DNA of 35,398 nt, from NCBI GenBank assembly GCA_003009755.1, contig PXUB01000039.1, positions 19,344 to 54,741 of the forward strand, in the 5' to 3' direction. The notes under the pieces are model-generated. The model searched no databases. It had not been told where the DNA came from and worked only from the letters and a program-made list of their open reading frames with translations. The translations under genes and the position numbers were made by a program. Numbering within the stretch: position 1 is the first letter of the stretch; each line of letters begins with the position of its first letter. Below, in pieces: positions 1 through 35,398 of this stretch. The stretch is from Thermoplasmatales archaeon SW_10_69_26 (lineage in GTDB: Archaea; Thermoplasmatota; SW-10-69-26).

Positions 1-821
1 CCCTCCTGGGCGCGCCGGAGGGCGATCATCGAGCCCGTGCTCGGGCGCAACAGGAGCCCGATGAGCAGCGGACCGGGCGCCACGGAGACGGCCAACAGGT
101 GCTCGCTGGTCTGCACGACGGTGGCCCAGCGGCGGGGCGTGAGGCCGTCGAAGCGACCCAAGCGGCTCAGGTCGGCGTGCACGTTGGAGAGGATCTCGCC
201 GATCTCGGCCTCGTCGCCCCCGTCGGGGAGAGTCGTCGCCACCGTGCCGCCGTCGGGGGTGCGGACGATCGCGCCGGTCACGGGGCCCTCGACGATGGCG
301 TCCAGCTCCTCGCGCAGGCCGCCGTGGTCGACCTCGCCCTCGGCCGGAGGACGGGGCTGGTCGGCCTCTTCGGCGGGCGTGGGGCCCTCCTCGAGCACGG
401 TGCCGATCGCTCGCCAGTCCTGTAGCGCCTGGACGGCCCGGCGCTGCAGGCGGTCGATCAGGCCCGGGCCCTTCACGAGGTAGTCCAGCGCCCCTCGCTG
501 CATGGCCTCCATGGCCACGTCCTCGCTACCCTGGCCGGTGAGGAAGATCACGGGATCTGAGCGGCGGGCATCGCGCAGGAAGTCGAGCAGTTGCAGGCCG
601 TCGCCGTCCGGCAGCTCGTAGTCCAAGACCACGAGGTCGAACCCGGCATCGTCGAGGCTGCGTTGGGCCTCCCCGACGGTGCTGACCCGGTCCACGGACC
701 ACGAGGTCCCCGAGGTGAGGGCTCGGGTCGCCAGCTCGGCGTGGTCGTCGTTGTCCTCCACGACGAGGATCGACAACGCCTCGTTGCGGATCTGATCGCG
801 ATCGGGCTCGTCCGCGTCCAC
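1..821 (-). CDS. Response regulator: REC domain plus roadblock/LC7-like domain (3' end outside window)
   Basis: Two-component receiver protein. Read on the minus strand from GTG at 821, the only ATG/GTG/TTG in frame near the promoter. The REC domain covers about residues 15-135: acidic pair in LVVEDNDDH, phospho-acceptor Asp in DLVVLDYELPDGDG, Thr in IFLTGQGSED, and Lys in ALDYLVKG. After an acidic, Pro-rich linker (EEGPTPAEEADQPRPPAEG) comes a domain of about 100 residues resembling roadblock/LC7 (GAIVRTPDGGTVATTLP ... LLAVSVAPGPLLIGLLL). The gene leaves the window at position 1, so the true C-terminus is unseen. It is divergent from the capA pseudogene and seems to share one AT-rich element with it at 844-851. 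No histidine kinase is visible. REC is certain; the second domain is inferred from pattern. Confidence 0.88.
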   Translation of the reverse strand, partial: MDADEPDRDQIRNEALSILVVEDNDDHAELATRALTSGTSWSVDRVSTVGEAQRSLDDAGFDLVVLDYELPDGDGLQLLDFLRDARRSDPVIFLTGQGSEDVAMEAMQRGALDYLVKGPGLIDRLQRRAVQALQDWRAIGTVLEEGPTPAEEADQPRPPAEGEVDHGGLREELDAIVEGPVTGAIVRTPDGGTVATTLPDGGDEAEIGEILSNVHADLSRLGRFDGLTPRRWATVVQTSEHLLAVSVAPGPLLIGLLLRPSTGSMIALRRAQE

Positions 822-843
822 GATGGCCCAGCGACCGCTGGGG

Positions 844-851
844 TGAAAAGT
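844..851. promoter_or_regulatory. Shared TATA-like element between divergent genes
   Basis: The 52-bp gap between GTG 821 (minus) and GTG 874 (plus) holds one AT-rich block, tgaaaagt. Its centre is about 26 nt from both start codons, the TATA distance for leaderless archaeal transcripts in either direction. Confidence 0.4.
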
Positions 852-873
852 CCTCGCTCGCTTCCCGTGGACG

Positions 874-1450
874 GTGCCGCGGATCGCGCTCGGGGGCGAC
901 GTTATGCTAGGCCGCGAGGTCGGGGCCCAGCTCGGCGATCGGCCTCCAGGGCCACGTGGGGCGAGGTCGGCGACCGGATGCGGTCCGCCGACGCCACGCT
1001 GGTCAACCTGAATGCGTCGTGGCGAGGCAAGGCCAGCCCCTCCCGGGTCAGCGGTTCCCCTTCCAAGCGCCCCCGGAGGCCGTCGACGTCCTCCAGGCGG
1101 CCGGCGCCGACGTCTCCTGGGGGCACAGCGCCCACCTGTTCCAGGCGATCGACGGTCACGAGGGTGGGGTGATCCTGTGCGACACCGGCGATCTCGTCGA
1201 CGACTACCGACGCGATCCCGACGAGCACAACGAGATCTCGTTCCTGTTCTTGGTCGACGTCGAGCGCGGCCAGGTACGACGCGTCGAGCTGGAGCCGGTG
1301 GGCATCCATCCTCGCGAGGGCTAGGTCCGCCTGGCCAATCGTTCAGCGCGGCCGTTCGCCGTCTCCCGGATGCGGGCACTGTGCGAGGCGTTCGACACCG
1401 ACCTGCACGAGGAGGGCTCGCGGCTCGTCGTCCCGCTCGAGCCCGCCTAA
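874..1450 (+). pseudogene. Decayed CapA / poly-gamma-glutamate synthesis protein
   Basis: Remnant of a CapA-family metallophosphatase-fold protein. Pieces lie in order across three frames. From GTG 874: RIALGGDVMLGREVGAQLGD (the family N-terminus). Near 955 the frame shifts by one base to WGEVGDRMRSADATLVNL. At about 1009 it shifts again (one G missing) to ECVVARQGQPLPGQRFPFQA. PPEAVDVLQAAG then joins straight to ADVSWGHSAHLFQAIDGHEG, which belongs near the C-terminus, so the middle of the domain (well over 100 codons in the family) is deleted. TAG at 1322-1324 then interrupts the frame, but it continues as VRLANRSARPFAVSRMRALC and ends naturally with TAA at 1448-1450, overlapping the PAC2 stop codon. 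Two frameshifts, an internal deletion and a nonsense codon make a functional product very unlikely. Confidence 0.87.
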
Positions 1451-2190
1451 CCGTACATCATGCTGCGGTCGCTGGGCATGTCCTGCTGGGCGCGTTCCTG
1501 CTCCTCGAGCGCGGCGCGGAGGTTCTGCTCGAACTTGCGCGCCTCCTTGCGTAGGGGCTCGGGCTCCATGCGGATGCCCGGCACGAGCCCGTCGGCCACG
1601 TCGACGAGGCGAGCGGCCGCCTCGGCGTCGGGTACGTCCTCCTGGACGGCCGTGAACAGGCAAACCACCGGATGGTCGGCGTTGTTGCTCTCGGTCAACA
1701 GGGAGGCGCTGAAGCCGCTGAGGGCGCCGTCGGGGAACGCCTCGGCCCCGATCGCCTCCGCATCGATCTCCGTGACCAGGTTCGGGACCGCGTAGACGTG
1801 CTCGACCTCGGAGCTCGTCGGCGCGCCCTCGAGCGTGACCGTGAGCTTGCCCCCGATCTCTCGCGTGTAGTCGATGATCTCTCGGGAGATCTCGTCGACG
1901 TGCTCGGGGGGTGGGGCCGCGTCGGAGCGGACGACGACCAGCTGGTCGCAGTCGCCGTCGATGCCGCACCGGACCGTGGAGGCGAAGACCTGCACCGGCG
2001 AGTGGGCTCGTCCGTCTCGGATGCTGGCCACCGGCGGAAGGTTGGGGTTGTCGAGGGTTGCCACGAGTTCCATGTCCAGCTTCGGGACGAGGTAGCTGGC
2101 GACGATCGCGCCCACCAGTCCCTGACTGGGGAACCCAACCAGCACGAGCGGGTCTTGGAAATCCCAATCTCGGTGCTTGTTGACGGTCAT
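1447..2190 (-). CDS. PAC2 family protein (archaeal proteasome-assembly-chaperone-like)
   Basis: 247-residue protein starting MTVNKHRDWDFQDPLVLVGF. The family signature of a hydrophobic strand followed by GFPSQGLVGAIVASYLV is at residues 17-34. The body (LVATLDNPNLPPVASIRDGR, HVYAVPNLVTEIDAEAIG, GFSASLLTE) matches the archaeal PAC2/COG1938-COG2047 group, relatives of eukaryotic proteasome assembly chaperones 1 and 2. Their archaeal function is not settled. The C-terminus (about residues 205-247) is a charged helix that could form a coiled coil. I chose ATG 2190 over upstream in-frame ATGs because a TATA-like box lies 28 nt before it and homologues begin just before the first strand. It is convergent with the capA pseudogene, with stop codons overlapping. 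Confidence 0.9.
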   Translation of the reverse strand: MTVNKHRDWDFQDPLVLVGFPSQGLVGAIVASYLVPKLDMELVATLDNPNLPPVASIRDGRAHSPVQVFASTVRCGIDGDCDQLVVVRSDAAPPPEHVDEISREIIDYTREIGGKLTVTLEGAPTSSEVEHVYAVPNLVTEIDAEAIGAEAFPDGALSGFSASLLTESNNADHPVVCLFTAVQEDVPDAEAAARLVDVADGLVPGIRMEPEPLRKEARKFEQNLRAALEEQERAQQDMPSDRSMMYG

Positions 2191-2212
2191 CGGGACCGGG
2201 ACCCAGCACGAG

Positions 2213-2223
2213 CCGGATAAGCG
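2213..2223 (-). promoter_or_regulatory. TATA-like box for the PAC2 gene
   Basis: On the minus strand this reads CGCTTATCCGG, with TTATC centred 28 nt upstream of ATG 2190. This fits a leaderless transcript, and the same core recurs before several genes in the window. Confidence 0.55.
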
Positions 2224-2322
2224 TTCCGAGACGGCGTAGGCAGGAACGAGGCCAGCGCCAACCTGATGCCACCTCGGGGGCCTCGCCGACGCGTGCGAGG
2301 TCGGCGGTGGCGGTGGGAATGA

Positions 2323-2487
2323 CCTGGCGGCGGCGAACGCATCGACACCGTCGCGGCCGCGGTCTGGAAGCAAGCCACGTGCCGAGAGGTCGAGGCGATG
2401 GACCGGGCCTACACGCCTCCCGCGAGCCCTCCGTGGGATCCGGTGGCCATCGCGGCCCGTCTGAGGGGCCGTGAAGCACGGGTGTGA
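2323..2487 (+). pseudogene. C-terminal fragment of an FAD/NAD disulfide oxidoreductase (CoA-disulfide reductase / NADH oxidase type)
   Basis: The frame ending at TGA 2485-2487 reads ERIDTVAAAVWKQATCREVE, then AMDRAYTPPASPPWDPVAIA and ARLRGREARV. This matches the C-terminal tail of CoA-disulfide reductase/NADH oxidase proteins, which end in a helix, then an 'LDLAYAPPFSPVWDP' type segment and 'AA'. A TGA at 2320-2322 cuts the frame upstream, and I find no FAD- or NAD-binding Rossmann motif in the 130 nt before it, in any frame. It is therefore a remnant of about 55 codons, wedged between the PAC2 promoter and the artA promoter. The family call rests on one short segment. Confidence 0.6.
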
Positions 2488-2503
2488 GGCTCGAACGGCA
2501 AGG

Positions 2504-2511
2504 CTAAAATA
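2504..2511 (+). promoter_or_regulatory. TATA box for artA
   Basis: The sequence ctaaaata is centred about 29 nt upstream of ATG 2537. It is the best match to a classical archaeal TATA box in the window and leaves almost no leader. Confidence 0.65.
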
Positions 2512-2536
2512 GGGGCCCATCTTCAAGACGTCCCAG

Positions 2537-3511
2537 ATGGTGCTCCCCTCGTTGCCCGAGCCCCTGCTGCTGGCGGGAGCCTTCGTAGGCATGGGCTTGC
2601 TCGGGTTCGGGGCCGTGTGGACGGACCGTCGCCACCACTGGCCTCGCATCGCTGGCTGGATGCTGTTCGGCCTCTACTGGCCGTTCAAAGCCCAGCACTA
2701 CTTCGCCATCGACGATCCGTTCAACGCCGTGCTGGCGCTGGCTGCCCCGCTGTTGACCGGCTACATCGCCTACCACGAGTACCTGTCGTGGAAGTGGGGC
2801 GAGCGCCCGGTCGCGCTGACCTGGCTGGCCGGCGCCACCTTCGTCGCCGCGTCGACCTACTTCCTCCTGTTCGAGATCACCGCCATCCAGGAGGAGATCA
2901 TCTACTGGACCGGCAAGGAGACCGCGTGGCTGACCGATACCGTGTTCGGCACGAACTCGATGGCCTACCAGTCCCCGACCGTGGACCCCCAGGACGGCTA
3001 CCGACCCACGCACATCTGCCTGGCCGAGGGCTACCAAAGCTCGGTCACGAGCCAGTTCTGCGGCGCGGAAGGGGCCGCCAGCTCCTGGTCGGGTGCCGCC
3101 TCGCAAGGTTTCCCCTACTACGCCGTGACGATCGTGTTCGCCTGCACCGCCTTGCAGTCGATCATGATCTTCGTCGGCGCGATCGCCTTCACCAAGGCCG
3201 ACACGGTGCGGAAGCTGAAGGCCTACGCCCTCACGGTCCCCACCATCTACGCGCTGAACCTCTTCCGCAACGCCGGCATCATCTACGGGTACCGCGTGAA
3301 GCAGTGGTCGATGTTCGGCATCGACTCCTTCACGTTCATGCACAGCTACGTGGCCAAGCTCGGCGCCATCCTCGCGCTCGTCGGCATCGCCTTGGCCGTG
3401 TTCCGTCTGCTGCCGGAGCTGCACGAGAACATCCTCGACGTCCTGTCCTTGCACGAACGCGAGCAGGCCAAGCCACCGTCCCCGCGCTCCGGCACCCCCA
3501 CCGAGACGTGA
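2537..3511 (+). CDS. artA: Archaeosortase A (exosortase-family transpeptidase)
   Basis: Multi-pass membrane cysteine transpeptidase of 324 residues, expected to cut C-terminal sorting signals of surface proteins and help join them to membrane lipid. Family features: hydrophobic helices throughout, the catalytic cysteine in FACTALQSIM (Cys203), and the conserved arginine in LNLFRNAGII (Arg244) at the head of the next helix, followed by a His-containing segment (FMHSYVAKLG) and LLPEL near the end. A loop at about residues 140-190 with extra cysteines probably faces outside. The start is supported by the TATA box 29 nt upstream. It is followed 4 nt later by psd and then pssA, which matches the known dependence of ArtA anchoring on PssA/PssD in Haloferax. 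Candidate substrates are encoded at 31063-33081 and 33174-35108. Confidence 0.9.
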   Translation: MVLPSLPEPLLLAGAFVGMGLLGFGAVWTDRRHHWPRIAGWMLFGLYWPFKAQHYFAIDDPFNAVLALAAPLLTGYIAYHEYLSWKWGERPVALTWLAGATFVAASTYFLLFEITAIQEEIIYWTGKETAWLTDTVFGTNSMAYQSPTVDPQDGYRPTHICLAEGYQSSVTSQFCGAEGAASSWSGAASQGFPYYAVTIVFACTALQSIMIFVGAIAFTKADTVRKLKAYALTVPTIYALNLFRNAGIIYGYRVKQWSMFGIDSFTFMHSYVAKLGAILALVGIALAVFRLLPELHENILDVLSLHEREQAKPPSPRSGTPTET

Positions 3512-3515
3512 TCGG

Positions 3516-4112
3516 ATGCGGCTGGCACAGGGATGGCTACCGTGGACCGCCGTCCCCCTGCTGGGTTCCCTGCTCGCCGCACTGGTATGGTGGCCCGCCG
3601 CCCTCGCGCTCGCGGCGCTAACCGTGTTCGTCGTCTGGTTCTTCCGCGACCCCGACCGCCAACCCAGCGAGGGCATCGTCGCCGCCGCCGACGGCCGCAT
3701 CCAGGAGATCGACGGCCGGGCGGTCACGTTTTTGAACCTCCACCACGTCCACGTCGTTCGAGCCCCGTACGAGGGCACGATCGAGACCGTCGAGCGCGTC
3801 TCCGGCGGTCGCCTGCCCGCGTTCCTGAAAGGGGCCGAGAAGAACGGAGGCGTCGCGATCGTCGCTGACACCGAATGGGGCAACCGCAGGATCGACCTCA
3901 AAGCTGGAGCCATCGCCCGCCGAGCCGTCTCCTTCGTCGACGAAGGAGACCACGTCGCCAAGGGCGAACGCATCGGCATGATCCGGTTCGGCTCCCGCGT
4001 CGACGTCGACCTGCCCGACCCCGTCCGACGGGAGGTCGCGCCCGGCGACCGCGTCACCGCCGCCGAGACCACGATCGCCACACCGACCGACACGGGGGAC
4101 GCCTCCCCGTGA
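3516..4112 (+). CDS. psd: Archaetidylserine/phosphatidylserine decarboxylase proenzyme
   Basis: 198-residue pyruvoyl-dependent decarboxylase that converts archaetidylserine to archaetidylethanolamine at the membrane. Two hydrophobic helices lie at residues 8-43 (WLPWTAVPLL, AALALAALTVFVVWFF), followed by RDPDRQP and the motif VAAADGRIQEI. LNLHHVHVVRAPYEGTI (about residues 73-89) is the conserved His-containing core. The self-cleavage site is GS at 159-160 in IRFGSRVDV; Ser160 should become the pyruvoyl group, splitting off a short alpha chain. Length fits the archaeal short form. It is the middle gene of artA-psd-pssA, and its TGA overlaps the GTG of pssA. In haloarchaea the orthologous PssD is needed for normal ArtA-dependent anchoring. 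Confidence 0.92.
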   Translation: MRLAQGWLPWTAVPLLGSLLAALVWWPAALALAALTVFVVWFFRDPDRQPSEGIVAAADGRIQEIDGRAVTFLNLHHVHVVRAPYEGTIETVERVSGGRLPAFLKGAEKNGGVAIVADTEWGNRRIDLKAGAIARRAVSFVDEGDHVAKGERIGMIRFGSRVDVDLPDPVRREVAPGDRVTAAETTIATPTDTGDASP

Positions 4113-4822
4113 GCCTGCCCGACCCTCGCCGCTGGGTCGCCGACGCGATGACGCTGGCCAACGGCATCTTCGGGTTCCTCTCCGTTCTCACGTGGGCGGT
4201 GGAGCTGGGCCCACTGTCGAGCCTGCCCGACCCGGCCGTCGCCGCCGCCTACATCGGTCTCGGCGTCGTCGCCGACGGCCTCGACGGCGTCGTCGCCCGC
4301 GCCTGGGGCTCCACCGGGGTCGGGGACGCCCTGGACTCGATCTGCGACGCCTTGACGTTCAGCGTGGCGCCCGCCGTGTTCCTCGTCAACGTGAACGAGA
4401 TGGTCGACGGCCTCGTGTTCCGCTCGGCTCTCTCCCTGGCCGCCGTGGCGCTCGTGCTCGCCGGCATGCTGCGCCTGGCCCGCCACCGCACCGGCGGCTC
4501 GACGGCCGTCTTCCACGGCCTGCCGACCCCCTGGAGCGCCGCCGCCTTGATCACCGTGCTGCTGCTCGGGATGCCCGGCTGGATCAGCGTCGGCCTGGCG
4601 TTCCTGCTCGCCGGCCTCAACCTCAGCCCGGTGCCCTACCCCAAGACCCGCGGCGCGGTGTTCACGCGCGCCGCGCTGGGCCTGGCGGTGGCCAGCCTCC
4701 TCGTGATCGGCGGCCTGCTCGTCTTCCAGCAGACGCCCGACTCCCTGCTGTGGCTGGCAGCGATCGTCGCGATCGGCCTCGTCCTGTTGGCCCCGATCGC
4801 TGCACCGACCGGGGAGACCTAA
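4109..4822 (+). CDS. pssA: CDP-archaeol serine transferase (archaetidylserine synthase)
   Basis: 237-residue integral membrane CDP-alcohol phosphatidyltransferase that forms archaetidylserine from CDP-archaeol and serine. The metal-binding signature lies in DGLDGVVARAWG followed by GDALDSICD, i.e. DG-x2-AR-x7-G-x3-D-x3-D, after the first helix (TLANGIFGFLSVLTWAV). The following SVAPAVFLV and LRLARHRTG...FHGLPTP segments are typical of the serine-specific branch, and about six more hydrophobic segments follow. I chose GTG 4109 because it overlaps the psd stop codon (GTGA) and gives the usual short N-terminus (VSLPDPRRWVADAMTLANG). Last gene of the artA operon; two hairpins follow its stop codon. 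Confidence 0.93.
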   Translation: MSLPDPRRWVADAMTLANGIFGFLSVLTWAVELGPLSSLPDPAVAAAYIGLGVVADGLDGVVARAWGSTGVGDALDSICDALTFSVAPAVFLVNVNEMVDGLVFRSALSLAAVALVLAGMLRLARHRTGGSTAVFHGLPTPWSAAALITVLLLGMPGWISVGLAFLLAGLNLSPVPYPKTRGAVFTRAALGLAVASLLVIGGLLVFQQTPDSLLWLAAIVAIGLVLLAPIAAPTGET

Positions 4823-4842
4823 TCAACAGCCTTTTGCCGGAG

Positions 4843-4886
4843 ACTCCGTTATGGAGTAGTAACAACGCGCCTCCTTTCGGGAGGCG
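4843..4886 (+). terminator. Two tandem hairpins after pssA, upstream of THEP1
   Basis: The first hairpin is ACTCC-GTTAT-GGAGT (4843-4857) and the second CGCCTCC-TTTCG-GGAGGCG (4868-4886), followed by TTT. They fill the 81-nt gap between pssA and the THEP1 gene. They may end the artA operon transcript or form the 5' leader of the next one; no long T-tract settles this. Confidence 0.4.
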
Positions 4887-4903
4887 TTTGGAGCACAAAT
4901 GCG

Positions 4904-5449
4904 ATGCCTCACGCAGCCAAGATCGGCATCACCGGCATGCCGTCTGTGGGGAAAACCCAGACCGTCCTCAAGATCATCGAGAAGCTCGAGGCCAAAGAGG
5001 TCATCGTCGGCGGGATGGTGACCGAGGCGATCGAGGAAGGTGGCCAGCGCAAGGGCTTCCACATCCAGGACTGGCTCACCAAGCAGAAGGACACGCTCTC
5101 GCACGTCGACTTCGACAGCGAGTTCCGCGTCGGCAAGTACGGTGTGGACCTCGAGGTGCTCGAAGAGCTCGGTGTGACGTCGATCCATCGAGGCATCGAG
5201 GACGCCGAGGTCGTGGTCGTCGACGAGGTCGGCAAGATGGAGATGGAGTCGGAGAACTTCTGCGCGGCCGTCAAGGACGCGCTGAACTCCGACAAGGCGA
5301 TGATCATGACGCTGCACAAGAAATCGCGCAACCCCTTGCTGCAGGACATCCGTCGCCGCGACGACATCCGGATCCTCGAGGTCACCCCGATCAACCGCAA
5401 CCTGTTGCCCTACAAGATCGAGAAGCTCCTCGAGGGCGACGTCCTCTAG
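4904..5449 (+). CDS. THEP1-family nucleoside-triphosphatase
   Basis: 181-residue P-loop NTPase of the THEP1 family (NTPases of broad specificity, biological role unsettled). Walker A is GMPSVGKT at residues 11-18. VIVGGMVTEAIEEGGQRKGF (33-52) matches the family segment 'GF.T.E....G.R.GF'. Walker B is VVVVDEVGKMEM (103-114), with Asp107-Glu108. The C-terminal ILEVTPINRNLLPYKIEKLL is also typical. Length is normal. In the usual family the P-loop reads GxPGxGKT; here the first Gly is Ser (MPSVGKT), a mild variation. It stands alone, downstream of two hairpins, with 78 nt before the next gene. Confidence 0.9.
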   Translation: MPHAAKIGITGMPSVGKTQTVLKIIEKLEAKEVIVGGMVTEAIEEGGQRKGFHIQDWLTKQKDTLSHVDFDSEFRVGKYGVDLEVLEELGVTSIHRGIEDAEVVVVDEVGKMEMESENFCAAVKDALNSDKAMIMTLHKKSRNPLLQDIRRRDDIRILEVTPINRNLLPYKIEKLLEGDVL

Positions 5450-5527
5450 CGTCTCCACGAGCCCCGCACAGCCTCGGCACGGGCCCCGGACATCGTTGAC
5501 GGTTACGCGGGCGCCCAGCCAGCCTGC

Positions 5528-6085
5528 ATGAAGCCGGCAACGTTCGCCCTGGCGTTGGGTACCGCCCTGTTGATCGCCGTCCCCGCGGCCGCCGCCGAGG
5601 ACACGACCGCCCCCACGCTCGTCGAGGCTCAACCCTCCCCCGACGGGCACACCCACGACGAGGAGTGGGTCGAGTTCGCCAACCCGGCGCCCACCGCGCT
5701 CGACCTCGAGGGACTGTTCTTGACCGACCACGACGCGTGCTTCGCGCCTGGCGAGGGCTACGTCGAGACCTACCGCCTGGCGCTCGACAACGTGACCGTG
5801 CCCGCTCGCGACCGCGTCGTCGTGGAGCTCCCCGCGAGTCCCTGCCTGAACCTCGCCGACGGCGGCGACGACCTCTTCCTCGAGGACGAGCAAGGCAAGC
5901 AGATCCAGCAGGTGGCCTACGGATCCGAGGGCGAGCTTCCCGCGCCCGGCACCGGTGAGAGCCTGTCGGCCTGCCAGGCGACCGCCGAGCGCTGGTCGGA
6001 CCGACAACCGATGATCCACGGCGATTGGTCCACCGCGATGGCCTCCCCCGGCAACGCCAACCCGTCCTGCTCGCCCGGACGCTAA
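5528..6085 (+). CDS. Secreted lamin-tail-domain (LTD) protein
   Basis: 185-residue exported protein. The Sec signal peptide is MKPATFALALGTALLIAVPAAAA, probably cleaved near residue 23. The LTD-type beta-sandwich follows: TLVEAQPSPDGHTHDEEWVE then FANPAPTALDLEGLFLTD, DRVVVELPASPC, GGDDLFLEDEQGKQIQQVAY, and an end region (ATAERWSDRQPMIHGDW...SPGNAN) with the 'SPG.AN' close that these domains usually have. Four cysteines (three near the C-terminal half, one at DACFAPG) could form disulfides outside the cell. No membrane anchor or sorting signal at the C-terminus. Archaeal LTD proteins are surface or secreted proteins of unknown specific role. Confidence 0.8.
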   Translation: MKPATFALALGTALLIAVPAAAAEDTTAPTLVEAQPSPDGHTHDEEWVEFANPAPTALDLEGLFLTDHDACFAPGEGYVETYRLALDNVTVPARDRVVVELPASPCLNLADGGDDLFLEDEQGKQIQQVAYGSEGELPAPGTGESLSACQATAERWSDRQPMIHGDWSTAMASPGNANPSCSPGR

Positions 6086-6117
6086 CAAGGACCGGCTGCC
6101 GGGCGGGCGACCGTCAG

Positions 6118-6132
6118 GCTTTTCCCCTATCG
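6118..6132 (+). promoter_or_regulatory. Probable promoter of the rnhB transcript
   Basis: The T-rich element gcttttcccctatcg lies 21-35 nt upstream of ATG 6153, the TATA position for a leaderless or nearly leaderless transcript. Confidence 0.4.
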
Positions 6133-6152
6133 CCCGCCATCCGGCTCCCGAG

Positions 6153-6842
6153 ATGTACGCAGGCGTGGACGAGGCGGGCCGGGGTCCGGTCCTCGGCCCT
6201 CTCGTCGTCGCCGGCGTCGCCGGAGACCCGGACCAGGTCCCCGACGGCGTGGACGACTCCAAGCAGTTGACCGCCGAGACCCGCAACCAGCTGGCTTCCT
6301 CGATCGAGGACAGCCCGCTGACCGTGGCCGTGTGCTCGATCCCCGCCGACGAGCTCAACGAACGCATGGACGAGGGCGAGAACCTCAACCGGATCGAGGC
6401 CGCCGCCTTCGCCGAGGTCCTGCGCGAGCTCGAGACCGACGAAGCCCTGCTCGACCAGGTCGGCCCCGACGGCGAGGCCTTCGCCGACGAGGTCGCCGAC
6501 CAGGTCGCCGGCGAGTGCGCGATCGAGGCCCGGGTCGCGGCCGACGAGGACGACGCGATCGTCGGCGCAGCCAGCATCGTCGCCAAGGTCGAACGCGACC
6601 GAGCGGTGGCCGCGATCGCCGCGGAGCTCGACGCCGACGTCGGCTCCGGGTACGCCCACGACGAGCGGACACGCGCGTTCCTGGAGGACTGGCGGGAGAC
6701 CTCGATCCATCCGCCGCCCTACACCCGGCACGCCTGGTCCACGCTGGACACGATCGGGTTCGGGCAGGCCCGGCTGGGGGAGGACCCCGAGGCGGCCGCG
6801 AGCCCGGAGACCGTCGAACCGACCGAGGAGGCTCGACCGTGA
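6153..6842 (+). CDS. rnhB: Ribonuclease HII
   Basis: Cuts RNA in RNA-DNA hybrids and single ribonucleotides in DNA. 229 residues; starts MYAGVDEAGRGPVLGPLVVA, the family hallmark with catalytic Asp6 and Glu7. The third carboxylate is probably Asp101 (EALLDQVGPD) and the fourth Asp131 in AADEDDAIVGAASIVAKVERDR, matching the spacing of archaeal enzymes. The conserved DDSKQLT (34-40), GSGYAHD and STLDTIGF follow. The last 25 or so residues are an acidic, Pro-rich tail absent from most homologues. Its TGA overlaps the GTG of the SCP2 gene, so the two are probably co-translated. Confidence 0.95.
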   Translation: MYAGVDEAGRGPVLGPLVVAGVAGDPDQVPDGVDDSKQLTAETRNQLASSIEDSPLTVAVCSIPADELNERMDEGENLNRIEAAAFAEVLRELETDEALLDQVGPDGEAFADEVADQVAGECAIEARVAADEDDAIVGAASIVAKVERDRAVAAIAAELDADVGSGYAHDERTRAFLEDWRETSIHPPPYTRHAWSTLDTIGFGQARLGEDPEAAASPETVEPTEEARP

Positions 6843-7204
6843 CCGAGCAAGAACAGATCGGACGCGAACGCGTGGAGGAGTGCCTGGACCGCCTCGAGGC
6901 GGGGTTCCGCCGACGATGGGACAACAACCCCGAGTTCCGGGAGAGCCTCGAGGGCAAGAACCGCGACATCCTGATCGACCTCCGTGACACGGGCGCGTGG
7001 TGGATCCAGGTCCGCGAGGGGGATCTCGAGGCGATCGTCGAGGACGAGCCCGAGGACCCCGACGTCGGCATCGAAGCCGACGCCGACGACTTCGTCGACG
7101 TCTTCGACGGGGACCTCGGCCCGGTCCAAGCCTACATGACGGGCAAGATCGAGGTCGACGCCGGTATGCGCGACCTGATGCTCGTCAAGACGTTCCTCGG
7201 CTGA
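6839..7204 (+). CDS. SCP2 sterol-transfer-domain protein
   Basis: 121-residue single-domain protein. From GTG 6839 it reads VTEQEQIGRERVEECLDRLE, then an SCP2 pattern: FRESLEGKNRDILIDLRDTG followed by AWWIQVREGDLEAIVEDEP, then DVGIEADADDFVDVFDGDLG and the closing AYMTGKIEVDAGMRDLMLVK (the 'G...g.i.v.Gd...a..l' segment of the fold). SCP2 domains carry a hydrophobic pocket for lipids; the ligand here is unknown. GTG 6839 was chosen because it overlaps the rnhB stop (GTGA). It is very acidic, like its neighbours. Confidence 0.85.
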   Translation: MTEQEQIGRERVEECLDRLEAGFRRRWDNNPEFRESLEGKNRDILIDLRDTGAWWIQVREGDLEAIVEDEPEDPDVGIEADADDFVDVFDGDLGPVQAYMTGKIEVDAGMRDLMLVKTFLG

Positions 7205-7263
7205 TCCCCGAGCCGAGGCCCCGATGCCCGCAGGCCACCCCTCGGGCCCGTCCAGGTCGGAAA

Positions 7264-7284
7264 GCCTTATACCGGAACCCTATC
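7264..7284 (+). promoter_or_regulatory. Promoter region of the RCK-DHH gene
   Basis: It contains two AT-rich elements, gccttatacc (7264-7273) and ccctatcg (7278-7284). With GTG at 7331 these leave a leader of about 20-35 nt, which carries an SD-like GGAG at 7319-7322. Confidence 0.45.
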
Positions 7285-7330
7285 GTCGTAGGGGTGCCGG
7301 GTCCCGACCGGCCGACCAGGAGCCTTCCCT

Positions 7331-8779
7331 GTGTACGTCATCCTTGGATGCGGTTCCGTCGGATTCAAAGCCGCCAGCACGCTCCAATCGCGTGGCGAGG
7401 AGGTCTTCGTCGTCGATTCCTCGGAGAGCCGCGTGCAGAACCTCCGCGACGGCAACCTGAACGCTGCGGTCGGCGACCTGCGGAACCTCGACCCCTTCGA
7501 CGATCAACTCGAACGGGCCAACGCCGTGCTGGTGCTGTCCAGCGACGTCGACGCCAACCAGGAGGGTGTCGAGTACCTGCGCAAGCACTTCCAGCAGGCT
7601 CGCATCATCGCGCGAGCCACGGACCCACCCTCCCGTGACGCGTTGAAGAAGGCCGGCGCCGACGAGGTCATCCTTCCCCAAGAGGTCCTGGCCCGCAGCG
7701 TCGAACGGCGCCTGCGCGACGTCGAGATGGAGGCGCGCGTGCGCTCGCTCAAGCGCCTGCTCCTCGACGCTCGCTCCTTGGGCATCTTCCTGCAATCCAA
7801 CCCCGACCCGGACGCGATCTCCTCGGCGATGGCTCTCGAGTTCATCGCCAACTCGCTCAACCCGGAAGTCGAGGTCCGCAAGGTGACCAAGGGAGAGGTC
7901 GGCCGTCCCGAGAACCAGGCGATGATGAACCTGCTCGCCGTCCAGCTCGAGCAGGCCGAGGACAGCGAGGAGGCCCGCGAGGTCGTCAACGACGTCGACC
8001 TCGTCGCGCTCGTCGACGTCTCCGTCGCCGGCAAGAACAACCCCCTGCCCGAAGACGTCGTCCCAAACGTCGTCTTCGACCACCACCCGACCGACGAGGA
8101 CCGCATCAAGGGCGACTTCCAGGACGTCCGCCCGGGGGTGGGATCGACGGCGACGCTGCTCACCGGCTACCTGCGCGAGCTCGGCGTCACGCCCGATAGC
8201 GACATCGCGACCGCGCTCATGTACGGCATCCGCACGGACACCAAGGTCCTCACCGGCAAGGTCGACACCGAGGACCTCGAGGCCGTGCGCTACCTCGGCG
8301 CCCTGATGGACTCCGACGTGCTCCGCCGCATCGAGACGCCGCCGATGAGCAGCGACCAGGTCACCGTGCTCGGTCGCGCGATCGAAGGCATGACCAAGCG
8401 CGGCTCGCTCGTCGTGTCCTTCCTGAGCGTCGTGCCGCAGCCGGACTACTTGTCCTACATCGCCGACTTCCTGCTCGACATCGAGGGCGTGGACACCGTG
8501 GTCGTGTACGGGCTCGTCGAGGGCACGATCCACGTCAGCGCCCGCTCGCGCGACGTACGCGTCAACCTCGGGAACACGATGGAGGACCTGTTCGGTCCCG
8601 ACCGCGGCGGCGGGCACGCCCACATGGCCGGCGCCCAGATCCCGGTCGACGTGTTCGTCGAGATCCAGGAGCGCGAGGAGTTCCTGGAGAGTGTGCGCGG
8701 CGCGCTCAGCGACAAGTTCCTGCGCGCCTTCGGCCACAGCGTCCGCGAGGACGCGGACATCACGAGCGCCGAGCAGTAG
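7331..8779 (+). CDS. RCK_N (TrkA-N) domain fused to DHH/DHHA1 phosphoesterase
   Basis: 482-residue two-part cytoplasmic protein. Residues 1-130 form a Rossmann nucleotide-binding domain of potassium-channel regulators: VILGCGSVG (Gly6, Gly8, Gly11), acidic end of strand 2 (VFVVDS), VGDL at 47-50, and RIIARATDP. Residues 148-345 are a DHH phosphoesterase: SNPDPDA (Asp159, Asp161), VDVS (Asp229), the DHH triad at 250-252, and RTDT (Asp303). Residues 355-470 are DHHA1, with GGGHAHMAGA (426-435). DHH-DHHA1 enzymes cleave small oligonucleotides or cyclic dinucleotides such as c-di-AMP; the RCK part suggests control by NAD(H) or another nucleotide. This fusion exists in other archaea; the substrate is not known. 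GTG 7331 has GGAG 8 nt upstream. Confidence 0.92.
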   Translation: MYVILGCGSVGFKAASTLQSRGEEVFVVDSSESRVQNLRDGNLNAAVGDLRNLDPFDDQLERANAVLVLSSDVDANQEGVEYLRKHFQQARIIARATDPPSRDALKKAGADEVILPQEVLARSVERRLRDVEMEARVRSLKRLLLDARSLGIFLQSNPDPDAISSAMALEFIANSLNPEVEVRKVTKGEVGRPENQAMMNLLAVQLEQAEDSEEAREVVNDVDLVALVDVSVAGKNNPLPEDVVPNVVFDHHPTDEDRIKGDFQDVRPGVGSTATLLTGYLRELGVTPDSDIATALMYGIRTDTKVLTGKVDTEDLEAVRYLGALMDSDVLRRIETPPMSSDQVTVLGRAIEGMTKRGSLVVSFLSVVPQPDYLSYIADFLLDIEGVDTVVVYGLVEGTIHVSARSRDVRVNLGNTMEDLFGPDRGGGHAHMAGAQIPVDVFVEIQEREEFLESVRGALSDKFLRAFGHSVREDADITSAEQ

Positions 8780-8814
8780 CCCCGCGGCGCTCGCTCAGGC
8801 GCCCGGGACCGTCA

Positions 8815-8825
8815 AACGCTTAAGG
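8815..8825 (+). promoter_or_regulatory. Probable promoter of tRNA-Ser
   Basis: AACGCTTAAGG is the only AT-rich block in the 110 nt between the RCK-DHH stop and the tRNA. It would place transcription start about 40 nt before the mature tRNA 5' end. Confidence 0.35.
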
Positions 8826-8889
8826 GAAGCTCCTGTAGGGGCTCCCGGTGGGACGCCGGCGACGTGCGCCGCGCTCCCGGTGCCACCGT

Positions 8890-8974
8890 GCGGGGATTGC
8901 CTAGCCTGGTAAGGCGCAGGATTGCTAATCCTGTGGCTGATAAAGCCCCGCGGGTTCGAATCCCGCTCCCCGCG
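8890..8974 (+). tRNA. tRNA-Ser (anticodon GCU)
   Basis: Complete type II cloverleaf with all stems paired. Acceptor GCGGGGA (8890-8896) pairs with TCCCCGC (8967-8973); D stem GCC/GGC; anticodon stem CAGGA/TCCTG with loop TTGCTAA (anticodon 8924-8926); extra arm GGCT-GATAA-AGCC (8935-8947); T stem GCGGG/CCCGC with loop TTCGAAT. The discriminator is G8974, as expected for serine. CCA is not encoded and there is no intron. It reads AGC/AGU codons. The last 17 nt of the tRNA plus one base recur 213 nt downstream. Confidence 0.97.
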
Positions 8975-8975
8975 T
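8958..8975 (+). repeat. 18-nt direct repeat, copy 1 (tRNA-Ser 3' end)
   Basis: GAATCCCGCTCCCCGCGT, from the T loop through the acceptor 3' strand and discriminator of tRNA-Ser, is repeated exactly at 9171-9188. Duplicated tRNA 3' ends are typical of attachment sites of integrated elements, but only 195 nt separate the copies. Confidence 0.9.
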
Positions 8976-9170
8976 CAGCAGATACCGCCCAAGGGTCGAG
9001 GGAGCGGGATGAGAACCCTTGGGTTTGTGTTCAGACGCGGTGAAGACCGCCCGCGTCTGAACACGCGACGGATCGGCAGACATGGAGCGATCCGTCTGCG
9101 TCTCGAGGCGCGGTGACGATGAGCGCGTCTCGAGATCGTACGAACCGACGGAAGGGCGCGGTTCGTACGT

Positions 9171-9188
9171 GAATCCCGCTCCCCGCGT
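9171..9188 (+). repeat. 18-nt direct repeat, copy 2
   Basis: Exact copy of tRNA-Ser 8958-8975. It lies directly after hairpin H5 and directly before the T-rich tract. It lacks any 5' tRNA half, so it is not a second tRNA. Confidence 0.9.
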
Positions 9189-9191
9189 GCG

Positions 9192-9204
9192 TTTTTCTTT
9201 CTTT
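9192..9204 (+). terminator. T-rich terminator after the hairpin array
   Basis: TTTTTCTTTCTTT is the strongest T-tract in the window. In archaea oligo-T on the non-template strand is the main intrinsic termination signal, so the tRNA transcript probably ends here and includes the hairpins. Confidence 0.65.
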
Positions 9205-9608
9205 AGTGCCTCTCCGTCCGCCGAGGAGGGGACAGAGAAAATCTACGTGCATGAAAGAACCCCCTCGGCAGCGACGCAAGCCCCGGTGTCATCGATCTTG
9301 GGCGCGGTTGGGTCTTCTCGCAGGACCATCGTCGCTTGACGGGTTCCGACAAGGTCGTGGTGGACGTCGCTGGGCGGACCTGACGGATCGGGATGCAGGG
9401 GCGCGGTGGTGGTCCCCGGGACGACCCAGCTCGATCGTAGAACGGGGCAGGGAGGCTGCGACCGGAGATCGGCGACCACGTCCGCAGGGGCTCAGGGCCC
9501 GACAGCGCCGACGCTGGTCTTCGGGGAGGGGGTGTGGATCACGGAGAAGTCAGCGAGAGGAAGCCATCGGGCGCGAGCCCGAGGTAGCATCGTCACAACC
9601 TGCGTTAC
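9205..9608. other. 404-bp stretch without a recognisable gene
   Basis: No frame on either strand reads like a protein: the open frames lack any family pattern and use codons unlike their neighbours. A small stem TCGGGC-GCGA-GCCCGA with a GNRA tetraloop lies at 9567-9582 on the plus strand. I searched for RNase P (GAGGAAAGUCC core) and SRP RNA (GGAAGG-AGCAGC helix 8) signatures on both strands and found neither. It may be an untranslated or structured region, or decayed sequence. Confidence 0.5.
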
Positions 9609-9632
9609 CCTCGGTGCCCGAAGGCACCGGGG
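9609..9632 (-). terminator. Hairpin after the cold-shock gene
   Basis: CCTCGGTGCC-CGAA-GGCACCGGGG has a 10-bp stem (one G-T pair) and a 4-nt loop, starting 9 nt past the stop codon of the minus-strand cold-shock gene. Probably a 3' end or stability hairpin; no T-tract is obvious. Confidence 0.4.
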
Positions 9633-9641
9633 CTGGGAACA

Positions 9642-9836
9642 TCAGTCAAGCTGGATGTTCTTCGCGCGAGGACCCTTCGGAGCTTGCTCGAGGTCGAACT
9701 CGACCTCTTGGCCCTCCGAGGGCTCGGGACCGTCAACGTCGTCCATGTGGAAGAAAACGTCGTCGTCGGACTGGGCGGTATCGATGAAACCGTAACCCTT
9801 TCTGTCGTGGAAGAAGTCCACTTTGCCGTTGGGCAT
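9642..9836 (-). CDS. Cold-shock-domain protein (CspA family)
   Basis: 64-residue OB-fold nucleic-acid-binding protein, probably an RNA chaperone. MPNGKVDFFHDRKGYGFIDT carries the RNP1-like motif KGYGFI (14-19). VFFHMDDVDG (about 28-37) is the RNP2-like motif, and EGQEVEFDLEQAPKGPRAKN closes the barrel as in bacterial and haloarchaeal Csp proteins. I chose ATG 9836 because the motif-bearing protein normally starts right there and a TATA-like element lies 26 nt upstream; a longer frame from 9857 would begin inside that promoter. It is divergent from the zinc-ribbon membrane protein gene. Confidence 0.95.
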   Translation of the reverse strand: MPNGKVDFFHDRKGYGFIDTAQSDDDVFFHMDDVDGPEPSEGQEVEFDLEQAPKGPRAKNIQLD

Positions 9837-9858
9837 GAATCGGGGTATGCCTCCCAAC

Positions 9859-9869
9859 GGATAACCTTT
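9859..9869 (-). promoter_or_regulatory. TATA-like box for the cold-shock gene
   Basis: On the minus strand AAAGGTTATCC lies about 23-33 nt upstream of ATG 9836, with TTATCC nearest the gene. The core is shared with the PAC2 promoter. Confidence 0.5.
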
Positions 9870-9907
9870 GGTGTCCGAGCGGGGGGTCTTGGGCCCGAAC
9901 CGAGGCC

Positions 9908-9920
9908 GAAACCCCTATCC
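9908..9920 (+). promoter_or_regulatory. TATA-like box for the zinc-ribbon membrane protein
   Basis: gaaacccctatcc has its CTATCC core about 26 nt upstream of GTG 9943. This supports that start over an upstream in-frame GTG at 9868. Confidence 0.45.
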
Positions 9921-9942
9921 TTGCCGCGTCCTGTCGTCCGAC

Positions 9943-10353
9943 GTGGAGCGAGAGACGGTCCATCCGACCCAGTTCCTGTACTGGGGGCAGCTGATCTACG
10001 GCGCGTTCGTCGGGGTTCTCGGCTGGATCCTCTACCAACGGATCACGGCCGGCGTCGGCGGACCGGGCACCGTGGGCGCCGTGTTCGGGCTCCTGTTGGG
10101 CACGCTCGTGTTCGTGGCCTACATGCAGAACCTGCACAAGGGCGATCTCGAGCCCGACTACTCGCAGACGTGCTACGCCTGCCGGTTGCCCGTCAACCGC
10201 TACAGCGAGTTCTGCGAGCACTGTGGCGCCGATCAGATCGAGAAGGACAACTACGGCGCGTGCCCGGAGTGCCAGATGGAGGTCTTCGAGGGCACCGCCT
10301 TCTGTCCCAGCTGCGGCAAGGACCTCCAGGCGACCGGCCTGCAAGACCTGTGA
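9943..10353 (+). CDS. Membrane protein with C-terminal double zinc ribbon
   Basis: 136-residue protein. Two hydrophobic helices (about residues 12-31, YWGQLIYGAFVGVLGWILY, and 43-62, TVGAVFGLLLGTLVFVAYMQ) form a short hairpin in the membrane. They are followed by a cytoplasmic or external domain with eight cysteines in two CxxC pairs of pairs: Cys77/80 and 91/94 (CYAC...CEHC), and Cys107/110 and 121/124 (CPEC...CPSC). These are two tandem zinc ribbons of the DZR type. The specific role is unknown; proteins of this design are common in archaea. It is one of the few Cys-rich proteins in this cysteine-poor window. Start chosen by promoter distance. Confidence 0.75.
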   Translation: MERETVHPTQFLYWGQLIYGAFVGVLGWILYQRITAGVGGPGTVGAVFGLLLGTLVFVAYMQNLHKGDLEPDYSQTCYACRLPVNRYSEFCEHCGADQIEKDNYGACPECQMEVFEGTAFCPSCGKDLQATGLQDL

Positions 10354-10416
10354 GGCGCGCGAGCCCACCACCCCGGGGCTGCACCTTGATGTACCCAGGG
10401 GGGCTTCGACGCGCTC

Positions 10417-11934
10417 GTGCCCACGCCCTCGCTCGTCGTCGTCGACGGGATGGTCCGCACGCAGGCGCCCGACCGCACCGCCGAAGCCGTCGCCTTCCAC
10501 AAAGGTCGCGTGCTCGCGGTCGGCGCGACGGAGGAGATCGACGCGCTGGCCGGCCCCGAGACCCACCGCCTCGACGCCGAGGGCCGCGTCGTCCTCCCCG
10601 GGTTCGTCGACTGCCACACCCACGCCGCCCGTTTGGGCGAGATGCGGTTCCGCCAGGACATGAGCAACGCGCCCGGCAAGGACGAGGCCTTGCAGGTGCT
10701 CAACGCTCGCGCCCAGAAGACGCCCGGGGACGGCTGGGTCATCGGCTGGAACTGGGACGAGACCGCCTGGTCCGGTGAGGGCCCGATCACGCCCGAGGAC
10801 CTCGACGGCGTCAGCCCCCACCACAAGGTCCTCGCTCGCCGCGTGTGCGGCCACCGGATCGTCGTCAACCAGGCGGCGCTCGACGCCCTGGACCTGGATC
10901 GATCGACGCCGGGCATCGAGACCGACGAGGACGGCAACATCACCGGCCGGTTGAGCGAGGACGCCGCCGTCCAAGCCTGGGAGGCCTGTGCGCCCGCCCA
11001 CGAGACCTGTGTCAAGGGACTCAAGCTCGAGACCCGGCGCCTGGCCGAGATGGGCATCACGAGCGTGGCCGACACCGCCGGCCGTCGGGAGATCCGCCTG
11101 CTGACCCAAGCCGCCCAGGAGGGCTGGATGCTGCAACGCTCGGGCCTGTACGTCAAGGACGACCTGCTCGAGCACCTCGAAGGCCTCGCCATGGGTCCCC
11201 TATCCGGGCCCTGGTGCTCGCTGTTGGGCGTCAAGATCTACGTCGACGGCTCGATCGGCGCCCGCACCGCGGCTCTGCGCGAGCCCTACGCGGACGAAGA
11301 CACCCGCGGCGAGCTGTTGCACGCGCCCGAGGAGATCGCCGACGTCGCCTCGCGCGCCGCCGACCTCGGCCTGCAGTTGAAGGCCCACGCCATCGGCGAC
11401 CGCGCGATCGACGCCGTGCTCGACGGGCTCGAGCAAGCCGACGTGGACCCGGCCCTTCGTCCCCGCATGGAGCACGTCGAGATGCTGCACGACGACCAGC
11501 TCGATCGGATGCGCGAGCTGGGCGTCACCGCCGTCATGCAGCCCAACTTCGTCGGCAACTGGCAACGACCCGGCGGCCTGTACGAGCAGGCGCTGGGCGA
11601 GGAGCGCGCCCGCCGCATGAACCCGTTCCGATCCGTCCTCGACGCCGACGTCCCCTTGGCCTTCTCCAGCGACGGCATGCCGTATGGTCCCCTCTACGGG
11701 ATCGCGTGCGCGGTCGACCACCCCAACCCTGACGAGGCGTTGACCGTGCCCGAGGCCATCCGCTCGTACACGCGAAACGCAGCTTACGCGCTCGGTGACG
11801 AGCACGCCCGCGGCGTCCTGCAGGAGGGCGCGCTGGGCGACGCCGTCGTCTTGGACGAGGATCCCCGACAGGCGGCCGCGATCGACGAGATCGACGTGCA
11901 CGCGACCGTCGTCGGCGGTCAGCGCATCGTGTAG
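10417..11934 (+). CDS. Amidohydrolase, YtcJ-like (amidohydrolase_3)
   Basis: 505-residue metal-dependent hydrolase; the substrate class in this group (exoenzymes, formamide- or amide-type substrates) is mostly unknown. N-terminal beta-sandwich (SLVVVDGMVRTQAP...KGRVLAVG, LDAEGRVVLPGFVDCHTHAA) with the metal-binding HxH at residues 67-69. The barrel then carries WNWDETAW, a KIYVDGSIGARTAAL segment with the conserved Lys, KAHAIGDRAID and HVEMLHD (metal/active-site His), and FSSDGMP (catalytic Asp). It closes with GVLQEGALGDAVVLDEDP and VVGGQRIV, the usual ending. GTG 10417 gives the usual start one strand before DGMV. Single gene, convergent with the subtilase gene. Confidence 0.92.
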   Translation: MPTPSLVVVDGMVRTQAPDRTAEAVAFHKGRVLAVGATEEIDALAGPETHRLDAEGRVVLPGFVDCHTHAARLGEMRFRQDMSNAPGKDEALQVLNARAQKTPGDGWVIGWNWDETAWSGEGPITPEDLDGVSPHHKVLARRVCGHRIVVNQAALDALDLDRSTPGIETDEDGNITGRLSEDAAVQAWEACAPAHETCVKGLKLETRRLAEMGITSVADTAGRREIRLLTQAAQEGWMLQRSGLYVKDDLLEHLEGLAMGPLSGPWCSLLGVKIYVDGSIGARTAALREPYADEDTRGELLHAPEEIADVASRAADLGLQLKAHAIGDRAIDAVLDGLEQADVDPALRPRMEHVEMLHDDQLDRMRELGVTAVMQPNFVGNWQRPGGLYEQALGEERARRMNPFRSVLDADVPLAFSSDGMPYGPLYGIACAVDHPNPDEALTVPEAIRSYTRNAAYALGDEHARGVLQEGALGDAVVLDEDPRQAAAIDEIDVHATVVGGQRIV

Positions 11935-11937
11935 GCG

Positions 11938-13002
11938 CTAGGTGTTGCGGTTCAGGTGGTCCAAGGCGTCGGCCCCCTGCACGATGCCGTACCCGTAGCG
12001 ATCGTTGTGGCCACGGAAGCTCTGCTTCTCGGCCGTCTCCGTCAACGAGGTCTTGATCTGGGTGATCGTCTCCCGGTCCTGGCGCTGCAGGTCCGGGTTC
12101 TCCTCGAGCATCAACGCCACGATGCCGCCCACGATCGGGGCCGCCTGGCTCGTCCCGCTGTTGAGGCAGTACTTGGCGTCGGCGCGGCCGGCGCAACTGA
12201 GGCCCGGCCAAGGCCCGATGAGGCCCACGCCGGGCGCCGACAGCTCGGGTTTCTTGTTCGGGTCTTCACGCTGCCCGATCCCGAGCGGGCCGCTCGAGGA
12301 GCCGCCCTTGCAGGAGAACTCCGCGATCGTGCCGTTGCGGTCGACGGCGCCGACCGCGATCACGTCTTCCAGGTTCGCCGGCGAGGAGACCTGGCAGTCC
12401 TCGCCGCTTTCGCCCTGTTGGGCGTTGCCGGCGGCCGCCACGACGACGACGCCGCGATCCAGGGCGCGCGAGACGCTGTTCTCCAGGTTCCGGTTGATGT
12501 CGACGATGCGTGGGCGCTCGCCCAACGAGAGGATGAGCACGTCGGCACCGTTGTCGACGGCCCAGTCGATGCCTTGGGCCACGTCGCTGGCGCTCGACTG
12601 CCCCGAGGCCTTGATCGCCTTCGCGTGCAGCAGCGGCGAACCCGGCGCCACGCCCTGCACCTTCGGGTTGTTGAACCCGCCTTTGCCTTGCGCGACGGCG
12701 AGCCCGGAAACGTGCGTGCCGTGCCCGTCGTCGTCGTATGGGTTGGGCTGTTCGTTCACGACGTCCTTCCAGCGGACGGTGACGCCCTCGTACTCGCGAT
12801 GGTCGGCGCCGACACCGGAGTCGACCACGGCCAGACGGACGGAGGCCCCGGTCAGGTTGCGGTCGTGGAGCTCGTCCACCTGCGTCATCTCGAGGGCCCA
12901 GTCGTTGGAGGCCGAGCTGCCGAACGTCTCCTGGAGCTGCGAGGTGCACCCGGAGACCAGCATGGCGCCGACGACGACCCAAACGAGCGCCTGGCGCGAC
13001 AC
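11938..13002 (-). CDS. Lipoprotein subtilisin-like serine protease (S8)
   Basis: 354-residue exported protease. A signal peptide with lipobox (ALVWVVVGAMLVSGC, Cys19) predicts lipid anchoring outside the cell. Catalytic triad: Asp61 (LAVVDSGVG), His94 (DDDGHGTHVSG), Ser285 (LNSGTSQAAPIVGG); oxyanion Asn193 (VVVAAAGNAQ). There is little or no propeptide between the lipid anchor and the catalytic domain, which is unusual for subtilases. Four or more cysteines in the C-terminal half (EDCQVSS, FSCKGG, LSCAG, KYCLNSG) could make disulfides. The start is GTG 13002, with a TATA-like GTTTTACGATAG about 26 nt upstream. It is divergent from the dgcN-like gene and faces the amidohydrolase. Confidence 0.92.
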   Translation of the reverse strand: MSRQALVWVVVGAMLVSGCTSQLQETFGSSASNDWALEMTQVDELHDRNLTGASVRLAVVDSGVGADHREYEGVTVRWKDVVNEQPNPYDDDGHGTHVSGLAVAQGKGGFNNPKVQGVAPGSPLLHAKAIKASGQSSASDVAQGIDWAVDNGADVLILSLGERPRIVDINRNLENSVSRALDRGVVVVAAAGNAQQGESGEDCQVSSPANLEDVIAVGAVDRNGTIAEFSCKGGSSSGPLGIGQREDPNKKPELSAPGVGLIGPWPGLSCAGRADAKYCLNSGTSQAAPIVGGIVALMLEENPDLQRQDRETITQIKTSLTETAEKQSFRGHNDRYGYGIVQGADALDHLNRNT

Positions 13003-13020
13003 GGTTCGCCAACAGACCGC

Positions 13021-13034
13021 CTATCGTAAAACCC
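13021..13034 (-). promoter_or_regulatory. TATA-like box for the S8 protease
   Basis: The minus strand reads GGGTTTTACGATAG, centred 26 nt upstream of GTG 13002; fits a leaderless transcript. Confidence 0.5.
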
Positions 13035-13127
13035 TACCATCGATGTCCCTCGTCACCCGTCTTCGGTCTCCCGCGAGGGGTCGATGGAAGGCGTTAGGCT
13101 CTTGGCGGGAAGGCTCGGTGCCCGCCT

Positions 13128-14159
13128 GTGCCCCAGATCGTCCTCGCGCACGATCGCTTCACCGACGGGGAGGCCAAGACGGCCGAGGCCTTGATCCGCT
13201 ACGCCTCGGACCCGGTGGTGGCCGTCGTCGACCGCTCGGCCTCCATCGACACGGCCGAGCCCGTCGTCGGCGCCGCCGGGCGCGAGATCCCCGTCGTCCG
13301 GGACGCCGACGAGGCCTTGAGCCTCGACGCCGACCGGTTGGCGATCGGGGTCGCTCCCGTCGGCGGCCGCGTCCCCGACGACTGGCGCCCAGACCTGCGC
13401 GCCGCCCTCGAGGAGGGGCTGGACATCGTGTCCGGGCTGCACGACTTCCTCGCCGAGGACGAGGAACTCGCCAAGCTCGCTCGCGGGCACGGCGCCGAGC
13501 TGCACGATCTGCGCCGGCCTCCACCCGATCAGCCGATCTACAGCTCGCAGGTGCTCGACCTCGACGCCACGATCGTGCTCACCGTCGGCACCGACTGCTC
13601 CTCGGGCAAGATGACGACGAGCGTCGAGCTCGTGCGGGCGCTGAGGGACCGCGGCGTGGACACGGCCTTCGCCGCCACCGGCCAGACCGGTCTCATGCTG
13701 GGCGCCGACGCCGGCGTCGTCGTCGACGCCGTCGCCGCCGACTTCGTCGCCGGCTGGGGCGAGAAGATCGTGCTCGACGCCCACGAAGCCACCGGCGCCG
13801 ACGTGATCGTCACCGAGGGCCAGGGCGCCTTGTCCCACCCCGCCTACGGCGCCGTCACCCTCGGCCTCCTGCACGGCACCTCTCCGCACGCGTGCGTGCT
13901 CTGTCACGACGAGACACGGGAGGAGAAGACGACCACCTTTCACGAGGGCCGCCGGTTCCCGGTGCTGGACCCCGTGAGGGAATGGCGGCGTCTGCAGGCG
14001 GTCGCCGACCCCGTGCGACGGCCGTCCCTGGCCGGGCTCTCCGTCATGAACGGCCCGCTTGCGATCCCCGACGATCACCCCTTCGCGGACGTGCCCCAGG
14101 TCGACGTGCTCGCCGACGGCGCCCACCGCCTCGCCGCCCAGGTGGAGGCGATCGATTGA
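13128..14159 (+). CDS. dgcN: DgcN-like DUF1611 protein (D-glutamate N-acetyltransferase family)
   Basis: 343-residue member of the DUF1611/COG3367 family. N-terminal Rossmann-like half (VVAVVDRSASIDTAEPVVG, RLAIGVAPVGGRVPDDWRPD, GLDIVSGLHDFL) and a C-terminal P-loop half: ILTVGTDCSSGKMTTSVEL-type motif at about 151-168 with Lys161, then TGQTGLMLG, and VTEGQGALSHPAYGAVTLGL, all family hallmarks. In marine bacteria DgcN acetylates D-glutamate and its partner DgcA epimerises N-acetyl-D-glutamate; the adjacent enolase-superfamily gene supports the same pairing here. GTG 13128 gives the usual N-terminus. Its TGA overlaps the TTG start of the next gene. Function in archaea is inferred from family and neighbour, not shown. 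Confidence 0.82.
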   Translation: MPQIVLAHDRFTDGEAKTAEALIRYASDPVVAVVDRSASIDTAEPVVGAAGREIPVVRDADEALSLDADRLAIGVAPVGGRVPDDWRPDLRAALEEGLDIVSGLHDFLAEDEELAKLARGHGAELHDLRRPPPDQPIYSSQVLDLDATIVLTVGTDCSSGKMTTSVELVRALRDRGVDTAFAATGQTGLMLGADAGVVVDAVAADFVAGWGEKIVLDAHEATGADVIVTEGQGALSHPAYGAVTLGLLHGTSPHACVLCHDETREEKTTTFHEGRRFPVLDPVREWRRLQAVADPVRRPSLAGLSVMNGPLAIPDDHPFADVPQVDVLADGAHRLAAQVEAID

Positions 14160-15247
14160 CCGAGCTGACGCTGTTCGAGGCCGAGCTCGAGCTCTCCCGA
14201 CCGTTCCGCATCGCCCGCGGCACGAGGGAGACCCTCGAGGTCCTGTTCCTCCGCATCCGGGAGGGCGATTCGACCGGCTGGGGCGAGGCCCATCCTGCCC
14301 CCGACGTCACCGGCGAAACGGCCCTCGAGACCCGCGAAGCCCTCGCCTCGCTCGACCCCGACGAGGTCAACGCGTTGGATCCAGCCAGCACGTTGGCGGC
14401 CCACGAGGATCTGGGCCCGGCCGCCCGCTCGGCCCTGGACCTGGCCCTGCACGATCTCGCCGGCCGGCAGGCCGACCAGCCGGTGCACACCCTGCTGGAT
14501 CTGCCCTGCGGGCACATGCCCTGCGCCGGCACGGTCACCGTCAGCGACCCCGACGACGCCGCCGAGCAGGCCCGCGAGTGGCTGCGCTCGGGCTTCTTCC
14601 ACCTCAAGGTCAAGATCGAGGACCCCGAGGACGGGCTCGAAGCCACCCGCCGCGTCGCCGAGCTGTTGCCCACCGACCTCCCCGACCGCTTCCCCGAACC
14701 GGAGGTCTGGGTCGACGCCAACGAGGCCCTCGACCTCGACCAAGCCCAAGCTCTCCTTACCGGGCTCGACACGCTCGGTGCCCGTCTCGTCGAGCAACCG
14801 CTACCCCGGGCTGCCACCGCCGACCTGGCCCACCTGGCCCAGGACGCGCCGGTGCCGATCCTGCTCGACGAATCGGTGCAAAGCCCCGAGGACGTGCGCG
14901 CCGTCGGCCGCATCGAGGGCCCCACGATGGCCAACATCAAGGTCCAGAAGGTGGGAGGCCTGCAGGCCGCCAGCGCCTGCCTCGACGCCGGCCAAGCCAC
15001 CGGGACCCCGCTCGTCGTCGGCTGCAACATCGAGACCGGGCTCGGCATCGCCGCCGGCTCGGCCCTCACCGGCGCCGTCGACCGTGCCGACCTCGACGGC
15101 AACCGGTTCCTGGCCAACGAACCGTTCCCCCTGGCCCGTCCCCGGCCCGGGTTCGCCGGCACGCCCGAGGGCCCCGGCCTGGGCGCCTACCCCGACCCCG
15201 GCAAGCTCGACGCGCTCGACAAGATCGTCTCCCTCGGCACCGCGTAG
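14156..15247 (+). CDS. dgcA: Enolase-superfamily epimerase (DgcA-like / dipeptide epimerase family)
   Basis: 363-residue enzyme of the muconate-lactonising/Ala-Glu epimerase branch. Capping domain TLFEAELELSRPFRIARGTR then GWGEAHPAPDVTGET. Barrel residues: catalytic pair Lys151-x-Lys153 (HLKVKIED), metal ligands Asp187 (WVDANEA), Glu213 (LVEQPL), Asp238 (LLDESV), and the opposite base Lys262 in NIKVQKVGG. Homologues include L-Ala-D/L-Glu epimerase and DgcA, which epimerises N-acetyl-D-glutamate; linkage to the DUF1611 gene favours the latter. The start is TTG 14156, overlapping the preceding TGA (TTGA). No D-amino-acid transporter or regulator is nearby; two subtilases flank the pair. Confidence 0.85.
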   Translation: MTELTLFEAELELSRPFRIARGTRETLEVLFLRIREGDSTGWGEAHPAPDVTGETALETREALASLDPDEVNALDPASTLAAHEDLGPAARSALDLALHDLAGRQADQPVHTLLDLPCGHMPCAGTVTVSDPDDAAEQAREWLRSGFFHLKVKIEDPEDGLEATRRVAELLPTDLPDRFPEPEVWVDANEALDLDQAQALLTGLDTLGARLVEQPLPRAATADLAHLAQDAPVPILLDESVQSPEDVRAVGRIEGPTMANIKVQKVGGLQAASACLDAGQATGTPLVVGCNIETGLGIAAGSALTGAVDRADLDGNRFLANEPFPLARPRPGFAGTPEGPGLGAYPDPGKLDALDKIVSLGTA

Positions 15248-15275
15248 GCCCATCGGCCAACGCATCGCCAGCAAC

Positions 15276-15285
15276 GTTGATACGT
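15276..15285 (+). promoter_or_regulatory. TATA-like box for the second S8 protease
   Basis: gttgatacg lies about 26 nt upstream of ATG 15308, in the 60-nt gap after dgcA; leaves a leaderless transcript. Confidence 0.45.
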
Positions 15286-15307
15286 CCGCCCACGGCTGCA
15301 CCGTGCG

Positions 15308-16903
15308 ATGCGGCCCCCGCCGATCGCCGTCCTCGCGCTGGTCTGCCTGACCGCCATGGCCGGCTGCCTGACCGCCCTCGACCCCCAAGCCACGGGCGCC
15401 TCCGCCGGCGAGGACACCGACCGCGAGCGACGGGAGCTGACGTTCGCGCCCGGTCCGGGTCCCACCGACCGCCGCCAGGTCACCGACACCCTCACCGTCC
15501 CCGACCGCGCCGAGGGCCTGGCGTTCGGCTACGAGCTCACGCTCGACGACGCGGGCGAGGTCGAGGCCTGGCTCACCACGCCCGACGACGACGAGATCCA
15601 GCTCACCCAGACCCGCACGATGCAAGCGACCACGCTCGCGGACACGGTGTTGCTCGAGCCCCACCCCGGCGAGTGGACGATCCACGTCGACACCTCCGCC
15701 CCCGGACAGCTGGCCGTCAACCTCACGATCCAACCCGGGGCCCCGAGCTTCGACGCCGTGGACCCAACCGGCAGGGACCGTCCGGTCGTCGCCGTCGTCG
15801 ACACGGGCGTCAACCCCTACCACGAGGTGTTCCGATCGGCCGATCTGGCCACGAGTGAGCTGCCCGAGCGCGTCCACGGCGAGGACGACGCGACCGTCCT
15901 CCAGGTCCCGGTCACCCCCGAGGCCACCTACCGAGCCTCGCTGGCCGCCGACGCCGGGCTGTGGGCGAACGTGCCCGACGAGCGGCTCGTGCACTTCGCG
16001 GGCACGAACCTGCTGGGCTACCAGCTGGACGGCACCGAGCTCCCCCAAGCGCCGGTGCTCGACCAGTCCGGGCACGGGACCGGCGTCTCCCACGCCGTCA
16101 CCCGCGATGCCTCCCGAGCGCTCGTCGTCATGGTGACCGGCGCCGACTACGACGAGGGCGTCGAGTGGGCCGCCCAACAGGAGTGGATCGACGTCATCAG
16201 CCTCTCCTGGGGCCCGGTCGTCAACGCCGCCGGCACCGCCGAGCCCTACGTCTCCGGGTTCCAGACCCCCGATGTCACACGCATGGCGCACGACAACGGC
16301 AAGCTCGTCGTCGCCGCCAGCGGCAACGATCCCACCGCGACCGTGACCGACACCACGACCGGTCCCCCGTGGGTGCACGCCGTCAGCGGCGCGCAACCGA
16401 ACACGACCGCTCGGGCAGCCATGAGCGGCAACCTCGTCGACACCGTCGCCAACTGGACCCAAACGCTGGCCGACCACGAGAGCCGCAACGACACCGGCCA
16501 GGCCTCCGGGACGAGCTTCGCCACGCCGACGACCGCCGGCATCGCCGCCCACGTCCTCGACCACGTCCGCCAGGCCAGCGACCACGAGGGCCCCCGCGAC
16601 GACGGTGTGCTGGCACGCACCGACGACGGGCCCATCACGAACACACAGCTCCGCTCGGCCCTCAACCGCTCGGCCGTCTACTGGAACACCACCGACTACG
16701 GCGGCCCCTCCGACCCCGGACCCAGCGTGCCCGTCGCCCCCACCCCGTGGGTCAGCATGGGCTGGGGCTACCTCGACGGATCTCGCGTCCCGGTCGCCGT
16801 GGACGCCCTGCTCGGCGACGCGGTGCCCGACAAACCCGCCGAAGCCGAGGCCTGGATGAACGGGCACCAGCGAGCCCGCGAGACCTACTGGGCCTCCCGC
16901 TGA
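15308..16903 (+). CDS. Lipoprotein subtilisin-like protease with N-terminal beta domain
   Basis: 531-residue exported protein. Signal peptide with lipobox VCLTAMAGC (Cys20). Residues 55-142 look like a beta-sandwich of the pre-peptidase/P-domain kind (VTDTLTVPDRAEGLAFGYEL...GEWTIHVDTSAPGQLAVNLT). The S8 domain follows: Asp165 (VAVVDTGVNP), His256 (QSGHGTGVSH), Asn340 (VVAASGN), Ser403 (ASGTSFATPT). The His motif reads GHGTGV rather than GHGTHV, and the segment between Asp and His (about 90 residues) is much longer than usual; the triad is nevertheless complete. Several N-x-S/T sites suggest glycosylation. Family-level call is firm; substrate unknown. It is unrelated in detail to the protease at 11938-13002. 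Confidence 0.9.
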   Translation: MRPPPIAVLALVCLTAMAGCLTALDPQATGASAGEDTDRERRELTFAPGPGPTDRRQVTDTLTVPDRAEGLAFGYELTLDDAGEVEAWLTTPDDDEIQLTQTRTMQATTLADTVLLEPHPGEWTIHVDTSAPGQLAVNLTIQPGAPSFDAVDPTGRDRPVVAVVDTGVNPYHEVFRSADLATSELPERVHGEDDATVLQVPVTPEATYRASLAADAGLWANVPDERLVHFAGTNLLGYQLDGTELPQAPVLDQSGHGTGVSHAVTRDASRALVVMVTGADYDEGVEWAAQQEWIDVISLSWGPVVNAAGTAEPYVSGFQTPDVTRMAHDNGKLVVAASGNDPTATVTDTTTGPPWVHAVSGAQPNTTARAAMSGNLVDTVANWTQTLADHESRNDTGQASGTSFATPTTAGIAAHVLDHVRQASDHEGPRDDGVLARTDDGPITNTQLRSALNRSAVYWNTTDYGGPSDPGPSVPVAPTPWVSMGWGYLDGSRVPVAVDALLGDAVPDKPAEAEAWMNGHQRARETYWASR

Positions 16904-16928
16904 CGCCACGTCGCTGGCCTGCCCCCAA

Positions 16929-16949
16929 CCGCCGTGCGGTCTTCGGCGG
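16929..16949 (+). terminator. Hairpin after the S8 protease
   Basis: CCGCCG (16929-16934) and CGGCGG (16944-16949) flank a 9-nt loop, 26 nt past the protease stop. Weak terminator candidate, without a T-tract. The rest of the 228-nt gap to the ATPase operon shows no gene. Confidence 0.3.
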
Positions 16950-17090
16950 AGGGCTGTTGGGTCCCGCAGACGCTGTCGCTGGCGGCGCTGAACCTCAGCG
17001 CGTGGACCGGGGCCGCCGCCGACGACAGCGGCGAGGTCGCCCTCTCACGCCCGTGAAACAAGCTCGCGAGCAGCGCTCTACCAAGGCGCC

Positions 17091-17104
17091 CAAATGGTTA
17101 TCTG
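17091..17104 (+). promoter_or_regulatory. Promoter of the ATP synthase operon
   Basis: caaatggttatctg has its TTATC core about 32 nt upstream of ATG 17132, the same core as the PAC2 and cold-shock promoters. It is the only clear AT-rich element in the gap. Confidence 0.5.
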
Positions 17105-17131
17105 GGGGAACTTGGTTCGGCCGCTAATTCC

Positions 17132-17503
17132 ATGGTCGCCTCGGGAGCGCACGGCTCTGAGTCCCGCCAGAACGGGAGGCGCATCGACGCGCTTCGCGAG
17201 ATCAAAGAGACCGAGCAGCGGATCGAAGAGGAGAAGCAGAAGGCTCGCAGCGAGGCCGACGACATCGTCGAAGAGGCTCGCAACGAAGCCAACCAGCTCC
17301 TCGAGGAGACGGTTCAGGAAGCCGAACGCGAAGCCGAGGAGCACGTGACCGAGGCGCGCGAGGACGCCCAGGAGCGCGCCGACGAGCTCCTGGCCGAGGC
17401 CGACGACGAGGCCGAGGACCTCCGCAACGTCTCCGAGACGCAGCTCGACGAGGCCGCCGAGGCCGTCATCGACCGCTTCAAGTCCCGGGTAGGGGGTTCC
17501 TGA
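17132..17503 (+). CDS. atpH: A-type ATP synthase subunit H (peripheral stalk)
   Basis: 123-residue coiled-coil protein, first gene of the ATP synthase operon. After a short Gly/Ser-rich N-terminus, residues 18-110 form one long charged helix (EIKETEQRIEEEKQKARSEA, then DDIVEEARNEANQLLEE...AEREAEEHVTEA). Ending in AAEAVIDRFKSRVGGS, it matches AhaH/subunit G proteins that pair with subunit E to form the peripheral stalks linking the ATPase head to subunit I. The stop codon TGA (17501-17503) is followed, without a gap and in the same frame, by the coding sequence of subunit I. AGGGGG at 17491-17496 near its end may serve as the ribosome-binding site for that gene. Confidence 0.9.
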   Translation: MVASGAHGSESRQNGRRIDALREIKETEQRIEEEKQKARSEADDIVEEARNEANQLLEETVQEAEREAEEHVTEAREDAQERADELLAEADDEAEDLRNVSETQLDEAAEAVIDRFKSRVGGS

Positions 17504-19531
17504 CTGGCCCTCAAGCCGGAGCAACTCACGCGCCTGGCGATCGTCGCCCACGACTCTCGCCAGGACGCCATCATCGAGACCCTGCACGATCTGCAGCTCG
17601 CTCACATCCAAGAGTACGCGAAGGAGGAGGCCGAGGATCTCGACATCGGGGATCCCCGGCCGGAGGCCTCCCAAGCCAGCCAGCGCCTCGTCCGCATCCG
17701 CGGCCTGCTACACACGCTGGATCTCGACGGCGAACCCTCGCGCAAGCTCCCGACCGACTCCGTCCGGCAACGCCTCGACGACCAGCTCGACACGATCGAG
17801 ACCGAGGTCCACCAGGCCAAGCAACGCCGCGACGAGGTCGAACGCGAGCTCAACCAGACCGAAGACCGCATCGAGCGCCTGCGCCCGTTTCGACACCTGC
17901 CGCTGGCGTTCGAGGACTACCACGGCTACGAGACCCTCGAGGTCTTCGTCGGCCGCGGTCCCGAGGAGCTCGAGAGACGCCTCGCCGGCGAGCTCGACCG
18001 CTACGATCACTTCGAAGGCGGCGAGCTCGACGCCGTGTTCGTCCACGAGGACGAAGCCGACCGCGCCCGCGACGTGCTCGTCCGGGAGGGCTTCCGCAAC
18101 GTGGACGTCCCCGCCGAGGAGGGCGCCCCCGACGAAGAGCTCCAGCGCGCCCGCAGCGAGGCCGAAGACCTGCGCGACGAGCTGGCTCAACGTGAGGCCC
18201 AGCTCGCCCAGCTCGCCGACCAGTACGGCGACCTGCTCCTCTGCGCCGAAGAGGACCTGTCCATCACCGTCGAGAAAGCCGAGGCCCCGCTGGAGTGGGC
18301 CGCCACCGACCGCACGTTCATCTGCGACGCCTGGGTCCCCACCCAGCAGCTCGACGAGGTGAAGACCGCCCTCACCTCGGCCACCAACGGCAACGTCCAC
18401 TTCGAGACGCTCGACGATGGAGACCCCGACGTCCACCACCGCGAGGAGGAGCCGCCGACCCGGTACGACCACCGGGACTCGGTCGAACCCTACGACTTCC
18501 TCATGGAGACCTTCTCCACGCCGCGCTACAACGAGATCGATCCCACCCTCATCCTGTCCCTCGTCTTCCCGCTGTTCCTCGGGTTCGTCATCGGCGACTT
18601 CGGCTACGGGCTCGTCATGGTGCCCTTGGGCATCTGGCTGTACCGTGGCCTGGGTGCCAAGTCCGAGGCGGCCCGTTCCCTCGGGTTCGCCATCGCCGTC
18701 GCCGGCGTGTGGTCGATCCTGTTCGGCGGGTTGCTGTTCAAAGATGCCCTAGGAATCCCCATGTACCACGCCGAGCACGGGCTCAGCTGGCCCTCGCTGC
18801 TCGGCACGATCGGGCTCGCCGAACCCGCGATCCACAAGATCGAAGCCGGCGGCGTGCGCGCCATGCTGGCGCTGTCCCTGCTGGCAGCCTTCGTGCACCT
18901 GTTCCTCGGGTTCATCTTCGGCTTCGTCAACGAGATCGGGCACAACACCAAGCACGCCATCGCGCAACTCGGTTGGATGGTCACGCTGACCGGGATCGTG
19001 CTGCTCACGATCGTCCACGGCCCGGAGAACATGATCTCCGGCTACCTGGTCAACGGCTTGGACCTGGGCCAGGCGCACTTCGATCACGGGCACGTAGAGA
19101 GCATGACGTTCAGCCCGTTCGCGCAGATGCTGCCCTGGTACTTGCTGGGGCCGGGCGTGCTCGTGCTGGTGCTCACCGAAGGCCTCATGGGCCTCATGGA
19201 GACGGTGAGCCTGCTGGCCAACGTCATCTCCTACACCCGGTTGGCCGGGATCGCCGTCGCCAAGGGCGGCATCGTGGCCGCGTTCAACGAGATCTTCCTG
19301 GAGCGGATGGTCCTGGACCCCAGCACTGGGATCCTGGTCATCGTGGCCGGGTTCGCGCTGTTCGCGATCTCCCAGTTGCTGATGTTCGTGCTGGGCTTGC
19401 TCAGCGGGGGTATCCAGAGCATCCGTCTCAACTACGTCGAGTTCTTCCTGAAGTTCTTCGAAGGCGGCGGGGAACGCTTCTCGCCGTTCGGACGAGACCG
19501 TCAGTACACGATCGGTAACGAATCGAGGTGA
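17504..19531 (+). CDS. atpI: A-type ATP synthase subunit I (membrane stator), CTG start
   Basis: 675-residue stator subunit. The first residues LALKPEQLTRLAIVAHDSRQ and AIIETLHDLQLAHIQEY match the usual N-terminus of archaeal subunit I ('M..P..M.kv.i.g.k...d.vi..Lhelg.lhi.e'). Cytoplasmic domain with coiled coils at about residues 85-125 and 210-240, then about eight membrane helices from residue 345 on, including the conserved arginine-containing segment (VSLLANVISYTRLAGIAVAK) of the proton path. There is no ATG, GTG or TTG in frame between 17504 and 18035, and starting at 18035 would remove about 177 conserved residues. The likely start is therefore CTG 17504, with AGGGGG about 7 nt upstream, or TGA readthrough from atpH. 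Confidence 0.88.
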   Translation: MALKPEQLTRLAIVAHDSRQDAIIETLHDLQLAHIQEYAKEEAEDLDIGDPRPEASQASQRLVRIRGLLHTLDLDGEPSRKLPTDSVRQRLDDQLDTIETEVHQAKQRRDEVERELNQTEDRIERLRPFRHLPLAFEDYHGYETLEVFVGRGPEELERRLAGELDRYDHFEGGELDAVFVHEDEADRARDVLVREGFRNVDVPAEEGAPDEELQRARSEAEDLRDELAQREAQLAQLADQYGDLLLCAEEDLSITVEKAEAPLEWAATDRTFICDAWVPTQQLDEVKTALTSATNGNVHFETLDDGDPDVHHREEEPPTRYDHRDSVEPYDFLMETFSTPRYNEIDPTLILSLVFPLFLGFVIGDFGYGLVMVPLGIWLYRGLGAKSEAARSLGFAIAVAGVWSILFGGLLFKDALGIPMYHAEHGLSWPSLLGTIGLAEPAIHKIEAGGVRAMLALSLLAAFVHLFLGFIFGFVNEIGHNTKHAIAQLGWMVTLTGIVLLTIVHGPENMISGYLVNGLDLGQAHFDHGHVESMTFSPFAQMLPWYLLGPGVLVLVLTEGLMGLMETVSLLANVISYTRLAGIAVAKGGIVAAFNEIFLERMVLDPSTGILVIVAGFALFAISQLLMFVLGLLSGGIQSIRLNYVEFFLKFFEGGGERFSPFGRDRQYTIGNESR

Positions 19532-19538
19532 ATCGAGA

Positions 19539-19766
19539 ATGGTTTCCGCAGGATTGGCAGGTATCGGAGTTGGGCTCGCTGTTGGACTCGCTGGTCTCGC
19601 CACGGGCTGGGCCATGCGTGACATCGGTGCCGCAGCCGTCGGCGCCACCGCCGAGAACGAGGAGATGTTCGGTCGAGGCCTCGTCCTCATGGTGATCCCG
19701 GAGACGATCGTCCTCTTCGGGTTCGTCATCGCGTTCCTCCTCCTCGGCGAGATCCCCGGTATGTGA
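19539..19766 (+). CDS. atpK: A-type ATP synthase subunit K (proteolipid ring)
   Basis: 75-residue ring subunit with a single hairpin of two helices: GLAGIGVGLAVGLAGLATGW, and the second (GLVLMVIPETIVLFGFVIAFLLLG) with the ion-carrying Glu55 in PETIVLFG. The connecting loop RDIGAAAVGATAENEEMFGR faces the cytoplasm. One hairpin per chain with one carboxylate is the usual synthase-type design. The sequence alone does not settle H+ versus Na+ coupling. The start ATG 19539 has a GAGGTGA ribosome-binding site about 8 nt upstream. Confidence 0.95.
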   Translation: MVSAGLAGIGVGLAVGLAGLATGWAMRDIGAAAVGATAENEEMFGRGLVLMVIPETIVLFGFVIAFLLLGEIPGM

Positions 19767-19791
19767 ACCGGCGCGAGCCAGGAGAGCAACG

Positions 19792-20355
19792 ATGGGACTC
19801 GAGCAGGTCATCGACGACATCCGAGAGGAAGGCGAGGCTGAGGTCGAGGCGATCCGTGCCGAGGCCGAGGAGGAAGCCCAAGCCATCCGCGAGGACGCCG
19901 AGAACCGAGCCCAGGAACGCAAGCAGGAGATCCTGGACGAGGCCGACGACGAAGCCGAGGCCGAGCGCCAGCGCATCGTCGCGAACGCTCAGCTGCAAGC
20001 CAAGAAGAAGCGGCTCAACGCCGAATCCGACGTCCTGTCGTCGGTGCGCTCCCGCGTCGAGTCCCGGTTGGCGAACCTCGACGAGGACGACCGCCGCGAG
20101 CTGATCGAAACCTACATCGAGGGGTCCGGCGCCGACGAGCTCGGCGACGGGGCCAAGGCCTGGGGTCGATCGGAGGACCAGGCCATCCTCGAGGATCTCG
20201 GCTTCACCTTCGAGGGCGAGATCGACTGCGTCGGCGGCACCGTGCTCGAGAGCCCGGAGGGCGACATCCGCGAGGATCTCCGGTTCGACGAGGTTCTCGA
20301 CGAGATCTGGCGCGAGGAGATCCACGAGATCGCCTCCGACCTCCTGGAGCGGTGA
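19792..20355 (+). CDS. atpE: A-type ATP synthase subunit E (peripheral stalk)
   Basis: 187-residue stalk subunit. Residues 1-85 are a long charged helix (IDDIREEGEAEVEAIRAEAE...ERQRIVANAQLQAKKKRLNA), the part that pairs with subunit H. The rest is the globular C-terminal head-binding domain, ending VLDEIWREEIHEIASDLLER, where the family has a conserved 'fd.vl.e.w.....ia..Lf'. ATG 19792 is preceded by GGAGAG. It overlaps the reading frame of the next gene only at the stop region, and the operon order is normal. Confidence 0.93.
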   Translation: MGLEQVIDDIREEGEAEVEAIRAEAEEEAQAIREDAENRAQERKQEILDEADDEAEAERQRIVANAQLQAKKKRLNAESDVLSSVRSRVESRLANLDEDDRRELIETYIEGSGADELGDGAKAWGRSEDQAILEDLGFTFEGEIDCVGGTVLESPEGDIREDLRFDEVLDEIWREEIHEIASDLLER

Positions 20356-20357
20356 CG

Positions 20358-21419
20358 ATGTTCTCCGGAGTGGGCGAGTTGCTGGGCATGGGATCCTCGG
20401 GCGGCGGACGCTCGAACTACCCCTACGTGACCGCACGCGTGCGATCGATGAAGACCCACCTGTTGCCCGAGGAGGAATACGCACGGATGGTCGCTCGCGA
20501 CGTGCACGAGATCGCCCGCTCCCTGCAGGAGGGCCGCTACCAGGAGCAGATCGACCGGCTGTCCTCCGAGTACAGCGGTGCCCAGCTCATCGAGCAAGCG
20601 ACCTGGCAAGGCATGGGCAACGACTTCCAGCGCATCCTCGAGTGGTGCGAGGGCCCGCTCGAGGACATGGTGGCCCGCTACTTCGAGCGGTTCACCGTCT
20701 ACAACCTGAAGACCGCGCTCCGCGGCGCGCGAAGCGGCGCCACGTCCACGCAGTCCGAGCAAGCGCTCGTCCCCGTCGGCCTCGTCGCCCGCGACGACTG
20801 GCGAGCCGCGCTCAACGCGGACTCGCTGCCCGAAGCGATCGAGGCGCTGCGCACGCTCCCGTACGGGGACGTGATCCAGAACATGGACGAGGAGCCGTTG
20901 CCCGTCATCGAGAACGCGCTGGACCACGCCTACTACGACCGGTTGATCTCGTCGGTCGAGGCCGACGATCGGCCGCGCGAGGCCTACCTGACGTTCCTCC
21001 GCCGCGAGATCGACACCATCAACCTCAAGAACATCTTCCGCGCCAAACACGCGGGCATCGAAGAGTACGAGCACGTCGAGGGCGGCGAGGACGTCGACGA
21101 GGAGCTGGCCCGTCGCATCCTGCAAGCCGACTGGGAGGAGGTCTCCGCCATGCTCGACGAGACGGCCTACGGGGACGATCTCCGTCCGGCCGTCGAGGAC
21201 TACCGCGAGTCCGGTGACCTGAACCGGCTCGCCAACGAGCTCGAGACCCTGCACCTGGAGGAAGCCGACACCTTCGGCCACCGCTACCCGCTTTCCATCC
21301 TCCCGATCATCGACTACGTGCTCCGCAAAGAGCGAGAGGTCGACCGCCTGCGCATGATCGCGTTCGGCAAACAGGCCGGCCTCTCCCGAGACGAGATCGA
21401 ACAACTGGTAACGGACTGA
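20358..21419 (+). CDS. atpC: A-type ATP synthase subunit C (rotor-ring adaptor)
   Basis: 353-residue subunit that caps the K ring and connects it to the central stalk. SNYPYVTARVRSMKTHLLPE is the family N-terminus, followed by helical repeats (three-domain, funnel-shaped fold), with ENALDHAYYDRL, INLKNIFRAK and SILPIIDYVLRKEREVDRLR then MIAFGKQAGLS as hallmarks. I prefer ATG 20358, which has GGAG 8 nt upstream, to GTG 20352, which overlaps the atpE stop. Residues 1-18 before SNYPY are Gly/Ser-rich (FSGVGELLGMGSSGGGR) and longer than usual. Confidence 0.94.
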   Translation: MFSGVGELLGMGSSGGGRSNYPYVTARVRSMKTHLLPEEEYARMVARDVHEIARSLQEGRYQEQIDRLSSEYSGAQLIEQATWQGMGNDFQRILEWCEGPLEDMVARYFERFTVYNLKTALRGARSGATSTQSEQALVPVGLVARDDWRAALNADSLPEAIEALRTLPYGDVIQNMDEEPLPVIENALDHAYYDRLISSVEADDRPREAYLTFLRREIDTINLKNIFRAKHAGIEEYEHVEGGEDVDEELARRILQADWEEVSAMLDETAYGDDLRPAVEDYRESGDLNRLANELETLHLEEADTFGHRYPLSILPIIDYVLRKEREVDRLRMIAFGKQAGLSRDEIEQLVTD

Positions 21420-21426
21420 GCCCACG

Positions 21427-21735
21427 ATGGACGAGAAACAACTGGCTGCGATCGGTCCCGAGGACTTCGTGCTCGGGTTCCAACTCGCGGGCGTCGAGGA
21501 GGCCCGGGAGACGACCCCGGCGTCCTACGAAGAGGACATCCAAGCCCTCCTCGACCATCCCGACGTGGGCATCATCATCGCGCGCCACGAGGACGTGGCG
21601 TCGCTTCCCGACAACGTACGGTCGGAGGTCACCGGTTCCGTGGACCCCGTCGTCATCCAGCTGGGTGGCGGAGCCGGCGAGGGCCTCCGAGAACAGATCC
21701 GATCAGCGATCGGTATCGACCTCATGGAAGAGTGA
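21427..21735 (+). CDS. atpF: A-type ATP synthase subunit F (central stalk)
   Basis: 102-residue Rossmann-like subunit of the rotor stalk. [20 protein letters not shown] is the typical first strand and helix ('v.gd.d.v.GFrLaGv'), followed by [20 protein letters not shown] and [10 protein letters not shown], all in normal order. The C-terminal helix [16 protein letters not shown] reaches toward the catalytic head and is known to modulate ATPase activity. The start ATG lies 7 nt after the atpC stop. Confidence 0.95.
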
Positions 21736-21740
21736 TCCAC

Positions 21741-23501
21741 ATGGCCATGGCAGACCAACAGACCGAGTCCGGCGGCCGCATCACGCGCGTGGCTGGGCCC
21801 GTCGTGACCGCCGAAGGCCTCACCAGCGGCATGTACGACGTCGTGTACGTCGGCGAGGAGGAGCTGATGGGTGAGGTGATCGAGATCGACGGCGACAAGA
21901 CCCTCATCCAAGTGTACGAGGAGACGGGGGGCATCAAGCCCGGCGAACCCGTCGAGGAGACGCACCAGCCGCTCACCGTCGACCTCGCCCCCGGGCTCGT
22001 GTCGTCCGTGTACGACGGCATCCAGCGCCCGCTCGACACCCTGCGCGCCGAGATGGGCGACTTCATCGACCGCGGCGTCACCGCGCCCGGCGTCGATCTC
22101 GACAAGACGTGGGAGTTCAACCCCACCGTCAGCGAGGGCGACCCGGTCGAGGCTGGCGACGTGATCGGCAAGGTCCCCGAATCCCCGTCGATCACCCACC
22201 GCGTCATGGTCCCCCCGAACGTCGAGGGGACCGTCGCCGAGATCGAGCAAGGCGAGTTCACGGTCGAGGAGACCGTGTGCCGGCTCGAAGACGGCACCGA
22301 GATCCGGATGCGGCAGGAGTGGCCGGTCCGCGAGGCCCGTCCCTACGAGACCAAGCACCGCCCGACGGTGCCCCTCATCACCGGGCAGCGCATCCTGGAC
22401 ACCTTGTTCCCGATCGCCAAGGGCGGCACGGCCGCGATCCCGGGCCCGTTCGGCTCCGGGAAGACGGTCACCCAGCAGTCCCTGGCTAAGTGGAGCGACG
22501 CCGACCTCGTCGTCTACATCGGGTGCGGCGAGCGCGGCAACGAGATGACCGAGGTCCTCGAGGAGTTCCCCGAGCTCGAGGACCCGCAGACCGGTAACGC
22601 GCTGATGGACCGCACCGTCCTCATCGCGAACACCTCCAACATGCCGGTCGCGGCCCGCGAATCTTCGATTTACACAGGGATCACGATCGCCGAGTACTAC
22701 CGCGACATGGGGTACAGCGTGGCCCTCATGGCCGACTCCACGTCGCGGTGGGCCGAAGCGATGCGCGAGATCAGCTCCCGGCTCGAGGAGATGCCCGGCG
22801 AGGAGGGCTACCCGGCCTACCTGGCGGCCCGCCTGGCCGAGTTCTACGAGCGAGCTGGCCGCGTCGAGACGCTGAACGGCAAGGAAGGCTCCGTCACCGT
22901 GATCGGGGCCGTGTCCCCGCCCGGCGGTGACTTCTCCGAGCCGGTCACCCAGAACACGCTGCGCATCGTCAAGGTGTTCTGGGCCCTGGACAGCGACCTC
23001 GCCCAACGCCGGCACTTCCCGGCGATCAACTGGCTCGACAGCTACTCGCTGTACGAGTCCGACCTCGAAGGGTGGTTCGAGGACGAGGTCGACGAGGAGT
23101 GGGGCGACCTGCGCACGCAGATCATGGACATCCTGCAGGAGGAGTCCGAGCTGCAGGACATCGTGCAGCTCGTCGGATCCGACGCGCTGCCCGAGGACCA
23201 GCAGCTCACGCTCGAGGTTGCCCGCCTCATCCGTGAGGTGTTCCTCCAGCAGAACGCCTTCCACCCGGTCGAGACGTACAGCGCTCCCCAGAAGAGCTTC
23301 AAGATCCTCAAGGGCATCCAGCGGTTCAACGAGCTCGCGCGCGAGGCGCTCGACGAGGGCGTCCCCGTCGCCGAGATCAAGGACACCAGCGCGCCCGCCG
23401 AGCTCGCGCAGGCCCGCAACGAAGAGGACTTCGATCCGGTCTACGAGGACGTGATGCAGATGATGGAAGACGAGTTCGCGGAGCTCACGGAGGCGGTCTG
23501 A
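21741..23501 (+). CDS. atpA: A-type ATP synthase catalytic subunit A
   Basis: 586-residue catalytic subunit. N-terminal barrel ([16 protein letters not shown]), the bulge or non-homologous region ([20 protein letters not shown]...[19 protein letters not shown]), Walker [11 protein letters not shown] at residues 235-244, the catalytic glutamate in [20 protein letters not shown], Walker B in [20 protein letters not shown], and the arm [20 protein letters not shown]. Length and continuity show no intein, although archaeal A subunits sometimes carry one at the P-loop. ATG 21741 is preferred over GTG 21732 (overlapping the atpF stop) because GGAAGAG lies about 9 nt before it. Confidence 0.97.
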
Positions 23502-23502
23502 G

Positions 23503-24936
23503 ATGACGAAGGAGTACAAGACGGTCTCCGAGATCTCCGGCCCGCTCGTGTTCGTCGAACGAACCGAACCGGTCGGCTTCAACGAACTCGTCGAGATCAC
23601 CATGCCCAACGGCGACCGGCGCCGCGGGCAAGTGCTCGACACGAGCGAGGACTACGTCGCCGTGCAGGTGTTCGAGGGCACGACCGGCATCAACCGCGAT
23701 GCCTCGGTCAAGTTCCTCGGCGAAACCCTCAAGCTCCCGGTGAGCGAGGACCTGCTCGGCCGCATCCTCTCCGGCAGCGGCGACCCGCTCGACGGCGGTC
23801 CCGACGTCGTGCCCGAGGAACGGCTCGACATCGAGGGCGCCGCGATCAACCCGTGGGCCCGCGAGGAACCCAACGAGTGGATCCAAACCGGGATCAGCAC
23901 GATCGACGGCATGAACACGCTGGTCCGCGGTCAAAAGCTCCCGATCTTCTCGTCCAGCGGGCTCCCGCACAACGACATCGCGCTGCAGATCGCCCGCCAA
24001 GCCCAGGTGCGCGGCACCGACGAGGAGTTCGCCGTCGTGTTCTGCGCGATGGGCATCACGCACGAGGAGTCCTCGCAGTTCATGTCCCAGTTCGAGCAGA
24101 CCGGCGCCCTCGAGCGCGCGGTCGTGTTCCTCAACCTGGCCGACGACCCGGCCATCGAGCGCATGATCACCCCCCGGATGGCGCTCACCGCGGCCGAGTA
24201 CCTGGCCTACGAGCACGACTACCACGTGCTCGTGATCCTCACCGACATGACCAACTACTGCGAGTCGCTGCGCCAGATCGGCGCCGCTCGCGAAGAGGTC
24301 CCCGGTCGCCGCGGCTACCCCGGGTACATGTACACCGACCTGGCGATGCTCTACGAGCGCGCCGGCCGGATCGAGGGCCGCGATGGCACCATCACGCAGA
24401 TGCCGATCCTCACGATGCCGGGCGGCGACATCACGCACCCGATCCCGGACCTGACCGGGTACATCACCGAGGGCCAGCTCGTGGTCGATCGCGACCTCCA
24501 CCAGAAGGGCATCTACCCCCCGATCGACGTGCTGCCGTCCCTGTCCCGCCTGATGGAGGGCGGCATCGGGGAAGGCCTCACGCGCGAGGACCACGGCGGC
24601 GTCAGCGACCAGTGCTACGCCGCGTACGCTGAGGGCAAGGACCTGCGCGGCCTCGTCAACATCGTCGGCGAGGAGGCGCTCAGCGACCGCGACCAGGACT
24701 ACCTGGACTTCGCCGACGCCTTCGAGGACGAGTTCGTCCGCCAAGGCCGCGAAGAGGACCGCGCGATCGAGGAGACGCTCGGCATCGGCTGGGAGCTGCT
24801 CGCCAAGCTCGACACCGACGAGCTCAACCGCATCGACCGCGAGAACGTCGAGACCTACCACCCCGAGCTCGGATCCGCGTCCCCGGACGAGTCGGCCGCC
24901 GACGCGTCCGGCGAAGAGCTCGAGGCCGAGGCCTGA
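23503..24936 (+). CDS. atpB: A-type ATP synthase regulatory subunit B
   Basis: 477-residue non-catalytic nucleotide-binding subunit. It starts [20 protein letters not shown] one base after the atpA stop codon. The P-loop position reads [20 protein letters not shown], the degenerate 'S.SGLPHN' of B subunits in place of Walker [11 protein letters not shown]-like [19 protein letters not shown] and [18 protein letters not shown] match Walker B, and [20 protein letters not shown] follows. The last 30 or so residues ([21 protein letters not shown] at the end) form an acidic tail beyond the usual C-terminus, in keeping with the acidic proteome. Confidence 0.97.
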
Positions 24937-24959
24937 CCCCCGACGCGAGGCTCTCCCCC

Positions 24960-25643
24960 ATGGACCCCAAGGACGTCAAACCGACCCGGATGAAGCTCCT
25001 CGAGCTCAAGGACCGCATCGAGCTCTCCGAGAAGGGCCACAACCTGCTCGAGATGAAACGCGACGGTCTCATCATCGAGTTCTTCGACCTGCTCGAGGAG
25101 GCCAAGGACGCCATGACGAAGCTCGAGGACAAGCACGAGGACGCCACCCGCGCCCTCGCCATCGCCCAAGCCGTCGAGGGCACCATCCCCGTGCGATCGG
25201 CGGCGCTGTCGCTCGAGAACAGCCCTCGCATCGAGATCGGGACGAAGAACATCATGGGCGTCGTCGTCCCGGAGATCGAGGGGGAGAGCGTGCACACCGA
25301 CGTCTCCGAACGCGGGTACGGCACGATCGGCACCTCGCCCCGCATCGACACGGCCGTCGACGCCTACGAGGACCTCGTCGACGCCATCATCGCGGCCGCG
25401 GAGGCCGAAACCGCTCTCCGCAAGCTCCTCGACGAGATCGAGAAGACCAAGCGCCGCGTGAACGCGCTGGAGTTCAAGGTCATCCCCGAGCTCGAGGAAG
25501 CCCGCGACTTCATCGAGTTCCGGCTCGAGGAGCAGGAGCGCGAGGAGACCTTCCGTCTCAAGAAGATCAAGGACAAGAAAGAAGAAGAGGAGAAGGCCGC
25601 CCGCGAAGAGGCGGCGCGCCGTCGCGAGGAAGCCGAGAGCTGA
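24960..25643 (+). CDS. atpD: A-type ATP synthase subunit D (central stalk)
   Basis: 227-residue central shaft subunit, last gene of the operon. N-terminal helix ([20 protein letters not shown], then [17 protein letters not shown], typical of subunit D), short middle region ([20 protein letters not shown] and [10 protein letters not shown]), C-terminal helix ([40 protein letters not shown] pattern) and a highly charged tail ([20 protein letters not shown]) that may be disordered. Stop TGA 25641-25643 is followed by a strong hairpin and a pyrimidine-rich tract. Confidence 0.96.
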
Positions 25644-25654
25644 CCGTCCCCCTC

Positions 25655-25727
25655 GTCGTCGGCCGGGGCCGACGACCTCTCGTCTCCCTTGTTTTCCTTC
25701 CCCGTCTTCTTCCCCCACACCCCGCTC
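25655..25727 (+). terminator. Terminator of the ATP synthase operon
   Basis: GTCGTCGGCC/GGCCGACGAC (25655-25664/25667-25676) forms a near-perfect stem. It is followed by about 50 nt of T- and C-rich sequence (ctctcgtctcccttgttttc and onward), the kind of pyrimidine tract where archaeal polymerase stops. The following 80 nt to the next gene hold nothing recognisable. Confidence 0.65.
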
Positions 25728-25807
25728 CGCGTCCAGCCAGACGGCTGAGGGGCGAACATCTGCTGGACAGGGAACCCCGATGAGGGGGCAGCGACTCTGG
25801 CTGAGGT

Positions 25808-26509
25808 ATGCGCGAGGGCCGAACCACGAGCGACACGGCGACGTGGAAGCGCGTAGCGAAGACCGCCGCCGGCGGGACGCTGGTCGCCTGGGGTCTGCGA
25901 CGCCGGACCGTGCCCGGCTACATCGCCGCCCTCACCGGCGGCGTGCTCGCCTACCGCGGGCTGCGAGGCGCGGACGTCGAGATCCACCTGGAGAACCTCG
26001 AGGCGCAGGCCCAAGCGGTCGACGTGGAGCGCTCGTTGACGATCGCGGCGCCCGCCGACGACGTGCGCGCCTTCCTGTCCGACCCCGACCGGTTGGACGA
26101 GGCTCTGGACGAGGTGGGCACGGTCGAGGCGCTCAGCGAGGCCCGCCAACGGTGGACGCTGCACAGCCCCACGGGGCACGCGCTCAGCTGGGATATGCGG
26201 CGCGAGGACATGGGCACCGAGGACGAGATGGAGTGGACGTCCACCGGCGATCTCGACGTGGGGATCACGCTCGCCCTCGAACCCACCGACGAGGACACGA
26301 CGGTGACCACGATGACGCTCACCGTCGAACCGCCTGGAGGCTCGATCGGTCAAGCGCTGACCGAACGCCTCGACGTCGTGCCCCAGGCCCTCGTCGCCGG
26401 GTTCCTGCAGCGGACCAAGACCCTCCTCGAGGGCGAGCACCGACGATCGGTGGGCGCCCTCGACACCGGGTCTCCGGCGACCGGTGCCGGGCCCGGGTCG
26501 ACGCACTGA
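25808..26509 (+). CDS. SRPBCC (START-like) family membrane-associated protein
   Basis: 233-residue protein. Residues 12-50 resemble the short hydrophobic N-terminal region of the COG5637/YgaP-like group (WKRVAKTAAGGTLVAWGLRR and PGYIAALTGGVLAYRGLRG). A polyketide-cyclase/SRPBCC domain follows at about 75-215: VDVERSLTIAAPADDVRAFL then DPDRLDEALDEVGTVEALSE, WDMRREDMGTEDEMEWTS, TTVTTMTLTVEPPGGSIGQA. SRPBCC folds bind hydrophobic ligands; the ligand is unknown. ATG 25808 is the first reasonable start; no clear TATA box or ribosome-binding site is seen at the normal distance, so it is uncertain by some residues. Confidence 0.8.
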   Translation: MREGRTTSDTATWKRVAKTAAGGTLVAWGLRRRTVPGYIAALTGGVLAYRGLRGADVEIHLENLEAQAQAVDVERSLTIAAPADDVRAFLSDPDRLDEALDEVGTVEALSEARQRWTLHSPTGHALSWDMRREDMGTEDEMEWTSTGDLDVGITLALEPTDEDTTVTTMTLTVEPPGGSIGQALTERLDVVPQALVAGFLQRTKTLLEGEHRRSVGALDTGSPATGAGPGSTH

Positions 26510-26559
26510 ACGTGTGACCTCGACCACGGGCTTTCCCCCCGCCGGTCCCCGTTGGCGTT

Positions 26560-27849
26560 GTGCGGCTGCTGCAGTTCCCCGCACCCGACGACCAGCGAGA
26601 CGACCTGTTGGGGGTGCTCGACGACGAGGACCTCGCCTACACCCTCAGCCAGGGCGCCGACGAGCAGGCCGGGACGACCCTCGTGACCACCGCCATGCCG
26701 GCCGACGCGGTCGAGGACGTGCTCGACGATCTCACCGAGGCCGGCCTGGACCCGGACGCGTTCACCGCATCCGTCGACGCCGAGTTCGTCCACTTCGACC
26801 AGGCCGACGAGGTGCAGAACCGTTGGAGCACGACGCCCAACCGCATCGCCCCCCGCACCCTGCGGTCGAAGGCCAAGGACCTGCGGCTCAACTCGCGCTC
26901 CTACGTGCGGATGATGGTCCTCAGCGCGATCGTCGCCACCGCCGGTCTCCTGTTGCGCTCCCCCGCGGTCGTGGTGGGCTCGATGGTGATCGCACCGATC
27001 GTGAGCCCGATGCTGACGGCCAGCGTGGGCGCCGTGCGCAACGACCGCGACATGCTCGTCCACAGCCTGCACCTGCAAGCTCTCGGGTTGGGCCTGGCGA
27101 TCGCGACGGCCGCGTCGACCGCCTGGCTCGTGCGGACCGGCGACGTCGTGGCCGGCGGGCTGGCCGTCGAGACGATGGGGTTGATCAGCTTGCGCATCTC
27201 GCCCAGCATGTTGGCGGTCGTCGTCGGCCTCTGCGCGGGCGCCGCCGGCGCCTTCGGCCTGGCCACGAAGGGCCAGGTGACGATCGTGGGCGTCATGATC
27301 GCGGCCGCGCTCATCCCGACCGCGGCCGCCGCCGGCATCGGGCTCGCCTGGGCGGATCCCGTCGTCGCGCTCGGGGCCACCCTGCTGCTCGTGTTGAGCC
27401 TCGTCACGGTCAACGTCGGCGCGACCGCGATGCTAGTCTACCTCGACTACCGCCCCGACGAGGTCGACGATCCCATCCTCTCGTTCGAGACCGCCGGGCA
27501 GGCCCTCACCGTGACGGCGACGCTGGGCCTGACCCTGCTGGCCGTCGTCGCCGTGGGCGTCCTCTTCGTCCAACAGAGCGGGTTCGAACGCGACGTGAAC
27601 CGAGCCGTCGGGGACGTGCTGGCCGAGGAGGCCTACGATGGCCTCGGCGTCGAGGCGCTCACCGTCGAGTACCGCACCCCGCTGTCGGCCGACCCCCCGA
27701 CCGTGACGGTCGAGATCGCCCGAGGGCAAGGCCCCGACCACCCGGCCCTGGCCGAGCGGTTGAGCGAAGCGATCGCCGAGCGCACCGGGCACGACGTGCG
27801 CGTCCAGGTCACGTTCGTCGACTACCAGCGATCGCCCCCGGGGAACTGA
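26560..27849 (+). CDS. DUF389 (TIGR00341) multi-pass membrane protein
   Basis: 429-residue membrane protein of unknown function found across archaea. Soluble N-terminal region (residues 1-95, an ACT- or PII-like alternation: VRLLQFPAPDDQRDDLLGVL ... TLVTTAMPADAVEDVLDDLT), then six or so helices with the family motif SPAVVVGSMVIAPIVSPMLT (about 130-149), a second repeat (GLISLRISPSMLAVVVGLCA and TIVGVMIAAALIPTAAAAGI), then a C-terminal extracytoplasmic or cytoplasmic domain (RAVGDVLAEEAYDGLGVEAL...VTFVDYQR). GTG 26560 is about 26 nt after a ggctttcccc element, so probably leaderless. Confidence 0.9.
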   Translation: MRLLQFPAPDDQRDDLLGVLDDEDLAYTLSQGADEQAGTTLVTTAMPADAVEDVLDDLTEAGLDPDAFTASVDAEFVHFDQADEVQNRWSTTPNRIAPRTLRSKAKDLRLNSRSYVRMMVLSAIVATAGLLLRSPAVVVGSMVIAPIVSPMLTASVGAVRNDRDMLVHSLHLQALGLGLAIATAASTAWLVRTGDVVAGGLAVETMGLISLRISPSMLAVVVGLCAGAAGAFGLATKGQVTIVGVMIAAALIPTAAAAGIGLAWADPVVALGATLLLVLSLVTVNVGATAMLVYLDYRPDEVDDPILSFETAGQALTVTATLGLTLLAVVAVGVLFVQQSGFERDVNRAVGDVLAEEAYDGLGVEALTVEYRTPLSADPPTVTVEIARGQGPDHPALAERLSEAIAERTGHDVRVQVTFVDYQRSPPGN

Positions 27850-27852
27850 GCG

Positions 27853-28134
27853 GTGGGCTGGGTCCGCTGGGTGTTGCTGGAGGGCGGCCCCACCCGGTTG
27901 GTCGCGCTCGTGGTCGGGCTCGCGTTCGTGGCGCTGCTGGTGGCTCGTTCCTCTCCCGACCCAGGTGAGCCCGAACGACGTCCCTCAACACCAACGCCCA
28001 TGCCCATCCAAGACCATGGGGACCCATGGCCGAGGGCTCGCGGGCCGGGACCAAGGATCGCTACGTCGCCGTCGTCGACCAGGACAAGGTCACCGACGAG
28101 GTCCGCGACATCGCGCTCAAGTACGACCCGTTGA
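27853..28134 (+). CDS. Doubtful small membrane protein between DUF389 and ABCE1
   Basis: The frame from GTG 27853, 3 nt after the DUF389 stop, reads VGWVRWVLLEGGPTRLVALV and VGLAFVALLVARSSPDPG, one credible membrane helix followed by a Pro-rich tail. It overlaps the ABCE1 gene by more than 100 nt, and the overlapping part (TRSPTRSATSRSSTTR) is low-complexity shadow sequence. The gene may be real and just end oddly, or only untranslated leader. Low confidence. Confidence 0.28.
   Translation: MGWVRWVLLEGGPTRLVALVVGLAFVALLVARSSPDPGEPERRPSTPTPMPIQDHGDPWPRARGPGPRIATSPSSTRTRSPTRSATSRSSTTR
28014..28029 (+). promoter_or_regulatory. Inverted repeat over the ABCE1 start codon
   Basis: CCATGGGGACCCATGG is an inverted repeat (CCATGG, loop GGAC, CCATGG; the innermost G-C pair can also close). 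Its right arm contains the ABCE1 ATG at 28026-28028. In RNA it would hide the start codon in a stem; it may also be chance. Confidence 0.35.
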
Positions 28135-29825
28135 ACCAGACGCCCGGCGAGCAGGGGTTCCACGTCACCGAGGACGGCCAGCTGCACATCGAGGACCACA
28201 AGGTCATCGAGGAGCACCGGATCGTCCAGAACAAGATCCCCAACGACGCGATCGAGATCCTCCGCCTGCCCGCCGAACGCGGCGAGCTCGTGCACCAGTA
28301 CGGCCCCAACGGGTTCCGCCTGTACGAGCTGGCGGCCCCGGTGGAGGACCGCGTCGTCGGCTTGCTGGGCCCCAACGGGGTCGGCAAGTCCTCGGCCCTG
28401 CGCATCCTCGACGGCTCCCTGCAGCCCAACCTCGGCCGGATCGAGGACCCCCCGGCGTGGGCCGAGATCGTGCAGCGGTTCCGTGGCACCGCCGCCCAGC
28501 GCTACTTGGAGAAGCTCGAAGCCGGCGAGGTGTCCACCGCCTACAAGCCCCAGCGCGTGGATCGCATCCCCGAGCACCACGGGGGCACGCCCGAGCAACT
28601 GCTCGCCCGCCGGGACGAGCGCGGCCGCCGAGAGCAAGCCCTCGAGGCGCTGGAGCTCGAGCACGTCGCCGACCGCCGGGTCGACGAGCTGTCCGGCGGC
28701 GAGCTGCAGCGGTTGGCGATCGCGGCCACGCTCGTGGCCGACGTCGACACCTACCTCGTCGACGAGCCCAGCTCCTACCTCGACGTCGGGCAGCGGTTGA
28801 CGATGGCCCGCGGCCTGGCCGAGCTGGCCGCCGACCGCGAGGTCATCGTCGTCGACCACGACCTCGTCACCCTCGACGTGCTCGCCGACCAGCTGCACGT
28901 GGTCTACGGCCAGCCCGGCGGGTTCGGCGTCGTCTCCCGGCCCCTGTCGGCTCGGCGAGGCATCAACCAGTTCCTGTCGGGTCGGCTCGAGGACGAGGAG
29001 ATCCGCATCCGGGAACAGGCGATCACGTTCCGCGAGGACCCAGCCCGCCGGGCCCGCGAGGGCGACCCGGTTGTGAGGGTCCCCTCGCTGACCAAGCGCT
29101 TCGACGGGTTCGAGCTCACCGTCGACCCGGGCACGATCCACGCCGGCGAGGTCGTCGCCGTGCTCGGCCGCAACGGGCTCGGCAAGACCACCTTCGCCCG
29201 CCTGCTGGCGGGGGCCTTGTCCCCGGACGAGGGCACCATCGAGGAGGAGGTCGCGATCGCCTACAAGCCCCAGTACCTCGACCCCGGCTTCGAGGGCACC
29301 GTCGGCACGTTGCTGGCCAGCCAGGTGGACGTCGAGGCCGCCGGCTTCCAGGCCGACATCCGCGGCCCCTTCGACCTCGATCCGCTCTGGGACGAACCCG
29401 TGCCCTCCCTCTCCGGCGGCGAACGCCAGCGCGTCGCCGTCGCGCTCGCGCTCGCCCGCGAAGCAGACGCCTACCTGCTGGACGAGCCCTCGGCCTACCT
29501 CGACGTCGAACGCCGCATGGCGCTGGCCGGCCGCCTGCGGCGCTTCGCCAGCCAACGCTCGACGCCCTGCCTGGTGATCGACCACGATCTGTCGCTGCTC
29601 GACGCCGTGGCCGACCGCGTCATGGTGTTCGAGGGCGATCCCGGTCGCCGCGGGCACGGGCGTTCACCCGAGCCCGTCCGGGAGGGCCTCGATCGGTTCC
29701 TGGCCTCGGTGGACGTGACCGTCCGCAAGGACGCCCGCACCGGTCGGCCCCGGGCCAACGATCCCGGCTCGCGCAAGGACCGCCAGCAGCGCGAGGCTGG
29801 GGAGTACTTCGCCAGCGAGGCCTAG
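28026..29825 (+). CDS. ABCE1 (RLI) ribosome-recycling ATPase lacking all Fe-S cysteines
   Basis: 599-residue twin-ATPase that splits ribosomes with aRF1/aPelota. NBD1: Walker A GPNGVGKS (115-122), the ABCE1-only helix-loop-helix insert (FRGTAAQRYLEKLEAGEV then YKPQRVDRIPE), signature LSGGELQR, Walker B YLVDEPSSYLDV, H-loop VDHD. Hinge: YGQPGGFGVVSRPLSARRGI and NQFLSG. NBD2: GRNGLGKTT, LSGGERQR, YLLDEPSAYLDVERR, IDHD. These fix the family. The N-terminal ferredoxin-like domain keeps its frame (YVAVVDQDK...LKYDP...NKIPNDAIEILRLP), but none of the eight cluster cysteines remains: the first set aligns to K21/V22, V26, A30, D34, and the second to I61, H64, V67, I71. Only one Cys is left in the whole protein, just before the second H-loop. 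The last 45 residues are a basic tail. Confidence 0.93.
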   Translation: MAEGSRAGTKDRYVAVVDQDKVTDEVRDIALKYDPLNQTPGEQGFHVTEDGQLHIEDHKVIEEHRIVQNKIPNDAIEILRLPAERGELVHQYGPNGFRLYELAAPVEDRVVGLLGPNGVGKSSALRILDGSLQPNLGRIEDPPAWAEIVQRFRGTAAQRYLEKLEAGEVSTAYKPQRVDRIPEHHGGTPEQLLARRDERGRREQALEALELEHVADRRVDELSGGELQRLAIAATLVADVDTYLVDEPSSYLDVGQRLTMARGLAELAADREVIVVDHDLVTLDVLADQLHVVYGQPGGFGVVSRPLSARRGINQFLSGRLEDEEIRIREQAITFREDPARRAREGDPVVRVPSLTKRFDGFELTVDPGTIHAGEVVAVLGRNGLGKTTFARLLAGALSPDEGTIEEEVAIAYKPQYLDPGFEGTVGTLLASQVDVEAAGFQADIRGPFDLDPLWDEPVPSLSGGERQRVAVALALAREADAYLLDEPSAYLDVERRMALAGRLRRFASQRSTPCLVIDHDLSLLDAVADRVMVFEGDPGRRGHGRSPEPVREGLDRFLASVDVTVRKDARTGRPRANDPGSRKDRQQREAGEYFASEA

Positions 29826-30499
29826 ACGGCGTCCTCGATCAGCTCGGCCAGGTGCTCGGCCTCGTCCTCGCGGCCCGGGTCGAAGCTCGTGAGCCGGAAG
29901 TTGCGTTCGGGATCCATCTCCGTCCGATGAGCGCCGGGGTTGACGTGCGTGGACCCGTCGGGCAACCGGATCGCGGGGCTGTGCGTGAAGCCCTCCTCGT
30001 ACCAGCCCTCCTCGGTCTCGGCGACGACCTGGGCCCGATGCCCGTCGTCGTAGACCTCGAGGAACCGCTCGCGGGCGAGCCCGACGTCCTCGGCCAGGTC
30101 GGCCAGCACGTGGCGCAGCGTGAGGCAGGCGTGCTCGGCGAAGAAGGCCTGCCGGATCCGCCAGTCCAGCTCCCACGCCATCTCGGGGTCGATCGACTCG
30201 GCGGCTTTGACGGCCTCGAAGGCGGGGAAGAACGTGGAGGGCCACTCGGCGATCTCGGCGTCGGGCCAGGGCTCGTAGGGGATCTGTTCCTCCAGGAGGA
30301 CGAGGCTGTGGGTCTCGACGTCCAGGATCCGCTTGGGCGTGGGAGCCTGCTTGTCGTACTCGATCGAAAGGCACCGCGAGCGGAAGCTGACGTCGTCGGG
30401 GACCTCGTCGTTGATCTGCCGCAACCGGTACCGCGTGAGGTAGGCGTGCGGGCAGTGCAGGTCCGAGAAGAACTCGACATCGGGCATCACGAGACCCAT
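29822..30499 (-). CDS. DsbA/FrnE-like thioredoxin-fold protein with single active-site cysteine
   Basis: 225-residue protein of the DsbA/FrnE (2-hydroxychromene-2-carboxylate isomerase-like) group. VEFFSDLHCPHAYLTRYRLR gives first strand and helix with C-P-H-A, i.e. only the first cysteine (Cys16) of a CxxC. Helical insert in the middle (AWELDWRIRQAFFAEHACLT then LRHVLADLAEDVGL) and THSPAIRLPDGSTHVNPGAH, in which SPAIRLP carries the cis-Pro-type segment of thioredoxin folds. A disulfide exchange role is doubtful with one cysteine; GSH-free isomerase or peroxidatic roles are possible. Start ATG 30499, or ATG 30487 (MPDVEFF), which fits the fold better. Its stop overlaps the ABCE1 stop region (convergent). 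Confidence 0.8.
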   Translation of the reverse strand: MGLVMPDVEFFSDLHCPHAYLTRYRLRQINDEVPDDVSFRSRCLSIEYDKQAPTPKRILDVETHSLVLLEEQIPYEPWPDAEIAEWPSTFFPAFEAVKAAESIDPEMAWELDWRIRQAFFAEHACLTLRHVLADLAEDVGLARERFLEVYDDGHRAQVVAETEEGWYEEGFTHSPAIRLPDGSTHVNPGAHRTEMDPERNFRLTSFDPGREDEAEHLAELIEDAV

Positions 30500-30542
30500 G
30501 CCGGCCCAGCACGTGAGCGTTGCGTCCGCTCGGGTCGTGGGC

Positions 30543-30788
30543 TCAACCGTCGTCGTCCCTTTCGGCCTCGCTCAACAGCTCGCGGAGCACGCGGGCCTTG
30601 GCCGCGCGGAAGCCCTCGTCGACGTCGACGTTGGCCAGCTGGGGGCTGTCCTCGTCGCGATGGAGATAACGTACGAGGCTGGCGAGCTCGCGACGCAGCG
30701 GGCCAGGGCCCTCGTTGCGCAATTGCTCGCGTTTGGCGTGCTCGTAAGCCTCGAGCGTCTGCTCCCAGGTCTCCTCGTCGTCGGCCAC
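30543..30788 (-). CDS. Small acidic helical protein, unknown
   Basis: 81-residue protein from GTG 30788: VADDEETWEQTLEAYEHAKR, QLRNEGPGPLRRELASLVRY, then LHRDEDSPQLANVDVDEGFR and AAKARVLRELLSEAERDDDG. All-helical, charged, no membrane segment, no motif I recognise. Support for being real: a TATA-like gcctaagcttt 22-32 nt upstream of the GTG, acidic composition matching its neighbours, and clean 43-nt and 34-nt gaps to its flanking genes. Confidence 0.6.
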   Translation of the reverse strand: MADDEETWEQTLEAYEHAKREQLRNEGPGPLRRELASLVRYLHRDEDSPQLANVDVDEGFRAAKARVLRELLSEAERDDDG

Positions 30789-30822
30789 GGGCCCGCATCC
30801 GGCTCGGGGGCCTAAGCTTTCC

Positions 30823-31038
30823 TCACACGATGCGCTCGTCGCCGCGGTGCAACAGGTAGGCGCCGAACGCGATCGAGGACGCTCCCAGCCCGGTCAACAA
30901 CCAGCCGAGGTTGCGCGCCGTCGATGCTTGCGAGCCCAGCGCGTCGGCCACGGGTGGGGCCAGGGCCCACAGGAGGCCGAAGGCGGTGAACGGCAAGGCC
31001 AGGAAGATGAGCCGCCGCCCGGCCGTGGTTCCGCGCAT
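30823..31038 (-). CDS. Small two-helix membrane protein
   Basis: 71-residue protein: basic start (MRGTTAGRR), helix one LIFLALPFTAFGLLWALAPP, loop with ALGSQASTARN, helix two LGWLLTGLGASSIAFGAYLL, then charged HRGDERIV. The positive-inside rule places both ends in the cytoplasm. No family recognised. A TATA-like gcgttaaggc is centred 26 nt upstream of ATG 31038 (it overlaps the end of the next minus-strand gene), so it has its own leaderless promoter. Confidence 0.6.
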   Translation of the reverse strand: MRGTTAGRRLIFLALPFTAFGLLWALAPPVADALGSQASTARNLGWLLTGLGASSIAFGAYLLHRGDERIV

Positions 31039-31062
31039 ACCCGTGCCAGCGGGCCCGGTGCG

Positions 31063-33081
31063 TTAAGGCTTGCGGGCTCGCACCACCCACGCGGCCCCGA
31101 ACAGGAGGCAGAGGAGGGCGAGCGCGCTCGGGCCGGGGGTTTCGGCCGCCTGGTCCCCCGTGGCCGCTCCGTCGGTGGGCCGGATCGGTTCCAGCTTCGA
31201 GGGCTCGGCGTCGGGCGCGTCCTCGGTGTCGAGCTGGTCCTCGGTGGGCAGATCCACCGTGGCGGTCGACCCGGGGGTGGCCTCGGTTTCCGTGGCGCCC
31301 TCGTCCGTCGTCTCGGCCTCGTCCTCGCCGGCCTCGTCCTGGGTCGTCTCGTTGGTGTAGGTGAACTGGCCCAGGTTCAGGGCGTCGACCTGCACGGAGA
31401 GCGGTTGCCGACCCGCGTCGACGGGCACGGTCAGGTTGCTCGTGGCCGTACCTGCGGCCGGCACCTCGAGGCCGCGGGCGGCGCCGGGTTCACCGTCCAC
31501 CAGACCCAGCAGGGTCGCCGGTCGGGGGATCGGGCTCGGGTTGGTGACGTCGACCGTGATCCGTGCCTGTTCGCCGGTGGATGCCACGTCGACGGGGTCG
31601 ACGGTGAGGGGGTCGGTGCCCTCCTCGATCGTCCAACCGTCGACGGTGATCGCGCGCGTCACGACGTGGCCGTCGGCGCGATGGATCGACAGCGGGTGGG
31701 TGCCCTCGTCCGGCAGATCGGTGACCAGCGTCCCGTTGGCGTCGGTGAACCCCTGCGAGCGGTCGTCGAGGTAGACGGCCGCGTCGGACAGCGGGCGATC
31801 GCGGCCGTCGGTGAGGGTCCAGTGGACCTCGGGACCATCGTGCACGGCGGCGTGGACGCCGGCGGTCGCATGGATCGCGACCGGCTGGTCCGTGCGGGCC
31901 AGCGAGACCCGGGCCTCGCCAGGGTCCTCGTCGGCGAGGTCGATCGTCCAGCCGGTCTCGTGGCCTCGGACGTCGGCCGTGGCGCCGGTCACGGTCGGCG
32001 AGAGGGCGCGCAGACGGTCGGGGCCGGTCAGGTCGACGCGGAGGGAGGCCGAGCCTTCGGCCACGTGCAGCGGGTGGATGGCCAACGTGGGATCACCGAC
32101 GGTGATCTGGGCGGGCAGATCGATCCAGCGGTCGCCCCCGGCCGGCTGCACGCTGATCCGGTGGGTGCCCAGCGGGAGGTCGTCGAGCGTGTCGGCGGGC
32201 ACGCGGGCCCGGCCCTCGCGGACCGGGACCGAGGGGCTGGCGGCCCCGTCGGCGCCCCTCAGACGCAGGGTGCCCTGTGCGGGCGCCCCATCGCGCGTGA
32301 CGTTGACCTCGAGCGGGCCCTGGTCCAGACCTCGGAACCAGGTCGACCGGTCCATGGAGGCCTCGAGCCCGATCAACCGGACGCTGGGCATGGTGCCGGC
32401 GTTGTCGGTGGTTCCCTCGCGCACGTACAGGTAGTAGGTGCCGGGCTCGAGCGAGGCGTCCGAGCGCAGCAGGGTCGTGTTGTCGCGGGCCTGGACCTCG
32501 CCGGCGGTATCCGAGGGCGGCGTGTAGGCACGCATCGGTAACCCTCGGACGTCGAGGTAGCCTTGGCGGATCTGGGAGGCGGCGTCCTCGTCGACGAGAT
32601 AGGCTTGGACATCATCGTCGCCCTCGATCTGGGCGGAGACCTCGATCTCGTCGCCGGCGTACACCTCGTCGTCGGCGACGGCGACGGCCATCTGGCCGCC
32701 GGCCGCCTTGTCGGTATCGCCAACCCCGCCGACACCGCCCGTCATCATGAACCCGTACACGGCCAGGCCTGCGACCAGGGCGGCCACGAGCGCGCTCGCC
32801 AAGGCCAGGTAGAACCGGGTCCGCTGGGGGTTGAGCAAGCGCTTGCCGCGACCGGTGAGGTGGTAGTAGACCCACAACCGGTCGTCCTCCTGGCGTTCGA
32901 CCAGGCCGACCTCGGTCAGCTTGTCCAGGTGCTCGTGCACGGTCGCCTTGCCCAGATCGAGCTCCCGCGAGAGCTCGGTCACCGTCATGCGCTGGTCCTG
33001 GAGCAGGGAGAGGATGTCCCTGCGGGTGTCGGCGGCCAGCACCTTGATCAGATCCGGTTCGAGCGGGAGCTCCTCGGGCAT
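31063..33081 (-). CDS. Membrane-tethered ArsR-like HTH protein with large external domain and archaeosortase-type C-terminus
   Basis: 672-residue protein with an unusual order. Residues 8-85: winged helix of ArsR/MarR type (DLIKVLAADTRRDILSLLQD, TVTELSRELDLGKATVHEHL, DKLTEVGLVERQEDDRLWVY then YHLTGRGKRLL). Residues 90-113: membrane helix (FYLALASALVAALVAGLAVY). Residues 125-600: extracytoplasmic beta-rich region with Ig-like or carboxypeptidase-regulatory-like repeats (TLTDGRDRPLSDAAVYLDDR, TDANGTLVTDLPDEGTHPLS, ITVDVTNPSPIPRPATLLGL). Residues 600-645: acidic Thr/Glu-rich stalk. Ending: ETPGPSALALLCLLFGAAWV then VRARKP, i.e. Pro-Gly, helix, basic tail, as in PGF-CTERM signals. ATG 33081 is chosen over a longer frame because the HTH starts there and a GGTATGGA element lies about 26 nt upstream. 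Confidence 0.85.
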   Translation of the reverse strand: MPEELPLEPDLIKVLAADTRRDILSLLQDQRMTVTELSRELDLGKATVHEHLDKLTEVGLVERQEDDRLWVYYHLTGRGKRLLNPQRTRFYLALASALVAALVAGLAVYGFMMTGGVGGVGDTDKAAGGQMAVAVADDEVYAGDEIEVSAQIEGDDDVQAYLVDEDAASQIRQGYLDVRGLPMRAYTPPSDTAGEVQARDNTTLLRSDASLEPGTYYLYVREGTTDNAGTMPSVRLIGLEASMDRSTWFRGLDQGPLEVNVTRDGAPAQGTLRLRGADGAASPSVPVREGRARVPADTLDDLPLGTHRISVQPAGGDRWIDLPAQITVGDPTLAIHPLHVAEGSASLRVDLTGPDRLRALSPTVTGATADVRGHETGWTIDLADEDPGEARVSLARTDQPVAIHATAGVHAAVHDGPEVHWTLTDGRDRPLSDAAVYLDDRSQGFTDANGTLVTDLPDEGTHPLSIHRADGHVVTRAITVDGWTIEEGTDPLTVDPVDVASTGEQARITVDVTNPSPIPRPATLLGLVDGEPGAARGLEVPAAGTATSNLTVPVDAGRQPLSVQVDALNLGQFTYTNETTQDEAGEDEAETTDEGATETEATPGSTATVDLPTEDQLDTEDAPDAEPSKLEPIRPTDGAATGDQAAETPGPSALALLCLLFGAAWVVRARKP

Positions 33082-33120
33082 CCGTGCACCTATCCGACGG
33101 TGTCCATACCTACCGGCCCG

Positions 33121-33132
33121 TCCTACAAATAC
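33121..33132 (+). promoter_or_regulatory. TATA-like box for the vWA gene
   Basis: tcctacaaatac is the clearest AT-rich element between the two divergent genes on the plus strand. It would start transcription near 33150, downstream of the only GTG that could begin a longer protein. Confidence 0.45.
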
Positions 33133-33173
33133 GTCTGGGGGGTGTTCGGTGGGCACCGAACGCCGGAGCCCAC

Positions 33174-35108
33174 CTGCCGCGGGCGGCCGGTGGTTCCCGA
33201 GGTTGGGCATCGATCGCGATCGTCGTGGCCTTGCTGGCCGGCGGCCCGGCAGGATCGGCCTTGGCCGACCACGTCGACCACGAGCGCGAAGACGAATGGC
33301 ACATCACGCACACCGTGAACGCCACCGTCGTCGACAACTACGCGACCGTACGTGTCGGCGTGGAGATCGTGAACGAAGGCCCCGATCCCGAGTTCCCGTT
33401 CCGGGTCGACCTACCCGAGGACGCCTACGTGACCGGGCTCACGGTGACACGTGACGGGAAGACCTACGAGGCCGACATCCAGGCCGCCGAGGAGGCTCGC
33501 GAACGGTACGAGCAGGCTCGCGAGGAGCATCGGTCGGCGGGCCTGGTCGAGGAGGCCGACGAGGGCGTGTATGCGTACAACATCAACGTGGAAGGCACTG
33601 AGACGGTGCAAGCGACGCTGACCTACGAGCGCTACGTGACCGCCGACGGCGGGGTCTACGAGCTCGGCCTGAGAGCACCGGCCACGCAACGCGGGATCGA
33701 CGAGGGCGCCACGATCGAAGCCCACGTCCAGCACCGGGCGGGGCTGGAGACCTTGCAGGCCGCCCCCGAGGCCGAGATCACCCGCTCGGGTGACTCAGGG
33801 CACGTCGTCCGCCACGTCGACCCTCGCGGCCAAGACGAAGCCAGCGACCTCCGCGTCCGGTACGAGCTGGCCCAGACGCCGCCTGGGGGCGCGATCGAGG
33901 CCGCCGTCGAGGATGGGACCGGGTACTTCGCGCACCGGTTCCGAGCCTCCGAGACGATGGACCGCGTCCCGGTGGACGTCGCCCTCGTGCTCGACACCAG
34001 CGGCTCGATGACGGGGGACAAGATCGCCCAGCTCGAGCAGGCCACGCGTCGCCTCGTCGACGACCTGGAACCCCGCGACCGGCTGGCGTTGACCTTCTTC
34101 GCCGACGACACCGATCGGCCCTGGGAGGGGTTCGCGTCCGTCGATGCGAACACGACCGACCGTGCCTTCGACGCCCTCGAGCGGATGCGCGCCACCGGGT
34201 CCACGAACATCGAGCAGGCGATCGCTGACGGCTTCGCGCCCCTCGGCGATCTCGAGACCTCCGTCGAACGCTTGCCCGTCGTCGTGTTCCTCACCGACGG
34301 CCGCCCGACGACGGGGGTCACCGGCGAACACCAGCTGCGCACCGCGGCCCTCGAGGCCAACGACGCCGGCGCCCACGTCTTCTCCCTGGCGTTCGGTGCC
34401 GACGCCGACTGGGGTCTCGTGCACGGGCTCGCCCAGGACGGCGAGGGCCTGGCCCGCCACGTCCAGGGCAGCGATCACGCGGAGGTCGAGCTCGGCTCGT
34501 TCCTGACCGCGCTCACCACGCCCGTCCTCACCGACGTCCAGCTCGACCACACCCACGCCGAGGAGACCTGGCGCGTGGGCGCCCCGGTCCTGTTCGCCGG
34601 TGGCGAGCTGTTGTACGTCGGCACCTTCGACCCCAACCGGACCACGCTCGAGGCGCAGGTGACGGCCCGCGATGACCAGGGCCGGCGCTCGTGGAACGTC
34701 TCCGAGGCCGTCGAGGAGACCAACGCCAGCTACCTGCCGGATCTGGTCGCCTACCAGCGCATCCAGGCGCTCGAGGCCCAGATCCAAGCCGAGGGCGGCA
34801 ACGCGACGCTGGAGGAGCGAGCGCTCGAGCTCGCGCTCGAACACGGGTTCGTGACCGACCAAACGAGCCTCGTCGTCGACCTGCCCGCCTCGTCCAACGA
34901 GGAACCCGAGCCACAGACGCCCGACCACGAGCCCACGGACGCAGCCGATGCGACACGAGGGGCCCAGCCCGCGGATCGATCAGCCACGGATGGAGCCGAC
35001 GAGCCCACCGAGGCCGATGAACAGCCCGCCCAAACCCCCGGTGTCGGTGCAGCCCTCGCGGTGGCCCTGCTCGCCATCGGAGCCGCGGTCGCGCGATCGC
35101 GGCCGTGA
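33174..35108 (+). CDS. Secreted VIT + vWA domain protein with archaeosortase-type C-terminus
   Basis: About 644 residues from the preferred CTG 33174. Signal peptide (GWASIAIVVALLAGGPAGSALA), probably cut before DHVDH. VIT domain at 40-165 (HTVNATVVDNYATVRVGVEI, FPFRVDLPEDAYVTGLTVTR, ARERYEQAREEHRSAGLVEE then TVQATLTYERYV). vWA domain at 265-445 with complete MIDAS: Asp274, Ser276, Ser278 (LVLDTSGSMTGDK), Thr in ATGSTNIEQA, Asp in VVFLTDGRPTTG. Beta and helical region, then acidic low-complexity stalk and QTPGVGAALAVALLAIGAAV plus ARSRP, like a PGF-CTERM signal. VIT-vWA proteins are often sortase targets. The GTG at 33084 is in frame but lies before the TATA-like element; no ATG, GTG or TTG suits the signal peptide. 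GGAG precedes the CTG by 5 nt. Confidence 0.88.
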   Translation: MPRAAGGSRGWASIAIVVALLAGGPAGSALADHVDHEREDEWHITHTVNATVVDNYATVRVGVEIVNEGPDPEFPFRVDLPEDAYVTGLTVTRDGKTYEADIQAAEEARERYEQAREEHRSAGLVEEADEGVYAYNINVEGTETVQATLTYERYVTADGGVYELGLRAPATQRGIDEGATIEAHVQHRAGLETLQAAPEAEITRSGDSGHVVRHVDPRGQDEASDLRVRYELAQTPPGGAIEAAVEDGTGYFAHRFRASETMDRVPVDVALVLDTSGSMTGDKIAQLEQATRRLVDDLEPRDRLALTFFADDTDRPWEGFASVDANTTDRAFDALERMRATGSTNIEQAIADGFAPLGDLETSVERLPVVVFLTDGRPTTGVTGEHQLRTAALEANDAGAHVFSLAFGADADWGLVHGLAQDGEGLARHVQGSDHAEVELGSFLTALTTPVLTDVQLDHTHAEETWRVGAPVLFAGGELLYVGTFDPNRTTLEAQVTARDDQGRRSWNVSEAVEETNASYLPDLVAYQRIQALEAQIQAEGGNATLEERALELALEHGFVTDQTSLVVDLPASSNEEPEPQTPDHEPTDAADATRGAQPADRSATDGADEPTEADEQPAQTPGVGAALAVALLAIGAAVARSRP

Positions 35109-35128
35109 GAGCGTGCCGAAGCGAACTC

Positions 35129-35162
35129 GCCGGTCCGGGCCGAGGCGCAGGCTCGGACCGGC
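35129..35162 (+). terminator. Long hairpin after the vWA gene
   Basis: GCCGGTCCGGGCC (35129-35141) pairs fully with GGCTCGGACCGGC (35150-35162), 13 bp with one G-T pair and an 8-nt loop. It lies 20 nt past the stop. Likely 3' end signal, though no T-tract follows. Confidence 0.5.
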
Positions 35163-35378
35163 GGGGGCAGCCGGCGGGGGAGGAGAGCAAAGCTGGGGCC
35201 CGAGGGCCAGGCGGCGGACAGCGGACCAGCAGTGGAACCCGTCAGCGATGGTCGCGATCCGCGGCCTCGGTGGTATCCACGATCGGCCGTGCTCTCGACA
35301 GGGTGCTGAACGCGCCCTCTCAATAGACATCGAACCGTTCGCGGACAACGCCTCCCGCCAAGGCCCCCATCCCCAGGC
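35163..35378. other. 216-bp stretch without a recognisable gene
   Basis: No frame on either strand resembles a protein family, and no tRNA or known RNA signature is seen. A modest stem around ctggggcccgagggccag (35194-35211) is visible. Probably intergenic. Confidence 0.4.
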
Positions 35379-35398
35379 ATGAGCAACGACGACCTCCC
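35379..35398 (+). CDS. Possible start of a gene running off the right edge
   Basis: ATG AGC AAC GAC GAC CTC reads MSNDDL, a plausible acidic N-terminus, but only six codons are visible and no TATA box or ribosome-binding site stands at the usual distance. Very uncertain. Confidence 0.25.

Follow-up and report, generated by a model that had tools for sequence, protein, structure and literature searches.

Few proteins of archaea and eukaryotes are as conserved as ABCE1 (RLI), whose [4Fe-4S] clusters are described as essential. Why a mechanical ATPase requires two redox-inert clusters is an open puzzle. Ribosome splitting by known ABCE1 requires intact clusters; their role is structural, and whether cells have ways to optimise ABCE1 function, or to replace it, when iron is limiting remains to be tested (PMC8153317). 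The contacts that archaeal ABCE1 makes in the 30S post-splitting complex have been described (PMC7196836). Here we report an intact, conserved Fe-S-free ABCE1 paralogue, P0001, encoded in the window (the whole stretch of 35,398 nucleotides that was analysed). No earlier description of a Cys-free archaeal ABCE1 paralogue was found in the open-licence literature.

Results

An ABCE1 homologue lacking the cluster cysteines

Judged by its sequence, P0001 is an ABCE1/RLI homologue without the cluster cysteines. It scored 679.1 bits against the NCBIfam RLI equivalog NF009945 (cut-off 469) and 156 bits against the ABC-F model NF000355, far under the cut-off of 380. As the curated NF009945 model labels the protein plain RLI, its Cys-free nature is concealed by annotation. 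Pfam recognised two ABC domains in P0001 and no match to Fer4_RLI or any Fer4 family, both of which are matched by the other ABCE1 of the genome. A sequence search of structure databases returned full-length matches to Pyrococcus abyssi (P. abyssi) ABCE1 and others. The two nucleotide-binding domains (NBDs) lie head to tail with complete Walker A and B motifs, Q-loops, signatures and H-loops, and all catalytic residues are kept (K121, Q176, S223, E247, H278, K387, Q416, S463, E487 and H520). The ABCE1-specific parts are likewise complete, as an earlier note on this DNA had claimed: the helix-loop-helix (HLH) insert, the hinges and both signatures were found by alignment (Table 1), with the HLH helices predicted by AF2 at residues 145-151 and 156-165.

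Table 1. Features of P0001 and neighbouring genes, in window coordinates
Feature	Position	Strand	Remarks
Cys-free ABCE1/RLI paralogue P0001	28026..29825	+	599 aa, ATG start
Ferredoxin-like N-domain (residues 12-82), all eight Fe-S cysteines absent	28059..28271	+	alignment and predicted structure
NBD1 Walker A region LGPNGVGKS, residues 114-122, K121	28365..28391	+	alignment, invariant K
NBD1 HLH insert, residues ~145-165, with RGT (R153 G154 T155)	28458..28520	+	alignment to 3BK7 and canonical ABCE1
NBD1 ABC signature LSGGELQR to Walker B/D-loop DEPSSYLD (E247), residues 222-253	28689..28784	+	alignment
Hinge 1, residues 310-326	28953..29003	+	R310, I313, N314 kept; invariant N316 position is E325
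NBD2 Walker A region GRNGLGKTT, residues 381-389, K387	29166..29192	+	alignment
NBD2 signature LSGGERQR to Walker B/D-loop DEPSAYLD (E487), residues 462-493	29409..29504	+	alignment
Hinge 2, residues 565-599	29718..29822	+	ribosome anchor kept
A-type ATPase cluster (subunit I, C, A, B, D-like ORFs)	18035..25643	+	just upstream of the SRPBCC, DUF389 and ABCE1-paralogue genes
DsbA-like thioredoxin-fold protein	29822..30499	-	convergent with the Cys-free ABCE1 gene; motif CPHA, not CPHC, i.e. one cysteine

We compared P0001 with other ABCE1 proteins in an alignment of 55 sequences, including 52 canonical ABCE1 from the same phylum. Each of the eight ligand columns is Cys in 52/52 canonical sequences; none is Cys in P0001, which has V22, V26, A30, D34, I61, H64, V67 and I71 at these positions. 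The earlier note, which had reported the loss of all eight [4Fe-4S] cysteines from the N-domain, is thus confirmed to the residue, its replacement positions matching the alignment columns exactly. The extent that it gave, 28026-28245, starts correctly and ends slightly short, the domain reaching about residue 82 (nt ~28271). The first C-x4-C loop has lost one residue, and the sole cysteine in the entire protein is at position 515. G001, an independent genome from a different genus, has a Cys-free copy with the same eight losses and, at 6/8 sites, the same replacement as P0001, so the losses reflect neither chance nor sequencing error. D34, H46, H54 and H64 (window ~28125-28217) are common to both Cys-free copies and could in principle be candidate ligands for another metal such as zinc.

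With a 55-sequence alignment of window and locus proteins as input, AF2 modelled P0001 with a mean pLDDT of 89.9 and a pTM of 0.88. Across residues 11-80 of the N-domain the block-mean pLDDT was 85-92. Its predicted strands (13-17, 45-47, 53-55, 76-80) and helices (24-32, 64-70) follow the beta-alpha-beta-beta-alpha-beta order of a ferredoxin-like fold, and the best Foldseek match was complete P. abyssi ABCE1 (3BK7; TM 0.89 over 595 columns). The structure prediction proposed earlier for residues 1-82 yielded a confident ferredoxin-like domain. The possibility that these residues are not homologous to the Fe-S domain found no support; the profile match, the predicted fold and the end-to-end match to 3BK7 all argue for homology.

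Ribosome contacts

Contact positions of archaeal ABCE1 were mapped onto the alignment in Sulfolobus solfataricus (S. solfataricus) numbering. R301, I304, N305, R565, R572, R574, S580, R584 and P25 are kept in P0001; in hinge 2 its own R567, R574, R576 and S582 correspond to R565, R572, R574 and S580. Both Cys-free proteins are changed at R2 (to Y), K15 (E), E19 (I), R28 (Q/N), E147 (A/P) and N316 (E/D). Both also have R in place of N70, a position that is itself G in 29/52 canonical rows. By alignment, then, the constant anchor in hinge 2 is intact and the post-splitting contacts, those of the N-domain at h5, h44 and uS12 and of N316 in hinge 1, are rewired. This combination suggests an ATPase that binds the ribosome and adopts a different closed state on it.

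The canonical copy and the phylogenetic spread

The source genome also carries a canonical eight-Cys ABCE1 on a contig other than that of P0001 (G000:C34:14214-15989). The protein, whose sequence contains ELCIGCGICVNKCPF, is 47% identical to P0001. PF04068 matched two frames of this genome: that of C34, 612 aa long, and one of 221 aa on C28, Tsr3-like as judged by length alone. P0001 as sole ABCE1 is ruled out by the C34 copy: it is a paralogue, and the lineage keeps Fe-S-dependent recycling. The proposal that ribosome recycling in this lineage runs on an apo domain consequently fails, for G001 as for the source genome; the alternative offered with it, a second, cysteine-bearing ABCE1 elsewhere in the genome, is what the genome search found, an outcome that the earlier note had itself named as refuting.

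The collection has one further genome of this family, G001, which holds the same Cys-free and canonical pair. Between the two genomes the Cys-free copies are 58% identical and the canonical copies 77%. The remaining five genomes of the class have one ABCE1 match each, canonical in 5/5, and no Cys-free ortholog turned up in these five or among 390 sampled genomes of the phylum, where P0001 matched G001 at 767 bits and the best others at 550 bits. A contig scan with short exact peptides of P0001, which senses close kin only and whose scanned set possibly left out near relatives of the source genome, found no close relative.

Genomic neighbourhood and partners

The P0001 gene lies downstream of A-ATPase genes and of genes for an SRPBCC-like and a DUF389 protein (Table 1). 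The Cys-free gene of G001, read by eye, is upstream of arginyl-tRNA-synthetase-like and Mrp-like genes. A conserved operon with the A-ATPase genes is ruled out because the neighbours in G001 differ; the two Cys-free loci share no gene neighbourhood, which counts against our main reading, set out below. Class genomes with eRF1_3 matches have two such proteins each, presumably aRF1 and aPelota. No additional eRF1_3 protein occurs in the family. With no eRF1/Pelota duplication, a dedicated release-factor partner for P0001 was rejected, and we count this too against the main reading.

Selection and origin

The N-domain is the best conserved part of the Cys-free pair (64.3% identity v 57.8% for NBD1 and 56.1% for the rest). 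Identities at the three codon positions, 64.5/78.0/49.2%, point to constraint at the protein level. In a tree of NBD columns the two Cys-free proteins pair at 100/100 on a long stem of 1.92 changes per site. Origin by duplication within the family was not rejected (p-AU 0.31), the long stem leaving the place of attachment unfixed. Conservation, motifs and fold support the earlier judgement that the gene is not a pseudogene, and the sequences show that P0001 is intact and selectively maintained in two genera of one archaeal family. The same pair persists in the sister genus, so selection seems to have favoured a form of this otherwise invariant translation factor that lacks iron.

A remodelled six-cysteine domain in related families

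Cysteine loss was also mapped across related genomes, as the earlier note had proposed. In at least 34 genomes of three families of the same phylum, f17, f25 and f6, the N-domain of the sole full-length ABCE1 detected is remodelled (carriers L095/L102-L112, L114-L120, L122, L126, L128, L129 and L144-L156), sole-copy status meaning one full-length match per genome; G045 has a 194-aa C-terminal ABCE1 fragment besides its full-length match. One example of the domain runs MRVAVLLEERCKPNSPAFDYLQKYAGMCGAECIQF..NKFRILETACPVCFTRAKLCPGDAVKIINLP. Canonical cysteines 2, 3, 4 and 7 are lost and 1, 5, 6 and 8 kept, and the six cysteines of the pattern C-x16-C-x3-C-x14/15-C-x2-C-x6-CP are invariant in 35/35 distinct remodelled sequences. 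AF2 modelled a remodelled ABCE1 with a low pTM of 0.48, and the fold match of this model is disregarded here. Derivation of the Cys-free domain from this remodelled one is unsupported, the canonical profile scoring higher (15.3 v 7.7 bits).

A quick NBD tree requires 7 switches between the domain types; starred branches force at least 5 of these. Same-genus pairs of differing domain type occur in g28, g45, g59, g42, g52 and g105, and in such pairs identity is about 15-60% over the first 60 residues and rises abruptly after them, mostly to 55-95%. One f17 protein is a mosaic (L147 of G355, genus g45), with NBDs closest to its own genus (82%) and an N-domain closest to f25 (78%). The patchy distribution resembles what horizontal exchange of the N-terminal segment would leave, with repeated conversion of the N-domain as the alternative. 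These single-copy genes are independent evidence that the Fe-S domain of the 'invariant' ABCE1 is alterable, a side finding that arguably outweighs the Cys-free paralogue. No relatives of remodelled ABCE1 were found on viral contigs, and no altered ABCE1 of marine group II in the open-licence literature. One genome, G339, carries two very similar canonical eight-Cys ABCE1 genes (L079 and L080).

Discussion

The reading that we favour is that P0001 is probably an iron-independent, ribosome-associated auxiliary ABCE1 that acts beside canonical holo-ABCE1 with altered post-splitting contacts. Ribosome binding, ATPase activity, splitting and the absence of metal are all things that we infer from sequence. 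The space of the two clusters would be occupied by protein side chains (V, V, A, I/T, V/I and I, with the conserved D34 and H64), so the protein may need no iron. ATP binding would persist, and with hinge 2 and the HLH insert the protein would still dock on the small subunit where ABCE1 does. Because the partners of h5, h44 and uS12 (R2, K15, E19, R28 and N316) are all replaced, the closed, post-splitting state would bring the N-domain and hinge 1 into other contacts. P0001 would then most likely be a condition-specific or auxiliary factor for ribosome recycling or anti-association, active when Fe-S supply fails. That only two genomes hold a Cys-free ABCE1 counts against this.

Since intact clusters are essential in known ABCE1, a Cys-free protein may not split ribosomes at all, and a Cys-free paralogue beside a normal ABCE1 fits a non-splitting regulator as well as a stress-active or iron-independent auxiliary factor. 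The nearest alternative, lying inside the main reading, is accordingly a non-splitting protein at the site of ABCE1 and the translational GTPases that serves hibernation, protection or competitive inhibition of canonical ABCE1. The anchors are kept and the splitting and post-splitting contacts lost, as such a role would have it, and in yeast Rli1 that is overexpressed or domain-deleted is dominant negative (PMC6088178). Yet both ATP sites appear fully catalytic, with both Walker B glutamates present, which would be needless in a simple plug, and we regard this role as possible rather than likely.

Somewhat unlikely in our estimation is a P0001 that splits ribosomes as well as canonical ABCE1 does, a true iron-independent recycling factor in which a hydrophobic core replaces the clusters structurally. 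The clusters are structural and not redox-catalytic (PMC8153317), an intact N-domain fold is predicted, no other part of the sequence is as constrained, and no ATPase or anchor residue is missing; against this, the FeSD contacts to rRNA and uS12 (R2, K15, E19, R28) and N316 of hinge 1 are replaced, yeast mutations in the contact network impair anti-association and are synthetically lethal (PMC7196836), and the canonical copy is retained.

The long stem (1.92 changes per site on the NBDs) and the faster divergence of the Cys-free than of the canonical pair (58% v 77% identity) would suit a protein neofunctionalised off the ribosome or decaying after duplication, but this is improbable given full-length ORFs in both genera, conserved motifs and rRNA-binding arginines of hinge 2, and an N-domain that is the most conserved region. 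An assembly or binning artefact, with the P0001 gene from another organism and one ABCE1 really present, can be set aside with near certainty despite a draft assembly of 49 contigs with an estimated contamination of 2.2%, as the P0001 contig also bears the A/V-ATPase operon, GC3 is 95.0 in P0001 and 96.5 in the canonical copy, and an independent genome has the same pair.

Returning to the auxiliary ABCE1 that we favour, P0001 is a natural protein with everything but the clusters and a canonical control in the same cell, which makes the puzzle of the redox-inert clusters testable by direct comparison. It is also a candidate for the replacement of ABCE1 under iron limitation, the question raised in PMC8153317. 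A broader and more tentative idea, which we hold possible rather than likely, is that ABCE1 clusters are both structural and replaceable: in this family a fully iron-free ABCE1 would split or guard ribosomes when Fe-S biogenesis fails, and other families of the phylum would use the reduced, remodelled six-cysteine domain in their only ABCE1.

Compared with known systems, P0001 resembles archaeal ABCE1/RLI (P. abyssi 3BK7, S. solfataricus 3OZX) in its two NBDs, HLH insert, hinges 1 and 2 and ferredoxin-like N-domain, and it matches 3BK7 end to end at 44% identity and TM 0.89. Unlike these proteins, it has 0/8 cluster cysteines, replaced N-domain contacts to rRNA and uS12 and a replaced N316, and it coexists with a canonical ABCE1. 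In Arabidopsis, both ABCE paralogues retain the Fe-S cysteines. Two ABCE genes per genome are a feature shared with plant ABCE1/ABCE2 pairs such as A. thaliana RLI1/RLI2 (PMC6088178; PMC7839781), whose products are 81% identical (PMC7839781). The ABCF ATPases (EttA, ABCF1) are, like P0001, soluble twin-ATPases on ribosomes without an Fe-S domain; P0001 differs from them in having the ABCE1 HLH insert and hinges, in falling under the ABC-F cut-off and in a TM of about 0.5. The remodelled ABCE1 of f17, f25 and f6, from the same phylum, has likewise lost the Fer4_RLI signature and cluster ligands; unlike P0001, it keeps 4/8 ligand cysteines together with two others, retains the R2/N70/N316-type contacts and is the sole copy in its genome.
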